From positions 1,612,001-1,676,000 of the forward strand of contig NC_009663.1 of NCBI RefSeq assembly GCF_000010345.1: 64,000 nt of DNA. The letters run 5' to 3'. Position numbers and translations under genes: made by a program. This DNA is from Sulfurovum sp. NBC37-1. Lineage in GTDB: Bacteria > Campylobacterota > Campylobacteria > Campylobacterales > Sulfurovaceae. This document shows positions 1 through 64,000 of this stretch, piece after piece; position 1 is the stretch's first letter; every line of letters starts with the position of its first letter. A model generated the notes under the pieces. The model searched no databases, was not told the DNA's origin, and worked only from the letters and a program-made list of their open reading frames with translations.

Positions 1-39
1 CATATTTTTTCATATGATATCATAGCTGTGATTATAAAA

Positions 40-774
40 TCATAATAATTCGTTATTTTTGATCTGGTTATACTTAAAAATATGATGATATGCCTCAAGA
101 TGAAATACAGTCATAAGACTTTTGACCTGTTTTTGATGGTGCGTGTCTGAACCGAGAAAATCGATCATTCCTTTTTCGGACAGGAAATGTGCCAATGCTT
201 TCGCATTTTTACCGTAATGCCCCCCAAAAGAATTCAGGTTGACCTGAAACAATACCCCTAATTCTTTCAAACGTCTGTACTCTTTGTCAGGATCTTTAAT
301 ATATCGATAACGTTCCGGATGGGCCAGTATAGGCAGGTAACCAGCTGTACCTACGGCAAAGACCATCTCTTCCATCTGCATCGGTTTGGAAAAATAGGAG
401 CTTTCAAACAAAAGGTATTTCCCTCTGATGCTCATCACTTCCGGCTTTTTCAATTCTTCATAGAACATATCATCCAGATAATATTCTGCCGCGGCTTCTA
501 TCTCGACAGGAATTTCTTTCTTTTTTACTGCTTCCTGAAGTTCCTTCAAGCCTGCATTAATATTTTCTGCTCCGTTTTTGTAGGCATCAGACATGATATG
601 CGGTGTGGTAATAAGTTTTTTATATCCCAAGGCACTGAGTCCCTTTATCAATGATAGACTTTCATCCATACTATGAGAACCGTCATCTATCCCCGGTATC
701 AGATGGGAATGCAGGTCCACTTCCAGGAGTGGACCCCGTTGAAGTACTTTCTTCTTTTTAAAGAAAGAGAACAT
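40..774 (-). CDS. PHP-type tyrosine-protein phosphatase (CpsB/YwqE family)
   Basis: A 244-residue protein of the PHP metal-dependent phosphohydrolase superfamily. The metal-binding motif DLHSHLIPGIDDG lies near residues 20-32, HPERY near 152, and GSDTHH near 208; these are the usual manganese ligands of CpsB/Wzb-like phosphatases. Such enzymes dephosphorylate the C-terminal tyrosines of BY-kinases. The neighbouring upstream gene on the same strand encodes exactly such a kinase, so the two very probably form a kinase-phosphatase switch for exopolysaccharide or capsule export. The length is normal for the family. No signal peptide, so it should be cytoplasmic. The ATG at 774 is 45 bases after the kinase stop. 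Confidence 0.9.
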   Translation of the reverse strand: MFSFFKKKKVLQRGPLLEVDLHSHLIPGIDDGSHSMDESLSLIKGLSALGYKKLITTPHIMSDAYKNGAENINAGLKELQEAVKKKEIPVEIEAAAEYYLDDMFYEELKKPEVMSIRGKYLLFESSYFSKPMQMEEMVFAVGTAGYLPILAHPERYRYIKDPDKEYRRLKELGVLFQVNLNSFGGHYGKNAKALAHFLSEKGMIDFLGSDTHHQKQVKSLMTVFHLEAYHHIFKYNQIKNNELL

Positions 775-819
775 TAATGCTTGTCCGATTCGACATTTAG
801 TGTCTCATTATACTGCATT

Positions 820-3132
820 TTAATCCTTGTCATCCTCATAATATCCGTAGCCGTAGCCATAGCCATAGCCATAGCCATAGCCATAGCCGTAACCATGCTG
901 ATCTCTCTTGACATCATTGAGGACAATACTCAATCCGTGTATCTCTTTTAAAGTTGAAAGCTGTTGAATATTCTTGAGAAAACCTCTTTTTGAATGTCCC
1001 GCACGTAACACATAGAGGCTGGTATCTGCAAGATGCATCAATGTTCTTGCATCTGTCACCAGCCCTATGGGAGGGGTATCAAGAATGATCACATCATAGA
1101 CTTCCCTAAGCTTTTCAATAACTTTTTCCATAAGAACTCCCTGTATCAGTTCACTGGGGTTGGGAGGAATAGGGCCGGAGGTGATTACATCGAGATTGGG
1201 ATATTCAGTCTTTTGAATGATGCTTCCCAGGGAAGCAGTTTTCGAAAGTAACGAACTCATACCCTTCACATTCTGGATCCCGAATTTTTCATGCAGTGTC
1301 GGTTTTCGCATATCAAGATTCAAAATGATCGTTTTCTTCCCTGCAAGGCTCATGATCGCCGCAAGATTGATACAGATCGTTGTCTTGCCTTCTCCACTGA
1401 TCGTAGAAGTAACCGCTATAACATGAGATTTCTGCCCTGTATACATAAATTGCAAATTGGTCCGTATATTTCGGAAAGATTCGGCAAGAGACGATTTTGG
1501 TTTCAGTATGACTTTCAATTTATCAGAATCTTTTTTCATATGGGGAATAATCCCCAGCAAAGGAATATCCAAATGATCGACAATATCATCTTCATTCTGC
1601 AGTCTGTCGTCAAAGTAGTAACGTAAAAAGGCAACAACAAGTCCCAGCACCAGTCCCAGGACCACACCTATCAATACGATAAGCATACGTTTCGGCTTGA
1701 TAGGAGCATGGGGCACTAAAGCATAATCGATAACCCTGTTCTTGCTCACGGTGGATGCTTTGACGATAGCGGTGGAAGAACGTTTTTCAAGCAAATAGGA
1801 GTAAATTTTTTCATTGACAGCAAACTTACGCTGCAACTGTCCGTACATTCTCTCATCTGCAGGAATTACGTTTAACTCTTTTTGGTACCTGGCAATCGAT
1901 TTTTGTAAAAGAGAATGCTTTTCCTTCAGGTTTGTTCTTAGGTTTGCAATAGTGGTTATAATGATATTTTTAAGCTCTGAGATCTGTTTTCTCAGCTTAA
2001 TGACCCCCGGATACAGTTCGGTATAATCTTCCCGCAGTAGTTTCTTTTTAATGATCGCATTTTGCAGCTGTGTAACTTTGTCTGCCAAGGCTGTACTGGC
2101 ACTTCCTTCCATGCCGGCAACAGAGATCGTTTCAAGATTCTTTCCTTTTTTAACCTGTTTGTGCAAATTATCAAGCATTTCAGATTCTATCTGCAATGCT
2201 TCAAGTTTTGCTTCTGCATCACTCATCTTACGAATAATGTTTTCTGCCTTGGAACTCAAACTGACGGTATTGGCACCTTTTTTGAATTCTTCTATCTTTA
2301 CAGCTGAACCCTTTAGGTTTTCGGTAATGTTTTGCAGTTCCTTATCTAAAAATTTTAGCTGGAGTGTCGCCTGCCTTGTCTTCTTTTCAATATTTTGAGT
2401 CATATAGGCATCTGCCAATGCATTCGTATATTCCTGGGCACGGAGCGGTACATTCTCTTCATACGAAATATGCAGGATCGTAGATGCTTTTGTATGCTGT
2501 CCTACACTGACACCTCCTACCGGATGATTGGAACGGTTTATCACAAAATGATACGCTTGGTCCTGTGCCGGTTTTGTTCGTCGGATATTGAGATGGAAAT
2601 ATGGTGTAATGACCTCCTCACCATACATGTGGATTTTGTCATAATTCCAGGAAGTCCCATTTCTGTCTACTGCCTCTTTTACTTCTATGCGATACTGTTT
2701 TGCATCTACCGGGTAAAGGTTGAACGGTATACCATACCCTTTCAACATACCTACTTTAAACGGAGCATCTTTATAGAGTTCAATCTCTCTGAATTTTCTT
2801 GTCGTATAATAACGATGGGTGAAATCGACTTTTTTCAGTGCCTTGGCTGCAAGATAACGTGACTGGATGATCTCTTTCTCTGTATCGGCTATGAGCCTTC
2901 CCGGTTCTGTCGCCCTACTTAAAATATCTCCGCCTTCATCATGTCCCAAACCAACTTCCACTGTGGTAGTCGCCTTATAGATATTTGGTTTAAAATAGGC
3001 AATATAGGTACTGAGTGCAGCAGAGAACAGTACAAAAATCAGAATCATATAGCGATACCTGTGAAGAATACGCAGAATATCTTTTAGAGTGATCTCTTCT
3101 TCATTATTGTTCTGAAGATTTTTTGTATTCAT
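820..3132 (-). CDS. Wzz-type polysaccharide co-polymerase fused to tyrosine autokinase (BY-kinase)
   Basis: About 770 residues. An N-terminal Wzz domain has one membrane segment near residues 28-48 and a long periplasmic coiled-coil part; a second membrane segment (RMLIVLIGVVLGLVLGLVVA) precedes a cytoplasmic ATPase. The kinase carries Walker A (SGEGKTT), Walker A' (LNLDMRKP) and Walker B (VIILDTPP). The C-terminus is nine Gly-Tyr units followed by Tyr and an acidic end, ten tyrosines in all, the presumed autophosphorylation cluster. Family role: control of chain length and export of surface polysaccharide. I chose the ATG at 3132 because AAGGA lies five bases before it; an in-frame ATG at 3156 lacks a good ribosome site. 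The partner phosphatase gene follows at 40-774. Confidence 0.92.
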   Translation of the reverse strand: MNTKNLQNNNEEEITLKDILRILHRYRYMILIFVLFSAALSTYIAYFKPNIYKATTTVEVGLGHDEGGDILSRATEPGRLIADTEKEIIQSRYLAAKALKKVDFTHRYYTTRKFREIELYKDAPFKVGMLKGYGIPFNLYPVDAKQYRIEVKEAVDRNGTSWNYDKIHMYGEEVITPYFHLNIRRTKPAQDQAYHFVINRSNHPVGGVSVGQHTKASTILHISYEENVPLRAQEYTNALADAYMTQNIEKKTRQATLQLKFLDKELQNITENLKGSAVKIEEFKKGANTVSLSSKAENIIRKMSDAEAKLEALQIESEMLDNLHKQVKKGKNLETISVAGMEGSASTALADKVTQLQNAIIKKKLLREDYTELYPGVIKLRKQISELKNIIITTIANLRTNLKEKHSLLQKSIARYQKELNVIPADERMYGQLQRKFAVNEKIYSYLLEKRSSTAIVKASTVSKNRVIDYALVPHAPIKPKRMLIVLIGVVLGLVLGLVVAFLRYYFDDRLQNEDDIVDHLDIPLLGIIPHMKKDSDKLKVILKPKSSLAESFRNIRTNLQFMYTGQKSHVIAVTSTISGEGKTTICINLAAIMSLAGKKTIILNLDMRKPTLHEKFGIQNVKGMSSLLSKTASLGSIIQKTEYPNLDVITSGPIPPNPSELIQGVLMEKVIEKLREVYDVIILDTPPIGLVTDARTLMHLADTSLYVLRAGHSKRGFLKNIQQLSTLKEIHGLSIVLNDVKRDQHGYGYGYGYGYGYGYGYGYYEDDKD
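846..894 (-). repeat. Hexanucleotide tandem repeat encoding the Gly-Tyr tail of the BY-kinase
   Basis: Eight units of a six-base repeat (CCATAG or CCGTAG on the plus strand), five of them identical CCATAG copies in a row. Gain or loss of units stays in frame and would change the number of C-terminal tyrosines. Confidence 0.9.
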
Positions 3133-3289
3133 TTTAATCCTTGAAGCATAGTTCATCTACTATAGAAAAGTACAAGCAAGTATATCCAAATAGGTTTAGA
3201 TTTTATTACTCGCCCACGAATAAGCTGAACTTTTGAGAGAAGAGAAGGAGCAGGAAACTACTCCCTATAGAAGGGTATTAAGCAGCTGT

Positions 3290-3994
3290 CTAAAAATGAT
3301 AGGTTACACCGGCAGTAATACCGTCAACACTCAGTTTATCATATATTTTCGGATCATAGCCATAGAGTGTTGAATGAATATCAGCATCCTTTATGAGGGA
3401 AGTATAATCTATAAAGACAGACCATGTATCCTTCAACGCATAACGTTCGTCATCGGGCTGTTCAACAAAAGTATAACTTATACCAAAACCCCACTGAAAA
3501 GAGGTATCGCTCAAGATCTCCTGCCCGAACATATCGGGGTGTGCAGGCGCATCGCCGTCAGTACCGTCAACATTGACACCACCGAACCCCAGGAGTCCGT
3601 ATATGGTAAAGTAGCCATCATCATTTTCGAGATCATCTTTGTCTCTAAATCTATACTGCGGCTTTACAAAAATACTGTAAGTAAAAAGATCTGCATAATC
3701 TTCTTCAAATATACTTTGGGAAATACGTCCTTCTATACCGATATATTCATTGAAATCATAGCCGACAATACCAACTACATTCCCGACTTCATCCTGTGTA
3801 GGAACGGAATTATCAAACCATCCCTTGTCGATTGAATAGACACGGTCATACGCAAGACCCAGACCTGCGTACCAGCCGGCATCATCATTTTCCTGTACTA
3901 CCGGAGCGGGAACAATGTCACCTCCTGCTACCGCGAAGCTGTTCATAGCTAAAATAGTGCCCATTGAAAGTAAAATTCTCTTCATTATTTCCAT
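3290..3994 (-). CDS. Outer-membrane beta-barrel protein
   Basis: A 234-residue protein with a typical signal peptide (MKRILLSMGTILAMNSFAVA) and alternating aromatic and polar strands such as DAGWYAGLGLAYDRVY, WGFGISYTF and GITAGVTYHF. It ends in phenylalanine, as expected for substrates of the BAM machinery. The pattern fits an eight-strand OmpW/OmpX-like or OmpA-barrel protein, but no specific substrate can be named. Two starts are possible: ATG 3994 has AAGG five bases upstream, while ATG 3985 gives a cleaner signal peptide. It stands alone between the polysaccharide genes and hspR. Confidence 0.75.
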   Translation of the reverse strand: MEIMKRILLSMGTILAMNSFAVAGGDIVPAPVVQENDDAGWYAGLGLAYDRVYSIDKGWFDNSVPTQDEVGNVVGIVGYDFNEYIGIEGRISQSIFEEDYADLFTYSIFVKPQYRFRDKDDLENDDGYFTIYGLLGFGGVNVDGTDGDAPAHPDMFGQEILSDTSFQWGFGISYTFVEQPDDERYALKDTWSVFIDYTSLIKDADIHSTLYGYDPKIYDKLSVDGITAGVTYHF

Positions 3995-4030
3995 TTCCGC
4001 CTTTTTCTGTATTTACCAAGATATTGTACC

Positions 4031-4050
4031 ATAATTTTATATAAAATTAT
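4031..4050. other. AT-only perfect palindrome
   Basis: ATAATTTTAT followed by its exact reverse complement, in the gap between hspR and the outer-membrane protein gene. It contains no G or C, so it is a weak terminator at best. It could be an operator for the barrel gene. Confidence 0.3.
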
Positions 4051-4110
4051 TATAGCTTATAAAAAATAATAAAAATAACATCAAAGAGCTTCGTTTCCCA
4101 AAAAAACCGA

Positions 4111-4485
4111 TCAATCCTCAAATATGATAATATCATAAGAATTTTTAGTCACTAGCGCTTTACTGACATGTACCGAGCCGTTACGGTTGACCTTGCTGAG
4201 TTCTTCTCTGAGCTGATCGATCTCTTTTTGCATTTCATCTATCTGCTCCTTGAGCTGCAGTACGATGTCCACTCCCGCAAGGTTCACACCCATTTGCCGT
4301 GTCAAACGCAGGATAAGTTTCATACGATCGATGTCCCTCTGCGAATATAGACGCATACGTCCCTGTGTCCGGGAAGGCTCGACAAGCCCCTCTCTCTCAT
4401 ATTGTCTGAGCGTCTGGGGGTGGATGTTCAGCATCGTGGCCACTACAGAAATAAGATAGACAGGTTCATCATAGCTATGCATCAT
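4111..4485 (-). CDS. hspR: Heat-shock repressor HspR, MerR family
   Basis: A 124-residue MerR-type regulator. The helix-turn-helix and wing (YLISVVATMLNIHPQTLRQY, then EGLVEPSRTQGRMRLYSQRD) are followed by a coiled-coil dimerisation helix near residues 70-100. HspR represses chaperone genes by binding HAIR inverted repeats and is released by heat. It lies eight bases downstream of cbpA, the standard cbpA-hspR order in Campylobacterota, so it should autoregulate its own operon through the site at 5429-5449. The ORF opens at ATG 4485, but ATG 4482 has the better spacing to AAGGAG. Confidence 0.93.
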   Translation of the reverse strand: MMHSYDEPVYLISVVATMLNIHPQTLRQYEREGLVEPSRTQGRMRLYSQRDIDRMKLILRLTRQMGVNLAGVDIVLQLKEQIDEMQKEIDQLREELSKVNRNGSVHVSKALVTKNSYDIIIFED

Positions 4486-4493
4486 GTACTCCT

Positions 4494-5369
4494 TTATAAC
4501 TTTTCTTCAAGTACTTTTTTTACTTCAGGATCAAGACTGTCCACATCGGGCAATACGACATTGGCAATGAGGTACAGATCGCCTCTCATCGCTGTTTTTC
4601 TGTCAGGGACCCCTTTGCCTTTGAGTCTGAATTTCTGGCCGTTCTTTGTATTTTTCGGTACTTTCAGGGAAACCTCTTTTTCAGGTGTCTGTACCTGTAC
4701 TTTTCCGCCGAAAAGCGCTTCTTTCAAAGGTACATCGAAGGTTTTGTAAAGATTGTCGCCTTTTCTCTCGTATTCATCGGATTCCGCTACTTCCACCTTG
4801 ATGAGAAGGTCGCCTCTCTGCCCCTGGTAGGATTTGCCTTTGCCTCTGACACGCAGTGTTTCACCGCTTTTGATACCTGCAGGAATCTTGATGTCAAAGC
4901 TCTCGCCTTCCACATTGATCTTGTACTTTCCGCCCTGGATGGCCGTCATAAAAGGTACGGTGATACGTGCAGATACATCCAGGTCTGGACCGCCAAAGCC
5001 GCCGAAACCTCCGAAACCGCCCTGCGCGCCGCCAAAGCTACCGGAGAAACCGCCGCCTCCGCCAGCGCCACCACCGAACATCTGGCGAAGGATCTCGTCA
5101 AGGTCTACTCCCTGCCCCTGTCCGCGCGCAAAGTCATGGAAATTCTGACCACCGAACATCTGGTCGCCGTACTGGTCATACTGTGCCTTTTTCTCAGCAT
5201 CACTCAGGACTTCATACGCCGCATTGATCTCTTTGAACTTATCTACGGCACTCTCATCTTTGTTGATATCCGGATGGTATTTTCTCGCCAGTTTTCTGTA
5301 GGCTTTTTTTATCTCATCAGCACTGGCATTTTCACTGACCCCTAATGTTTCGTATAAACTTTTTGACAT
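4494..5369 (-). CDS. cbpA: DnaJ-family co-chaperone CbpA
   Basis: 291 residues. J domain at residues 1-70 with the HPD motif (KYHPDIN), then a Gly/Phe-rich linker (residues about 75-130, many GGFGGFGG runs), then two beta-sandwich substrate-binding domains. The CxxCxGxG zinc-finger repeats of classical DnaJ are absent, which assigns it to the CbpA class. It stimulates DnaK ATPase and delivers unfolded clients. First gene of an operon with hspR, behind a strong promoter that overlaps a HAIR operator. Confidence 0.93.
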
Positions 5370-5414
5370 TGTTTTCTTCCTATCTAACTTAAATTATTGC
5401 TTATTTTTAAAAGT

Positions 5415-5444
5415 ATTATATCAAAAAACTTTAGTCAATGTCAA
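5415..5444 (-). promoter_or_regulatory. Probable sigma-70 promoter of cbpA-hspR
   Basis: On the minus strand TTGACA (5439-5444) is followed after 18 bases by TATAAT (5415-5420), about 45 bases before the cbpA start. Both hexamers are perfect matches to the consensus. Confidence 0.75.
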
Positions 5445-5449
5445 TCAAG
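5429..5449. promoter_or_regulatory. HAIR-type operator for HspR
   Basis: CTTTAGT, seven bases, AATCAAG. The published HspR consensus is CTTGAGT-N7-ACTCAAG; each half-site here has one mismatch and the spacing is exactly seven. It covers the -35 box of the cbpA promoter, so bound HspR would exclude polymerase. It is also only 35 bases upstream of the divergent trmH-family gene. Confidence 0.75.
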
Positions 5450-5483
5450 TTTGGATTATTTTAAATATTTTGTACAATACAAT

Positions 5484-6260
5484 ATGAATTTTATAGAAGT
5501 GAACGATATCGACCTTCCGGAAGTACAGATATACCAGAGATTACGTGAGAATGCCTTCTCCAAAGACGGCTCTTTCATTGCGGACAGTCCCAAAGTGGTC
5601 AATCTGCTGATAGAATCAGGAGTGGAGATCAAAAGTATTTTCGCAGCACAGGAATATTACGATACTTACAGAGACTTTCTGGCGAACTACACGATCCCTG
5701 TTGCTTACGTCGCCCCCAAGACCGTGCTCGAACAGATCGTCGGGCATAGGCTCCACCATAACGTCATGATGCACGGGGTTCGCCCAAAAGAGAGTACCCT
5801 GGATGCGTTGGGCAATCACATCATTATGCTCGACGAGATCAGTAATACGGACAACATCGGCTCCATAGCCCGTTCTGCCGCAGCACTGGATGTAGGCTCA
5901 CTCCTTCTTCCAAGACAGGGGCCGCACCCCTACGCAAGACGCGCGCTGCGTGTCTCGATGGGCCATATAGGCAAACTGAAGTTCCACCGCTACGACAATA
6001 TCAAAGAGACGATACAGAAACTGAAAAAGATGGGCTACCGCATCTTCGCCGCAGAGGTCACCAAAGATTCCACCCCACTCTCACAGGTACGGGTCCCGGG
6101 AAAATGGGCACTTCTAATGGGGCATGAACAGCTGGGCATATCAGACGAAATACTGGCACTCTGCGATGAAGTGGTGACCATAGAGATGGAAGAGGGGATA
6201 AAGAGTTTCAATGTCGCTGTAGCAGCATCGATTATGATGTACCGGTTCAAGCACACGTAG
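5484..6260 (+). CDS. TrmH-family (SpoU) RNA 2'-O-ribose methyltransferase
   Basis: 258 residues from ATG 5484. The SPOUT motifs are clear: motif 1 with NTDNIGSIARSAAA, motif 2 LLMGHEQLGIS, and motif 3 SFNVAVAASI near the C-terminus, which form the knotted S-adenosylmethionine site. An N-terminal substrate-binding domain precedes it. The target (a tRNA or rRNA ribose) cannot be decided from sequence. The open frame runs upstream to 5397, but that stretch covers the HspR operator and is low-complexity, so 5484 is the better start. The stop TAG is part of the GTAG head of a REP element. Confidence 0.88.
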   Translation: MNFIEVNDIDLPEVQIYQRLRENAFSKDGSFIADSPKVVNLLIESGVEIKSIFAAQEYYDTYRDFLANYTIPVAYVAPKTVLEQIVGHRLHHNVMMHGVRPKESTLDALGNHIIMLDEISNTDNIGSIARSAAALDVGSLLLPRQGPHPYARRALRVSMGHIGKLKFHRYDNIKETIQKLKKMGYRIFAAEVTKDSTPLSQVRVPGKWALLMGHEQLGISDEILALCDEVVTIEMEEGIKSFNVAVAASIMMYRFKHT

Positions 6261-6282
6261 GGTGCTGTCCCCTAACGGCACC
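6257..6282 (+). repeat. REP hairpin, GTAG-headed
   Basis: GTAGGGTGCTGTCC...GGCACC folds into a hairpin. Its head overlaps the stop codon of the methyltransferase gene. An inverted partner lies at 6575-6599, beyond a palindromic element. Confidence 0.8.
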
Positions 6283-6298
6283 ATTTTTTATGCATTAT

Positions 6299-6564
6299 GG
6301 GCACATCTAAAAACCCTAAATACTCATAATGGGTTTTGCAAATGTGAGATTTTGCAAGAGGCTTTCAAGTCCTAGCCAAAGCTAAGACGAAGTAAAAATC
6401 TTGTGAAATATTGCGTTTGCAAAGCCCACCCTCTGGGCATCACCAGCTTTCACCTATGCGTTGTTACTCTTTTTTGACTTAGCTATGGCTAGGCCTGCAA
6501 AAGAGTGCCTACCCTAGATAAAAGCTAGAGATGTTATGAGCATCTAGGGTTATTAGATGTGCCC
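6299..6564. mobile_element. Long palindromic element with terminal inverted repeats (MITE-like), copy 1
   Basis: 266 bases bounded by inverted ends: GGGCACATCTAAAAACCCTA on the left and the reverse complement of GGGCACATCTAATAACCCTA on the right, one mismatch in 20. The inside holds a second inverted repeat (GGGTTTTGCAAA against TTTGCAAAGCCC) flanking a TCCTAGCC...GCTAAG centre. The inner part, about 6328-6457, is clearly related to 40619-40752. No reading frame of note inside, so it is non-autonomous if mobile. It sits between two inverted REP hairpins. Confidence 0.75.
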
Positions 6565-6574
6565 TTATTTGATT

Positions 6575-6599
6575 GGTGCTGTGGAACAGCGCACCCTAC
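6575..6599 (-). repeat. REP hairpin, GTAG-headed, inverted partner of 6257-6282
   Basis: GGTGCTGTGGAACAGC...CCCTAC: a hairpin whose GTAG head reads on the minus strand. With 6257-6282 it makes an inverted pair that encloses the palindromic element. Confidence 0.75.
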
Positions 6600-6609
6600 G
6601 CACTAAATA

Positions 6610-6637
6610 TTAAAAAATAGGTAAACCTATTTTTTAA
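6610..6637 (-). terminator. Terminator-like hairpin at the end of purH
   Basis: A 13-base perfect stem (TTAAAAAATAGGT and its complement) with a two-base loop. Its right arm overlaps the purH stop codon at 6634-6636, and it is A/T-rich on both flanks, so it could stop transcription in either direction. Confidence 0.6.
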
Positions 6638-8166
6638 TGCAAAAAGTGTCTCACCGTCGTGAAGTAAAGCGCGATACCGTGCTCGTCCGCCGCTTCGATG
6701 ACTTCGTCGTCACGAATGGAACCGCCCGGTTCGATGATGGCTTTGACACCAGCTTCCGCTGCGGCGTCTATGCTGTCCCTGAACGGGAAGAAGGCTTCGG
6801 AAGCCATCGCTGCGCCTGAGACATCCAGCCCCATCTCTTTCGCCTTTTTGAGGGCACACTGTGCAGCATCGACACGGCTGGTCATTCCCATACCCACGGC
6901 TACCATCGCAGAGTCTTTGACATAGACCACACAGTTGGACTTGGTAAGACCTGCTACTTTCCATGCGATCTCTAAGTCTTTCATCTCCTGCTCTGAAGCA
7001 GTGAGCTTTGACTTTTTCTGAGCATTGTGCACTTCATTGTCACAGATACAGTCAGAGTTCTGGTACACAAAACCGCCGTCGATATGTTTGAAGTCATGGG
7101 AATCATGGCTCATAAGCAGCCTTGCATTGCCCTGGGAGAAAAGTTTGATGCGCTTTTTCTTTTCAAACACAGCCACTGCATCTTCAGTGAAGTCAGCCGC
7201 GATGATCACTTCAAGGAAGATCTCATTCATCTTTTCAGCCATCTCTCTTGTTACGATACCATTGACAGCTACCACACCGCCGAAGGCTGAGACAGGGTCG
7301 CACTTAAGCGCTTCTACATAGGATTCCGTCAATGTGGACTTGATAGCAAATCCGCAGGGGTTGCCATGCTTGACGATACAGACCGCCGGTTCGTCACCGA
7401 AACTTGCCGCGATCTTGAGTGCGCCGTTCACATCTGTAAGATTGTTGAAGCTCGCTTCACCCTTGATCTGTCTGAAATTCTCAGAAAAAAAACTGCCAAA
7501 CTCATAAAGCGCACCGTCCTGATGCGGATTCTCTCCGTAACGTGTCTGGAAGACTTTTTTACCGGTAATGAACTGGTACGCACCGAATCCGTTGTTGAAA
7601 CGATCGTTCATATAGTTGGCGATCATGGAATCGTACGCCGCCGTATGCTCGAAAGCCTTGATCATGAGCCCTCTTCTGAATTCCAGACTGTCACGTCCAT
7701 TCTCCAGCGCACCAAGTACTTCTTCATAATCGTTCACATCTGTGACGATAAGCACATCGTTGAAGTTCTTTGCCGCTGAACGTACCATTGTCGGGCCACC
7801 GATATCGATATTCTCGATGATCTCACCGAAATCATCCGTTCTCTCGATCGTTTCTTTGAAGGGATAAAGATTTACACAGACAAGGTCGATGCCTTCCACG
7901 CCAAGCTCTTTAGCCTGCTCTACATGCGCTTTATCACCGCGCTTGTGAAGGATACCGCCATGTACATAAGGGTTCAGTGTCTTCACACGCCCTTCGAAAC
8001 ACTCAGGGAATTTCGTTACTTCATCGATCTCGATGACTTTGATGCCTGCCGTTGACAGTGCTTTATAGGTTCCGCCCGTAGAGATGATCTCCCAACCCAG
8101 TTTTTCCAGACCTCTGGCAAACTCAACGATACCGTTCTTGTCGCTTACGCTTAATAATGCTCTCAT
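6634..8166 (-). CDS. purH: Bifunctional AICAR transformylase / IMP cyclohydrolase
   Basis: 510 residues from ATG 8166. The N-terminal third is the cyclohydrolase (MGS-like fold, begins [12 protein letters not shown]); the rest is the formyltransferase, with RYGENPHQ and KHGNPCG as landmark motifs. It performs the last two steps of purine synthesis, AICAR to FAICAR to IMP. The frame extends 18 bases upstream through TTG 8184, but AGAGAGA sits four bases before ATG 8166. It lies downstream of purL on the same strand, with a structured 253-base gap between them. Confidence 0.95.
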
Positions 8167-8237
8167 TTTTCTCTCTTTCATCAAATTTTATAATGTACGT
8201 ATCGCGCACTCTACATATATCTATCAATTTTTTCTTT

Positions 8238-8324
8238 GTCACTGAACACTGGGTGTACCGATGTGGAGGCGCGCATATTGCGAAGCAACGCGCCGGGAAC
8301 ATCGAAGTACACTTGTGAAGTGAC
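8238..8324. repeat. Long imperfect hairpin between purL and purH
   Basis: About 35 bases of left arm (from GTCACTGAACAC through GTGTACCGATGT to GGCGCG) pair imperfectly with the right arm (CGCGCC, AACATCG, GTACAC, GTGAAGTGAC). The nested complementary blocks keep their order, which argues for selection on the fold or for a mobile hairpin. The 8167-8419 gap holds only this, a second hairpin and one REP. Confidence 0.7.
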
Positions 8325-8333
8325 GATTTTTTG

Positions 8334-8358
8334 TCTACTTTTTTCTAAAAAAAGTAGA
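8334..8358. repeat. Hairpin TCTACTTTTTT / AAAAAAAGTAGA
   Basis: A near-perfect 11-12 base stem with almost no loop, just right of the long hairpin. It may act as a terminator or attenuator between purL and purH. Confidence 0.55.
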
Positions 8359-8389
8359 AAAGAAACCCAGAATGATAATATATTCATTT

Positions 8390-8415
8390 GGTGCCGTCAG
8401 GGGACAGCACCCTAC
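8390..8415 (-). repeat. REP hairpin, GTAG-headed
   Basis: GGTGCCGTCAGGGGACAGCACC followed by CTAC on the plus strand. Single copy, oriented with its head towards purL, whose stop codon begins only four bases away. Confidence 0.75.
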
Positions 8416-8419
8416 ACAT

Positions 8420-10642
8420 TTAGAGGTCCTGTTCAATAGTCCGTTTAAAGGTATTGAAATAAACATCCTTCACTTTCTCAAGCGGAAGTGCCACATCGTT
8501 CACCTTCACTTCTTCGCCGCCAATCTTTCCGATGACTTCCGCCTTCAGTCCAAGACCCGCAGCCATGTCCAGAAGTTCTTCCAGATCGGCATCTGCAACT
8601 TCAAGCAATGCCCTGCTCTGTGATTCATCAAAGATATCTCTGCTATTGCTGACAGAGGCCTTTACCGTGATCCCTTTACTTGAGACCGCCGCCATTTTGG
8701 AAAGCGCGATGGCGATACCGCCGACATTCACGTCTTTGGCAGATTCAAGCAGTCCTATTTTATTCGCTTCGATGACAAGTTCCCAAAGTTTCAGCTCCGT
8801 TTTGTAGTCGAAGGATGGCAGTGTTCCTACTGTCTCTCCAAAAAGTTCCTTGATGTAGAGTGAACCACCGAATTCCCCTTTGGTCTCACCGATGAGGACA
8901 ATATTGTTCCCCTCATGCTGGAAGACGGAAGGGAGCACTTTGTTCTGATCATCGTTCAACCCTACCATCGCAATGGCAGGTGTCGGGAAGACAGAAACCC
9001 CGTTGGTCTCATTGTAAAGCGATACGTTTCCTGATACAACCGGCGTGTTGAGTTCAAGACAGGCTTCTTTGATCCCTTCACATCCCTGGGCGAACTGCCA
9101 CATGACTTCAGGATTCTCAGGGTTACCATAGTTGAGACAGTCCGTGATGGAAAGTGGTCTGGCACCGGACATGGCTACATTTCTACCACTTTCAACAACT
9201 GCCAAAGCAGCACCGCCTTTCGGATCGATGTAGCAGTAGCGCGGGTTACAGTCGGAACTCATTGCCAGTGCTCTCCCGTTCTCTTTGATACGGATACAGG
9301 AGGCATCGAGGCTTCCCGGATGTTTGGTTGTATTGGTCTGCACCATAGAGTCATACTGGTTGTAGACCCATGCCTTGTCCACGACTTCAAGCGGTGCGAG
9401 AAGTTTTTCATAGGCTTCCTGGTCATCCACCTTTGCGTAATCGTCCACTGTTTTGGCAATCACTTCATTCAGATAGGCCGGTCTTGCTACCGGTCTGTCC
9501 AAAATAGGCGCTTCTTCACTCACCGGGGCGATCGGCATGTCACATACCTTATCGCCATACCAGAAAAGTTCCATTCTTTCTGTATCGGTCACTTCACCGA
9601 TGACGGCAACATCGAGCTCCCATTTTTCAAAAATATCGATGATTTCTTGCTCCCTGCCCTTTTTCGCACAGATGAGCATACGCTCCTGAGATTCGGAAAG
9701 CATAAAGTCATACGGGGTCATTCCCTCTTCTCTCGCCGGCACTTTGTCAAGATGCATGATAAGTCCTGCACCTGTTTTCCCTGCCATTTCGAATGCGGAA
9801 GAGGTCAACCCTGCAGCACCCATGTCCTGGATACCAATGATCGCATCTGTCTTAAAGAGTTCGAGACAGGCTTCAAGCAAAAGCTTTTCCGTGAATGGGT
9901 CACCCACCTGTACGGTCGGACGAAGCGACTTGGACTCTTCGGTAAAAGAGTCCGAACTCATCACCGCACCGCCAAGGCCGTCACGGCCCGTTTTGGACCC
10001 TACATACATGACCGGATTGCCGATACCCGATGCAACCCCGAGGAAGATCTCATCGGACTTTACCAGTCCCAGAGAAAAGGCATTGACGAGGATGTTCCCG
10101 TTATAACTCTCATCGAAGCTCACTTCACCGCCAATGGTAGGCACCCCCATACAGTTACCGTAAGAGCCAATACCATCGACCACACCGCGGACAAGGTGTC
10201 TCTGGTACTTGTTGATGTCACTGTCACCTCTGACCCTGCCGAAACGAAGTGCGTTCAGGTTCGCTACCGGTCTTGCACCCATAGTGAAGATGTCTCTCAA
10301 AATACCGCCCACACCGGTCGCTGCACCCTGAAAAGGTTCGATGAACGACGGGTGGTTATGGCTCTCCATCTTAAAGACAGCCGCCATACCATCACCAATG
10401 TCGATGACACCTGCATTCTCACCCGGTCCCTGGATGACCCATGGTGCCTTTGTCGGGAAACCGTTCAGATATTTTTTACTTGATTTGTAGGAACAGTGTT
10501 CAGACCACATAGCAGAGAAGATACCGATCTCAACGATATTGGGATGGCGCCCATCAAGAATACGGAGAATATCTTCGTACTCCTCTTTGCTGAGCTTGTG
10601 ATTCTTCAACACTTCATCTAGGTTTTCAACTGGTTGTGACAT
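8420..10642 (-). CDS. purL: Phosphoribosylformylglycinamidine synthase subunit PurL
   Basis: 740 residues, the small-PurL form that works with separate PurS and PurQ subunits. Landmarks are the N-terminal [13 protein letters not shown] motif and repeated AIRS-type ATP-binding halves (for example [10 protein letters not shown] and [19 protein letters not shown]). It converts FGAR to FGAM using ATP and ammonia from PurQ. Neither purS nor purQ is in this window. A long ORF on the opposite strand is only its shadow. The downstream purH makes a purine gene pair. Confidence 0.95.
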
Positions 10643-10746
10643 AAAATGTGTCCTTTAATTGGGGATGAACCCGGGTTAAATAAGGGAACTATTTTACTTA
10701 AAAAGTACTAAATAAGTGATGAAAAGGTAGAATAACGCATCGGTAT

Positions 10747-10775
10747 CTCGTTCCTATGCTAAGCGTGGGAACGAG
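10747..10775. repeat. CTCGTTCC-type intergenic hairpin
   Basis: CTCGTTCC...GCTAAGC...GGAACGAG forms a 29-base hairpin in the divergent gap between purL and the dUTPase gene. Similar TCGTTCCCACGC hairpins are common dispersed repeats in proteobacteria. Only one copy is visible here. Confidence 0.6.
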
Positions 10776-10804
10776 GAATAACACATATTGACACAAGGTA
10801 ATCC

Positions 10805-11485
10805 ATGAATAAAATATTACAAATGCTGAAACTTCAGCAACAACTCAATGATGCGACCAACGGCGAAGGCTGGGAAAAAGGCGTTACGAAGAACGGAAAG
10901 CTCATTGACTGGAAACGCTGTACCTACCTAGAGTGTGCCGAGCTTATTGAGAGTTACCCATGGAAACACTGGAAGAACATTGATGCAGAACCGGACTACG
11001 AGAACATCAAGATCGAAGCGGTGGACATCTGGCATTTCATCATGTCACAGGGGCTTGAAGATTACAAAATAAAAGGATTGGGAAACATCGAAGATCTTAC
11101 CGATGCCATTTGCAGTCTGAAAAATTACCAAAGTTTTCGTGAAGAGACCACGCCTACAGACAAGAACTATTATGAACAGATCGAAGTGGTCGAAAAACTG
11201 ATGAAAGTACTTTTCTGCAATGATTCGACCACTGAACTGATGGAAACCTTCATCGATGTGGCTATGCAGTCAGGATTGAACCTCGACAGCCTCTATAAAC
11301 TCTATGTCGGAAAGAACATTCTTAACCAGTTCAGACAGGATCACGGGTACAAAGAGGGGAACTACAACAAAATATGGGACGGAAAAGAGGATAATGTGAC
11401 GATGCAGCATATTCTGGATGAGAAGGATGAGATTACGCCTGAAGATCTTTATACTGCTTTGGAAGAGGCGTATCCGAACGAATAA
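10805..11485 (+). CDS. Dimeric dUTPase (dUTPase_2 family)
   Basis: 226 residues of the all-alpha NTP pyrophosphatase superfamily. The metal-binding helices show the paired acidic motifs ECAELIES and EAVDIWHFIMS, and WKRCTYLE and HWKN are typical of the dimeric dUTPases found in Campylobacter and phages. It hydrolyses dUTP to dUMP and keeps uracil out of DNA. The family is unrelated to trimeric Dut. Single gene, divergent from purL. Confidence 0.9.
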   Translation: MNKILQMLKLQQQLNDATNGEGWEKGVTKNGKLIDWKRCTYLECAELIESYPWKHWKNIDAEPDYENIKIEAVDIWHFIMSQGLEDYKIKGLGNIEDLTDAICSLKNYQSFREETTPTDKNYYEQIEVVEKLMKVLFCNDSTTELMETFIDVAMQSGLNLDSLYKLYVGKNILNQFRQDHGYKEGNYNKIWDGKEDNVTMQHILDEKDEITPEDLYTALEEAYPNE

Positions 11486-11508
11486 GAAGGCATACGCCAT
11501 GTATTTTT

Positions 11509-11529
11509 GGTGCGTGGTCATGCACCCTC
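11509..11529 (-). repeat. Degenerate REP hairpin
   Basis: GGTGCGTGGTCATGCACC followed by CTC: the REP stem is intact but the GTAG head is changed to GAG. It sits between the convergent dUTPase and lipoprotein genes. Confidence 0.55.
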
Positions 11530-11542
11530 AAACAATATTTTA

Positions 11543-12199
11543 TCAATCCACCGGTCTTGCAAGGTCCGCTTCGAGGACCTGGTTGCCCTGTATAGAAATT
11601 CTTTTGGCTATACGGATACTTTGAGGGGTATCGTACCCGCATTCCGTTCCGCATTTGACCGTTCCGATAAGGTAGTAGCTACCGCTTGGTACCCCATAGA
11701 AGGCGAATTTTCCGTCATTGTCGGCAGCGGTAAAACGCAAATAGTTGAACAGTCTTGAATCAGCTTTTTCCATCTTCTGTCCTCCAAGATAACTCTCTCT
11801 GTACCACTGATCGGAATAACTTGTCGCCGGATTGAGGTAGAGTCTCGTTCCTCTTCCCGGGATCTTGTTGCCGGAATAGTCCGTCACATAGATCGCACCT
11901 TTTACCGTGCCTTTACCAATGCGGGCAAGACGGTTGTATTCACCTATGGGGAAGGGGATGCGCTTCACGACAGACTGCCTACTCTCTTCGGTAATCGCCG
12001 TTTCAGACTCTGTCATATTCTCATCGAGATCATCGATATAGACATCATTGATATTGGTATCATCCGCCCAGGTATTACCTTTATGCGAAGGTGCCTGTCC
12101 CGAACCTGTCCCCGGAAAAGCGAGATTGTTATTGACACATCCTGAAAAGATGAAAGTCATAATCATAAGAAATAAAAATAGTATGTTTTTTTTTGTCAT
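11543..12199 (-). CDS. Lipoprotein with carboxypeptidase-regulatory-like domain
   Basis: About 218 residues from ATG 12199. A hydrophobic signal peptide ends in the lipobox FSGC, so the mature protein should be lipid-anchored in the envelope. The C-terminal part (GAIYVTDYSGNKIPG... DGKFAFYGVPSGSYYLIG) has the pattern of a CarboxypepD_reg-like beta sandwich. The frame opens 16 codons earlier, but that extension reads through the terminal part of the gene upstream. Function unknown; it follows a small Sel1-type protein on the same strand. Confidence 0.7.
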   Translation of the reverse strand: MTKKNILFLFLMIMTFIFSGCVNNNLAFPGTGSGQAPSHKGNTWADDTNINDVYIDDLDENMTESETAITEESRQSVVKRIPFPIGEYNRLARIGKGTVKGAIYVTDYSGNKIPGRGTRLYLNPATSYSDQWYRESYLGGQKMEKADSRLFNYLRFTAADNDGKFAFYGVPSGSYYLIGTVKCGTECGYDTPQSIRIAKRISIQGNQVLEADLARPVD

Positions 12200-12240
12200 A
12201 GATCTTCTTCCTTGTTTATAATGCATGCCATTATACACTA

Positions 12241-12570
12241 TTAACACTTTTTCTTTTGATGATTTTGCAGGAATTTTTCCAAATGGCCTTTAGCTTTCTC
12301 GTCACCCTTCAGAGCTGCACTATGGTACCAGAATGCCGCCCTGTCATAGTTTTTCTTCACAAAATTTCCTTTTTGGTAACGCTGGGCAAGATCATGTTGT
12401 GCTTCCCGTTCACCTTCTTTGGCAAAACGGTGTAGGTTTTTAACCTTTCTTTTTTCTCCACGGTAGTGTTTAACGGTATTGAGAATGAACCACAGGGTAA
12501 AAAATATCAGAAATACGATCAGATAGAGTTCGATATTTTCAATATTCATGATCTTGTCAATTAGCTGCAT
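12241..12570 (-). CDS. Small membrane protein with Sel1-like repeat
   Basis: 109 residues from ATG 12570, one base after the mnmE stop codon. One N-terminal transmembrane helix (LYLIVFLIFFTLWFIL), then a cytoplasmic tail with one Sel1/TPR-like repeat (EAQHDLAQRYQKGNFVKKNY and AAFWYHSAALKGDEKAKGHL). Sel1 repeats mediate protein contacts. The longer open frame overlaps mnmE and is not needed. Probably cotranscribed with mnmE. Confidence 0.65.
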   Translation of the reverse strand: MQLIDKIMNIENIELYLIVFLIFFTLWFILNTVKHYRGEKRKVKNLHRFAKEGEREAQHDLAQRYQKGNFVKKNYDRAAFWYHSAALKGDEKAKGHLEKFLQNHQKKKC

Positions 12571-12571
12571 A

Positions 12572-13912
12572 CTATTTCCCCAGACAGAATTCACCGAACA
12601 TCTTGTCCAGTATCTCTTCACTGTCATATGGTTTTGAAATAGAAGAGATAGCTTTCACCGCCTCCTGAAGATGATAGGAAAAAAATTCAAGTTCACCATT
12701 CATTAGTGGTTCTTTTGCTTCAGCTATGGCATTTTTGGCTCTGTTCACCGCTTCGATCTGGCGTGCGGAGATCAGCATAAGCTCTTCCCCTTCACCAATA
12801 CTATCCAGCAGTGCTTCCATCTGTCTCGTTAACTTCACAAAGCCTTTTTTGGCACTGACCTCTATGGGGTCATAACTGTTGATCCTGTCTCCATCGAGTT
12901 TCATCTCCAGGTCAGACTTGTTGATGGCAACGATAATATGTTTGTCCTGCAGGGCATCGACAATCGCGAGAATCTTTTCATCTTCACTGTCAAATTCCCT
13001 TGATCCGTCAAAAAGTGCAATGATGATATCGGCATCTTCCACCGAGCTCAGGGAGCGCTCTATTCCGATCTTTTCAATGGTATCTTCAGACTCGCGTATA
13101 CCTGCTGTATCGACTAGTCTGATGATATGGGAACCGATACGTACCTGCTCTTCAATGGTATCTCTGGTCGTACCTGCGATATCACTGACGATCGCACGGT
13201 CATAAGAAAGCAAAGCATTGAGCAGGGAACTTTTACCTACATTGGGCTTACCGATGATCGCTACTTTGAATCCTTCTATCAATCCCCGTCTTCTGTAGCT
13301 GGCATCTACGATCTTCATGATCTGTTCACTCAGTCCGTCCAGCTGTGTAACAATGCTTCGCATGATATCATCAGGGATATCTTCTTCCGCGTAATCAATC
13401 ATCACTTCCGAATAGGCCAGAGAGCGCAGCAGAGCATCCCTGCTCTCATCAACAAAATACTTCAGTTCACCCTTCATCTGTTTGGCAAGGATCTTTGCGG
13501 CATCCACACTTTTTGCTTCGATCAGTTTGGAAATCGCCTCTGCTTCTGTGAGGTCTATCTTTCCGTTGAAGAAGGCACGTTTGGAGAATTCTCCAGGTTC
13601 TGCCAGTCTGATACCGTAAGAGAGGATAGTATCGAGTATCTCCTGTGCAACGATCATACCACCATGGCACTGGAACTCAACGATCTCCTCACCTGTAAAA
13701 GAGAAAGGTGCTTTGAAATAGATCATGATTGCCTGGTCTATCAGGTCATTTTGACTGTTATAGAGTGAAGTAAGATGCGCATGGCGGGGTTTGACCTCTT
13801 CAAGATGTGAGATCTTTTTTGCAATATCCAGAGCAGCGTTACCGCTCACGCGGATGATGGAAATGGAGGAGACGCCATAGGCTGTTGCTATGGCGGCTAT
13901 CGTATTTTGCAT
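12572..13912 (-). CDS. mnmE: tRNA uridine-5-carboxymethylaminomethyl modification GTPase MnmE
   Basis: 446 residues from ATG 13912 (GGAG upstream; the frame extends to a TTG at 13924). N-terminal formyl-THF-binding domain, helical domain, and an inserted G domain with G1 GKPNVGKSS, G2 GTTRDTIEE, G3 DTAGI and G4 NKSD. It ends CLGK, matching the C-(I/L/V)-G-K signature. With MnmG it modifies the wobble uridine of tRNAs. It lies 95 bases downstream of jag in the conserved rpmH-rnpA-yidC-jag-mnmE order. Confidence 0.95.
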   Translation of the reverse strand: MQNTIAAIATAYGVSSISIIRVSGNAALDIAKKISHLEEVKPRHAHLTSLYNSQNDLIDQAIMIYFKAPFSFTGEEIVEFQCHGGMIVAQEILDTILSYGIRLAEPGEFSKRAFFNGKIDLTEAEAISKLIEAKSVDAAKILAKQMKGELKYFVDESRDALLRSLAYSEVMIDYAEEDIPDDIMRSIVTQLDGLSEQIMKIVDASYRRRGLIEGFKVAIIGKPNVGKSSLLNALLSYDRAIVSDIAGTTRDTIEEQVRIGSHIIRLVDTAGIRESEDTIEKIGIERSLSSVEDADIIIALFDGSREFDSEDEKILAIVDALQDKHIIVAINKSDLEMKLDGDRINSYDPIEVSAKKGFVKLTRQMEALLDSIGEGEELMLISARQIEAVNRAKNAIAEAKEPLMNGELEFFSYHLQEAVKAISSISKPYDSEEILDKMFGEFCLGK

Positions 13913-14007
13913 CTTTTTCTCCAAAGTGACTAGTCCCTTGAGCCCACTGCTGAAGTGAACTCAGCGTTAGCGTAGTATATAGGGCTTTGCACTATATGCG
14001 TACTGTT

Positions 14008-14880
14008 TTATGATTGCTTATTGTTGAAATCATTGATGATAACAAATTTATTGCCTGCTTTACCGGTTTTGATCGCGACATACTTGTTCGGAAAGGCTTC
14101 ACGCAGCTGTTCGAGTGCGATCTGTACCAAAATACCGTCAAGAGAACGTGTTTTGCCTCTGCCGTTCTTCTCTACGTTTTCAATAACAGGTTTAATGTAG
14201 TTACGTATCATCTCCTGCTGCGAGGTAAGGAATTCGGCGATCTCAAGTTTGATAAAGAGTTCATACTTCGTATGCAGCCAGTTGAAAAGCATATAGGAGA
14301 GTGCATTGTATCGGTAGCCTTCTTTTCCTATGAGCAGGGCTGCATCATCACCGTCTATGAAAATCAGTGCCGTATTGTTGATGACATCCACTTCCACCAC
14401 ATCTATGGCAAAACAGGAGTGTGAAAGGAGTACTTTGAGTTCATCCTCGATAAGCCTTGCCAACTCATCATAGACCACACTCTCTTTTTCAATAGCTTCG
14501 GTTTCTTCTTTTTTATTGTCTGTATCGAAAAAGCTATCAAGTACGACATTATTTTCCACAGATTTATGAAGTGTCTGACTTTCATCTTTTACTACAGCGA
14601 TCACTTCAGAGGCAAAACTCTCTTTTGCTGTTCCAAAAGATTCAATTATTTCAGCTTCTGTTGTTCCAGCTTCTCCAATTTCAGGGAGAGTATCTTCCTG
14701 TATGGGTGCAGAAGGTTGTTTGCAAGTCGCTACGATAATGGCATTTTTCTTTAGTAAACCTAGGATCCCTTTGGAAGGGTACTGCACCACTTCATACCGA
14801 AGATCAGCAATAGAACAGGAGAGTAGTGTTGCAGCTTTTTCATACGCCTCTTCAAGCGTAGGTGCTTCAACTTTCTTCAT
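14008..14880 (-). CDS. jag: Jag/KhpB-like RNA-binding protein
   Basis: 290 residues. An N-terminal Jag domain (KKVEAPTLEEAYEKAATLL) is separated by an acidic, low-complexity linker (about residues 70-140) from a KH domain with the GKEG loop and a C-terminal R3H-like region. Partner of KhpA in other bacteria, where it binds many RNAs and affects cell shape. The start overlaps the yidC stop by one base (TGATG), so the two are translationally coupled. Confidence 0.85.
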   Translation of the reverse strand: MKKVEAPTLEEAYEKAATLLSCSIADLRYEVVQYPSKGILGLLKKNAIIVATCKQPSAPIQEDTLPEIGEAGTTEAEIIESFGTAKESFASEVIAVVKDESQTLHKSVENNVVLDSFFDTDNKKEETEAIEKESVVYDELARLIEDELKVLLSHSCFAIDVVEVDVINNTALIFIDGDDAALLIGKEGYRYNALSYMLFNWLHTKYELFIKLEIAEFLTSQQEMIRNYIKPVIENVEKNGRGKTRSLDGILVQIALEQLREAFPNKYVAIKTGKAGNKFVIINDFNNKQS

Positions 14881-16499
14881 CAGCTTTCCTTTTCCTTCTT
14901 GTGATGAGCAGCAACTACCGCAGCTTTATGCTTGGCATATGCTCTGTTGATCACATACTGCTGTCCGATCGTAAAGGTGTTGTTCACAACCCAGTAGAGT
15001 ACCAGTCCTGAAGGGAAAGGCATGATAATGAACATACCTGCCATAAGGACAGGGAACCACTTGAATATCTTCTCCTGCAGAGGATCGGTAAAGTTATTCG
15101 GTGTAATTCTCTGCTGGAACCACATGGAGATACCCATCAATACAGGAAGTACATAGTAAGGGTCTGCTACGGCAAGGTTATTGATCCAGCCGGGGATCCA
15201 TGCAGCACCCTGAAGTTCATCGGCATTCAGCAATACCCGATATAGTGCAAAGAATACCGGAATCTGAAGGATCATAGGCAGACATCCACCCATAGGATTG
15301 GCCCCGTTCTTCTTGTAGAGTTCCATCATCTGCGCATTGAGCTTTGCCGGATCTCCTTTGTATTTTGCTTTAAGGTCCTTCATTTTAGGCGCAAGGTCCT
15401 TAAGCTTCTGCATGGACATCATACCTTTATAGGAGAGCGGGAAAAGTGTCAGTTTGACCAATAGTGTAAAGAGAATAATCGCCCAACCCCAGTTGCCTAT
15501 GAGGCCGTGGATCCATAAAAGTACCTTGAAGAAAGGCTTGGAGAGGAAAGTGAACCATCCGAACTCAATCGTATTCGTCAACTCCGGATTGATATTCTTC
15601 AGGATGTTATACTCTTTTGGCCCGATATATCCGCCAAGATGCAGGTTCTGCCCGCCTTCGACAAATATCAGGGGATCATCATTGCCTACTTTGAGAATGG
15701 AGACATTCATACCCTTCTTAAAATCGTAGAACATGGTCGCTACATAGCGGTCAAAGGCAGAAGCGATTTTTGCATTTTTAAATGTTTCTGTCCCTTTGGC
15801 ATCGCCGTCAGGAATAGTTGTAATGACACCATCCGCTCCTTCGACCAAAGCACCTCTAACCAGCATATATCTGGAACTGTCCGCCATCGGTCTGTGGCCC
15901 GGTGTGATGAAATACGGTGCAGGCGCAGAGGTCGTCACATCAATATCGTACGATCCATCCGGTTTGATAGTGATCTTTTTGGTCACGGTCAGTGCTGAGA
16001 GTTTTTGTGTCAATATCAGTATCTGTGCATTACTGCTTACATCTACCGATGCCGACCCATCAAGGGTATAGGGTGTTTTGAACGCTTCATCATTGATTTT
16101 TGCATCGGAAAAACGTACTTCAAGAGGTTTTACCTCGTTCGTGCCAAGGATCTGAAGGTTGTGGCCTTCTGCATCTTTGTATTTTGCTTCAAGCAGTTCA
16201 TACTGAGCGATACGTCCGAACTCGTCAATAGTGATCTTGAAAGTATTGGAAGTCACGGTTGCAAGTACTTTCTCAGAAGCAGTATTCTTGGGAGCATTCT
16301 GTGCTTTGTCCATATTAACAGGTGTGCTTTTTGGCGTGCTTTGAGTCGTCACGGCCTTGGGTGTTTGTGTATTACTGATATTCTGCTCTGTTTGAGCCAC
16401 TTGCTTTTGCGGAGGAAAGAGGTAACTGTATCCTACAAATACGAAAAATGAGAGGGCAAGTGCGAGAAGAAGTCGTTTATTCAGATCTTGTTGTTCCAA
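14880..16499 (-). CDS. yidC: Membrane protein insertase YidC
   Basis: 539 residues, the Gram-negative form: one N-terminal membrane helix (LLLALALSFFVFVGYSYLFP), a large periplasmic beta-supersandwich domain (about 60-320), then the five-helix insertase core beginning WGWAIILFTLLVKLTLFPLS, with the cytoplasmic coiled-coil hairpin KLKDLAPKMKDLKAKYKGDP and GGCLPMILQIPVFFALYRVL. It inserts proteins into the inner membrane with or without SecYEG. The usual small gene yidD does not occur between rnpA and yidC: the gap is only 57 bases. Confidence 0.95.
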   Translation of the reverse strand: MEQQDLNKRLLLALALSFFVFVGYSYLFPPQKQVAQTEQNISNTQTPKAVTTQSTPKSTPVNMDKAQNAPKNTASEKVLATVTSNTFKITIDEFGRIAQYELLEAKYKDAEGHNLQILGTNEVKPLEVRFSDAKINDEAFKTPYTLDGSASVDVSSNAQILILTQKLSALTVTKKITIKPDGSYDIDVTTSAPAPYFITPGHRPMADSSRYMLVRGALVEGADGVITTIPDGDAKGTETFKNAKIASAFDRYVATMFYDFKKGMNVSILKVGNDDPLIFVEGGQNLHLGGYIGPKEYNILKNINPELTNTIEFGWFTFLSKPFFKVLLWIHGLIGNWGWAIILFTLLVKLTLFPLSYKGMMSMQKLKDLAPKMKDLKAKYKGDPAKLNAQMMELYKKNGANPMGGCLPMILQIPVFFALYRVLLNADELQGAAWIPGWINNLAVADPYYVLPVLMGISMWFQQRITPNNFTDPLQEKIFKWFPVLMAGMFIIMPFPSGLVLYWVVNNTFTIGQQYVINRAYAKHKAAVVAAHHKKEKES

Positions 16500-16556
16500 A
16501 ATTTTACCTTTAGTGATATATCGGTGATAGTATAGTCTTAACTCTGTTAAATTGTG

Positions 16557-16901
16557 CTAAGGTTTTTGTAATGCTGTACACTTTTTGAGGGCATGAAGAT
16601 AGGCTTTTCGACTCTCTGAAAAGCTTTTGCTTAGAAGGGCAGGTTTTGCAACCAGTACATATGATCCGCTTTTTAGCAGATCGATATTTTCAATGAAATG
16701 TGCTCTCAGCAAACGCTTTGCTCTGTTTCGGTGAACTGCATTTCCAATTTTTTTGCTGGCTACAAAACCGACCTTGTACTCTTCTGATCTTTTGTAGAAA
16801 AGTACGAAATAAGGTGAGTGCCATGTTTTTGTGGAGTGCTTATACACTCCGTTAAACTCTTTACTGCTCTTTATCCGCGTAAAATGTTTAATCTTGCTAA
16901 T
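16557..16901 (-). CDS. rnpA: Ribonuclease P protein component, probably with a non-AUG start
   Basis: Protein subunit of RNase P, which trims tRNA 5' ends. The central RNR motif is present (NAVHRNRAKRLLRAHF). The first ordinary start codon is GTG 16847, which gives only 96 residues and removes the conserved first helix. In the same frame the DNA continues upstream to encode KIKHFTRIKSSKEFNGVYKH, a normal RnpA N-terminus, yet there is no ATG, GTG or TTG before the in-frame rpmH stop. I place the start at ATT 16901 (Ile-Ser-Lys-Ile-Lys), giving 114 residues, the usual family length. ACG or a second ATT just downstream are alternatives. Confidence 0.75.
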   Translation of the reverse strand: MSKIKHFTRIKSSKEFNGVYKHSTKTWHSPYFVLFYKRSEEYKVGFVASKKIGNAVHRNRAKRLLRAHFIENIDLLKSGSYVLVAKPALLSKSFSESRKAYLHALKKCTALQKP

Positions 16902-16922
16902 GGTCTTATACCGGCAGCCGTA

Positions 16923-17057
16923 TTATACTGACAGTCTTTTTCTGCCTTTGGCTCTTCTTGCAGAGATCACTTTTCTACCGTTCTTTGTCTTCATTCTTGT
17001 TCTGAAACCGTGTGTTCTTTTTCTTGGTGTGTTATGTGGTTGGTATGTTCTTTTCAT
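16923..17057 (-). CDS. rpmH: Ribosomal protein L34
   Basis: 44 residues, very basic, beginning [19 protein letters not shown] and ending KGRKRLSV, a full-length L34. It opens the rpmH-rnpA-yidC-jag-mnmE block. Its stop codon is in the same frame as rnpA, and only 21 bases separate it from the proposed ATT start of rnpA, so the two are probably read from one message with coupled translation. Confidence 0.97.
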
Positions 17058-17256
17058 TCCGATTATCCTTATCTGTTTTGGCTACAAGTAAAGTGAGCCA
17101 TTATTTGGACGCGATTTTACCTTAAAAATACTTAATTTGTGTTAATTCGATGTCTTTAAGACGATCTCTTCATATTTTTTAGCCTGTTTGGTCTGAAAGA
17201 AAAGTTCACTGTTAAATAATTTAAAATTATTTTAACTAAAAAAGTTATAATTTCCT

Positions 17257-18396
17257 ATGAATAGTTCAAAAATAAAAAAGATCCCCTCTCCCTGCTGGCT
17301 GCTTAAAGAAAAAAAACTCGTCAATAATCTTGAACTGTTACAGAGCATTAAAGAAAAAAGCGGTGCCAAAATACTGCTCGCCTTGAAAGGCTACGCTCTC
17401 TGGAAAAGTTTCCCGCTTATCCGACAGTATCTTGACGGATGCTGTGCCAGCGGCCTGCATGAAGCTATGTTGGCACAGGAGGAATTCGGTAAAGAGGTCC
17501 ATACCTATGCACCGGCTTTCAAAGAGAAAGAGATCGACAAGATCGCCTCACTGTCACAGCATCTTGTTTTCAACTCCCCTGCCCAGTTCAAGCGTTTTGC
17601 GGCACAGGCCAGAGAAACCAACCCCTCTCTCTCACTGGGCCTGCGTATCAATCCGGAATATTCGGAATCACCCAAAGAGATCTACAATCCCTGCGGCCTA
17701 TACTCCAGGCTGGGTACTACCAAAGAGAATTTCGATGAAAGTATAGTGGAGATATGTGACGGCCTACATTTCCATGCACTTTGCGAACAGGACAGCTCTT
17801 CGCTTGAAAAGGTCCTCCAACATTTCGAAACGAACTTTGGAGCATATATCCCTAAAATGAAATGGATCAACTTTGGCGGTGGCCATCACATTACCAGAAA
17901 AGGGTACGATATTGAGAGGCTCGTCACTCTGATACGTGATTTCAAAGCGCGTTACGATGTAGAAGTCTATCTGGAACCGGGAGAGGCTGTTGCCTGGGAG
18001 ACAGGGCCTCTCATCGCTACGGTACTCGACATCGTTCACAACGGCATTGACATTGCCATTTTGGACACATCGGCAGAAACACATATGCCCGATACCATCA
18101 TCATGCCCTACCGCGCAGAGGTACGCGGTGCCGGCAAAGTGGGAGAGAAGAAACATACCTACCGTCTAGCAGGAAATACCTGTCTGGCGGGAGATATCAT
18201 GGGGGACTACAGTTTCGATGCACCTCTGAAAATAGGTGACAGGGTATTCTTTGAGGACCAGATGCACTACACGATGGTCAAAGCGACTACTTTCAACGGC
18301 ATCAAACTGCCAGCCATTGCCATAGAGAGACTCGATGGCGAAATAGAAGTGGTTCGGGAGTTTGGGTATGGTGACTTCAAGTCCAGACTCTCCTGA
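17257..18396 (+). CDS. nspC: Carboxynorspermidine decarboxylase
   Basis: 379 residues, a PLP enzyme of the alanine-racemase-fold group IV decarboxylases. Landmarks are the PLP lysine in LLALKGYALW, EPGEAVAW, and the active-site cysteine region NTCLAGD. It makes norspermidine or spermidine from the carboxy precursors and is the common polyamine route in Campylobacterota. The partner dehydrogenase gene is not adjacent. It is the only plus-strand gene in this stretch and converges on tamB with 22 bases between them. Confidence 0.92.
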   Translation: MNSSKIKKIPSPCWLLKEKKLVNNLELLQSIKEKSGAKILLALKGYALWKSFPLIRQYLDGCCASGLHEAMLAQEEFGKEVHTYAPAFKEKEIDKIASLSQHLVFNSPAQFKRFAAQARETNPSLSLGLRINPEYSESPKEIYNPCGLYSRLGTTKENFDESIVEICDGLHFHALCEQDSSSLEKVLQHFETNFGAYIPKMKWINFGGGHHITRKGYDIERLVTLIRDFKARYDVEVYLEPGEAVAWETGPLIATVLDIVHNGIDIAILDTSAETHMPDTIIMPYRAEVRGAGKVGEKKHTYRLAGNTCLAGDIMGDYSFDAPLKIGDRVFFEDQMHYTMVKATTFNGIKLPAIAIERLDGEIEVVREFGYGDFKSRLS

Positions 18397-18418
18397 AACC
18401 CGGGTCATACAGTTAAAC

Positions 18419-21400
18419 CTACTTCTTTTTTTCTTCTCCTCCGACAAACTTGATGATATCATCCTGACTCATATCTCTCTTATAAACAATATCGTAGGAC
18501 TGGGAGATCTCGTCAAATTCAAGGACACTCTCTGTACGCGGCGAATGTTTGTATTTCAGTTCGACGCTGGAAACCTCCTCGTTCTTGTAGATTACAGTGA
18601 TATTGTCCGTCAGCTTCTTACCAATCGCCATGCTGCCGTCCGCTCCGATAGCAAGATAGTCTATCTTGACACCGGCATTGGCAAGGACGGACTTCGCCAT
18701 GGCACCGCCCATCATCTTCATCATATCCTCACTGCTGTTGCTTCCTGCACCCTCCTCGGAATCAAAGAGGATGACAGAGAGTATCTGTTCACGTGACAAA
18801 CTCGGCTTTGAAGAGAAGTTGATCACCGGTACAGCAGGCGTTCCCGACACCATAATGGTGATCAGATAATTTTCCGCCTGGTAATCCACTTCAATATCCA
18901 AAAGCGGTTTATTGGGGTCACCGGTAAGATAGATATTTCCTTTTTCGACTACAAAACGTTTTCCCTGGAAGTCATAGGTTCCGCCTTTGACAAGATTTAT
19001 CTGACCCAAAACCATCGGGTCTGAATTGATCGCTTTGAGGACCTTGATGTCGGCATTGGCTTTCATGTCGATATCGCCCTGTTTATAGACCAGCGGCTTT
19101 TCCGAATTTACGATCATGTTGATCGTCAGGTTGTCCATGAAAGGATTGGGTTTTTCCGGTTTCATGTCCTGTACTATGACGATGTCGCTGTCACTTGGGA
19201 AACTCTTGGCACCGAGATCGTAATGTACATTTCCGCCAAGCAGCGTGACCTTTCCGTTCACATCAGTGGCGGTACCGTTGAATTTGGTTTTGATGTTGAT
19301 TTTGCTGTCAAGGTCGACCATCTCATGGGCAAGGTGGAAGGTCGGTGCATCGGCAAGGATCTCACCCTTCATCGTTTTGGTATCGAGTTGCCCTGTCACT
19401 TTCAGCTGATCGTTCAGCCACAGTTGCGCAATGGTGACTGTCCCGTCTTTCATCTCCACAACGGAAGGCTTTGTCGCAAAGAATTTCATTTTACTGTACG
19501 TCAGCTGATAGGAGGAGAGTTCAAGTTTCTGGCCTTTGAGGCCAAGTACGATACTGACATCGTCAAGCATCTGGTCGGTCTTTCTGTCCACATGGTAGAT
19601 GATCTGTGGAGAGGTAAGCTTCAGTGCTGCTTCCCGTTTTTTATTGATCACAAGGGAAAGGTCCAGTTTTCCGTCCACTTTCGGCAGGTCTTCTACTGTG
19701 TAGAACTCCTTGACTGTTCCGAGCAGCGTACTAAAAGAGCCGATATCGCTCTTAATGACAATATCACCATCGGTCTTTCCTTTCATTGTGGTAATCAGTC
19801 CTGCAAGGCGTATCTTTCCATTCACCGTCCCGTCGGCAGGCTTCATATCCATCGTCGCGGAGATCTTGCTGGATTTGAGTGAAGCGGTGATATCTTTTTT
19901 ACTCATTTTCGCATTGGCGGTCAATGGAGAAATGGCATTCCAGTGAATGTTCTTGTCAAAATTCTTCAGCAGTGAATCATCGGGTATCTTTGTAACCGCT
20001 TTGAGTGTCATAACGTCACCGTACACGATATCGGCATCTACATTGGCCACATTGGAGCTGATCTTCGCTTTGCCTTTGATCGGCGTGAGTTTGGCGAAAT
20101 TGAGTGGCACATCAATAACCGCATTGACCTTCGTAGCATTGAGCTCAGGCGGAAGAACGACCATTTTTCCTACCTCTACGGCATGCTTTGTCTCCAGATG
20201 GAAGATACCGCTCTTTTTCAGATCTTTGGCGATAAAATACCCCTTGATCCCCTCTGCATTGATATCTGTCTTGACACTTTTGTCCGTTCCGCTGTAGGCT
20301 ATAAGCAGGTTATTGATCGGTTTGAGAAGCTTCGCATCCAGGCCTGCAAGCTCCCCGCTTTTGATCTTACCCGAATAGCTGATATTCCCATCCATCGCAA
20401 AGTTGTTCGTTATCGTGATATCTTTCGCATAGGGAGTGGAAAGCTTTATATTCGTATCTGCTCTCAATGAACCCTCTTTGAGCAGATAGGCCACATGGGT
20501 TTTAAGCTGATCGATATCGACATTGAAAGGCTTGCTCGCATTGGTATCCGTACCATTCATATCCGTTGCATTCACATCGGTCTTGACAAGGAGGATCTGT
20601 TTGGCCCGGGTATCAATATCGACGGTTGCCTTCTCTTGGGATGCGGCAATATCTATACCGATATCACCAATGGCTTCTCTGCTCAAAGGCAGCTCGTAGA
20701 GATCAAAAAGGTGCTTCTGTGGGCTGAGTACGATATGCCCTTTGAAACGATTTTTCTCGATGCTTCCTTTTTCGGTGATATTGCTAAAATTCGTCGTAGC
20801 ATTCAGATCGATCGTCCCCTTCTCTACGATCTGTTCTGGCACATTCACTTCTATATTCTTCGCATCCAATGCGAATGAAAGAATACGGGCCGGCTCGAAA
20901 GTTGCCGGCAAAATATCGGCATGCACGGATTTGATCACCACCTTTTTCGGGATCAGGGCGTTCTGCTCTTGCGGAGCAGCTACAGCAGTATGCTCTACTT
21001 TTGTCTCTGCTTTTACGATCTTTTCATCGGTTATTATACTACCGTTACTTTCATTACTGTCAGGTGCGAACATGGCTTTCAATGCCAACGTATCGACTTT
21101 GATAATGTCCAGCTTTTTCACTGTGACCGTATCATTCTTCAACATACCGGCTATTTCGGCCTGTCCGATATCACTCTTGAACTCAAGTGCATAATTACTA
21201 ACCGAGATGGCACTTTGTTTATTATCGAGGATCTTGGTGATATCCGTCTTGAGATCATCGATGTTCACTTTGAGTTTGTCTATATTGGCATCAAGGTAGC
21301 TTCTTGGTTTCAGGGAAGCTGAGAAGTGTTCAATAACCGCTTCCCGGGGAATGAGGGGGTTCAGCGGTTCATCGCTGCCTGTTCCGGCTGTCTTGGAAGT

Positions 21401-22057
21401 TTCTTTCTCTGTGGCATTGTTCTCTTTTGGCATGAACATCGCCTGTAGTGTCTCACTGTCTATTTCATCGATACTCAAATCTTTGACCGTGACTTTTCCG
21501 TCCTCCAGGGAAGCCTGGAGTTTCAGGTCCGTTACATTGGTATCGACTTGCACCTGAAGGTCCCCTACTTCCACTTCATCACTGGCATAAGAGATATCTT
21601 CGGCATTCAAAAGCGTTTTTTTGAACAGTATCCCCTGCTCTTTAAAAGGGTTAACGGTGATATGCACCTTGCCGACCGTCACGACAAGAGGGAAAGGTGC
21701 GGAACTGCTGTTATCATCTTCTTCAACACTCTTGGGAAAAGAAGCGATCAATGCTTTGACCGCATCTACATCGACATTCTCACCGCTGATCTCACTGATC
21801 GCGATGCGCTTATAGAGGATCTTTGAGGGGTTCCATGAAAAACGGATCTGCTTACTGATCTTCATATCGGCATATTTAAGTCCGTTGATCTTGACACCGG
21901 TAAAGACATTCCCCGTAATGTCACTATAAGTGATGTTATAGTCTGGAGCGAAGATATCTGCTACTTTTTTGATGACAAAAGAAGAGTTTGCAGCAACCAC
22001 GATGATCACAATAAGTGAGACAAAAAAGATCAAGATACCATAAAAAAACTTCTTCAT
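18419..22057 (-). CDS. tamB: Translocation and assembly module TamB-like protein
   Basis: 1212 residues. One N-terminal signal anchor (FFYGILIFFVSLIVIIVVAA), a very long beta-rich periplasmic region full of repeating amphipathic strands, and a C-terminal DUF490/TamB domain (GTYDFQGKRFVVEKGNIYLTG, ENYLITIMVSGTPAVPVINF). AsmA/TamB-family proteins form hydrophobic grooves between the inner and outer membranes for lipid transfer or barrel assembly. The gene overlaps the upstream barrel gene by one base, matching the usual tamA-tamB pairing. Confidence 0.88.
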   Translation of the reverse strand: MKKFFYGILIFFVSLIVIIVVAANSSFVIKKVADIFAPDYNITYSDITGNVFTGVKINGLKYADMKISKQIRFSWNPSKILYKRIAISEISGENVDVDAVKALIASFPKSVEEDDNSSSAPFPLVVTVGKVHITVNPFKEQGILFKKTLLNAEDISYASDEVEVGDLQVQVDTNVTDLKLQASLEDGKVTVKDLSIDEIDSETLQAMFMPKENNATEKETSKTAGTGSDEPLNPLIPREAVIEHFSASLKPRSYLDANIDKLKVNIDDLKTDITKILDNKQSAISVSNYALEFKSDIGQAEIAGMLKNDTVTVKKLDIIKVDTLALKAMFAPDSNESNGSIITDEKIVKAETKVEHTAVAAPQEQNALIPKKVVIKSVHADILPATFEPARILSFALDAKNIEVNVPEQIVEKGTIDLNATTNFSNITEKGSIEKNRFKGHIVLSPQKHLFDLYELPLSREAIGDIGIDIAASQEKATVDIDTRAKQILLVKTDVNATDMNGTDTNASKPFNVDIDQLKTHVAYLLKEGSLRADTNIKLSTPYAKDITITNNFAMDGNISYSGKIKSGELAGLDAKLLKPINNLLIAYSGTDKSVKTDINAEGIKGYFIAKDLKKSGIFHLETKHAVEVGKMVVLPPELNATKVNAVIDVPLNFAKLTPIKGKAKISSNVANVDADIVYGDVMTLKAVTKIPDDSLLKNFDKNIHWNAISPLTANAKMSKKDITASLKSSKISATMDMKPADGTVNGKIRLAGLITTMKGKTDGDIVIKSDIGSFSTLLGTVKEFYTVEDLPKVDGKLDLSLVINKKREAALKLTSPQIIYHVDRKTDQMLDDVSIVLGLKGQKLELSSYQLTYSKMKFFATKPSVVEMKDGTVTIAQLWLNDQLKVTGQLDTKTMKGEILADAPTFHLAHEMVDLDSKINIKTKFNGTATDVNGKVTLLGGNVHYDLGAKSFPSDSDIVIVQDMKPEKPNPFMDNLTINMIVNSEKPLVYKQGDIDMKANADIKVLKAINSDPMVLGQINLVKGGTYDFQGKRFVVEKGNIYLTGDPNKPLLDIEVDYQAENYLITIMVSGTPAVPVINFSSKPSLSREQILSVILFDSEEGAGSNSSEDMMKMMGGAMAKSVLANAGVKIDYLAIGADGSMAIGKKLTDNITVIYKNEEVSSVELKYKHSPRTESVLEFDEISQSYDIVYKRDMSQDDIIKFVGGEEKKK

Positions 22058-23844
22058 TAGAATGACTGCCCTATTTGGAATTGAATACCGTAAATGGAGG
22101 TATCATGTACGTTGAAACCCACATCGAGTTTCAGCGGGCCGACCGGTGTCATATAGCGTACACCCACACCCGCCGAACTGATAATATCACCGTTGAAATC
22201 CCCGCTCTCCCTGGTCAGCATGGTATTGTCGCTGAAGACCGCAGCATAAAGGTCCCCCCATACCGGGTAATCCGCTTCCACTGAAAGGTTGGCCCATGTC
22301 TGGGCACCGTCCACAAGGTCGGCAGTAGGAGAGGTGATCACACCGATCTCCCTGAAACCGTAGGCACGGTTGGAGTACATTCCCCCTGCGAAGAACTTCT
22401 TCGATTCCGGGATCCCCTGGTTGTTGTTCTCCTCACCGATCTTGATGATACCCACTTTCCCTACGGCCGCCAGGGTAAGATCCGCAAAAGTATAGATCCC
22501 TCTGAGTTCAAGAAGATACTTCTGGTAATCACTGGTCTCGGAATTGGTAGGGATCCCCCACTCGCCATACCCTCTGACGTAGTAGCCGTACTTCGGGTTG
22601 AGTTTGGAATCTCTGCCATCGTAGATGACATCGATATAGGGATAGGTCAGAAGGAAAAGGTTGTATGCGTCATCGGGAAGCGGTGGCTTTCCATCATCTC
22701 TTCTGGTAATGTCTATGGATTCAAAAGCAAGTCCCGCTTTGATGTCGAGGCGTTTTGACACATGGTTCAGATAAGTCCTGAAAAAAAGTTTCTCTTCCTG
22801 GAAACCGTCATATCCGAGGTTGGAATAACCGCCCTTTGCCCCCAGGTCGAGGTAGAAACCGAAAGGTTCCCAGATCACGGGTTTGAAAAAACTCACGATG
22901 GCCATCTGCTCCAACTGTGACCAGGCAAGGTCGAGCTGGAGCTGCTGTGCATCTCCCATGAAGTTGTGCTTGATGGCCTGTCCGTGCACACGTGCACCGA
23001 CATAACTGTCGTACCCCGCACCTGCCTCGAAATGGTAATCCTTCTGCATCTCTTTTACCGCAATGTCGACAGGGACGACATTGTAGAACTTCCGGTCCAC
23101 ACTGACCAGAACGGAATCAAAGCTTTGCAGGCCGTAAAGTGAATCATAGGTATCTTTGACCCGTTCGAGATTGAATCTTTCTCCCTCTCTTGCCCTGACA
23201 CGGGACTTTATGATGTCCGCATCGATGGTTTTGTTCCCGTAGACCGTCACATTCCCAAAGGTACATACCCCGCCCTTTTTCAGTACGTATTTCAGGTCTG
23301 CCGTATGCTTTTCAAGGTCGACATAGGCTTTGGTATCAAGGTCGTAACTGCAGTAGCCCTGCTTGAGCATCTCTTCGGCGATCTTGTTCTTGATCCTGAT
23401 AAATTCCTTTGCCTTGAATACATCACCTTTATGGAAAGTAATAATCTCACCGATATCGTAGTCACTGCTGACATTGATATCATTCACAAGGACCGGCTTG
23501 TTCTCCTTAACGCTGACTTCCACCGTTGTTTTGTCCTGCTTTATCTTGAACTTGGCATCATAATAACCCTCGGAGTCAAAATAGTTCCGCAGTGTCGCTG
23601 AAAGTGTGGGGAGAAGTTTGTCCTTGATACGTGCCGTATCATCCTTCCAGAACTGGTAGAAGCTTTTATGGTCAGCACTGACCGCGTCGAGGAGGTCGGA
23701 TTCCGAAAAAACCTCCTCACCGCTGAATTTGATGATATGTGTGGGAAGTTCGATCTCTTTGCTTTCATTGTCGTCGCCAAAAAATCCTGCAGAAGCAAAA
23801 CTGCTAAAGAAAACTAATAATAAAAATAAGTGCTTTAAATACAT
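22057..23844 (-). CDS. tamA: Omp85-family outer membrane protein, TamA-like
   Basis: 595 residues. Signal peptide at 1-18, POTRA domains over about residues 35-260 (for example KENKPVLVNDINVSSDYDIG, GGVCTFGNVTVYGNKTIDAD), then a 16-strand Omp85 barrel with the VGVRYMTPVGPLKLDVGF strand and a terminal Phe. Together with TamB it helps place certain proteins or lipids in the outer membrane. Its stop and the tamB start overlap (TAATG). It is shorter than BamA and lacks five POTRAs, which favours TamA. Confidence 0.88.
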   Translation of the reverse strand: MYLKHLFLLLVFFSSFASAGFFGDDNESKEIELPTHIIKFSGEEVFSESDLLDAVSADHKSFYQFWKDDTARIKDKLLPTLSATLRNYFDSEGYYDAKFKIKQDKTTVEVSVKENKPVLVNDINVSSDYDIGEIITFHKGDVFKAKEFIRIKNKIAEEMLKQGYCSYDLDTKAYVDLEKHTADLKYVLKKGGVCTFGNVTVYGNKTIDADIIKSRVRAREGERFNLERVKDTYDSLYGLQSFDSVLVSVDRKFYNVVPVDIAVKEMQKDYHFEAGAGYDSYVGARVHGQAIKHNFMGDAQQLQLDLAWSQLEQMAIVSFFKPVIWEPFGFYLDLGAKGGYSNLGYDGFQEEKLFFRTYLNHVSKRLDIKAGLAFESIDITRRDDGKPPLPDDAYNLFLLTYPYIDVIYDGRDSKLNPKYGYYVRGYGEWGIPTNSETSDYQKYLLELRGIYTFADLTLAAVGKVGIIKIGEENNNQGIPESKKFFAGGMYSNRAYGFREIGVITSPTADLVDGAQTWANLSVEADYPVWGDLYAAVFSDNTMLTRESGDFNGDIISSAGVGVRYMTPVGPLKLDVGFNVHDTSIYGIQFQIGQSF

Positions 23845-23892
23845 AGATCTTTCCCTTTAAAAGGGATATTTTATCGTAAAAAAATTAAAGAC

Positions 23893-24780
23893 CTATCCTA
23901 AAAGGTCATGCACACTTTCATGCGGATCTTTACCCTCTTCGATCATGGCATATACCTCCTCTGCAATAGGAAGGTAAATCTCTTTTTCTTTAGCGATCTT
24001 GTGAAGCGCTTTGGCAGTAGGAACCCCCTCGGCCACCTCTCCAAGCTCTTCAAGAATGGTATCCATCTTTTTCCCCGCTGCCAGCCCCAGTCCCACTCTG
24101 TAGTTTCGGGAAAGTTTTGAACTTGCCGTCAGGAAAAGGTCACCCGCACCCCCCAGAGAAAGAAAGGTTTCCGTTCTGGCACCAAAGCTCTTGCCAAAAC
24201 GCGCCATCTCCACAAGACCGCGGGAGATCAGTGCCGCTCTGGCATTGTTTCCCAGTCCCAGGCCGTCACAGACCCCGCCGGCGATGGCAATGACATTCTT
24301 GTAGGCACCCGATACCTCCGCGCCGACCACATCATCATCCACATATCCTTTTATGTAGGAAGGCAGATGATCCGCAAAGGTCTGTGCCAGTTCGAGGTTG
24401 GTCGAAGAGATCATCAGTGCGGTAGGGAGTGACTGCTGTACTTCAGCGGCGAACGAGGGGCCCGAGATATATGCCAGGCGGTCTTCGGGCAGGAACTGTG
24501 TATAAATGTCGTTCAGGAAGGCACCCGTGGATGTCTCTATCCCTTTGGCCGCTACCAGTATTTTCTGGCCTCTGTCTTCAAAGTTCTCTTCCATCCATCC
24601 ACGTACGAACTGTGCGGGAATGGCCATGACAAGGTATTCTCTCTCCAGTGCCTCGTCCAGAGGAACAAAATGCTCGATATCGCGCGCAGTACGCGAATGG
24701 ATCACCACATCATTCTTCTCACTGTAGGCATGGTAGAGTGCCTTCCCCCATTTTCCTGCACCGATAACTGCCATTTTCAT
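23893..24780 (-). CDS. gpsA: Glycerol-3-phosphate dehydrogenase [NAD(P)+]
   Basis: 295 residues. Rossmann motif GAGKWGKAL at the N-terminus, ISGPSFAAEV near residue 105, the catalytic lysine region SGAYKNVIAIAGGVCDGLGLG, and LSRNYRVGLGLAAGK. It makes sn-glycerol 3-phosphate for phospholipids. The end of the upstream RCK gene overlaps its start by four bases, so it is probably part of the same transcript. Confidence 0.95.
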   Translation of the reverse strand: MKMAVIGAGKWGKALYHAYSEKNDVVIHSRTARDIEHFVPLDEALEREYLVMAIPAQFVRGWMEENFEDRGQKILVAAKGIETSTGAFLNDIYTQFLPEDRLAYISGPSFAAEVQQSLPTALMISSTNLELAQTFADHLPSYIKGYVDDDVVGAEVSGAYKNVIAIAGGVCDGLGLGNNARAALISRGLVEMARFGKSFGARTETFLSLGGAGDLFLTASSKLSRNYRVGLGLAAGKKMDTILEELGEVAEGVPTAKALHKIAKEKEIYLPIAEEVYAMIEEGKDPHESVHDLLG

Positions 24781-25484
24781 AATAGATCTTTCTCCTTTTT
24801 CAACACCTCTTCAAAATCATCCAGTTTTTCTTTCGGTCCTATGCAGACCAGTGTATCGCCTGTATCGATCCGGTGATTGATCCCTGTTGTGATAAATACG
24901 AACGTATGCCCCATCTCCTCATCGATCATTCCGATCAGAAGTATACCGTAAGGGGCAAGATCCAGATCATCCGTCATCACATCCTGAAGGAATGAATTTT
25001 CAGGGATCAGTATTTCACGGAATACCACACCGTCTCTCTCCATAACGATCCCTTCAAGGATCTTTGTTGCTACAGGACGCTTGAGGATATTGTATATCTT
25101 GTTGGCACTCACTTCATAGAGGTCGATCACTTTATCGGCTCCCGCCATTTTAAGTTTTTTGGTCGTATGCATGGAGTCGGAAATAGAAAGGATATAGCTT
25201 TCCTTGAAAAGCGAACGCAAAGAAAGAGTGAGAAATACATTGAGGTGTTCATCTTCCATGACGCAGACCAGCTGGTCAAAATGTTGAGGATTGAGCGCCT
25301 GAAGTATACTGTCGCTGGTTACATCCACATACTCGACATCGATGTACCCGTCTTCCCTCGCATGATCATAGTAGTCCTGGTTCGACTCGACGATCTTGAT
25401 CTTGAAGCCGTCTTCATGCAGTCCGCTGGCAATGAATCTTCCGTGACTTCCATAACCAAAAAGTAAAATGGACTGTGATGTCAT
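24777..25484 (-). CDS. Soluble RCK/TrkA-type potassium regulatory protein
   Basis: 235 residues without membrane segments. TrkA-N nucleotide-binding domain (ILLFGYGSHGRFIASGL; note GxGxxG-like loop) over the first 130 residues, then a TrkA-C domain (residues about 150-225). It starts inside the stop codon of the channel gene (ATGA overlap), so it is almost certainly a partner or an extra RCK layer of that channel. Confidence 0.82.
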   Translation of the reverse strand: MTSQSILLFGYGSHGRFIASGLHEDGFKIKIVESNQDYYDHAREDGYIDVEYVDVTSDSILQALNPQHFDQLVCVMEDEHLNVFLTLSLRSLFKESYILSISDSMHTTKKLKMAGADKVIDLYEVSANKIYNILKRPVATKILEGIVMERDGVVFREILIPENSFLQDVMTDDLDLAPYGILLIGMIDEEMGHTFVFITTGINHRIDTGDTLVCIGPKEKLDDFEEVLKKEKDLL

Positions 25485-27019
25485 CCGTGGCCTCCCTCAT
25501 GTATTTCTTTATAATACTCTATACTGATCTGCCGTCCCATCAGCAAAAGAATGTCGTAATTCTGTATCCGCTCTGTCGGCAGCGGATTGAAAAGGAATTC
25601 TCCATTACGTTCAATACCCATCAGCAGAAGCTTGTTGGCTTTAAAATCAAGTTCGGCAACACTCTTGTCTACCATGGAATGCCTCTCGTGAACATGGATC
25701 TCATCGATACGGGCGATACTCTTTCCCGTCAGAATCGCGTGGATCGCCTTGTACATCGTCGGCTGGGTGATCGCGGTACGGATCATCGTATTGGCTACCT
25801 GGTTTGGCATGAGAAGATGGTCCGCCCCGGCATATTTGAATTTACTCACAATATTCATATTGTTTACTCTGGCGATCACCCTGATTCTGCGTGAAATACT
25901 CTTGGCATTGAGAGTAATATAGATATTCTCGACATCACTTCCTGTCAAAGACAAAACAGTGATGTTGGAATGTTCCACATTGAATTTTTTCAAGGTCTCG
26001 AAACGGCTGGCATCTTCAACGATCGCCTGATAACCGTCCTTATGTGCCTGTTCTACCCTTTTGGGGTCTTTATCGAGGATAATATAGTTGTCTATCTTCT
26101 CATTTTTCTGCCTGAAAAACATTTTTGCCATCTGCCCGTAACCGCAAATAATGAGAAATGATCTGCTTTTGTTGATCTGTTTGATAATTCGGTCTTCTTT
26201 GATCTCGCTCAGCCTTTCAGAGAATGCAGAGACAATGACCGATGTTGCAAAAGAGATCATGGCGATCCCACTGACGATGATCAGCATGGATATGCTGCGT
26301 CCAAGATCGGTCACAGGTGAGATATCGCCATATCCTACCGTAGTAATGGTGATCAGCGCCCAATAGATCGAATCAAACAGCGAATCTATATTGGGGTTGA
26401 TATGTTCCTCAAGGACATAGAGTGCGATACCAGCCGTCACAACGATAAAAAGAAGCAAAAAGAGAAGTGTTAAGAGTTCAAAACGCTTGTTGACGAGCAC
26501 TTCTACGAACTGATGGATACTTTTGGTGTAGCGCAGGAGTTTCAATACCCTGAAGAGTACGAAGATACGCAATACTCTCAGAGGCCTGTAGGCAGGGAAG
26601 ATTGCTAAAAGGTCGATGATTGCCGCAGGCGTGATCATGTAGTGGAACTTTTCCTTCAACCCGTCCTTCAGCACCGGCCAGAGTTCGAACTCGGCATGCA
26701 GGAACTGCGCATCATGGTACTCTTCCACAATACGTTTCGAGAAATCAGTATGTGTCCACAAGCGAAGTATATATTCGATAAAAAAGACGAAAGAGACAAA
26801 ATAGATATCGTAGTTGTCAAGCCATTTGGGTACCGGATGTTCTACTTCATAGATAAGGATGAAGACCGAAGTAATGATCAGAAAGATGATGAAAATGTCG
26901 AAAACCCTTTTGTAGGGGTTTGACGGATTGTTGAGGATGTCCCGTACGGATTCTTTAATCTCGCGGTAACGTTTCGATTTGTTTATAGAGAGAGCCCATG
27001 ACAAGATCATATTTTTCAT
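25481..27019 (-). CDS. Six-helix potassium channel with RCK (TrkA-N/C) domain
   Basis: 512 residues. Membrane segments include FIIFLIITSVFILIYEV and LLFLLLFIVVTAGIALYVL; the selectivity filter is TVGYGD, preceded by the pore helix FDSIYWALITIT. A positively charged S4-like stretch (RPLRVLRIFVLFRVLKLLR) suggests voltage sensing. The C-terminal half has a TrkA-N domain (IICGYGQMAKMFF) and a TrkA-C domain. It is followed by a free RCK gene and gpsA in an overlapping operon. Confidence 0.9.
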   Translation of the reverse strand: MKNMILSWALSINKSKRYREIKESVRDILNNPSNPYKRVFDIFIIFLIITSVFILIYEVEHPVPKWLDNYDIYFVSFVFFIEYILRLWTHTDFSKRIVEEYHDAQFLHAEFELWPVLKDGLKEKFHYMITPAAIIDLLAIFPAYRPLRVLRIFVLFRVLKLLRYTKSIHQFVEVLVNKRFELLTLLFLLLFIVVTAGIALYVLEEHINPNIDSLFDSIYWALITITTVGYGDISPVTDLGRSISMLIIVSGIAMISFATSVIVSAFSERLSEIKEDRIIKQINKSRSFLIICGYGQMAKMFFRQKNEKIDNYIILDKDPKRVEQAHKDGYQAIVEDASRFETLKKFNVEHSNITVLSLTGSDVENIYITLNAKSISRRIRVIARVNNMNIVSKFKYAGADHLLMPNQVANTMIRTAITQPTMYKAIHAILTGKSIARIDEIHVHERHSMVDKSVAELDFKANKLLLMGIERNGEFLFNPLPTERIQNYDILLLMGRQISIEYYKEIHEGGHG

Positions 27020-27041
27020 AAGCCCACTCCTATCTTTTGAT

Positions 27042-28475
27042 TTATGAATTCAAACGCTGTTTCAGCAACTCGTTCACTTTACCCGGGTTTGCAGTCCCTT
27101 TACTCACTTTCATCGTCTGCCCGACAAAGAAACCAAAGAGCTTCTCTTTCCCGCCCTTGTACTGCTCCACCTTTTCCTGATTATTCTCAAGGATCTCGTC
27201 GATGATCGCCAGAATGGCACCATCGTCACTGACCTGTGCAAGTCCAAGCTCATCAATGATCACATCGATATCACGGTTTTCATTTTCCATCATATGGTCA
27301 AGCACCTCTTTGGCACCTTTTCCCGAAACAGTATCATCTGCGATCTTGGCCACGAGTTCGCCAAGTGTCTTGGCGCTCACAGGTGAATTTTCTATCTCTA
27401 TCCCCGCTTTGTTCAGGCGACCGAGCAGCTCAGAGGTCAGCCAGGTCACTGCCGTTTTTGCTACCGCACCCTGTGTGATCATCTCTTCAAAATAGTACGC
27501 CAACTCTTTTTGGGAAGTGATGACCAGTGCGTCGTAATGTTTGATACCAAGCTCTTCCACATAGCGTTTCACCTTTGCGTCAGGCAGTTCCGGCATAACC
27601 AGTGCCTCATCGATCATCTCCTGTGTTACGGTCAATGGACGAAGGTCCGGGTCCGGGAAGTAACGGTAGTCCGCCGCTTCCTCTTTTCCTCTCATCGACC
27701 TTGTTTCACTTTTGGCCACATCCCAAAGTCTCGTCTCCTGATGCACTTCCTGTGCGTAGACACCATCCTCATAGGCTTCGACCTGTCTTTGCACTTCATA
27801 GGCAATCGCCTGTGCCACAAAACGGAACGAGTTGATGTTCTTTATCTCCACTCTGGTACCGAAAGCTTCCTGTCCCTTGGGACGGATGGAGACGTTCACA
27901 TCACAACGGAACGACCCCTCCTGCATATTGGCATCGGAAATGTCAAGGTAACGTACCGTTGAGTGCAGTTTTTTCAGGTATGCCACCGCTTCATCCGAAG
28001 AACGCATATCGGGTTCAGAGACGATCTCCATTAACGGTGTCCCCGCACGGTTCAGGTCCACTTTGGAATAATTGCCCTCATGCATGTTCTTCCCTGCATC
28101 TGCTTCAAGGTGCGCCTGTGTGATGCCGATACGTTTCTGTGAACCGTCCTCAAGGTCTATGAAGAGTTCACCTTTCTGTACGATCGCTTTGCTCAACTGC
28201 GTGATCTGGTAGGCGGAAGGACTGTCCGGATAGAAGTAGGATTTTCTGTCGAAAATGGAAGTATGGTTTACGTTTGCATTGACGGCATACCCAAAACGCA
28301 TCGCTTTGATGGCTGCCTCCTTGTTCACTACTGGAAGTGCCCCCGGAAGTGCCAGACAGGTAGGACAGGTATTTTTATTCTGGTGTTCCGCAAAGGAGGT
28401 AGGACAAGAGCAGAAAAGTTTTGTTTTTGTATTGAGTTGAACGTGGACTTCAAGACCGATCACCGTTTCAAACAT
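27042..28475 (-). CDS. gatB: Asp-tRNA(Asn)/Glu-tRNA(Gln) amidotransferase subunit B
   Basis: 477 residues, full length. Starts [13 protein letters not shown], contains the zinc-ligand cysteines (CSCPTSF and CPTC), and [12 protein letters not shown]. The C-terminal YqeY-like domain is present. It provides the kinase and tRNA-binding part of GatCAB, which forms Gln-tRNA (and Asn-tRNA) by transamidation, as usual in Campylobacterota. gatA and gatC are not nearby. Confidence 0.95.
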
Positions 28476-28536
28476 AGTAGCATTCCTTACTGAAATAATA
28501 AGGCAGATTATAGCGTTTTGGTTATTTGAAGGAGTT

Positions 28537-28576
28537 TAGGATGGCTAAAGCTCCCTGCGTTAGCATGGAATACCTA
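28537..28576. repeat. Hairpin between the small membrane protein gene and gatB
   Basis: TAGG-ATGGCTAA...TTAGCAT-...-CCTA pair with each other. It overlaps the TAG stop codon of the small membrane protein gene. It may end or process the upstream transcript. Confidence 0.45.
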
Positions 28577-28843
28577 TTTTTTAGAAAGATCTATCAGTTC
28601 TTCAAGCAGTATCGTCTGTTTTTTAAGTTCCGAAAGCTTCTCTTTGCCTGTAATGATATGCTCAAGTAAAAGTATGGCGATCAGACCGGGAAGTGCTCCG
28701 ATCAATGCGGAAACCATAGCAAAAAAGATACTTATCTGATAAAAAGAGAAGAAGGATGAAACGGCGCCAATGAGCACAAAGGCCCATGCGACACCCAGGA
28801 GGAAATTGATCACAAAACCAAGTGTTTTGCCAGTCAGTCTCAT
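28574..28843 (-). CDS. Small two-helix membrane protein
   Basis: 89 residues with two strong hydrophobic segments (FVINFLLGVAWAFVLIGAV and IFFAMVSALIGALPGLIAIL) and a charged C-terminal amphipathic helix (EKLSELKKQTILLEELIDLS). It lies ten bases after atpB on the same strand, so it is probably cotranscribed. I do not recognise the family; a role linked to the F0 sector is only a guess from position. Confidence 0.6.
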   Translation of the reverse strand: MRLTGKTLGFVINFLLGVAWAFVLIGAVSSFFSFYQISIFFAMVSALIGALPGLIAILLLEHIITGKEKLSELKKQTILLEELIDLSKK

Positions 28844-28852
28844 ATAGGTCGG

Positions 28853-29578
28853 TTAGACTGCACCCATTGTATCTATGGCAGGCGCAGGCGCTTTTTCATG
28901 CTCTTCATCGATCGCTACTGCACCTGCAAGGTATACGTAGATAAGGATCATGAATACGAATGTCTGCAAGAGTGCAGAGAAAGTAAGCAGCAGATAGGCA
29001 GGAAGCGGCGCGACAAAAGGAACCAGCATCAACAGTACCCATAGGAAGAGGTCATCACCCTTGATATTACCGAAAAGACGGAAAGAAAGGGAGATGATCC
29101 TTGAAAGGTGAGATACGATCTCGATAGGGAACATCAACGGAGCAAGCAGTTTTACCGGTCCGGCAAAGTGTGCGAAGTAATGTACCACACCATGCTTTTT
29201 GATGCCTTCATAGTTATAATAGACAAAGACCATAAGTGCCAAAGGAAGTGTGACATTGATGTTTGAAGTCGGTGACTCAAAACCGGGGATGATACCGATC
29301 ACGTTAGAGACAAAAATGAACAGTCCGACAGCAGCAACAAGCGGAAGATACTTTCTTGCAAGCTCTTCACCGATGACATCTTTACCCATGGCAACCACAC
29401 CACCGAGGTATGCCTCCATAACATTTTGTGTACCATTTGGTACTGCTCTGAAGCTTTTAGTCGCCATTTTTGCGATCATAATAACGATCACAGCCACCAG
29501 AAGCAAGTGTGCGATCAGTACTGCGGAGTGGCTGTCTTCGCCTAAAATACCGCCAAGGTAAGTAAATACACCTTCCAT
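28853..29578 (-). CDS. atpB: ATP synthase F0 subunit a
   Basis: 241 residues, five to six membrane helices. The essential arginine lies in [10 protein letters not shown]; upstream helices include [16 protein letters not shown] and [21 protein letters not shown]. It forms the proton half-channels next to the c ring. As usual in Campylobacterota, atpB stands apart from the main F1 genes; none of those are in this window. Confidence 0.95.
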
Positions 29579-29669
29579 AAAACATCCTCTTATAATAATT
29601 TGGAGTTATTATACAAAAATTGAGTTGAACAGTCGGTTAAAGGAAGACTATTTTTATGAGAATTTCCAC

Positions 29670-30428
29670 TTATAGTTGTACTAATTTCTCCTGCCCCAAG
29701 CGATAAAGGGCAAAATCATATTTAATCGGGTCTTCACTATCCCATTGTTTGAACTGTTCCGTTAATTCCATCACCGCTTTCATGTCATAACTTTTACGCT
29801 TCAAAAGCCCCAGTTTTCTTGACATTTTGAAAGTATGTGTATCCAACGGCATGAGAAGATCCTTTTTATCGATCTTTGTCCACAACCCCATGTCCAACCT
29901 GTCATCACGGACCATCCATCTCAAATACATCATGTAACGTTTGTACGTACCCGCACTGTTTACACGCTTCGGCAGACGGCCTGTCAGAAAATCGTAGCCC
30001 TGTGAGCTGTACGGTTGGAGCTCTTTCAATGTTTCTATAAAATGCCACAGTCCATCGAGAATATTTCCCTCTCTTTGATAGCCCTGATAAAAAATATTTT
30101 CAATACTGTTATGCTCTTTTAACCGTTTCAGTGCAATAAAAAGTGCAGCCACGTCTTCTGATTTCTGAAACCGATAGTAATGCCCTGACAAGGATGAGCG
30201 TATCTTATTTTCAGGGACCTCTAGTAAAGAAAAATCGAGACTTTCCAGAAATTTCACAATCTGACCGGCATTGCCATACCCGAACAGCGCACAGACCAAT
30301 GCAATGCTTTCATCTCTGTATTTTGAGGCGACAAGCAGGGGGTCAGGTCTGTCGTAGGAGAGTTCAGTAAGGGAATTACGTTGAGAGACTTCTTTGTCAA
30401 GAAATATTTTTATATCAGAAAGTCTCAT
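29670..30428 (-). CDS. TIGR02757/DUF2400 family protein
   Basis: 252 residues from ATG 30428. Motifs of this uncharacterised but widespread family are visible: RYRDESIALVCALFGYGNAG-like KYRDESIALVCALFGYGNAG (residues about 35-54), RYMMYLRWMVRDDRLDMGLW, and PLDTHTFKMSRKLGLLKRKS near the C-terminus, the last resembling a helix-hairpin DNA glycosylase fold. I chose 30428 because GGAG precedes it and the upstream reading frame crosses a REP hairpin. Biochemical function is unknown to me. Confidence 0.8.
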   Translation of the reverse strand: MRLSDIKIFLDKEVSQRNSLTELSYDRPDPLLVASKYRDESIALVCALFGYGNAGQIVKFLESLDFSLLEVPENKIRSSLSGHYYRFQKSEDVAALFIALKRLKEHNSIENIFYQGYQREGNILDGLWHFIETLKELQPYSSQGYDFLTGRLPKRVNSAGTYKRYMMYLRWMVRDDRLDMGLWTKIDKKDLLMPLDTHTFKMSRKLGLLKRKSYDMKAVMELTEQFKQWDSEDPIKYDFALYRLGQEKLVQL

Positions 30429-30437
30429 GTTTTCTCC

Positions 30438-30526
30438 GTAGGGTGCGTAGCCACGCACCGATATCGAATAAAAGAAATTAGCTTTGTGTGCAAAAAAATA
30501 AAAAGGTGCGTGACTACACACCCTAC
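30438..30526. repeat. REPIN: inverted pair of GTAG-headed REPs
   Basis: A REP at 30438-30459 (GTAGGGTGCGTAG...GCACC) faces an inverted one at 30505-30526. Together they fill the gap between the lptB stop (six bases away) and the ribosome-binding GGAG of the TIGR02757 gene, which directly abuts the REP head. Confidence 0.85.
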
Positions 30527-30532
30527 ACAACA

Positions 30533-31255
30533 TCAAAATGTAAAATGCTCACCCAGATAATGCTTCCGTACATTCTCATCATTGGCGATCTCTTCACTGG
30601 TACCCGACGCAAGCATTTCACCGCTTCGCATAACATAGGCTCTGTCACATATCCCCAGTGTTTCACGTACATTGTGGTCGGTAATGAGAATGCCCATATC
30701 GAGTTCGACCAGCTGCCGGATGATGTTCTGGATGTCAAGAACCGCTATGGGGTCGACTCCTGCAAAAGGTTCATCCAGAAGCAGGAATTTGGGTTCGCCC
30801 ACCAGTGCCCTGGCGATCTCCACCCTTCTTCTCTCCCCACCACTCAGGCGGATACCGATACGTGAACGGATCGGCTCGATGTTGAAGATCTCCAGGAGCT
30901 TCTCTATACGTGGCTGAACCGTCTCTTTGGGAAGTTCAAGTGCCTCCGCGGCGATCAGAAGATTCTCTTCGACCGTCAGGTCTTTAAAGATACTCGACTC
31001 CTGAGGAAGATAGCCTATCCCCATCTGTGCGCGTTTACTCAAAGGAAGATGGGTAAGCTTTTCATCGTCGAGAAAAACCTCTCCCTCTGTTGCACCTGTC
31101 AATCCGCAGACCATATAGAAAGAGGTGGTCTTTCCTGCACCGTTGGGACCCAGAAGCCCGACGATCTCCTTACTTTTGACGATCATGGAGATATCGTGTA
31201 CAATCCTGGTCTTCTTAATCGTCTTGGCAAGGTGTTTGGCTTCAAGTATATGCAT
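30533..31255 (-). CDS. lptB: Lipopolysaccharide export ABC transporter ATP-binding protein
   Basis: 240 residues. Walker A GPNGAGKTT, Q-loop region GYLPQESSIFKDLT, signature LSGGERRRVEIARAL, Walker B FLLLDEPFAGVDP and the switch His in LITDHNVRET. The GVDP and TDHNVRETL patterns are characteristic of LptB, which powers LPS extraction from the inner membrane with LptFG. The start codon follows the tsaE stop with no gap. Confidence 0.93.
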   Translation of the reverse strand: MHILEAKHLAKTIKKTRIVHDISMIVKSKEIVGLLGPNGAGKTTSFYMVCGLTGATEGEVFLDDEKLTHLPLSKRAQMGIGYLPQESSIFKDLTVEENLLIAAEALELPKETVQPRIEKLLEIFNIEPIRSRIGIRLSGGERRRVEIARALVGEPKFLLLDEPFAGVDPIAVLDIQNIIRQLVELDMGILITDHNVRETLGICDRAYVMRSGEMLASGTSEEIANDENVRKHYLGEHFTF

Positions 31256-31663
31256 TCAGTACTCTATTGTATATTTTCGTTTCTCTTCATAAGGTTCTAT
31301 CCCGATCATGGCCACATTATACCCTACACCCTCTAAAAAGGTTTTAAGCATATCGCTGCCCCACTCCACCATATGCCATCCCGGCTTCTCGAACTCTTCA
31401 AAAAGTCCCATCTGCATAAACTCCTCATGGTCCAGACGGTAGAGGTCGTAATGGTACAGCCCTTCCCCGTAACAGTGCTGCAGGGAAAAGGTCGGGGAAG
31501 TTACTTCACCCTCCACCCCTCTTGCTTTGGCGATGGCCTGTGTCAATGTGGTTTTCCCAGCAGCCAGGTTACCGCGCAGGAAAACAACGGTATCGGCAGG
31601 CAGAACCTCATCGAGATATTCAACAACTTTATTTAATTCCTGCAGCGATGCGATGATTTCCAT
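31256..31663 (-). CDS. tsaE: tRNA threonylcarbamoyladenosine biosynthesis ATPase TsaE
   Basis: 135 residues from ATG 31663. P-loop GNLAAGKTT, then TSPTFSL, HYDLYRL and WHMVEWGS, the conserved TsaE motifs. It is the ATPase of the TsaBDE complex that makes t6A37 in ANN-decoding tRNAs. The open frame reaches 31696 but that part lies in a REP; the ribosome site GAGG sits right at the REP edge. Confidence 0.93.
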   Translation of the reverse strand: MEIIASLQELNKVVEYLDEVLPADTVVFLRGNLAAGKTTLTQAIAKARGVEGEVTSPTFSLQHCYGEGLYHYDLYRLDHEEFMQMGLFEEFEKPGWHMVEWGSDMLKTFLEGVGYNVAMIGIEPYEEKRKYTIEY

Positions 31664-31672
31664 AAATACCTC

Positions 31673-31772
31673 GTAGGGTGTGCAATTGCACACCATTAAT
31701 TGTGTCCGGCCTTTCGGCGTAAATTTTATTTTATTTCAATTTGATTAAATGGTGTGCAATTGCATACCCTAC
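31673..31772. repeat. REPIN: inverted pair of GTAG-headed REPs
   Basis: REPs at 31673-31694 and 31751-31772, both with the stem core TGCAATTGCA. The right one contains the trpD stop codon: its GTAG head supplies the TAG at 31769-31771. The left one ends at the tsaE ribosome site. The pair therefore spans the whole trpD-tsaE gap. Confidence 0.88.
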
Positions 31773-32746
31773 ATTAATTTTCGTGACACCTCTGCCATGA
31801 AGTTCAAATGTGTTGCGGCTTTACCGCTGTCAAGACCCTCTTCTGCGATAGCGATGGCTTCTTCAATATCCCTGACATTCCCGTCAACAAAAAGGGCAAA
31901 GGCTGCATTAAGTACGACGATATCCCTTTTGGCTCCACGTTCTGCACCGGAAAAAATGTCTCTCGTGATCTGTGCATTTTCTAATGCATCCCCACCAAGA
32001 ATGGCCTCTTTGGGCGCCAGTTTGAACCCTAAAGCTTCAGGGTTGATCTCACCTTCAGAAATACGACCTGTCTCCACATAGGCAAAAGAGCTGTTCCCTG
32101 ACAAGGAGAGTTCATCCATTCCGTCATGGCTGCTCACGACATAGGCTCTTTGGGTATCGAGTTCCAGCAGTGCCTCAGCCATACGTTTGATATAGGCAGG
32201 GTCGAACACGCCCAAAAGATACTTTCTTGCTCCGGCCGGATTGGTGAGCGGTCCAAGGATATTGAAGATCGTTCTGTGCGGTATGGACTTTCGTATGGGC
32301 ATGATGTGTTTCATCGCAGGGTGATGGTTCATCGCAAAAATAAAACAGAACCCTGTTTCTTCAAGCATTTTTACCTGATGCTCCACAGAGAGGTTCAGGT
32401 TGATCCCCAGAGCTTCAAGCACATCTGCCGAACCTGAGTTACTCGTAATGCTTCGGTTCCCGTGCTTGGCGATCCTGGACCCCAAAGAGGCTAGCAGAAG
32501 AGAAACAGTCGTAGAAATGTTGAATGAACCACTCTGGTCGCCGCCTGTTCCTACAATATCGATCGCCTTTTCGTGAAGTTCATCAGGAAGAGGTACCTTG
32601 ACGGAGTGTTCACGCATCACAGAAGCCGCAGCGGCGATATCAGACCCACTCTCACCTTTCTCATAAAGGTCTATGAGGAATTGACGTGCTTCTTCCTGGG
32701 GCATTTCATTAGTGAACAGTCTTTCAAACTGGGCTTTTATATTCAT
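31769..32746 (-). CDS. trpD: Anthranilate phosphoribosyltransferase
   Basis: 325 residues. PRPP loop GTGGDQSGSFNIST, KHGNRSITSNSGSADVLEALG and the NILGPLTNPA motif are diagnostic. It joins anthranilate to PRPP in tryptophan synthesis. It is outside any trp operon here, lying between an S4 gene and tsaE. GGAG lies seven bases before the ATG and immediately next to a REP head; the stop codon TAG belongs to another REP. Confidence 0.93.
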   Translation of the reverse strand: MNIKAQFERLFTNEMPQEEARQFLIDLYEKGESGSDIAAAASVMREHSVKVPLPDELHEKAIDIVGTGGDQSGSFNISTTVSLLLASLGSRIAKHGNRSITSNSGSADVLEALGINLNLSVEHQVKMLEETGFCFIFAMNHHPAMKHIMPIRKSIPHRTIFNILGPLTNPAGARKYLLGVFDPAYIKRMAEALLELDTQRAYVVSSHDGMDELSLSGNSSFAYVETGRISEGEINPEALGFKLAPKEAILGGDALENAQITRDIFSGAERGAKRDIVVLNAAFALFVDGNVRDIEEAIAIAEEGLDSGKAATHLNFMAEVSRKLM

Positions 32747-32757
32747 CTTTTATCTCC

Positions 32758-32812
32758 GTAGGGTGTGCAATTGCACACCGTCAATTATTTGGTGTGCAAT
32801 TGCACACCCTAC
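32758..32812. repeat. REPIN: compact inverted pair of GTAG-headed REPs
   Basis: REPs 32758-32779 and 32791-32812 are exact inverted copies with an 11-base spacer. The right copy supplies the TAG stop (32809-32811) of the S4 gene, and the left copy abuts the trpD ribosome site. Confidence 0.92.
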
Positions 32813-33054
32813 AACTCTTTGACAAATTCCTCTTTCTGAGACTTGGGGATCGTCTTCGTCGTAGGTATCTGTAACACTTCATAGGACTTTGGGCCTTTGA
32901 GATACTCAATGGTCACTTTATCTCCCACTTTGAGGTCTTTGGAAGCCTTGGCTTTCATACTGTTGACATAAACAACACCGCTTTTAAGCATGTCTGTTGC
33001 AATAGTACGTCGTTTTACCACATTGACGGCACTGAGCCATTTATCTACACGCAT
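32809..33054 (-). CDS. S4-domain RNA-binding protein
   Basis: 81 residues; almost entirely one S4 domain (RVDKWLSAVNVVKRRTIATD, GVVYVNSMKAKASKDLKVGD). Resembles Hsp15/RqcP-like proteins that bind stalled 50S subunits or rRNA, but is shorter than E. coli Hsp15. Three bases separate it from the gene upstream. Its stop codon lies in a REP. Confidence 0.8.
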   Translation of the reverse strand: MRVDKWLSAVNVVKRRTIATDMLKSGVVYVNSMKAKASKDLKVGDKVTIEYLKGPKSYEVLQIPTTKTIPKSQKEEFVKEL

Positions 33055-33057
33055 TTG

Positions 33058-33300
33058 TTACCCCTGCTTGAACATTGTTTCGGCCGCCTTGGCTTCAGTG
33101 ATGCCTTTCAGCGTCAACTGACCATCCACAAGATATTTATCGGCTTTGAGCTCTTTGAATACCTGTTTTGCCTCTTTCATACTATACATTCCTGTATCAA
33201 CAAGCATCACCATAACATCATTAAGCGTCTCATCAGGCTTCTTCTTCATAATACCGAGCAGTGTTACTTGCTTCAACAGTTCTTTGTCATCAGTATTCAT
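33058..33300 (-). CDS. Small protein of unknown function
   Basis: 80 residues, charged, no signal or membrane segment. The predicted helices (DVMVMLVDTGMYSMKEAKQV, FKELKADKY) followed by a short YLVDGQLTLKG strand pair look like a winged-helix unit, but key residues do not identify a family. It is packed between dapD and the S4 gene with the same orientation, so likely cotranscribed. Confidence 0.55.
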   Translation of the reverse strand: MNTDDKELLKQVTLLGIMKKKPDETLNDVMVMLVDTGMYSMKEAKQVFKELKADKYLVDGQLTLKGITEAKAAETMFKQG

Positions 33301-33352
33301 TCTGTTTCCTATCGCTTTTTCGTAACATGTAGCACGTCATTCTCAGCACTGT

Positions 33353-34546
33353 TTAATGCAGATCTTCGTTCAGCTTCACTTCTCTCGTACTTCTTCTGGC
33401 AATGATCTCACCCGTAAGAGAATTCTGTCTGTAATGGATACCGTTGAGCCCCTGAAGTTCTTCACCTTTGAAGGTCGTCTTATTGTCAAGCTTCGCATCC
33501 GGATTGGCAGCTTTGATCTTTTCGAGTTCTTCCGGAGCGATCTTGATCTTCGTACCTGCCAAAATAGTGATACCCGCATCTACGATACAGCCGTCTCCCA
33601 AAGGAAGGCCAGTCACCGAGTTCGCACCAAGCAATGTGTTTTCTCCAATGCTGATAGGGTTGCCGTCCGTTCCGGAAAGTACACCGAGGATACTCGCACC
33701 CCCGCCGACATCCGAACCGGCGCCAACGATTGCAGAGGAGGAGATACGTCCCTCGACCATGACCGGTCCGAGTGTACCCGCATTGAAGTTGATGTATGAG
33801 GCACCCGGCATTACTGTTGTACCTGCTGCCAGCTGCGCACCCATTCTGACCTTGGAAGCTTCAAGGATACGCGTATTGTCATCCGGGATCACATGCTGGA
33901 GGAATCTAGGGAATTTGTCCACAGAGTCCACTGTCGGATAAGTACCGTTGAGCTTCATCTCTATCTCGTTCTCTCTGAGGTAATCCAGTTCATACGGAGT
34001 GTTGCCTACCCATGCCACGTTGGAAAGAATACCGAAGGCTCCGTTCAGGTTGACTTTTCTAAGCTCCGCTTTTCTCAAAGAAAGGGCATAAAGCTTCAGA
34101 TAAACTGCTTCAACAGACTCAGGATTAGCATCTTCAAAGAGAAATACAATACGGAAATTTTTACCAATATCTTCCATTTTGGCCAATGTTTTAATGACCT
34201 GAACATTTTTGTGTGAATCGCCTGTCGCTTCTGCCAGGTACGGAGCAAATGCCGCCATAGCATTGGCGACAAAATTGTCATTGATAGTCGCAACGAACTC
34301 ACTGCCGCTGAAATCAACATCACATTTCGCTTCCTGAAGCGCTTTAATGAAAACGGCAGCCGAGCCAAAATTCTCTTTCCAGTTGATCAGCGGGAAATTT
34401 GCCTGAAGTACTTTTTCCGCATTCTTCTGTCCTCTGTCCACTCTTGCGATACCAAACGCCATAGGCTCTCTGTAGCCTTCCTGTGCTGTCACTTCCGCTA
34501 CCAGTACCTTAAATGCATCTGTCGATGCTACTGTTTCAATTGCCAT
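33353..34546 (-). CDS. dapD: Tetrahydrodipicolinate N-succinyltransferase
   Basis: 397 residues, the long form seen in Campylobacterota. The C-terminal half has left-handed beta-helix hexapeptide repeats (GTTVMPGASYINFNAGTLG, GRISSSAIVGAGSDVGGGAS, LGANSVTGLPLGDGCIVDAG). It transfers succinyl from succinyl-CoA to tetrahydrodipicolinate in the lysine/meso-diaminopimelate route. The long N-terminal domain replaces the short helical one of E. coli DapD. Confidence 0.93.
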   Translation of the reverse strand: MAIETVASTDAFKVLVAEVTAQEGYREPMAFGIARVDRGQKNAEKVLQANFPLINWKENFGSAAVFIKALQEAKCDVDFSGSEFVATINDNFVANAMAAFAPYLAEATGDSHKNVQVIKTLAKMEDIGKNFRIVFLFEDANPESVEAVYLKLYALSLRKAELRKVNLNGAFGILSNVAWVGNTPYELDYLRENEIEMKLNGTYPTVDSVDKFPRFLQHVIPDDNTRILEASKVRMGAQLAAGTTVMPGASYINFNAGTLGPVMVEGRISSSAIVGAGSDVGGGASILGVLSGTDGNPISIGENTLLGANSVTGLPLGDGCIVDAGITILAGTKIKIAPEELEKIKAANPDAKLDNKTTFKGEELQGLNGIHYRQNSLTGEIIARRSTREVKLNEDLH

Positions 34547-34572
34547 TGAATTCTCCTAAATATTTTTGCTAC

Positions 34573-34649
34573 GTCATGCTGAACTTGTTTCAGCATCCCC
34601 CTGGCATTCAATGCAGTTTACAGAGATCCTGAAACAAGTTCAGGATGAC
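34573..34649. repeat. Inverted pair of CATCCTGAACTTG-type repeats
   Basis: A 25-base repeat with core CTGAACTTGTTTCAG at 34573-34597 and its inverted relative at 34625-34649. Each copy is itself a hairpin (CTGAA...TTCAG), and the copies also pair with each other. Another single copy is at 63381-63405. Confidence 0.85.
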
Positions 34650-34690
34650 AGTATTTTGGTTTTGGATTATACTTTATTTTATTTAAATTA

Positions 34691-34742
34691 GGGCAACTCA
34701 AACAAACCTGATCACCCATAATCAGGTTTGTTTGAGGTGCCC
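34691..34742. repeat. Short hairpin with GGGCAACTC ends
   Basis: A 52-base element: GGGCAACTCAAACAAACCTG pairs with CAGGTTTGTTTGAGGTGCCC (one mismatch near the end). The ends resemble those of the longer elements at 6299 and 40597, so it may be a minimal member of that family. Confidence 0.6.
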
Positions 34743-34759
34743 TGGTGTAAAATCCGCGC

Positions 34760-34924
34760 ATGAAACACTTACGGGGCTATACCAAACGTTACTTTTCACT
34801 GGCAATCATCGCCATGTACTCGACCCTTAACAAACTCTGCACGGTCGACAGTAATTTCCAGTACCACAGGTATGCCTTCAAAATAGAAGAGTACAAGACC
34901 TCTCCTCCTCCTATCTCACTCTGA
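34760..34924 (+). CDS. Possible small protein, 54 residues
   Basis: ATG to TGA frame encoding MKHLRGYTKRYFSLAIIAMY at the N-terminus, then a polar, Pro-rich end. A short hydrophobic stretch (FSLAIIAMY) follows a basic start, so a membrane or export signal is conceivable. Begins 17 bases after a hairpin and lies before the TonB receptor. No family recognised and no clear ribosome site, so it may not be a gene. Confidence 0.3.
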   Translation: MKHLRGYTKRYFSLAIIAMYSTLNKLCTVDSNFQYHRYAFKIEEYKTSPPPISL

Positions 34925-34948
34925 ATCAATTTATTACCATGACAACGC

Positions 34949-35001
34949 GTAGGGTGCGTAGACACGCACCTTCTAACCCGGTGCGTGTCTACGCACCCTA
35001 C
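34949..35001. repeat. REPIN upstream of the TonB-dependent receptor
   Basis: REPs at 34949-34970 and 34980-35001, exact inverted copies with stem core GCGTAGACACGC. The pair ends 32 bases before the receptor start codon. Confidence 0.9.
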
Positions 35002-35033
35002 AATATTGATATTACACCACAGGAAACATTATT

Positions 35034-36908
35034 ATGAAGTTCAAACAACTCAGCCTCATCACGGCGACATTACTACTTTCAAACACTGCTTTTGCCGAAG
35101 AAGCGACCCTGGCACCCATTGATGTCATCTCGACCAACAAAACCGAACAGTCCATCAACGACACCACGTCGGATATCACGGTGATCACATCCGAAGAGAT
35201 AGAGGAGAAAGGGTATCAGACCGTAGCACAGGCCATCAGTTCTGTTGCCGGTATACAAGTTGACAATCTGGGCGGCCTGGGTCAGCCCACTTCTTTCTTT
35301 GTCAGAGGTCAGGATTCAGGAAAAGTACTTGTACTGCTTGACGGTATGCGTCTCAATGACCCGAGCACGACCAACGGTACAGCACTACTTGACAGCCTGA
35401 CCACGAACAACATCCAACAGATCGAGATCGTCAAAGGCGGTGTCAGCAGCATCTGGGGCTCCAATGCATCGGCCGGTGTTATCAATATCATCACCAAAGA
35501 ACCCAAAGAGGGTATTCACGGTATGCTCGGCCTGAGTTACGGCTCTTACAACACCAGGGGTGCAGATGCAGATCTTTCCTATAAAAGTGACAAGCTGACA
35601 GCACAAATGTTGGCCGGCTACCTCAAGACCGACGGTTTCTCTGCACTGGCGCCAAGAGATGCTGAAGCAGATGGGTATGAGAACAAAAATGCCAATTTGA
35701 AATTCGGCTATGCCTTCAACCAGAACAATAAAGTGAATTTCAGTTATAACCGTATCAGAACAAAAACAGACTATGATGACATGTATTCAATAGAACAGGC
35801 AAATGACGATTACTCCCATGCCACGGCTGACCAGACCAACTACGCCGTTGACTATCGTTTCAAAAGGAACAACTACTCTGCCACATTGACGGCAAGCAAA
35901 GGGGAGTTTGAAAGAGACTATTACACTTCAGGATCCTTTGGCTACAGTCACAATACCTACAGGGCGACACTCAGAGAATACGCGCTCATCAATGCCTATA
36001 ACTATACGAACGGCAAAGCGGTCCTCGGACTCGAATACAAAGATATAGAAGGATACAACCATTACATTTCAAGTTTTCCTTCACTTCCGACAGAATCAAC
36101 CTATACCGACAAAGGCGTCTTTCTTTCCAATCTCTACAATATCAATGAGAACACACTGCTTGAAACCAATCTACGCTACGACAGTTACGATGAATTCGAC
36201 AATAAAACAACCTACAAGATAGGCCTGAAACATCATCATGATTTCCTCAAAGGCTTTACGACCTCGGCAAACTACTACACTTCCTACGATGCCCCCAGTG
36301 CCTACCAGCTTGCTACACCGACACCTGGTTCTCTTCTGAAACCAAGCTATACCAAAGGCTTTGACATCTCGGCAGCATACAAGAAACTGATCTCCGTGAG
36401 CTACTTCAACAACAGGGTCGAGGATAATATCGATTATGTCTACGATCCTCTGACATACATCGGCGGGTATCAGAATGTGGAAGGTACCTCGAAATTCGAA
36501 GGTCTGGAAGTTCAGGGTGCTTATACACTGCCAACATTCAACCTTCACCTTTCGGGGAACTACACCCACCTCTTCAAATTTGAAAAAGAGGATGGTACTG
36601 ATCTGCCGAGACGTGCCAAAGATACGCTCAACGCAACGCTGGAGTACTTTACCGAGAACAATATGCATTTCGGTATCAATGCACAGTATATTGGCGACAG
36701 ACTCGACACGGACGGCAGTTACCCCATTGCTTCCGATGTGGAAACCGGGAACTACACATTGTGGAATCTCAACTTCAACATGGAACTGATGAAAGACCTG
36801 GAGCTTTACCTGAATGCAAGAAACATCTTTGACAAAGAGTACCAGTCTGTTTACGGCTATGCTACAGAGGGCAGAAGCTTGTATGCCAAAGTGAAGTACA
36901 GCTTTTAA
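35034..36908 (+). CDS. TonB-dependent outer membrane receptor (BtuB-like)
   Basis: 624 residues. Signal peptide to about residue 21 (LLLSNTAFAEEA), a TonB-box-like segment APIDVISTN, a plug domain (residues about 40-155 with GVSSIWGSNASAGVINIITK) and a 22-strand barrel ending LYAKVKYSF. The length and plug pattern match cobalamin or small metallophore receptors, but the ligand cannot be read from sequence and no riboswitch is visible upstream. Energy would come from an ExbBD-TonB system such as the exbBD at 62.5 kb. Confidence 0.88.
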   Translation: MKFKQLSLITATLLLSNTAFAEEATLAPIDVISTNKTEQSINDTTSDITVITSEEIEEKGYQTVAQAISSVAGIQVDNLGGLGQPTSFFVRGQDSGKVLVLLDGMRLNDPSTTNGTALLDSLTTNNIQQIEIVKGGVSSIWGSNASAGVINIITKEPKEGIHGMLGLSYGSYNTRGADADLSYKSDKLTAQMLAGYLKTDGFSALAPRDAEADGYENKNANLKFGYAFNQNNKVNFSYNRIRTKTDYDDMYSIEQANDDYSHATADQTNYAVDYRFKRNNYSATLTASKGEFERDYYTSGSFGYSHNTYRATLREYALINAYNYTNGKAVLGLEYKDIEGYNHYISSFPSLPTESTYTDKGVFLSNLYNINENTLLETNLRYDSYDEFDNKTTYKIGLKHHHDFLKGFTTSANYYTSYDAPSAYQLATPTPGSLLKPSYTKGFDISAAYKKLISVSYFNNRVEDNIDYVYDPLTYIGGYQNVEGTSKFEGLEVQGAYTLPTFNLHLSGNYTHLFKFEKEDGTDLPRRAKDTLNATLEYFTENNMHFGINAQYIGDRLDTDGSYPIASDVETGNYTLWNLNFNMELMKDLELYLNARNIFDKEYQSVYGYATEGRSLYAKVKYSF

Positions 36909-36912
36909 TTTT

Positions 36913-36995
36913 GGTGTCGTGAGGACACAGCACCCTACGAGATACCACTAAAACCAGAACTATGCGACTGTAGGGTGCTGTCCCCCGACAGCACC
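36913..36995. repeat. Two REP hairpins with heads facing each other
   Basis: REPs at 36913-36938 (head on the right) and 36970-36995 (head on the left), the opposite arrangement to the REPINs elsewhere. They follow the receptor stop codon by four bases and could serve as its transcript end. Confidence 0.75.
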
Positions 36996-37032
36996 AACTC
37001 GTATAACACTTCAATATAGGATATAATACCCC

Positions 37033-37602
37033 ATGCTGAAAATAGTCCCCGAATGGTTCATACGCTATAAGTTCCTTAATTCCCTTTTTCTGGGGTTGAG
37101 CGTGGGGGTCATTTTTGTACTTTACCGCCCGCTGGAACCTTCCATCTACTCCATTGGTGGTGTTTTCCTTGCCCTAGGCATATTGCTCATCGCCCGTTTT
37201 TACCATACCATCCTCAATGCCGAATGGTTCTTCCGTATCTCCCTGCTGGTAGAGTTCGTCCTCCTGCTGGCTATGCTCTTTTTTCTCAAACACCCCTACA
37301 CTTACCAGACGGCGCTGATCATATATATTGGATACCAGATTACTTTTGTCTTTGGTTCCTATCTTGTACGGGCCGAGACACTGCTGCTTAAGACCGATGA
37401 ACTGCTGACCCGTCTCGATACGGCAAAACAGCTGGGCTATCTCTTGGGCATGGGGGTGTCCTACCTCTTCTATAAGATCATCGAACATTTTGGTGTAACG
37501 GACAATCAGGCACAAGTGTATGACCTGCATTTTCTTCTGGTCTTCATCGAGATCGTGGTCATCGTTCTTATTTTCAAAAGTTTCAGGAAGGTTGGGACAT
37601 GA
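37033..37602 (+). CDS. Multi-pass membrane protein of unknown function
   Basis: 189 residues with about five membrane helices (FLNSLFLGLSVGVIFVLYRP, GVFLALGILLIARFYH, ISLLVEFVLLLAMLFFL, ALIIYIGYQITFVFGSYLV, FLLVFIEIVVIVLIF). A soluble loop (RAETLLLKTDELLTRLDTAK) lies before helix five. No family recognised; perhaps a degenerate transporter-like protein. It overlaps the next gene by four bases (ATGA), so the two are coupled. Confidence 0.7.
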   Translation: MLKIVPEWFIRYKFLNSLFLGLSVGVIFVLYRPLEPSIYSIGGVFLALGILLIARFYHTILNAEWFFRISLLVEFVLLLAMLFFLKHPYTYQTALIIYIGYQITFVFGSYLVRAETLLLKTDELLTRLDTAKQLGYLLGMGVSYLFYKIIEHFGVTDNQAQVYDLHFLLVFIEIVVIVLIFKSFRKVGT

Positions 37603-38048
37603 CATACAAAGAGTGGTTTGATGCACACGGAGAAAAACACCGAAAAATCATGAAAAAACTTACAGATCTGAGCAATGAAGAGGTCATTGCCTATTTCCGT
37701 TTTGAGAACATGGTCGAAAAAGAGCCGGAGTTCTGCCCGCTCTATGCAGAGAAGAAAAAATGTCACGATATGGAAGTACTGAACTGCTATCTCTGTGCCT
37801 GTCCCTACTTCAGGTTCGATGACAAGGGACTGTATAAAAAAGATAATAAAACATACTACAGTGCCTGCAGTATAGATGCCAAAGAGGGGAAAGAATTCGT
37901 TTCAGACAATGCAGTACATCAGGACTGTAGCAGCTGTCTGCTGCCGCATAAAGAGTCCTTCATCCGAAAAGTGTTCAAACGCGACTGGTTCGAGATGATG
38001 CAGGAAAGTGAAATTATTACCAAACCACCTAATAACCTTCCACGATAA
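37599..38048 (+). CDS. Cysteine-rich small protein, unknown function
   Basis: 149 residues, no signal peptide. Ten cysteines arranged as CPLY...KKC, CYLCACPYFRF, SACS and DCSSCLLPH suggest metal binding (a zinc ribbon or Fe-S cluster). N-terminal part is charged and helical. Translationally coupled to the membrane protein before it. The 3' end overlaps the convergent L,D-transpeptidase gene by 20 bases. Confidence 0.7.
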   Translation: MTYKEWFDAHGEKHRKIMKKLTDLSNEEVIAYFRFENMVEKEPEFCPLYAEKKKCHDMEVLNCYLCACPYFRFDDKGLYKKDNKTYYSACSIDAKEGKEFVSDNAVHQDCSSCLLPHKESFIRKVFKRDWFEMMQESEIITKPPNNLPR

Positions 38049-38529
38049 AGTAATCATCATAAGCATTATAATGACCTTTACGTTGTTGCCGATGCATGAC
38101 GTACCAGTCCTCGATATCGCCTTCGACATAAACAGAAGTACCGACCCTTGCCCATTTATACATACGCTGTGCAAATCCGTTTTTCAGTCTGATACAGCCA
38201 TGTGAAGCCGGCCCTCTTTTGGGTACATACCCAAGATGCATTGCAATACCGCTGTTAGTAAGACGCAGCATATAGTTCATTTTCGCACCGCCATTGGGTT
38301 TGGGCCAGAGATTCGATTTGTGATGTTTCTTCTTCTGCAATATCAGGTATTCACCCTCCGGCGTTTCGCGTCCGCGCATACCGGTAGAGATCGGACCATC
38401 GAACATAATCACTCCGTCTTCTATGGCATAGGCACGCTGTTCGGAAAGATCGACCACGATCTCCTTGTAGGCAAAAATATCTGGTGAGAATATGAACAGG
38501 ATCATTAAAACTGTCAGTAATCTAATCAT
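38029..38529 (-). CDS. L,D-transpeptidase (YkuD family)
   Basis: 166 residues with a signal peptide (LLTVLMILFIFSPDIFA). The YkuD catalytic signature is complete: HLGY followed by SHGCIRLKNG, with the cysteine nucleophile. Periplasmic enzyme that makes 3-3 peptidoglycan cross-links or attaches proteins to the wall. The next gene on the same strand upstream encodes a peptidoglycan-binding protein, in line with a cell-wall role. Confidence 0.9.
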   Translation of the reverse strand: MIRLLTVLMILFIFSPDIFAYKEIVVDLSEQRAYAIEDGVIMFDGPISTGMRGRETPEGEYLILQKKKHHKSNLWPKPNGGAKMNYMLRLTNSGIAMHLGYVPKRGPASHGCIRLKNGFAQRMYKWARVGTSVYVEGDIEDWYVMHRQQRKGHYNAYDDYFIVEGY

Positions 38530-38557
38530 GTGAACCCTTTTTATGCATCAGATATCA

Positions 38558-38607
38558 GGGTACCTATAGTAACCATAGATGAGTATCCAGGGTTTTTAGA
38601 GGTTCCC
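38558..38607. repeat. Short hairpin with GGGTACCT ends
   Basis: 50 bases: GGGTACCTATAGTAACC on the left against GGGAACCTCTAAAAACCC read from the right. Likely a small relative of the palindromic elements at 6299 and 40597. It sits between two cell-wall genes. Confidence 0.55.
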
Positions 38608-38616
38608 ATCAGACAG

Positions 38617-39408
38617 TTACTGCAATATCATTGTATTATCGATATCCTCATTTGTGCCCTTCTCTATCGGCTTGGCTTGCAATATATGCGTAGTAGGCTG
38701 GACCTGTCTGTTTTGCGTACCTTTAAGAGTCGCGATCGTATCTTCGATATTCTTGTCATTCATCTGTTTGGCTGTACTGATCAGCTGATACTCCTCTTCA
38801 TAATCAAGCGACGGACCGTATGACAAGCCGTTTGCAGCTTTATACTCAGAAATTGCCTTACGTGTCCCCGGGCCTACGGCACCATCTATCCTGGAAAAGT
38901 AAAAACCGTGTATTTTCAACGCCGTCTGGAGCTTTCTGCCTTTTGTACGCTTATCCGTCCCTCTGGCGATAAGATTTTTGTCAAACTCAAAAAGGGTACC
39001 CAGATAGATCAGTGCATCTCGTGTTTCAGGTTTCAAAGAAGCATTATTGCTGATTTCATATGCCATATTCATCGCTTTGATCGCGGAACGTGTTTCATAT
39101 GAGTTAATCTCACCATCAATCCTGCCATGATAGAACCCAAGACTTGTAAGCGCCCTCTGAATCTTCATTTCCGGAGTATCTTTTGGGACTGCAGCATGTT
39201 TTTTGTGTTTTTTATGTTTCGTTGACCTGTAATGGTGCTGTGTCGATGACGGATGGCTGGTATGCCGGTTGCTGTTATATACTTCATTGGTAATCACGGA
39301 ACCGACCGCCCCACCTACCAATCCTCCGACAACCGCATCTCCAAAATCTGCATAAGCAACATTTACAGTTACGAAAGCACCTATGGTCAAAACAGATAAT
39401 TTTTTCAT
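38617..39408 (-). CDS. Exported protein with two peptidoglycan-binding domains
   Basis: 263 residues from ATG 39408. Signal peptide (LSVLTIGAFVTVNVAYA), a Gly-rich segment (VVGGLVGGAVGSVI), a Lys/His-rich linker (TKHKKHKKHA), then two PG_binding_1 modules (IQRALTSLGFYHGRIDGEIN and LQTALKIHGFYFSRIDGAVG). Likely a periplasmic wall-associated protein. Neighbour of the L,D-transpeptidase. Confidence 0.8.
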   Translation of the reverse strand: MKKLSVLTIGAFVTVNVAYADFGDAVVGGLVGGAVGSVITNEVYNSNRHTSHPSSTQHHYRSTKHKKHKKHAAVPKDTPEMKIQRALTSLGFYHGRIDGEINSYETRSAIKAMNMAYEISNNASLKPETRDALIYLGTLFEFDKNLIARGTDKRTKGRKLQTALKIHGFYFSRIDGAVGPGTRKAISEYKAANGLSYGPSLDYEEEYQLISTAKQMNDKNIEDTIATLKGTQNRQVQPTTHILQAKPIEKGTNEDIDNTMILQ

Positions 39409-39692
39409 AGTGAACATTAACTATTCCTCCTTTTTAAAAGATATTATAGTGCTTCTGCGGTTCAAGGTCAAGATATACACTGCCAAAATTTATTTCACTT
39501 ATTATTCCACAAAGAATATTAGGAGTATAATGAAAAATTGAAGGTGAGATAAAAATCAGCAAAAGTAGTGGGAATATGAAAATAAAAAAGCATATGAAGA
39601 AGAACTGGCGATCGTTACTCTGCCGATCAAAAAAACCGGGAAGATCCTGGATGAGCTGAATAACAATACAAAAAATTCAAAAGGAGAAAAAT

Positions 39693-40589
39693 ATGGAAAA
39701 AAATAATCAGAACCAGATCGAAGTCAACGGGGAGATGGTCTCTCTTGACGACCTGATCAAAGAATACAGCAAAGCAAGGACACAAAAAAGTACAGAAAAC
39801 AAAGCCATAAGCAAAAGAAAACATGAACAGGCCCTCAAACCCTACCAGGCAGAGCTTATCAAGCTTCAGAAACATCTTGAAGAGACGAACCAGAAGATGA
39901 TCATTCTTTTCGAGGGACGCGATGCTGCCGGAAAAGGCGGGACCATACGAAGGGTGACACGCTACATGAATGAAAAGCACTACCGCGTGGTCGCTCTGGG
40001 AAAACCGACCGAAGAACAGAAGACGCAGTGGTTCTACCAAAAATATATCGCGCACTTTCCAAGGGGAGGCGAGATCATCCTGTTTGACCGAAGCTGGTAC
40101 AACCGTGCCATGGTGGAATCTGTATTCGGATTCTGTACCCAAAAAGAGTATGACGATTTCATGAAGGGTGTCAAAGGTTTTGAAAAAGACTTGACCCGGC
40201 AGGGAACCATCCTGATCAAACTCTATTTCTCCGTCACAAAAGATGAGCAGGCAAGAAGGTTCGAGCGAAGAAAGACCGACCCACTCAGACAGTGGAAGCT
40301 CAGCGAGATCGATGTGCAGGCCCAGGACAGATGGGATGACTTTACCGATACAAAATATGAAATGCTCAAGCGAACCCATTCACATAACGCACCCTGGACC
40401 GTTGTCCGTTCCAATGACAAGCACAAAGCAAGACTTGAAGTACTCAAGGTGATCCTGAACAGTATCAACTATGCAAACAGGGACGAAGCGATCGATTATA
40501 CGCTTGATCCCGAAGTGGTCATCTCCGGTGCGAGGGAGATAGAGATCATGGATGCACAGCGTACAAGCAGCGGAAAATTCATAGGGTAA
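39693..40589 (+). CDS. ppk2: Polyphosphate kinase 2
   Basis: 298 residues. Walker A FEGRDAAGKGG, Walker B FDRSWYNRAMVESVFGF, and the lid RFERRKTDPLRQWKLSEID are those of PPK2 class I. The enzyme transfers phosphate between polyphosphate and nucleoside diphosphates, usually favouring NTP or NDP formation. AAAGGAG is seven bases before the ATG. The 150 bases upstream contain coding-like fragments discussed under findings. Confidence 0.93.
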   Translation: MEKNNQNQIEVNGEMVSLDDLIKEYSKARTQKSTENKAISKRKHEQALKPYQAELIKLQKHLEETNQKMIILFEGRDAAGKGGTIRRVTRYMNEKHYRVVALGKPTEEQKTQWFYQKYIAHFPRGGEIILFDRSWYNRAMVESVFGFCTQKEYDDFMKGVKGFEKDLTRQGTILIKLYFSVTKDEQARRFERRKTDPLRQWKLSEIDVQAQDRWDDFTDTKYEMLKRTHSHNAPWTVVRSNDKHKARLEVLKVILNSINYANRDEAIDYTLDPEVVISGAREIEIMDAQRTSSGKFIG

Positions 40590-40596
40590 TACTTTA

Positions 40597-40769
40597 GGGA
40601 ACCTCTAATAATAGGTAATGCCCACAATGGGTTTTGCAAATGTGAGATTGTGCAAGAGATTTTCAAGTCCTAGCCCTAGCTAAGACGAAGTAAATATCTT
40701 GCGCAAGATTGCGTTTGCAAAGCCAACCCTACGGGCATCACTAGCTTTCGCCTATTTTTAGAGGTACCC
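40597..40769. mobile_element. Long palindromic element (MITE-like), copy 2
   Basis: 173 bases with inverted ends GGGAACCTCTAATAATAGG and, reading from the right, GGGTACCTCTAAAAATAGG. Almost the whole element folds on itself: GGGTTTTGCAAATGTGAG... on the left matches GGCTTTGCAAACGCAATC... from the right. The core is clearly related to copy 1 at 6299-6564. It lies between ppk2 and a DUF1566 gene. Confidence 0.78.
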
Positions 40770-40775
40770 TTTATC

Positions 40776-41183
40776 CTACCGGGAACCTCTGACACATCGT
40801 ACATAGAGTGTCCGGTCCTGTCTAGAGGGCTCTGTTTCACCATACCTAAAAGAGAGTCTCCATGCCTCTCTTTTCTGATCTCCTGCAAAAAGAGTCGCTG
40901 TCCAGAACCACTCTTCGACACGCATATCAAAGCCATATTTAAGTGCTGGCCGTTCCCGTCTCATATCGACGATGGTATAGAGTTCGGCCAAAGTCGGGAG
41001 ACGCCAATCCTCAAAACCATCCACTTTGAGCTGCTCACAATATTTCTTTGCATCGCTGTAGCTCTTCGTCACTTCGGCGACAGCCTGATCATCCTGCCAT
41101 ACAAGCCCTGTTTTGTCATCCAGCTTGGAAGAGGCCCCGAACAGGACCGAAGCTGTAAGCACCCATACAAATAGCGATTTCAT
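40776..41183 (-). CDS. DUF1566 (Lcl C-terminal-like) exported protein, copy 2
   Basis: 135 residues. Signal peptide (SLFVWVLTASVLFGASS), then the DUF1566 pattern: GLVWQDD, YCEQLKVDGFEDWRLPTLAE, EWFWTATLFA and a terminal YVRCVRG. The fold is a C-type-lectin-like domain. It overlaps the preceding paralogue by four bases (ATGA). Its last codons include GGGAACCTCTG, similar to the end of the neighbouring palindromic element. Confidence 0.8.
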   Translation of the reverse strand: MKSLFVWVLTASVLFGASSKLDDKTGLVWQDDQAVAEVTKSYSDAKKYCEQLKVDGFEDWRLPTLAELYTIVDMRRERPALKYGFDMRVEEWFWTATLFAGDQKREAWRLSFRYGETEPSRQDRTLYVRCVRGSR

Positions 41184-41641
41184 TTGTTCTCCTTTGCAGA
41201 TACCTCAGGAACATCTCTGACGCAGCGTACTGCATGGTTGGTGGTTTTGTAGCTGTAAAAGCTCTTGCCTGTCCTAAAATCGATCGTCCAGGCACGGGAA
41301 ACATTGGGAGCAAAAGTCGTAGAGGTCCAGTAGGTCCCCTCCTCCGTAAAATCAAATGCCGGATTGATCGCAGGCTTGATGCGCTTGTAGTCCACGATCG
41401 AAAAAAGCTCTTTGAACGTCGGCAGTCTCCAATGCTCCATACCGGCAAGCTCAAGTTTGTCACAATACGCCACAGCATCATCCCAGTCTTCTGAACTCTC
41501 TTTGGAGTCCAGAGTATCCTGCCAGTAGATACCGCTCCTCTTGTCCAGCACCACACCGGACAACCCTTTTGCACTTACAGCACTGCTTAAGCCCACCACA
41601 AAAACGGCAAGCAGAAGAATATTATATTTTTTCATACGCAT
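41180..41641 (-). CDS. DUF1566 (Lcl C-terminal-like) exported protein, copy 1
   Basis: 153 residues. Signal peptide (ILLLAVFVVGLSSAVSA), then SGIYWQDT, YCDKLELAGMEHWRLPTFKE, YWTSTTFAPN and HAVRCVRD. A diverged tandem duplicate of the gene that follows. DUF1566 domains occur in surface and periplasmic proteins; the ligand is unknown. Confidence 0.8.
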   Translation of the reverse strand: MRMKKYNILLLAVFVVGLSSAVSAKGLSGVVLDKRSGIYWQDTLDSKESSEDWDDAVAYCDKLELAGMEHWRLPTFKELFSIVDYKRIKPAINPAFDFTEEGTYWTSTTFAPNVSRAWTIDFRTGKSFYSYKTTNHAVRCVRDVPEVSAKENK

Positions 41642-41684
41642 TCCTATTTTGAATTTTGTCTATTATAGCAAGATATATTTTTAG

Positions 41685-41731
41685 GGAACTTCTATTCTGA
41701 TTTCATATTTCAGGTCAGATAGAACCTGCCG
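41685..41731. repeat. Short hairpin with GGGAACTTCTA end
   Basis: GGGAACTTCTATTCTGA pairs with TCAGATAGAACCTGCC across a 13-base loop, upstream of the DUF6394 gene. A possible further small member of the GGGnAC family. Confidence 0.45.
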
Positions 41732-41822
41732 TATCACCTGCTCACTATTCTTCCACATACCTCTCTATTATTAAAATCATTTTTGGCTATACTTTATATC
41801 AGTAAGACGCAAGGAGTAACAT

Positions 41823-42203
41823 ATGAATACAGAAAAAGTAATATCGGGGTTTTTCTTTATCTTGGCTATGACGATCAACTTCGGATTCTTTTACGGAGAT
41901 CCCTCTAATATCGAATATCACAGTGCCTATGAACTTTTCGCTGCGATCATCATCAACCTGATCGCTACGGTACTGAAACTGGGAGATAAAACCCAGCTGG
42001 GATCGGTTCTGCTTGCCACCAGTCTTGTCGCCGACATCCAGCTCATCGCTTCTGCCAGTATCTGGGCACTTGCCCTCTATGTAGGACACGGACTGAACAA
42101 CGAAAGTACCCTGGCGGTCGTCTCTCTTTCCGGTGGGGCACTGCTTGCCAACATCGTATCTGTCCTCCTATTCATTGGAGACACACTTAAATCCAAGCGA
42201 TAA
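41823..42203 (+). CDS. DUF6394-like membrane protein
   Basis: 126 residues, three to four membrane helices (VISGFFFILAMTINFGFFYG, LFAAIIINLIATVLKLG, LLATSLVADIQLIASASIWA, GALLANIVSVLLFIGD). Precedes a potassium-channel gene by three bases with the same orientation, so it may be an auxiliary membrane subunit of that channel. AAGGAG precedes the start codon. Confidence 0.75.
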   Translation: MNTEKVISGFFFILAMTINFGFFYGDPSNIEYHSAYELFAAIIINLIATVLKLGDKTQLGSVLLATSLVADIQLIASASIWALALYVGHGLNNESTLAVVSLSGGALLANIVSVLLFIGDTLKSKR

Positions 42204-42206
42204 CAC

Positions 42207-43889
42207 ATGGAAGGAAACAACACCATTTGGATCATTATCCGCCGAATGCGGATGCCTTTTTTGGTGATCATTATTACATTTGCCGTCTCCATTCTCGGAC
42301 TTACCTTGATCCCGGGAATGGATGATCAGGGAAAACCGTACCATATGGGCTTTTTTGATGCATTTTATTTTGTCAGCTATATGGCTTCAACCATCGGGTT
42401 TGGAGAAGCACCCTATACTTTTACCTACCCTCAGCGCCTCTGGGTCTCTTTTTGTATCTATCTCACAGTGATCGGATGGTTTTACGGTATCGGCACTATT
42501 ATTGCGCTCATACAGGACCAGAAGCTGGCACGCGAACTTTCCATTGCACGTTTTCGAAACAAGATCTCCAAGATAAGTGAACCTTTCATCATCATACTGG
42601 GGTACAACAATGTCACGCACAAGATCATAGGTTGGCTCAACCGGGCAGCCATCCGGGTGGTGGTGATCGACAAAAACAATGAAAAGATCAACACGCTGGA
42701 ACTTGAGAACTTTATTCCCGAAGTACCGGCGCTCACGGCAGATGTGACACAGCCGGAAGTACTCAAACTGGCCGGTATCCATAAAAAGAACTGCGAGGGT
42801 GTCATTTCCCTCTTCGACAATGACCTTAAAAATACCAAGATCGCCCTGATGTGCCGCCTGCTGAACAAGCATCTCAAGCTTGTCATCAAATCAACGACCC
42901 CCAGTCAAACAGAACACCTGCATAATCTCGGCATCCGCTATATAGAGGATCCATTTCGGTTTGTTTCAAACCGTTTCTATCTTGCTCTGACCTCTACGGA
43001 CCTTTGGCTGCTGGAAATGTGGATCTTCGGGCACATTCTCAAAATAAGAGATCGTGAAATACTGCCGAAGGGCGACTATATACTTTGCGGTTACGGCCGG
43101 ATGGGTCAGGCACTCGGTGAAGCATTGAAAAAAGCAGATATCCCCTATACCTACATCGATCTCAAAACCTCTGAATACAAAAGTAAAAAACAAAGTGCCA
43201 TATTCGGGGATGCGGAAGATCATGATATTCTGCTCCAGGCAGGCGTAAAGAAAGCATCGGTCATCATCGCTGCCACCAAGGACGATCTGATCAACCTGAC
43301 CATTCTCTCCACCGCAAAAAAATTCAATAAACATATCTATACCATTGCGAGAGAAAATACACTGGACGATCTCAGCATTTTCAAATCGGCACGCATCAAC
43401 CGTGTCTACATTCTGGAACAGATCCTTTCAGAATTCACCTACCTCTTTATCGCCCGTCCTCTTGCCTATAAATTTGTAAGGCTGATTCACAGTCAGCATG
43501 AAATGTGGGGGAAGAGACTGGTAGAACGAATGCAGAAAAAAATAGGAGACAATCCGAAACATTTTGAGATCACTGTCAGCAAAGAACAGACTTATGCACT
43601 CTATCATGAACTGACCAGGGGAACGGTGATCACACTGGAGACGCTAAAACGTTCAAGGGAAAATTACCGAAAACCGTTGAAACTGATCTTTCTTCTTGCC
43701 GTCGATGACACTTCCGTCAACTTGCTTCCGGAAGATGATCTGATACTCAAGCCCGGAATGCAGTTTCTCATTGCATCTACTTCCGAAGCCCAAAGTGACT
43801 TTGAATACATTACCAACAATTATTACGAACTTTACTATGTTATGACAGGCAAAGAGAAAGAATTTGGTTTACGGCAGCATAATCATTAG
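42207..43889 (+). CDS. Two-helix potassium channel with two RCK domains
   Basis: 560 residues. Two membrane helices (FLVIIITFAVSILGLTLIPG and LWVSFCIYLTVIGWFYGIG) frame a pore loop with TIGFGEAP in place of the usual TVGYGD. Then two TrkA-N domains (IIILGYNNVTHKIIGWL; ILCGYGRMGQALGEAL) with TrkA-C-like parts, as in large gating-ring channels. The altered filter leaves the ion selectivity open. Coupled to the DUF6394 gene. Confidence 0.85.
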   Translation: MEGNNTIWIIIRRMRMPFLVIIITFAVSILGLTLIPGMDDQGKPYHMGFFDAFYFVSYMASTIGFGEAPYTFTYPQRLWVSFCIYLTVIGWFYGIGTIIALIQDQKLARELSIARFRNKISKISEPFIIILGYNNVTHKIIGWLNRAAIRVVVIDKNNEKINTLELENFIPEVPALTADVTQPEVLKLAGIHKKNCEGVISLFDNDLKNTKIALMCRLLNKHLKLVIKSTTPSQTEHLHNLGIRYIEDPFRFVSNRFYLALTSTDLWLLEMWIFGHILKIRDREILPKGDYILCGYGRMGQALGEALKKADIPYTYIDLKTSEYKSKKQSAIFGDAEDHDILLQAGVKKASVIIAATKDDLINLTILSTAKKFNKHIYTIARENTLDDLSIFKSARINRVYILEQILSEFTYLFIARPLAYKFVRLIHSQHEMWGKRLVERMQKKIGDNPKHFEITVSKEQTYALYHELTRGTVITLETLKRSRENYRKPLKLIFLLAVDDTSVNLLPEDDLILKPGMQFLIASTSEAQSDFEYITNNYYELYYVMTGKEKEFGLRQHNH

Positions 43890-43930
43890 GGCACTTCTTC
43901 ACAGATATACCAGATACGGTTCTTTTCCAT

Positions 43931-44722
43931 TCAGAACCGAAGTTGTTCCGCTTCTTTTCTCTCTTTCTGTGCCTTATTCCAGAAGAATTCTTTCTGTTTT
44001 AGCCAATGTTCAAGCGTATAGTCCAGGTCCGGCCAGTCTGCTGCCATATTGGCATACATCCAGACTAGATCGAGAGGAGACTTTTGAAATACCTCTTCAA
44101 AGCTCTTACCCTTGTATTTACCAAAAGTAATTTTTTCAAGCATCATAGGTTCAGCAGTAAGTGAAACTAAAGCATCAATGCCTCCCTCCACCCTTTCCAA
44201 CAGCTCTTCAAAAAGAACATAATGCCATAAAGCATCACTGAGTGCATCATGCGCATCAAGATTGCTTAAGCCGATCTGTTTTGCGATGGCTTCTGCTTTT
44301 TGGGTCAGCTTGTACCGGGTAATGAGGTCTTCCAGTTTATAACTGCCCGCCTCTTTCAAGAGCAGTCTGGCACACTTGTCCGTATCGACCTTCTGCATCT
44401 CCAATATAAGCTCTTCATGCTCCAGCATGGCAACATCAAGTTCATTACCATGCGCAATGAAATAGTTGGCAGGGCTGTTCCCTTTTTCAAGTTCTATGAA
44501 TGCATCCGTCTCATAGGGCCAGTATTTGTCTTCGAGCATGGCGTTAGTGATGTTGTGTATAGCTACCACCGTATCGTTCATCTCTATATCGGTATAGCAG
44601 AGGTCATTGAACGCTTCTATTTTGTCACCCTGAACTTTTAGGAAGGCAAGCTGAATGAGCCTGTCGTTCTTCAGGTCAACACCTGTCGATTCTACGTCAA
44701 CAAAATAGAGTGTGGGGGTCAT
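43931..44722 (-). CDS. DEDDh 3'-5' exonuclease with DUF3820-like C-terminus
   Basis: 263 residues. Exonuclease motifs: Exo I FVDVESTGVD, Exo II around FIAHGNELDVAML, Exo III HDALSDALWHY. The C-terminal part ITFGKYKGKSFEEVFQKSPL matches the DUF3820 pattern, as in exonuclease X-type proteins. Probably degrades single-strand or frayed DNA in repair. Gap of 41 bases to the convergent channel gene. Confidence 0.85.
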   Translation of the reverse strand: MTPTLYFVDVESTGVDLKNDRLIQLAFLKVQGDKIEAFNDLCYTDIEMNDTVVAIHNITNAMLEDKYWPYETDAFIELEKGNSPANYFIAHGNELDVAMLEHEELILEMQKVDTDKCARLLLKEAGSYKLEDLITRYKLTQKAEAIAKQIGLSNLDAHDALSDALWHYVLFEELLERVEGGIDALVSLTAEPMMLEKITFGKYKGKSFEEVFQKSPLDLVWMYANMAADWPDLDYTLEHWLKQKEFFWNKAQKERKEAEQLRF

Positions 44723-44803
44723 TGGGGTTCCTTTAGTGTTTTGGTAACTATTTCTATATACTTAACCGTCCGTATACTGTCTGCTCGTATATTGGACGTC
44801 ATT

Positions 44804-45607
44804 CTAAAAGTCATGCATCGCCCGTGAAAGCATCTGCTGCCTGTTCAAGAAGCACTTCTCGTACATCTCCCGCTCCATATACTTTTTAAGCACCTTTTTT
44901 GGAACGACAAAAGAAGGAAGCCCGGACGATCCCGGTGCGATCTCGTATTTGCCGTACTGTATCAGAAGCCCTTCGTCCGTGATGGCGAAGTAACCAGGCT
45001 GCCTGAAGTTCAGCAACTGTTCCGTCACTTTGAAGTGTGAGAGAAAACCCTCATCGGCGATCTCTTTGACCACACGTTTGAGCACATACAGATCAAATGC
45101 CATACTGTGGCCGAACAGCTCTTCCCAGTCAAGGCGCATGCCATAGTCCCTGTCGTAAACGTAATGGGAGTTATTCCCGTTTCCGTGAGCCGCCCCCGCG
45201 CCGTACTGGTACTGCGAAACTTCTATAGTGGCGATATTTTCACCCAGGTACTCGAGGCTCTCTTCATAGTTGTATTCGCTGACATGCACATCTTCCATCC
45301 TGCATTCCGTCAGATTGGTCTCTACCAGATACGTTTCATCTACCGGCGGAACAGAAAGTGTATCGCTGAGGATGTCTCCGAGCATGAACTCCCGGTGTCT
45401 GATCAGCTGTAGTCTCTGTGAAGGGGTGATATAGCTGTATGCTTCGCAGGCTTTGCCGTCTTCCTCTTTTGTGTCGGTAAAGCGGAGGAGTTTTTTCGTG
45501 CCGACTCTGTAAGTTTTTGCCGTATCAACGGTGTAATCTGCATACGCATTGGTCCCCATAGCTATCATAAAAGCAACAGTGATATATGAAAGCATTTTCC
45601 TTTTCAT
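44804..45607 (-). CDS. Exported DUF3298/RsiV-like protein
   Basis: 267 residues from ATG 45607 (AGGAG upstream). Signal peptide (MLSYITVAFMIAMGTNAYA). The later half has the DUF3298 pattern: AAHGNGNNSHYVYDRDYGMRL, LDWEELFG, FAITDEGLLIQYGKYEIAPG, then VVPKKVLKKY. DUF3298 occurs in the lysozyme-binding anti-sigma factor RsiV and in many lipoproteins; no transmembrane anti-sigma part is seen here. Confidence 0.75.
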   Translation of the reverse strand: MKRKMLSYITVAFMIAMGTNAYADYTVDTAKTYRVGTKKLLRFTDTKEEDGKACEAYSYITPSQRLQLIRHREFMLGDILSDTLSVPPVDETYLVETNLTECRMEDVHVSEYNYEESLEYLGENIATIEVSQYQYGAGAAHGNGNNSHYVYDRDYGMRLDWEELFGHSMAFDLYVLKRVVKEIADEGFLSHFKVTEQLLNFRQPGYFAITDEGLLIQYGKYEIAPGSSGLPSFVVPKKVLKKYMEREMYEKCFLNRQQMLSRAMHDF

Positions 45608-45713
45608 GGGGAACTCCTTGTGCATTTTACACTACCTCCGGCACTTTTGCGAATCGCTGCTCTCGAGATACTGTAATGTACCCTCCCCTATTACTTGCGT
45701 TGTACATTGTTAC

Positions 45714-46220
45714 TTACACGTTCCTCATTTTGTTCTTCCAGTAATTTATCCACGCTCTTCTTAATTCGTATTTACTTACATTTTTATATTTTTTTGGCAA
45801 ATTTCTTCTAAGTCGCATATAGGCTTTGTTGGAAAGATTTTTATTTTTCATAATACACATAAAACCTGTCGCCCCCTGCTGATGACAACCATATACGGTA
45901 AAAGCATCCGGCTTGAACCCGTATTTTTTGAGGTTTTTTATGTTATCTTCCAGTAGCGCTGTAAAGATCTTGTCCTGATTTTCTGGTTTTTTCCATTCTC
46001 GGTGAGGTATATTGAGTTTTCTGGTGTAATGTTTTGCAGTCTTCGGCATGATCTGGTATTTCCCGTAAGCACCTGAACTTTTGTTTACCGTTGTGTATTT
46101 ACCATGGGGTGTTTCAACTTTCACGATCTTTGTTTTGATCTTCTCAAGTGAAGGCTCCCCGCACCCTGACAGTATGATGGCAAAAAGAATTCCGGTTAAT
46201 AAAAACAAATATTTCCTCAT
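45714..46220 (-). CDS. Lipoprotein with lysozyme-like (transglycosylase) fold
   Basis: 168 residues. Lipobox ILSGC after a hydrophobic signal. The motif VETPHGKYTTVNKSSGAYGK followed by YQIMPKTAKHYT resembles the catalytic Glu and GxYQI region of lytic transglycosylases; YGCHQQGATGF is the typical later motif. It would cut peptidoglycan in the periplasm. The C-terminus is very basic (RAWINYWKNKMRNV). Confidence 0.75.
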   Translation of the reverse strand: MRKYLFLLTGILFAIILSGCGEPSLEKIKTKIVKVETPHGKYTTVNKSSGAYGKYQIMPKTAKHYTRKLNIPHREWKKPENQDKIFTALLEDNIKNLKKYGFKPDAFTVYGCHQQGATGFMCIMKNKNLSNKAYMRLRRNLPKKYKNVSKYELRRAWINYWKNKMRNV

Positions 46221-46411
46221 TTTACAATAATCTCCCTCTTCCTAAATAGTATATAGTATAGTATATTCTATAATATTAAGTATAGCACTTTTCAGAAGAA
46301 AATAGAAGGGTATTTCATAAAAATAGCTTTTCAAAGAAGATCTTAGGTTAAATTTGCATCCAAAAAAAGCAATAAAATTCTCCACAATTGGGAAAATCTG
46401 TCGTTAGTCTC

Positions 46412-47047
46412 CTACATGACAGGCAGTAGTTTCGATGGCTGTGCAGATGCAACCTGTGTAATCCGATGCAAATGAGCCGATTCGATATAACGTTTTTTCG
46501 ATTCAAGCTCCCGAATATTCTGCTCCAGTGCGGAGATCTTCCGTGTGATCGGTTCGATCTTGAGTAAAAGGTTCTGTTTTTCAAGTTCGTAGTCCAGGAG
46601 TGTCAGTTCAAAATCCTCTATTTCCGTCTGTAATCTGTCCAGTTCTATACGTCTGTTTTGAAGAACGCCCCTACTCTCTTCGGAATGGCCCAGATTCTTC
46701 AACTCGTCTTCAAGTTCGGAAGCGACCACTGTTTTTTGGATATACTGATCTGTAAGACGCTGAAGAAGGCGCAAGGCATACTCTGCCTCTTTTTCCACCG
46801 CTATCAGGGTATCATCGTACGGCTCTTTTTGTTTGAGCAGCATCTCAAGTTCAATGCGGGCATTATCGATCTTGTGTGTGTAGCTGTGAAGCTCCTGGGC
46901 ATAATCGGCTATATTCTCTTTGTATCGGTTGTCAAGCGCACTGAGCGCTATGGCCACTTTAGCCACAGTCTGCTCGGAGAGCTCATCATGCTTTTCTATG
47001 GAAATATCGGCATTTTTTTTAATGGACATATGTTCATGTTGAGCCAT
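46412..47047 (-). CDS. Coiled-coil protein, unknown function
   Basis: 211 residues, nearly all helical with heptad patterns (residues about 40-190, for example ELEDELKNLGHSEESRGVLQ). No signal peptide or membrane segment. Eight bases separate it from the membrane coiled-coil gene upstream, so the two products may form a membrane-tethered complex. Not recognised. Confidence 0.65.
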   Translation of the reverse strand: MAQHEHMSIKKNADISIEKHDELSEQTVAKVAIALSALDNRYKENIADYAQELHSYTHKIDNARIELEMLLKQKEPYDDTLIAVEKEAEYALRLLQRLTDQYIQKTVVASELEDELKNLGHSEESRGVLQNRRIELDRLQTEIEDFELTLLDYELEKQNLLLKIEPITRKISALEQNIRELESKKRYIESAHLHRITQVASAQPSKLLPVM

Positions 47048-47055
47048 AGTCTCTC

Positions 47056-47451
47056 CTATACTTCTTCACCAAGCCGGCCTTGTGCCGCTTGACGCTTCTT
47101 CTGAAGTTCTTCGATCTTGCTGACGACCTGATTTTTTGTTCCCTCTTTCAGTTTGAGCTCCAGGTTTTCGATCGTGTGTGCCTGTTTCAATATCTCTTTT
47201 TCAAATTCCCGCTCTCTTTGCAGATGACGTTGTTCATTTTCCATATTGTCCTGGCTTAACTGTAGTATCTTCTCTTCTTTTTCCTGCAACAACTGTCTGT
47301 CTCTGGCCCTTCCTCTCATCAGTATGATACTGATGCCCGCCAGCAATAAAAACAGAGAGACCGTACCTGTATAGAGTGAAGTCTGATAGATCGGTGTTTC
47401 TGCTGCCTGTACCGTATGTACAACAAGAAAAAGCATAAGTAGTTGTTTCAT
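47056..47451 (-). CDS. Membrane-anchored coiled-coil protein
   Basis: 131 residues. Signal peptide (LLMLFLVVHTVQA), a short periplasmic stretch, one transmembrane helix (TVSLFLLLAGISIILMRGRA), then a cytoplasmic coiled coil (residues about 55-125). Paired with the soluble coiled-coil gene downstream. Not recognised. Confidence 0.65.
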   Translation of the reverse strand: MKQLLMLFLVVHTVQAAETPIYQTSLYTGTVSLFLLLAGISIILMRGRARDRQLLQEKEEKILQLSQDNMENEQRHLQREREFEKEILKQAHTIENLELKLKEGTKNQVVSKIEELQKKRQAAQGRLGEEV

Positions 47452-47593
47452 AGATCATTCCTTAGGATTATAGTACTGCGTATGGTAAGATATAACTACT
47501 TAAGGGGAGCTCTAATAATGGGGGATATGATTGATGTTTAAAGGATATAAGTCTATATTGTTTTGGAGTATGAGTACTTTGGGTTTTTTTCAT

Positions 47594-48052
47594 CTAATTC
47601 GGCTGATCCAGTATCCCGTCTTTGATGTATCCTTGAAGTACTTTGATCCTTTGTTCTGTTAAAGATAGCATTTCCATACTCCACAGTAAGGAATTCATAG
47701 ATCCATAGTTTCCTGGTTGATCTGCATATGTTAGTATCATTTTGACTTCGGCATCTCTAAACTTTATCCAGGCTTTTTGGGCGACTATTAGGTTAGAAGT
47801 AAAAGTTTTATCTTTCTTATGAATATCAAGCAACTGCTTATATGTAGTATTTAAAAGCCTATTGGCTTTATGATAATCCTCAGCTGCACATATATTCATG
47901 GCAGATTGAATACCTTTATTGGCGGCATCCATATCACAATGTGTTTCAGCATAAGAATTTACACCAAAACTCAAAAATACTATCATAAAGAAAAAAAGAT
48001 TTGGTATCTGTGTATACTTTTTACTTAAAATCAACAAAATATTCAACTCCAT
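47594..48052 (-). CDS. LprI-like (DUF1311) exported protein
   Basis: 152 residues. Signal sequence up to about residue 36 (FFFMIVFLSFGVNSYA), then CDMDAANKGIQSAMNICAAE, ANRLLNTTYKQLLDIHK and AQKAWIKFRDAEVK, the DUF1311/LprI pattern. LprI of Mycobacterium is a lysozyme inhibitor, though most relatives are uncharacterised. An ATG at the start has GGAG weakly placed. Confidence 0.8.
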   Translation of the reverse strand: MELNILLILSKKYTQIPNLFFFMIVFLSFGVNSYAETHCDMDAANKGIQSAMNICAAEDYHKANRLLNTTYKQLLDIHKKDKTFTSNLIVAQKAWIKFRDAEVKMILTYADQPGNYGSMNSLLWSMEMLSLTEQRIKVLQGYIKDGILDQPN

Positions 48053-48053
48053 T

Positions 48054-48161
48054 TTACAGTGACTGTGCGAACTCCATTACTTTTTCGACTACTCCAGATT
48101 TTGATTTCTGTAACATTGTTTCAAGATATTCTACAAATGCATCAGACAAGCTACTATATCG
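48054..48161 (-). pseudogene. C-terminal coding remnant just upstream of the LprI-like gene
   Basis: A 35-codon frame closed upstream by TGA reads SSLSDAFVEYLETMLQKSKS and ends EKVMEFAQSL, a clean amphipathic-helix pattern. It has no ATG before a conserved-looking stretch. It ends one base before the LprI-like start codon. Probably the tail of a truncated gene; the source protein is not recognised. Confidence 0.35.
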
Positions 48162-48296
48162 TCACTTTCTTGATATAACCTAATAGCGAATGATTTGATT
48201 TGTTCTCGTAACGTTTTCAAAACAAACAACTTTTAAGAGGCATTTTGAGAATATTTTCTTCTCTGAAATGCCTAGTTGAGGGAAAACTATAGATAT

Positions 48297-48419
48297 TAAA
48301 AGTATACTTTTATATAATTAAATAAAAATTCTGAAATACCAAGTATATAAAACTATAAAAGTATAATTTTATAGACAATTAAGCTAAGATACTCTAAAAT
48401 TATATTTATATAGTTTTAT
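48297..48419. promoter_or_regulatory. Palindrome cluster upstream of hipBA (probable HipB operators)
   Basis: Three related symmetrical sites: TAAAAGTATACTTTTA (48297-48312, perfect), CTATAAAA-N6-TTTTATAG (48353-48374), and ATAAAACTATA (48347-48357) with its inverse TATAGTTTTAT (48409-48419). The last lies just before the hipB ribosome site. Repeated operators in front of the antitoxin are typical of HipB autorepression. The stretch 48162-48296 holds nothing else I can see. Confidence 0.6.
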
Positions 48420-48428
48420 GGAGTCATA

Positions 48429-48698
48429 ATGTCTAAAGGCAAACAGGTAAAACCCCTACCCTCACCGGATCTGAATCAGGCACTTTCCCTCGAACTCATA
48501 GGGAAAGCCATTAAAGCCCGACGTACCCAACAAAGGCTTGATACCAAAACAGCAGCGATGCTTTGTGATGTATCGGTCGTGACACTCAGCAAGATCGAAA
48601 ATGCTTCTAAAGGTGTACGTATGGACTCTGTGCTCAAAGTTATGGCGGCACTGGGTATTAAAATGCACATAAGCCCTTGGGAGAGTGAGGATGAATAA
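48429..48698 (+). CDS. hipB: HipB-type XRE antitoxin
   Basis: 89 residues with a Cro/C1-type helix-turn-helix (LDTKTAAMLCDVSVVTLSKI), residues about 40-75. A charged N-terminal arm and a C-terminal tail (GIKMHISPWESEDE) follow the HipB pattern. Partners with and represses the hipA gene, which it overlaps by eight bases. Confidence 0.88.
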   Translation: MSKGKQVKPLPSPDLNQALSLELIGKAIKARRTQQRLDTKTAAMLCDVSVVTLSKIENASKGVRMDSVLKVMAALGIKMHISPWESEDE

Positions 48699-49977
48699 AC
48701 TTCCTGTACATTTGAATAACTCAGCGATAGGAACGCTCAGTATTGAAGGAAAAGATGAACGCTACCAATTTGAATATACAGATGAATGGAAAGCGTTGGG
48801 TTATGAGATCTCCCCTCACCTCACCTTCAATGAACCTATCTCATCGGGAGTCATCAAAAGGTTTCTTGAAAATCTGCTTCCTGAAGGAAAAGGACTGGAT
48901 GATCTAACTTCCTTTACGCATATCTCTAAAAACAATATCTTCGGACTTATCCAGACTATGGGGTTTGAGACTTCCGGTGCACTGCGCTTTGGTGGAACAG
49001 ATAAAGATGCAACTCCCCTATTCCGTCCTATTACAGAGATAGAACTCACACAGCGCATTGATGAGATAGAGAGTAAAAGTATTATCATCTGGGATAAAAA
49101 ACAAAGGCTCAGTCTTGCCGGGGTTCAGGAAAAACTACCTGTGCTGCTCAAAGACGGAGAATTGGAACTGGCAGACGGAGCGCTCAGCTCTACACACATT
49201 CTAAAATTCCAGACTAAAAGAAATGAAAATATTGTCATTAACGAATACTTCTGTATGTCTCTTGCCAAAACAGCCGGATTAAACGTCGCAGAAGTAAGTT
49301 TACGAAAGTATGGTGAGCACCCTGTACTTGTGGTGGAACGTTTTGACAGGGTAATAAGTGGTGATACCGTTAAAAGAGTGCACATTATAGATGGCTGCCA
49401 AATGTTAGACCTGCCTTCCTCTTACAAGTATGAAAGAAACTTCGGTTCCGGTCGTGATGTAGAGAACATAAGAGAAGGTGCCAGCTTTGCTAAACTCTTC
49501 GAAGCAACAGATCTCTGTGAAATCCCTGCCACTGCAAAACTACAACTTCTTGACTGGGCAATCTATACGCTTATCATAGGTAATGCAGATGCACACGGTA
49601 AGAACATTTCATTCTTTGTTAACAAGTCAGGCATCACGGTAGCCCCTTATTATGATATGCTCTCCATCATTATGCATGAAGGTATTGACCATGAACTGGC
49701 AATGGCATGCGGAGATGAGTTTGATGCAGACAAGATACTGGGTTATCCTCTTAGAGCATTTGCAGAGGAGACAGGATTGAATCCCAGGCTTGTTTCTACA
49801 CGTATAAAAATTGTATGCAAAAATGTACAAAACGCTCTGGATAGCCATAAGATTGATATGACGCTTTTTACAAATAAGGAGAAAGTGTTTACAGATGAGC
49901 TTCAGCTGCTTGTATTAAAGAGGATAGATGCTTTGCTATTGTCTGCTGATGAAATGTTGAAGGTGAGTTATGCGTAG
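48691..49977 (+). CDS. hipA: HipA-type serine/threonine kinase toxin
   Basis: 428 residues from ATG 48691. HipA N-terminal subdomain, then the kinase core: LSLAGVQEKLPVLL (activation/ATP loop), GNADAHGKNISFF (catalytic Asp and Asn), and VAPYYDML (metal-binding Asp). HipA kinases phosphorylate aminoacyl-tRNA synthetases such as GltX, halting translation and causing persistence. All key residues are present, so it should be active. Confidence 0.9.
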   Translation: MNKLPVHLNNSAIGTLSIEGKDERYQFEYTDEWKALGYEISPHLTFNEPISSGVIKRFLENLLPEGKGLDDLTSFTHISKNNIFGLIQTMGFETSGALRFGGTDKDATPLFRPITEIELTQRIDEIESKSIIIWDKKQRLSLAGVQEKLPVLLKDGELELADGALSSTHILKFQTKRNENIVINEYFCMSLAKTAGLNVAEVSLRKYGEHPVLVVERFDRVISGDTVKRVHIIDGCQMLDLPSSYKYERNFGSGRDVENIREGASFAKLFEATDLCEIPATAKLQLLDWAIYTLIIGNADAHGKNISFFVNKSGITVAPYYDMLSIIMHEGIDHELAMACGDEFDADKILGYPLRAFAEETGLNPRLVSTRIKIVCKNVQNALDSHKIDMTLFTNKEKVFTDELQLLVLKRIDALLLSADEMLKVSYA

Positions 49978-50066
49978 TTAGCTATTTCAATCAAGACATT
50001 TTGCTGAATGTTATTTCTAATATTTTATTGAAGTTGTAAATTTTTCAAGATTTTGATGTAATTAAG

Positions 50067-50141
50067 TGGCTCCGGCACGAGGATTCGAACCTCGGACCAA
50101 ATGATTAACAGTCATCTACTCTACCGCTGAGCTATGCCGGA
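50067..50141 (-). tRNA. tRNA-Asn (anticodon GTT), CCA encoded
   Basis: Read on the minus strand the seven-base acceptor stem is TCCGGCA/TGCCGGA, the D arm AGCTCAGCGGTAGAG, the anticodon loop CTGTTAA, and the T loop GGTTCGAATCC. The 3' GCCA is encoded. 75 bases. The 3' end points towards hipBA. Confidence 0.97.
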
Positions 50142-50217
50142 ACAATGGTTGAAAGAAGCGAGTGCTTGTTTCGTGGATGAGATTATAGACAAAAAGTCCT
50201 TTAATGTCAAGAGTTTT

Positions 50218-51132
50218 TTAAACTTTTTTGTAAAATTTTACACCATTTGTCTCTACAAGCTTGATTTTGTGTTTATGCAGAAGATTTTCAACCCGTTTTT
50301 GGCTCTCTTCATCAAAAAGTACTTCTATATCTTCCTGTGTCAAAGGACGTTTGGAAAGGGTTTCGAGTATCTCTTCATAGGAGTAGCTCTCCGGGGAAGC
50401 ATCTGTTTTTTTGCGTGAGGCGATGTAGACCGGCAGGCTGCTGTCGAAGAAATGGCTGATCTTCAGGAGTTCTTCATAGCTGACAGGCTTGACATCAAAT
50501 GCCGGAGGTCTGTCTATAGTGCCTATGTCGATGCGGGTCGGTCGAAGTTTCAAAAGGAACTCATTAAGCTTGGCTATCTCCTCTTGGGAGTCATTGAGTG
50601 TCTTGACGATAAGTATCTCTATGACAAGCGGTCCAAGGTACCTTTTTTTGAATGTCAGCATCCCCACTTTGATCTTTTCTACATCGATACCGGAATGGGA
50701 ACGGTCCAGCTTTTTGAGGCACTTCTGAGTAGCACAGTCCAGGGAGAGCTTGACCTCATCGAGCTTCAGCAGGGCATCCTGTACTTTCGGGTCGTCAATG
50801 GTTGCAGCATTGCTCAGGATGAGTGTTTTGGTATGGCCTTTGATCTTGTTGATCTCATCTATCAGCTCTGAAAGGTGAGGATACAGTGTAGGTTCGCCGT
50901 TTGCTGTGATGGTCAGAAAATCAATATCTTTATGTTCCTGCAATCCTTTTTTGATGGCATCAATGATCTCTTCGACACGCAGTACCTCATCCTGCCCCGC
51001 CATGGTCTTTGCAGGGTCAAGCTCACAGTAGAGACAGTCAAAATTGCACTGCTTTTTGCCCGGGCTAAGGTCCACACCGAGCGATTTACCAAAACGGCGG
51101 GAGTGGATTGGTCCGAAGATGATGTTGTTCAT
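50218..51132 (-). CDS. Radical SAM protein
   Basis: 304 residues. Cluster motif CNFDCLYCE (CxxxCxxC) near residue 29, preceded by SRRFGKSLGVDLSPGKKQ. The radical SAM barrel follows (ITANGEPTLYPHLSELI, SNAATIDD), then a winged-helix-like C-terminal domain (SKRPLTQEDIEVLFDEE). Family of small uncharacterised radical SAM enzymes; substrate unknown. It is immediately downstream of no other enzyme that would reveal the pathway. Confidence 0.85.
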   Translation of the reverse strand: MNNIIFGPIHSRRFGKSLGVDLSPGKKQCNFDCLYCELDPAKTMAGQDEVLRVEEIIDAIKKGLQEHKDIDFLTITANGEPTLYPHLSELIDEINKIKGHTKTLILSNAATIDDPKVQDALLKLDEVKLSLDCATQKCLKKLDRSHSGIDVEKIKVGMLTFKKRYLGPLVIEILIVKTLNDSQEEIAKLNEFLLKLRPTRIDIGTIDRPPAFDVKPVSYEELLKISHFFDSSLPVYIASRKKTDASPESYSYEEILETLSKRPLTQEDIEVLFDEESQKRVENLLHKHKIKLVETNGVKFYKKV

Positions 51133-51153
51133 GGGTTTCCTTTATAACTGCTA

Positions 51154-52371
51154 TTATACTCTCAATGTTTTTAAGTTCTTTTCTATAGTCTCTATCGTCT
51201 TTTTTAAGATATCCAACTCTTTGGCTATCTCTTGCCATCTGCTTACGCCGTAACGTACTTCCTCATAAATCTGTGCTGCTTCTTTGATGCCATGCTTTTT
51301 GCCCAACTCCAGCAACTCTTTTTTGGAAGGGTTTTTCCCATTTCCAAGATACATCGTGCTGTGCTCGCCACCGGGACCGTAGGAGAAAGTGGCATCATAG
51401 AGTGGTGAGAGCCTCCATCTTCCTTTTTCATCCATGAGAAAGGAGAAGTTCTTGGCATGGTCATCACGGTTATGGCTGAGCAGGTTGAAACATGCCAGGC
51501 GGTACATCTTTTTTTGCTCTTGTACATTTTTGGTGAGGTGTAGTGTCAGACTTAGCAAGTCATCATAGTCAAGTGTCGGGTACCTGAAGTCACTATGCGT
51601 CAGCCCTGCTACAGAGTGCATATGCATCCTGTTGTCTCCTACTCTGTCAAATCGCTCACAGGCAAAGTAGCTTCTGTTCTTACCTTGAAGCAGTGCCGTT
51701 TTTGGTACTTCAAGCCCAGCTTCTTTTGCCATACGTGCATACACATATTCTATAGCACCTATCTCACGGCTGTCTGTAGAGGAGGCAAATTTCACCATAT
51801 AGTGAGAAAAACCCTCTTTTAGTTTTTGTCGCCCATGAATGATCTGCTTTTTGTCGTCACTGAGCTGTACCAACACCTTAGGTCTTGCCCCTGCTGACGA
51901 GCCTCCCAAAAGAAGTAGCTCATCGACCATCTCATCACTACTTCCCTCTAGTATCTCTTCGGAATGCTCTGCCAACTCATCCAGCACTATCTGTTCAGGT
52001 AAATGCCCTACCTCTACCTCAGATTCATAACTCAATGCTCCCATAGCATGCGTGCCTACATAGGTCAGTCTATCCAGTGGACTCAAAGTATGCGGGTTCA
52101 CTCCCAACCCTGCTAGATGCCTATCCATCAACAATCTTCCCCACCCATCAGGTAAAGAGTCTGCAAACACACCCCATAACCCCTCAAAAGGACTGTCATC
52201 ACATCTTTGTAGTCCTGCTTTGAGTGAGAGTTTATAGGGTGAAAGTTCTATGCCTGTTTTTAGGAACTCTTTATCGTATTCGAAATAGATCTTTCGATCT
52301 TTTATGGCTAGGGTTCCTACTTTTTGGGTTTTTATTTGGGTTAGGTGGATGGTTAGTTTTTGAGTATTCAC
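51154..52371 (-). CDS. HipA-family kinase, second copy (YjjJ-like)
   Basis: 405 residues from GTG 52371. N-terminal HipA subdomain with SPLDRLTYVGTHAMGALSYE, then LLLGGSSAGARPKVL (ATP-binding loop), SHNRDDHAKNFSF (catalytic Asp/Asn) and LSPLYDATFS (metal Asp). Diverged from the hipA at 48691. It has no antitoxin immediately before it; instead it overlaps the stop of the Mrr-like gene by one base (TAGTG). It therefore closes the coupled island. Confidence 0.87.
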   Translation of the reverse strand: MNTQKLTIHLTQIKTQKVGTLAIKDRKIYFEYDKEFLKTGIELSPYKLSLKAGLQRCDDSPFEGLWGVFADSLPDGWGRLLMDRHLAGLGVNPHTLSPLDRLTYVGTHAMGALSYESEVEVGHLPEQIVLDELAEHSEEILEGSSDEMVDELLLLGGSSAGARPKVLVQLSDDKKQIIHGRQKLKEGFSHYMVKFASSTDSREIGAIEYVYARMAKEAGLEVPKTALLQGKNRSYFACERFDRVGDNRMHMHSVAGLTHSDFRYPTLDYDDLLSLTLHLTKNVQEQKKMYRLACFNLLSHNRDDHAKNFSFLMDEKGRWRLSPLYDATFSYGPGGEHSTMYLGNGKNPSKKELLELGKKHGIKEAAQIYEEVRYGVSRWQEIAKELDILKKTIETIEKNLKTLRV

Positions 52372-54029
52372 TAGATAACCTCTTTAACAAAAAAATGAGG
52401 AAACAAAGGCACTCTAAAATGTCTGCTTGATACTAAATAAAATATAGGAAAATTATTGTTATCTAAATCTATCAAATAATTTTTATTTACAAGTAATTCT
52501 ATCATTTCAGCAAACTCCGATATATTTTCTTTTATTTGAATAGGTGCAAAAACATATCCTGACTCAACACTTGCTTTTTCTATATAAATAAATTGCTTTG
52601 TATCCTTATCAGGAAACCAAACTTGCAAAGTTGACTCTTTATACATCTCCTTAGAAAGATGTACAATATATTTGTAGTTTTCCAATAGTCCTAACTTAAC
52701 ACACCAAAATGCTAAAGTAGGCAATAAAATTGAAGTAGTTATATACTCATTTTTTTCTTTTGTTTCTCCAATATTTAACTCTACTAAATCCTCAAAGTTA
52801 TTTGTATTTATGGGGAAATAACTCCCTCGCTGATATGCAAAATCTATATGTGACAGTAAATCATACATCCATTTATCTATAAATTTGGTTTCATTCCATA
52901 ACTCTAAAAGATGTAAAGCTAAAGAGATATCTATAATATGTTCTTCATAGACTGGATTGAGTAAGCCTTTATTGTTTTCAATCATAAGTTTAATTGCATC
53001 TTTAATATTCTTATACTCTATATAGTCCAAGCTATTATCACTCTTATTAAAAAATGAAGCATAATAGAAGTTGCCATATAAAGACATTATTCCTAATTGT
53101 TCAAATAGTACTATACTCTCTTGCAAAAAATCATGCCCATAAAGAGATAACCCTTGTTTAACTTCAATAGCTAGATATATTTTTTTGAAATATTTCTTTT
53201 GGATATCTAAATGTTTTTTATATAGCTTGTTAAACATCTCTTTTAAATGCTTTTTCTTTTGTAAGTTATTTTTATTTAAAAATTGATACACATTGAGAAG
53301 TGTCTTCTCTGATGCATATAATGATTTTTTTAAATTATCTTCATTTTCAGCCCAAAAATCAATTATATTTAGAGATAGAAATATTAATCGTAATGACTTT
53401 AATATTTTTTTATCATTTAATGTCTCCAACTTATTATTAAAAAGTATTTCATTTAAAAACTGATAGTAATCACTTAAGTCATAGTCTATATCTCCAATTA
53501 ATGCTAATGTCTTTCTAAATAAACTTCTTTGTTCAGCAGGAATAATATATTCATTAAAAATATATTCTTCAACAAAAAGAGCTAGCTTATCACCACCCCA
53601 AAACTCAAACTCTATTTTATTCTCTATTGAATTTTTTTCTATATATCCATTCCAATTATCATCAATTTCTTGCTTTTTATCACCTCCCGTAGCAAGCACA
53701 ATTTTTTTAACTAGCTTTTGAGTATCAGATGATAATTTCTTAGGGATATATGAGTCAATAATTTCATTCAACGAAGGTCTAACTGCCTGTAATCCATTAT
53801 CCCAATCAGCTCTTCCAAAATCTCCTTCTTTAATCGTAAATAAAAAAACTTTTTCAACACCATCACTGTCTTTTGCAACAGAAGCTACATCTACACCATA
53901 TTGCCTTACACCAATTTGTGGCTTGCTAATAACCTCATGCCCCATGGCTAGTAACAATTCAGGAATTAAACTATCAAGTTCTTTTGATTCTTTTAACAAA
54001 CTAAGATACTCTTTTATAATCAATTTCAT
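52371..54029 (-). CDS. Large protein with Mrr-like nuclease N-terminal domain, unknown system
   Basis: 552 residues. The first 130 look like a PD-(D/E)XK nuclease: an N-terminal acidic helix (LIPELLLAMGHEV), GVRQYGVDVASV with the Asp, then FLFTIKEGDF with the Lys two residues after Thr where Glu or Gln is usual. A second ordered stretch IVLATGGDKKQE and FWGGDKLALFVEEYIFNEYI follows, then about 350 residues of helix-rich sequence. Very AT-rich: the line beginning 53401 has only 9 G or C in 60. Not recognised as any named defence protein. Joined to its neighbours by one-base overlaps. Confidence 0.7.
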   Translation of the reverse strand: MKLIIKEYLSLLKESKELDSLIPELLLAMGHEVISKPQIGVRQYGVDVASVAKDSDGVEKVFLFTIKEGDFGRADWDNGLQAVRPSLNEIIDSYIPKKLSSDTQKLVKKIVLATGGDKKQEIDDNWNGYIEKNSIENKIEFEFWGGDKLALFVEEYIFNEYIIPAEQRSLFRKTLALIGDIDYDLSDYYQFLNEILFNNKLETLNDKKILKSLRLIFLSLNIIDFWAENEDNLKKSLYASEKTLLNVYQFLNKNNLQKKKHLKEMFNKLYKKHLDIQKKYFKKIYLAIEVKQGLSLYGHDFLQESIVLFEQLGIMSLYGNFYYASFFNKSDNSLDYIEYKNIKDAIKLMIENNKGLLNPVYEEHIIDISLALHLLELWNETKFIDKWMYDLLSHIDFAYQRGSYFPINTNNFEDLVELNIGETKEKNEYITTSILLPTLAFWCVKLGLLENYKYIVHLSKEMYKESTLQVWFPDKDTKQFIYIEKASVESGYVFAPIQIKENISEFAEMIELLVNKNYLIDLDNNNFPIFYLVSSRHFRVPLFPHFFVKEVI

Positions 54030-55699
54030 TATTCGCCTTTCTTGGCTAATTTAAAGTTATATCTCTCTAATTCATAATGAATAGGATGAGTTCTTGTAGC
54101 CGTAGGCACAACCATAGAATGAGAGTAGCTTTGCATATAAGATACCTCTGTAAAATTACCTTCAAGTTCACTAAACCATCCTCTACCATAGCTAATTGGA
54201 ATTTTTGTTGCAATCAATAATATAAAAGAATCTTTTTCAGATTTTTTCATAGCTTTAGACATGGCAAGACTTTGAGTTCGTTGTATAACCCTATTTTGTT
54301 GACTTGAAGACATTAACTCTTTAAGCCTCGGTAATTCTTGCCATTTTTTATTTCTTTCTTCTAATTTATCAAGTACAATTTTTTTCACTTCTTTTTCAAT
54401 TTTATTAAGCACTTCATTATTTAAACTATTAAGATATTCTATAGTATTTGAACCATAATTTTCTCCAATAAAATTAACTATTATTTCAATTACAAGATTT
54501 TGAATCTTTTTAGGCAAGTGTTCAACAGACAGTATAGAAAAAATCATACTCATCTGTACATTAAACTCATAAAAATATCCAAGAATTTTTCTACATACAT
54601 ATAAATAGTCAATAAAATCAAAACTTTCTAATACATCTTTGTCTAATTTAATTTCGGTTGTTAAGTTTTTGGAAATCAATAGATGCATTTTGTAGTTTTC
54701 ACTATTTAAAGCTTTAGTAATAAATTTACTAAAATAGCCATCTTCAGAAAAGTCAGCAAAAAAAGTAGATATTTCATGTGTATATATATCGCTATTATTA
54801 ATCCACGCATCAATAAATTTTTCTATAAAATCATATTCTTTATTCTTCAAATATTGAATTAATATTTGTTCTATATTATTAGCTATACTAGTATCATATT
54901 CTAAATATGCAAGTGACATAAATATTTTTTTATACCATTCTTCTTTGGAATATTTTTCATCTTGGTACATTAGTACTTGTGAAATATCATATCTCAAATC
55001 TAAATCAATATTATTACTTATATATAACAAAAGTAATTCTGAAAAATACTCATACCCTTTTTCTAGCATATCTGATGATTTATATATTATCTCTCTATCA
55101 ATTTCTTTATTCTGTAATTTTGATATTTTTTTCAACTCTTCAAAAATTAACTGATATTCATTTTCTGAAAAATCATATTGATGTAAAAATCCTATGGCAG
55201 ATCTTATTTTTATGACATCATTATTTTTTAAACAACTCAATATAGTATCAAACTGTGATATTTTGTATTTATTATGCAGTGTTACTTGAATAGCAGGTAT
55301 ATTAGGGATTATATACAACTCATTTTCTTTTAACAATAGTTCTAATAATTGTTTAGAAGTTTCTAAACTAACTTCTGAAAGCTTTTTTGTTATTCTGTAA
55401 TGATGACTAGTATCTCTTTCAAGTTCATATGATTTCTTTAAAAACTCAATAATACTTTTAATATTTAGTTCACTATAGGGGATCACATAGGTTAATATAT
55501 TACCTACTTGCCAAAAATTTTGATTTGAAGATAATGCTTCTATTGCAAGTTCAAAAAAATCTATTTTATATGACTTTATTAACGCTTCATAATTCTTAAA
55601 TTGATTTTCTCTATTTGAATATTTAACCTTGAAAATACTAATTTGTTCATTGTCTAAAATATTTATTAAATCATTTTCATTATTTATTTCTATATTCAT
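54029..55699 (-). CDS. Large helical (HEAT-like) protein, unknown system
   Basis: 556 residues, almost wholly helical with repeating hydrophobic helices (residues about 40-470) as in HEAT or TPR solenoids. A distinct C-terminal tail (residues about 500-556) is not helical and contains ISYGRGWFSELEGNFTEV, MVVPTATRTHPIHYELERY, likely a folded or sensing element. No P-loop or signal peptide seen. It starts inside the stop of a 30-codon ORF (ATGA) and ends overlapping the nuclease-like gene (TAATG). Very AT-rich. Confidence 0.65.
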   Translation of the reverse strand: MNIEINNENDLINILDNEQISIFKVKYSNRENQFKNYEALIKSYKIDFFELAIEALSSNQNFWQVGNILTYVIPYSELNIKSIIEFLKKSYELERDTSHHYRITKKLSEVSLETSKQLLELLLKENELYIIPNIPAIQVTLHNKYKISQFDTILSCLKNNDVIKIRSAIGFLHQYDFSENEYQLIFEELKKISKLQNKEIDREIIYKSSDMLEKGYEYFSELLLLYISNNIDLDLRYDISQVLMYQDEKYSKEEWYKKIFMSLAYLEYDTSIANNIEQILIQYLKNKEYDFIEKFIDAWINNSDIYTHEISTFFADFSEDGYFSKFITKALNSENYKMHLLISKNLTTEIKLDKDVLESFDFIDYLYVCRKILGYFYEFNVQMSMIFSILSVEHLPKKIQNLVIEIIVNFIGENYGSNTIEYLNSLNNEVLNKIEKEVKKIVLDKLEERNKKWQELPRLKELMSSSQQNRVIQRTQSLAMSKAMKKSEKDSFILLIATKIPISYGRGWFSELEGNFTEVSYMQSYSHSMVVPTATRTHPIHYELERYNFKLAKKGE

Positions 55700-55788
55700 T
55701 TCACAACCTCCTCAATACTCCCAAGCCTCTCCTCCTCAACCTCACACCAAAAAGAAAAGTCCCCCAAACACTCCAAAACAAACCCCAT
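55696..55788 (-). pseudogene. 30-codon ORF: relic of an XRE antitoxin C-terminus
   Basis: ATG 55788 overlaps the RhuM stop (TGATG) and the TGA overlaps the next start (ATGA). The peptide contains CLGDF and CEVEEERLGSI, matching the last 30 residues of the intact XRE protein at 56736-57020 closely (most residues identical, including CEVEEERLGSI). So it is the tail of a second antitoxin whose DNA-binding half is gone, yet it remains in a coupled, translatable setting. Confidence 0.75.
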
Positions 55789-56648
55789 CACTTCAACCTC
55801 TCCAAAAGACCCAAACTCTCTTCATCCATCTTACTAAAAGCAAACCATTTCTTACCCAAATCTTTTAGACTGGCTCCTATGTGATAAATCTCAGTATCAT
55901 CAAGTATCAAAAACCTATCATGTGAGACATCAAATTGTTTCAGTTCTATATGGTGATATTGGGAGTTGTACTTTTTAAGGTCAAGTTTGAGTTGCTTAGT
56001 GATATTTTTGGTATATACCGTGACTTGAATATTCTGATTTTTACTAAAATGAATTAGAACACTTTCATCTATGTAATTGTCTATCAGCTTAATGGAATCC
56101 TTCGCACTTTTGATAAGATTTGCAATAAACACATAAGCATCAAATACCTGCCCATCATAAAAAATACCCTGTGTGGGTTTTAAGGATTTGTCTTGTAGTT
56201 TTGTATCAATATCGGTTACTTTATTTTGGAGAGAAAGCACCTCTTGTTCTAGTGCTACGAATCGTTCATTGGTAATCTTGTCTGTGTTTATAGTATAACC
56301 ATCTCTAATGTACTGTTTTAGTACAGAAGTAGCCCATTGTCTAAACTTTGTAGCTTTGATGGAATTTACTCTATAGCCCACTGATATAACCACATCAAGG
56401 TTATAATGTTCTATATTTCGTGCAACTTCTCTTCCGCCTTCATTTTGAACTGTTCGGAATTTCCGAACAGTTGAACTTCTGTTCAATTCATCGCTATTGA
56501 AAATGGCTTTAATATGCTCACTAATATTTGCTTTACTCGAATCAAACAGCTCAACTATCTGTTTTTGTGTAAGCCAAATAGTCTCTTCCTGGATAGATAT
56601 ATCAAGTTCTATTTCTCCACTTTGATATATCGCTATATGGTTATTCAT
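55788..56648 (-). CDS. RhuM-family protein with PLD-like C-terminal domain
   Basis: 286 residues. The N-terminal RhuM domain (residues about 1-115) shows EETIWLTQKQIVELFDSSKA, HYNLDVVISVGYRVNS and FRQWATSVLKQYI. A short coiled coil precedes a C-terminal domain with SHDRFLILDDTEIYHIGASL, a pattern seen in PLD-like and related mobile-island proteins. RhuM proteins are common in phage-defence islands and pathogenicity islands, function unclear. The stop overlaps the 30-codon ORF. Confidence 0.8.
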   Translation of the reverse strand: MNNHIAIYQSGEIELDISIQEETIWLTQKQIVELFDSSKANISEHIKAIFNSDELNRSSTVRKFRTVQNEGGREVARNIEHYNLDVVISVGYRVNSIKATKFRQWATSVLKQYIRDGYTINTDKITNERFVALEQEVLSLQNKVTDIDTKLQDKSLKPTQGIFYDGQVFDAYVFIANLIKSAKDSIKLIDNYIDESVLIHFSKNQNIQVTVYTKNITKQLKLDLKKYNSQYHHIELKQFDVSHDRFLILDDTEIYHIGASLKDLGKKWFAFSKMDEESLGLLERLK

Positions 56649-56735
56649 ATTCTTATCTCCAATTTACACACCTGTACAAAGAGTATCATATATTTTTCAA
56701 AGTCTTACAAAATATAGCATATTGACATGTTTTTA

Positions 56736-57020
56736 CTATTTAGCACTTTCTAGCACCTCTGCAATACTCCCAAGCCTCTCCTCTTCAACCTCACACAAAG
56801 AAGAGAAATCCCCCAAACAATCCAAAACCAAAGCCAACTTCAAAAGTGATTCCAAAGATATCTGTCCAGAGCGTTCAAAGCGTTTGAGTGACCCAAGGCT
56901 CACACCAGAACGCTCAGAGAGTTCGGTTTGTGTATAACCCAAAGCTTTTCTACGTTGTCTAAATTTACTTTTGAGAGTATCCATCACATCTGATGGTGCA
57001 GGAGGAAGAAAAGATAACAT
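56736..57020 (-). CDS. XRE-family transcriptional regulator / antitoxin
   Basis: 94 residues. HTH of the Cro/C1 type (YTQTELSERSGVSLGSLKRF, residues about 30-50), then a helical dimer part and a C-terminal tail with DCLGDFSSLCEVEEERLGSI. This layout, with a tail ending so close to a coupled toxin start, is that of antitoxins paired with YjjJ-type HipA kinases. AAGGG precedes ATG 57020. It is the likely regulator of the whole island, but a RhuM gene now separates it from the rest. Confidence 0.82.
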   Translation of the reverse strand: MLSFLPPAPSDVMDTLKSKFRQRRKALGYTQTELSERSGVSLGSLKRFERSGQISLESLLKLALVLDCLGDFSSLCEVEEERLGSIAEVLESAK

Positions 57021-57149
57021 ATTATCCCTTATTGGTATATATGTTACAGTATAGCTAAAATATTATCTATGATTCTTAAAGAAAATGGAGAAACCCCAAA
57101 AAATCTTTGGGGTCAAAATTGGAATTACTTGAGGACAAACGGGGGTTTA

Positions 57150-58190
57150 TTACTTTTTACCACTCACTCTGTGGCACTCATTGACAAAATGCTTTGCGTT
57201 CTCTACCGGGACGTCTGGCAAAATACCGTGTCCAAGGTTGAAGATATGGCGTTTGCCACCCATGACTTTTTGAATGGCTTCTACACACTCAGTGGTCGCT
57301 TCTTTGGAGTAGAGTCTGCATGGTTCCATGTTGCCCTGGAGGACGTATTGGTCTCCCAGTTTCTCTTTGGCCAGTGCCATAGGGGTTCCCCAGTCCACAC
57401 CGAATACATCGAAGTTTCCGTAGACAAGTCCGCGTTCTATGAATGCAGGGATGCCCTTAGGGAACATGATAATAGGGGTATCTGGATACTTTGACTTCAG
57501 GTAATCTGCTATCTCGACCATATATTTCCATGAGAATTCATCGTATTTGCCCGGTTCGATGGCCGATGCCCAGCTGTCGAAGATCTGAACGACATCGATG
57601 CCCGCTTCAATCTGCTTTTCCATGTAGTATTTGACGACTTCGGTCACTTTGGCAAGAATATTGTGCAGCAGTTCCGGGTCGGAATACATCATCTTCTTAC
57701 AGATATTGTACGTTTTGGTTCCCTGTCCTTCTATCATGTAGGTTGCCAGCGTCCATGGTGCACCGGTAAAGCCGATCAGGGCCTTGTCCTCTGCCAGACG
57801 TTCTTTAATGAGCTTAATCGTATCGTATACATAAGTCAGTTTGCCTGCTGCCTCTTCACCACCGATAAGCCTGTCCACATCGGCCTGTGTCTTGATAGGA
57901 TCGGAAAACTTCGGTCCTTCTCCCTTGACAAAACTCAGATCCATTCCCATCTCATCGGGGATAACCAGAATATCGGAGAAAAGGATGGCAGCATCCACAC
58001 CAACGATATCAACAGGCTGGAGTGTGACCTCACATGCTTTTTCAGGGTCGTGGCACAAGTTGAGGAAGTTTCCCGCTTCTGCTCTTACTTTCATATACTC
58101 TGGCAGGTAGCGTCCTGCCTGTCTCATCATCCATACCGGTGTGTACGGTGTCTCTTTGCCTAAACAGGCATCTACAAATATTTTAGACAT
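57150..58190 (-). CDS. hemE: Uroporphyrinogen decarboxylase
   Basis: 346 residues. The N-terminal signature [15 protein letters not shown] and later [15 protein letters not shown], and FNLGHGI near the C-terminus, are diagnostic. It removes four acetate carboxylates from uroporphyrinogen III to give coproporphyrinogen III for haem. Its start touches the stop of the UPF0114 gene upstream, so they share a transcript. Confidence 0.96.
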
Positions 58191-58702
58191 TAATGTTTTC
58201 CTACCTTACTTAAAAAATATAACCCTCCGGCCAACAGTGTAATTGAACCGGCAAAATACAACATCTCCAGTGGTGTTGTAAACTGCGTATGTAAAACCCT
58301 TTGAAAAAAGTTTACTACCAGAACCATTACGATCACTTTGGCAATTTTGTCCTTGAGCTCATCTATAGAGTGAATAGCCAGAATTTGACTGCCGCTCTTG
58401 CCCTCTGCTTCATCTATCGCGGAGATGAAAAGCTCATAGATACCAAAAGAGAAAATGAACATCACAACTGCTATCAGGTACAGGTCGACTGCACCAATAA
58501 TACCTGCCACGATATCTTCATGGAAGTGTTCAGGATGTGGTATGGCATGCGTTATCACCTGATAGGTCACTACTGCCACCTCCCAGATATCCATCGAAGC
58601 TACAATAAAAAGAATAATCGCTCCCAGAAGACCGAATATCACAGCCAATAGTACAATGAACCTGCTTCGCCAGATCGCACCTTCAAATAGTGACTCCAGC
58701 AT
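58190..58702 (-). CDS. UPF0114 (YqhA-like) membrane protein
   Basis: 170 residues from ATG 58702. Four membrane helices ([70 protein letters not shown]). Matches the UPF0114 family of unknown role. The frame opens earlier at 58729, but that part overlaps asd; ATG 58702 overlaps the asd stop by one base (TAATG). Confidence 0.85.
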
Positions 58703-59742
58703 TAGACAGCTTCCTCCAGCTTGATCCACTTCTGCGCGATCCGTACTGCATTGGTCGCAGCACCTACTCTCACTTGGTCGGCAACACCCCAGAGATGAAG
58801 GATGTTCTCGGAGAAGATATCTTTTCTGATACGCCCGACATAGGTCAGATCCGTATCTGTCGCAATGATCGGCATAGGGTATTCACCTTTCTCCAGGTCA
58901 TCGATGACTTTAACATTCTCGAAGTTCGCCAAAGCTTCCCTTGCCTCTTCCACACTGACATCTGTACCTTCTCTGAAAGTGACCGTAATGGACTCGGAAT
59001 GCGAACGAAGTACCGGTACACGTACGCATGTTGCCGAAACAGCGAAGTCTGAGTGCATGATCTTGTTGGTTTCATTGACCATTTTCATCTCTTCTTTGGT
59101 GTAACCGTTCTCCTGAGGTACATCGATCTGGGGAATGACATTGAGTGCGATCTGGTGTGAGAATGCTTTTATCTCCGTCTCATCAAGTTTAAATGCGAAG
59201 AAGTCCTGCATCTGCTTTACCAGCTCTTCCATCCCCGCTTTTCCTGCACCGGAGACCGCCTGGTAGGTACTGACATCCACTCTTTTGATCCCGTAAAGAT
59301 CATCAAGCGGCTTGAGCAGCTGAACCATCTGTATGGTCGAACAGTTCGGATTCGCGATGACCCCCGTATCCTGCCAGAGTTCGATATCTTCAGGATTCAC
59401 TTCAGGTACGATCAAAGGCACATCCGGGTCCATTCTGAAATGCGAAGTATTGTCAATGACCACTGCTCCTGCTTCCACTGCAAATCTGGCGAATTGTGCC
59501 GAAATGTTTCCGCCTGCCGAGAAGAAAGCGATATCGATATCTCTTCCCTCAAAGACCGTTTCAGTCAACTCTTCTATCTTGTAGGCTTTCCCTTGGCACT
59601 CTACCTCGATACCTACCGAGTTTGCGCTGGCAAGCGGCAGAAGATCTCCTATGGGGAACTTTACCTCTTCCAAGACTCTGAAAAGCTCTTCACCTACGGC
59701 ACCCGAAGCGCCGACCACTGCTACATTGTATTTTCTTTTCAC
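58702..59742 (-). CDS. asd: Aspartate-semialdehyde dehydrogenase
   Basis: 346 residues. NADP loop VGASGAVGEELFRVL, catalytic cysteine in NPNCSTIQMV, and SGAGKAGMEELVKQ. It makes aspartate semialdehyde for lysine/DAP, threonine and methionine. Between gyrA and the UPF0114 gene on the same strand; three bases separate it from gyrA. Confidence 0.96.
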   Translation of the reverse strand: MKRKYNVAVVGASGAVGEELFRVLEEVKFPIGDLLPLASANSVGIEVECQGKAYKIEELTETVFEGRDIDIAFFSAGGNISAQFARFAVEAGAVVIDNTSHFRMDPDVPLIVPEVNPEDIELWQDTGVIANPNCSTIQMVQLLKPLDDLYGIKRVDVSTYQAVSGAGKAGMEELVKQMQDFFAFKLDETEIKAFSHQIALNVIPQIDVPQENGYTKEEMKMVNETNKIMHSDFAVSATCVRVPVLRSHSESITVTFREGTDVSVEEAREALANFENVKVIDDLEKGEYPMPIIATDTDLTYVGRIRKDIFSENILHLWGVADQVRVGAATNAVRIAQKWIKLEEAV

Positions 59743-59745
59743 GTT

Positions 59746-62268
59746 CTATACCAATCCTAATGTATTATCGTTATTGTCATCTTTTGTTTCACTGCCTGCT
59801 TCATTTTCAGAAGGTTCCTCTTCAGGCTTCTCCTCTTTCTGGCATTTCGCCATACTGACTACTTTGTCCTTTTTCTCTACAGAAACCACTTTCACACCGG
59901 AAGTATTTCTTCCCGCTTTGCGGATGGTCTCCATATCGACACGTATCATTTTACCGACAGAAGTTAAACACATCAGGTCCTTGTCCTCTTCCACCATGAC
60001 TACACCGACTACATCACCGGTTTTTGACGTAAGTTTCATAGAGATAACACCTTTACCTGCACGATTCTGTTCACGGTACTCGCTTGCCGTCGTACGTTTG
60101 CCGAGTCCTTTTTCTGAAAGCATAAGGATCTCATCTTCTTCACTTTCAAGGGTGGCCGCACCACAGACATAGTCACCGTCGATCTTGAACTTGATCGCCG
60201 TCACACCGCGTGATACACGTCCGATTTCTCTTGCATCTTCCACTTTGAACCGGATACAGAGACCTTTTTTGGTCGCCACAAAGAGCCACTTAGTCTCAGG
60301 CTTGACGATCTTGGCTTCTACCAGTTCATCATTCTCATCAAGATTGATCGCCCTGACACCGTTACTCCTGATATTGGAGTATTCGGAGAGATTCGTTCTC
60401 TTGACGATACCATTTCTAGTAAAGAAGACCAGTCCTTTCTCTTCAGAGAAATCCGTTGTCGGTATGATCGCCATAATCTTCTCGTCAGGCTGGAGGTTTA
60501 TCAGGTTGACCACCGCTTTTCCTTTTGCTGTACGTGACCCTTCAGGAATACGATAAACTTTCAGCCAGTAGAGCTGTCCCCTGTCTGTGACGAACATCAA
60601 CGTATCATGTGTATTGGAGGTAAAGAAGCTCTCGATGAAGTCATCGTCATATGTGGTAACGGCCGTCTTGCCTTTACCACCTCTGTGCTGCTTCTCATAG
60701 AGTTTTACCGGAACACGTTTGATGTACCCTCTGTGAGTAATCGTAACGACCATCGGCTCGTTTGGAATGAGATCTTCAATATCAATGTCGTCATAGTCAT
60801 CCACGATCTCGGTACGTCTTGGCGTACGGTATTTCTCACCAATCTCGATAAGTTCTTCACGGATGATCTGGTTAATCTTCTCCTCACTCTTGAGAATACC
60901 TTCAAGGTATGCAATAGTCTTGAGAAGTTCCGCCAATTCATTCTCGATCTTTTCGATCTCAAGGCCGGTAAGACGTCTCAGGCGCATCTCGAGAATGGCT
61001 TTCGCCTGAATCTCGGAAAGGCTGAAGCGTGACATGAGATTCTCTCTCGCCTCAACATCATCCGAAGAAGCACGAATGATCTTGATGACCTCATCGATGT
61101 TGTCAACAGCTATTTTCAAACCTTCCAGAATATGGGCTCTTGCTCTTGCTTTTTCCAGATCGAAGATCGTTCTTCGGATAATGACCGTTTTCCTGTGGTT
61201 CAGGAAAAGATCAAAGAGTTCCATCAGATTGAAGACTTTCGGCTCTTTGTTATGAATAGCCAGCATGATGATACCGAAGGTTACCTGCATCTGCGTACTC
61301 TTGAAAAGGTTGTTGAGCACGATCTCGCTCATAGCGTCACGCTTGAGTTCCATCACCACCCTGATACCTTCTCTGTCCGATTCGTCACGGATCTCGGAGA
61401 TCCCCTCTATATGCTTGTCACGCACCAGCTGGGCAATATTCTCGATGAGCCTTGACTTGTTTACCTGGAAAGGAAGCTCATCAATGATGATGATCTCTTT
61501 GTTACCCTTTTGCTCGATATGCGTCTTTGCACGTACCTTGATGCGTCCGCGACCTGTCGTGTAGGCATCAGTAATCCCCTTGCGTCCGAAGATAATACCG
61601 CCCGTAGGGAAATCCGGGCCCTGAACGATCTTCATCATATCTTCAATGCTCGCTTCAGGATTGTCAATACGTACTACCAATGCATCGATCAGCTCATTGA
61701 GCCTGTGCGGAGGGATGTTCGTTGCCATACCGACTGCAATACCGCTTGAACCGTTCAACAGCAGATTGGGTACACGTGAAGGCAGCACATCCGGCTCGGA
61801 CATGGAGTCATCATAGTTGGGAACGAAATCAACCGTATCTTTTTCCAGATCACTCAGAAGCTCTTCTGCGATCTTCGTCATACGCGCCTCGGTATATCGC
61901 ATCGCAGCCGCATTGTCACCGTCAACCGAACCGAAGTTACCCTGACCGTCCACAAGCGGTGCCTGCATGGAGAAGTCCTGCGCCATACGTACCAGCGCAT
62001 CATAGACCGAGTTGTCACCGTGCGGGTGATACTTACCAATCACATCCCCGACGATACGTGCCGATTTCTTGTAGGGACTTCTGTGCGAAAGGCTCAAGTC
62101 GTTCATCGCATAGAGTATCCTTCTGTGTACGGGCTTGAGTCCGTCACGTGCATCCGGCAGTGCCCTACCAATGATAACGGACATGGAATAATCCAGATAG
62201 CTCGATTTGATACTGTCTTCAATCAGTACCTCTTCAACATTATGATTATCGTCAAACAGATCAGACAT
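59746..62268 (-). CDS. gyrA: DNA gyrase subunit A
   Basis: 840 residues. The active-site tyrosine is in [11 protein letters not shown], near residue 125; the QRDR is [18 protein letters not shown]. Asn lies where E. coli has Ser83, as in wild-type Helicobacter pylori. The GyrA-box type C-terminal beta-pinwheel follows, and the protein ends in a strongly acidic tail ([13 protein letters not shown]). Introduces negative supercoils with GyrB, not in this window. Confidence 0.96.
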
Positions 62269-62479
62269 TTTTATCCTTACTTTATTAAGTTAAGAGATTT
62301 TATCCAATAGAGGTATTCAAAAGGCTTAAAAAGCGCTCAAAATCGCATTTAGATGCTTTAAAATGGATTTTTGTAATTTTTTGTATTTTTTGATTAACAT
62401 AATATTTTTATCAAAAGTGCTTATTTTGTCTTTTTAGTAAGTCACTTATTCTATTTTATCTTATTAACAATTTTTAGGC

Positions 62480-62485
62480 TATAAT
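62480..62485 (+). promoter_or_regulatory. -10 box of the exbBD promoter
   Basis: TATAAT lies 26 bases before GTG 62511, in a long A/T-rich approach. It covers the in-frame ATG at 62484, so this ATG cannot be in the transcript and the GTG is preferred as the start of exbB. Confidence 0.6.
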
Positions 62486-62510
62486 GCACTCAAAAAACAA
62501 GGACAGTCCC

Positions 62511-62951
62511 GTGCCCATAGAACAGATCAAACATATAGTAGATTATGGAATCATCGGTTTACTGGTTTTTCTCAGCTTTATTACTTTTGCCTTTGCCATA
62601 GAAAGAGTACTCTTCTACCGAAGCATAAAAGTGAAAGACTATAAAAACCGGACCGCAATGGAACTGGACATTATGAAACGCCTTCCGACCATCGCTTCCA
62701 TCGGTACCAATGCTCCCTATATCGGTCTGCTTGGTACCGTGCTTGCAATCATCCTCACTTTCTATATCATCGGTGAGCAGCAGGACCATGTCAATGCCGG
62801 AGACGTCATGAAACACCTTGCACTTGCCCTGAAAGCGACTGCTGCCGGTCTTGTGGTCGCCATCCCTGCAACTGCCATCTACAATGCACTGCTCAGCAAG
62901 GTAGATACCCTGCTCGCCCAGTGGGATATCGCCCATGACACACAGAAGTAA
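62511..62951 (+). CDS. exbB: ExbB-like proton channel of the TonB system
   Basis: 146 residues from GTG 62511 (AAGGA upstream). Three membrane helices: IIGLLVFLSFITFAFAIERV, the second near APYIGLLGTVLAIILTFYII, the third near LKATAAGLVVAIPATAIYNA. MotA/TolQ/ExbB family, the short Campylobacterota form. With ExbD and TonB it uses proton flow to energise outer-membrane receptors such as the one at 35 kb. tonB is not in the window. Confidence 0.9.
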   Translation: MPIEQIKHIVDYGIIGLLVFLSFITFAFAIERVLFYRSIKVKDYKNRTAMELDIMKRLPTIASIGTNAPYIGLLGTVLAIILTFYIIGEQQDHVNAGDVMKHLALALKATAAGLVVAIPATAIYNALLSKVDTLLAQWDIAHDTQK

Positions 62952-62960
62952 AGCAGCCTT

Positions 62961-63338
62961 ATGAGACGCGAACGCTTTGACAAGATGAATGTCGTCCCAT
63001 TCATCGATATTGTACTGGTTCTGCTGGTCATTGTATTGGCAACAGCAACTTTCGTGACCAATCAGACCGTCAACGTCGATCTTCCTACAGCTTCATCCAA
63101 AAAAGCCGAAGAGAAAAAAAGTATTGCAATTTCGGTAGATAAAGAGGGAAAATATTATTATAATAAAGATGAATTTCCACTTGATGCTATTAAAGAAAAA
63201 CTGATGAGGCTTGATCCAAAAAAAGACCTTATTTCTCTGCATATGGACAAGACCAGCCAGTTCCAGTTCTTTGTAAATATCATCGATATTCTGAAGACCA
63301 AAGGGTTTGAGAATATTTCAATCATTACGAAGAAATAA
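62961..63338 (+). CDS. exbD: ExbD-like protein of the TonB system
   Basis: 125 residues. One N-terminal membrane helix with the essential Asp (VVPFIDIVLVLLVIVLATAT), then a periplasmic domain (DKEGKYYYNKDEFPLDAIKE). Ten bases after exbB. Membrane-bound partner of ExbB. Confidence 0.9.
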   Translation: MRRERFDKMNVVPFIDIVLVLLVIVLATATFVTNQTVNVDLPTASSKKAEEKKSIAISVDKEGKYYYNKDEFPLDAIKEKLMRLDPKKDLISLHMDKTSQFQFFVNIIDILKTKGFENISIITKK

Positions 63339-63380
63339 TACAGAATCACTGTATCCAAACAACACATTCACATTTTCCAC

Positions 63381-63405
63381 ATCATCCTGAACTTGTTTCA
63401 GGATC
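63381..63405 (+). repeat. CATCCTGAACTTG-type repeat, single copy
   Basis: CATCCTGAACTTGTTTCAGG followed by ATC, the same hairpin as at 34573-34649. It stands between the convergent exbD and thioredoxin-like genes and may act as a shared terminator. Confidence 0.8.
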
Positions 63406-63480
63406 TCCCCGTGACTTAAACCGAGGCGTACATACTGCGTGTGATTAATTTAAATGCCGTCCGATAAAATCGGACCGGTA

Positions 63481-63798
63481 TTATTCCGTCATCAGGCCAT
63501 ACGGTCTTTTGAGCTGTTCCATCATCTGATGCAGGCTCACCGCCCTTCCCTCCCGGATAAACTCCCTTCCGTCAAGAAAAACGATCATTGTCGGTACCGA
63601 GAAGACCTGGTAGTGTGCCGAAATCTCGGCATTTTCATGGGCATCAAGATAAATCTGCTTGATGAGAGGAAACTCTTTGTCGAATACCTCTTTAAATTTG
63701 GGACGCAGTGCGTGGCAGACATTGCACTTTTCTCCCGAGAAGTAAAGCAGTACACCTACTTCCGACCTTATGATGTTTTGCAGTTCTTCCAATGTCAT
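63481..63798 (-). CDS. Thioredoxin-like protein
   Basis: 105 residues, one thioredoxin fold with the redox motif CNVC (LLYFSGEKCNVCHALRPKFK) and the cis-Pro region FSVPTMIVFLDGRE. Divergent from canonical WCGPC. Probably a cytoplasmic thiol reductase; partner unknown. Confidence 0.85.
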   Translation of the reverse strand: MTLEELQNIIRSEVGVLLYFSGEKCNVCHALRPKFKEVFDKEFPLIKQIYLDAHENAEISAHYQVFSVPTMIVFLDGREFIREGRAVSLHQMMEQLKRPYGLMTE

Positions 63799-63876
63799 AA
63801 CCTTACCTTCTCATTTTATTGTTTTACAAATTAAAAATATACGTACTGAGCATATGGGGAGGTACTTCCCATCAAG

Positions 63877-64000
63877 TCACAGTGCGATAAACAGTGAACA
63901 TCGATTTACAGTTTCACGTCCAAACGTATCCATCAGTCTTTCATGATCGAGTTTAACGAAACGGTGTACCTTTCTGTAAAGTTCTCGGACATCATCCCTA
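63877..64000 (-). CDS. C-terminal part of an ORF cut by the window edge
   Basis: A minus-strand frame of 40 sense codons before the TGA at 63877-63879 reads in from the right edge: ELYRKVHRFVKLDHERLMDT then FGRETVNRCSLFIAL. The pattern is protein-like, but no family is recognised from so little. The 78-base gap to the thioredoxin-like gene shows no other feature. Confidence 0.5.
   Translation of the reverse strand, partial: RDDVRELYRKVHRFVKLDHERLMDTFGRETVNRCSLFIAL

Follow-up and report, generated by a model that had tools for sequence, protein, structure and literature searches.

In the 64,000-nt stretch of Sulfurovum sp. NBC37-1 DNA analysed here (hereafter the window), two mobile elements lie one inside the other, and it is very probable that a REPIN came first and that a MITE of IS5 type later inserted into its spacer. 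We propose that a RAYT, a tyrosine transposase, is the most likely agent to have put the REPIN, which would have comprised two inverted GTAG-type REPs with 22 nt of AT-rich spacer between them, at the 3' end of a trmH-like gene, and that an IS5-family DDE transposase would later have moved the 266-bp MITE in trans into the TTAT of this spacer, duplicating 4 bp. The interrupted REPIN would no longer be movable as a unit. That RAYT and IS5-family DDE transposases did the moving is what we infer from sequence comparison. The nested insertion is well supported but represents an ordinary case of stacked mobile elements; it neatly illustrates the stacking of two unrelated mobile systems (tyrosine RAYT/REPIN and DDE IS5/MITE) at one intergenic site, and brings with it a genus-wide MITE family, an identified parent type and orthologous sites showing the order of insertion. 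Among the literature matches listed, none had a title dealing with this element or with a MITE that sits in a REPIN.

The whole structure is located between two convergent genes. Specifically, a left GTAG-type REP (6257–6282, plus strand), recognized by its hairpin, its genome-wide pattern and its presence at the same place in the genome G050, would form the first REPIN arm, and an inverted right REP (6575–6599, minus strand), with a hairpin less regular than that of the left one, would form the second. Between them lies the 266-nt non-autonomous element (6299–6564, plus strand), whose terminal inverted repeats are of IS5 type and whose interior folds into a branched structure, and which is bordered at its edges by the sequence TTAT (6295–6298 and 6565–6568). 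The boundaries that an earlier note on this DNA had assigned to both REPs and to the element proved exact to the base. The upstream gene (5484–6260) encodes a TrmH/RlmB-like RNA methyltransferase, for which the best NCBIfam match is TIGR00186 (118 bits, below the cut-off of 160), while the downstream gene on the minus strand, extending up to 8184, is purH (TIGR00355, 541 bits against a cut-off of 528). The trmH-like gene takes its stop codon, TAG, from the GTAG of the left REP (6257–6260). Also between the convergent genes, positions 6609–6638 hold a perfect 14-nt inverted repeat with A/T runs around GGT/ACC, which looks like a two-way terminator.

The element shows the features of a transposed unit. 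As the earlier note had claimed, it has inverted ends of its own, which pair over 34 nt at 88%, and the target duplication sought around 6299 and 6564 is present as a perfect 4-bp TTAT directly at both ends. There is no ORF of at least 60 aa within 6299–6564, as expected of a MITE, which has no coding capacity, and the sequence folds far better than shuffled controls (z of -8.5 as DNA and -10.4 as RNA, with 0 of 200 shuffles as good in either case). Within its own genome 40 matches were found, 19 of which exceed 75 nt, and 34 of the 78 genomes of the genus contain exact matches to the end pattern GGGNACCTCTAATAA. From 65 loci taken we obtained 55 full-length copies, which together with that of the window make up the 56 copies of alignment A1; their length is 263–268 nt, and exactly 266 nt in 43 of the 56 despite a mean pairwise identity of 0.84. 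When the window copy is set aside, an exact 4-bp direct repeat borders 31 of the 54 copies with both flanks (mean 3.9 and maximum 11 in 2000 shuffles), and one with at most a single mismatch borders 41 (mean 17.5 and maximum 28 in 2000 shuffles); among these 54 copies an exact 5-bp repeat occurs once, and repeats of 6 or 8 bp never. Additionally, there is evidence that the family has moved, since G050 carries a copy upstream of the trmH-like gene, between TTAA and TTGA, at a place where the window has the same flanks and a single TTAA (5389–5392), that is, a clean empty site. Besides the long copies, short forms of 50–55 bp with little beyond the element's two ends occur at six sites in this genome (G000:C1:324326–324380, 500025–500074, 697167–697216, 1181287–1181339, 1400748–1400797 and 1650558–1650607, the last being window 38558–38607), of which that at 324326 has TAAA on both sides. 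A truncated copy of the family lies at window 40597–40755 (G000:C1:1652597–1652755).

Because of the ends shared with ISs, the 4-bp duplications and a relative among IS5-family transposases, we class the element, as judged from these sequence features, as a MITE of IS5 type, whose partner IS was found in this genome as remnants only, a point of difference from MITEs as presented in the available part of PMC10969869. One remnant of 924 bp (G000:C1:1293224–1294147; L014:1075–1998) has the element's ends, a perfect ATAT duplication and a 71-aa ORF. Searched by itself, this 71-aa piece hits nothing in Pfam or NCBIfam. Its matches, spread over 3 of 78 genomes in all, are a second remnant in this genome and a fragment in G057, each next to such an end, and a longer protein in G029. 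The G029 protein (L223:577–1563, 328 aa) falls in the IS5 family (NF033581, 253.7 bits, cut-off 140) and also matches DDE_Tnp_1 and DUF772; no matching pair of element-type ends was found around it. Among 298 genomes of the order, relatives were found in 16, and six of the loci examined have both element-type ends: L227 (1279 bp, ATAT/ATAT, 346-aa ORF between the ends), L228 (1350 bp, no 4-bp duplication, 347-aa ORF), L229 (1270 bp, TTAA/TTAA, 343-aa ORF), L230 (1237 bp, TTAT/TTAT), L232 (1014 bp, TAAA/TAAA) and L239 (533 bp, TATA/TATA). A 4-bp duplication therefore accompanies five of these six two-ended ISs or IS remnants, all from other genera, as well as the 924-bp remnant. In L227, L228 and L229, whose IS5-family assignment goes by their G029 relative, both ends are within two mismatches of GGGCACCTCTAAAAACC and are thus shared with the element. 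Within this genome, which has 13 DDE_Tnp_1 matches, no matching end pair was found at the eight of them that were examined for it, nor at L240, and no locus was found with an intact matching transposase; a pattern search of the genus for an IS-length pair of perfect ends gave none among the matches listed. The 924-bp remnant also holds a piece of an IS200-like Y1 transposase, a second nested case in this genome.

The two REPs belong to one family, which is abundant in this genome. GTAG repeats have been reported from Sulfurovum sp. NBC37-1, and REPINs have been described as a class, in the available parts of PMC3733652 and PMC3116915, respectively. The pattern GTAGGGTGCNNT has 52 matches (29 on the plus and 23 on the minus strand) in the 2.56-Mb genome, and a backward control pattern has one. 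The hairpin of the left REP is clear (z of -2.9, 2 of 200 shuffles as good), while that of the right REP is weaker (z of -1.55, 17 of 200), and the right REP has no sequence within four mismatches in the other loci compared, except in copies of the same locus. Facing REP pairs no more than 400 bp apart were found nine times, that of the window included, against 0.10 expected by chance at this density. The eight uninterrupted facing pairs span 61, 70, 74, 74, 75, 76, 95 and 99 bp; the window pair spans 343 bp as it stands, and 73 bp with a 22-nt AT-rich spacer once the 266-nt element and one 4-bp duplication are taken out. The remark that the REPs face each other in the manner of a REPIN is thus borne out, since the two are of the same GTAG-type family and, without the insert, lie within the 61–99 bp norm. 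Moreover, a RAYT gene of this genome (L050:856–1371; REP_Tyr_transpos NF047646, 150.8 bits against a cut-off of 80; Y1_Tnp, 31.5 bits) is flanked on both sides by REPs of this family. Because of the 73-bp geometry, the number of pairs far above chance and the RAYT between such REPs, the window pair, interrupted today, appears to have once been one REPIN, that is, two inverted REPs of the same family around a short spacer. As far as the available parts of PMC3116915 and PMC3733652 describe REPINs and GTAG REPs with their RAYTs, the likeness extends to inverted GTAG pairs, a short spacer, a distance of about 70 bp and a RAYT flanked by the same REPs, whereas the window pair differs in its interruption by a 266-bp element and its irregular right arm. 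The other distant facing pair (832 bp) was considered as an interrupted REPIN and rejected, as its REPs enclose a complete 162-aa ORF. A back-to-back REP pair lies at window 36927–36981 (G000:C1:1648927–1648981).

Relatives of this genome bear on the order of insertion. In G050, the nearest sister genome found, with flanks 90–91% identical to the window, the left REP occupies the corresponding position and overlaps the stop codon, while the element and the right REP are absent. Since G050 has the left REP without the element, the left REP is, on this comparison, the older of the two; the geometry would place the whole REPIN before the element as well. The proposal that one element had inserted into the loop of the other and that relative ages could be read from this is therefore upheld by the TTAT duplication and by the G050 locus. 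The expected empty REPIN in a sister was seen in part, as G050 has the left arm free of the element but lacks the right one, and an exact empty REPIN was not seen in any genome examined. The same locus speaks for a different history, in which the two REPs are independent, the left REP being followed by the element and then by a second REP beyond it, with no REPIN ever interrupted; the irregular right REP and the many REPs of this genome for which the exact pattern gives no facing partner point the same way. However, facing pairs this close would arise by chance far less often than they occur, and the 73 bp left after removal of the insert sits among the spans of the other eight pairs, so we regard independent REPs as decidedly unlikely and prefer the interrupted REPIN. 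Among the 85 loci examined, 30 have the trmH-like gene and purH side by side (at least five represent the same genome twice), and only in the window is the element or one of its ends found between them. Counting against this simple picture, an end-like sequence of the element family closely follows the trmH-like gene in G024, where the contig lacks purH. G015 carries an uninterrupted REP pair of the same family between the same two genes, of about 91 bp and with an unrelated spacer, which may therefore be an independent insertion.

We see no sign in these sequences that the element targets REPs. A REP of the window pair's family lies within 120 nt of 1 of the 56 element copies, namely that of the window, as counted by a detector that misses irregular REPs, even the right REP of the window; at L025, L158 and L160 one flank of the copy contains a REP-like hairpin. 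This count bears on the idea that REP, element and REP are one composite unit moving together, which the symmetric placing of the three parts might suggest. Against it stand this count and the 4-bp duplication, which lies inside the REPs, directly at the element; we find a composite unit hardly conceivable next to a MITE inserted into a REPIN. As with the ISs that target REPs (PMC1525189, available part), a transposable element lies in REP-related DNA, but those ISs repeatedly hit a fixed place in the REP, whereas the window element hit the AT-rich spacer and is the one copy of 56 beside such a REP. The neighbouring genes (left, right) are oriented (-,+) at 23 copies, (-,-) at 13, (+,+) at 11 and (+,-) at 6, with one side unassigned at the remaining three; thus, where both neighbours are assigned (53 copies), the genes are divergent or tandem around 47 copies and convergent around six, that of the window among them. 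Many copies end 15–50 nt upstream of a start codon. An oriented 5' leader at promoters, at first suggested by the flanks, was rejected on the gene-orientation counts of the 56 copies.

The interior of the element is conserved as a fold, with a proposed shape that combines an outer stem with two long inner hairpins and one small hairpin. The consensus of the 56 aligned copies has 87 pairs, of which 36 show double changes (17.5 when shuffled, at most 12 when slid), and the 63 inner pairs alone include 21 (8.5 when shuffled, at most 9 when slid), although the consensus structure was derived from the same sequences, which favours such scores. On a FastTree tree, parsimony assigns 43 double-change events (0.68 per pair) and 45 pair-breaking changes to these inner pairs; in 200 random re-pairings, retained where at least half of the rows can pair, double changes amount to 0.05 per pair. 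Strongly folding transcripts are typical of MITEs according to the available part of PMC10969869, and the family is like the IS5-derived MITEs within its general account in having IS-shared terminal inverted repeats with a short duplication and in being non-coding, intergenic and strongly folded by prediction; it differs in a length that is near-fixed over 68–100% identity and in an interior conserved by compensatory changes.

The excess of double changes and the constant length would fit an element that is retained because it works as a folded RNA, for instance in neighbouring transcripts as their leader or 3' element; this question concerns the element's role and is compatible with nested insertion. 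Yet neighbouring genes are not oriented preferentially along one strand, and the two strands are similar in folding strength (consensus -96.6 for plus and -107.6 for minus, with single sequences favouring plus in 42 of 56). Rfam gave no family at threshold, the one match (21.1 against 45 bits) lying over the right REP and the terminator-like repeat, and, besides the origin of the structure in the same sequences, palindrome correction by template switching could also yield double changes. With neither orientation bias nor strand preference to back a specific RNA role, we consider such a function rather unlikely. Conserved G-U pairs were dropped as a mark of functional plus-strand RNA, because G-U had been permitted in choosing the structure and the minus strand folds just as well. 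Since the length is near-fixed and the inner helices are kept by repeated compensatory changes throughout the genus, even where the matching IS5 transposase has decayed, the element might instead be a mobile folded nucleic acid selected for shape, and not a passive deletion derivative, a reading that we offer tentatively and as less probable than its opposite. Whether selection acts on some bacterial MITEs as folded RNA or DNA can be put to the test through the conserved inner fold.

Across relatives, the trmH–purH intergenic region is a recurrent landing or expansion site. In G014, G012 and G045 it holds inverted GTAG pairs of other sequence (loci among L094, L095, L103 and L133), and in G020, G009, G055 and G035 runs of a 7-bp tandem repeat (loci among L093, L097, L098 and L100). 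As in the window, the trmH-like gene at the G050 locus (L113) is terminated by the TAG within a REP's GTAG, while in other relatives its end lies at a different place.
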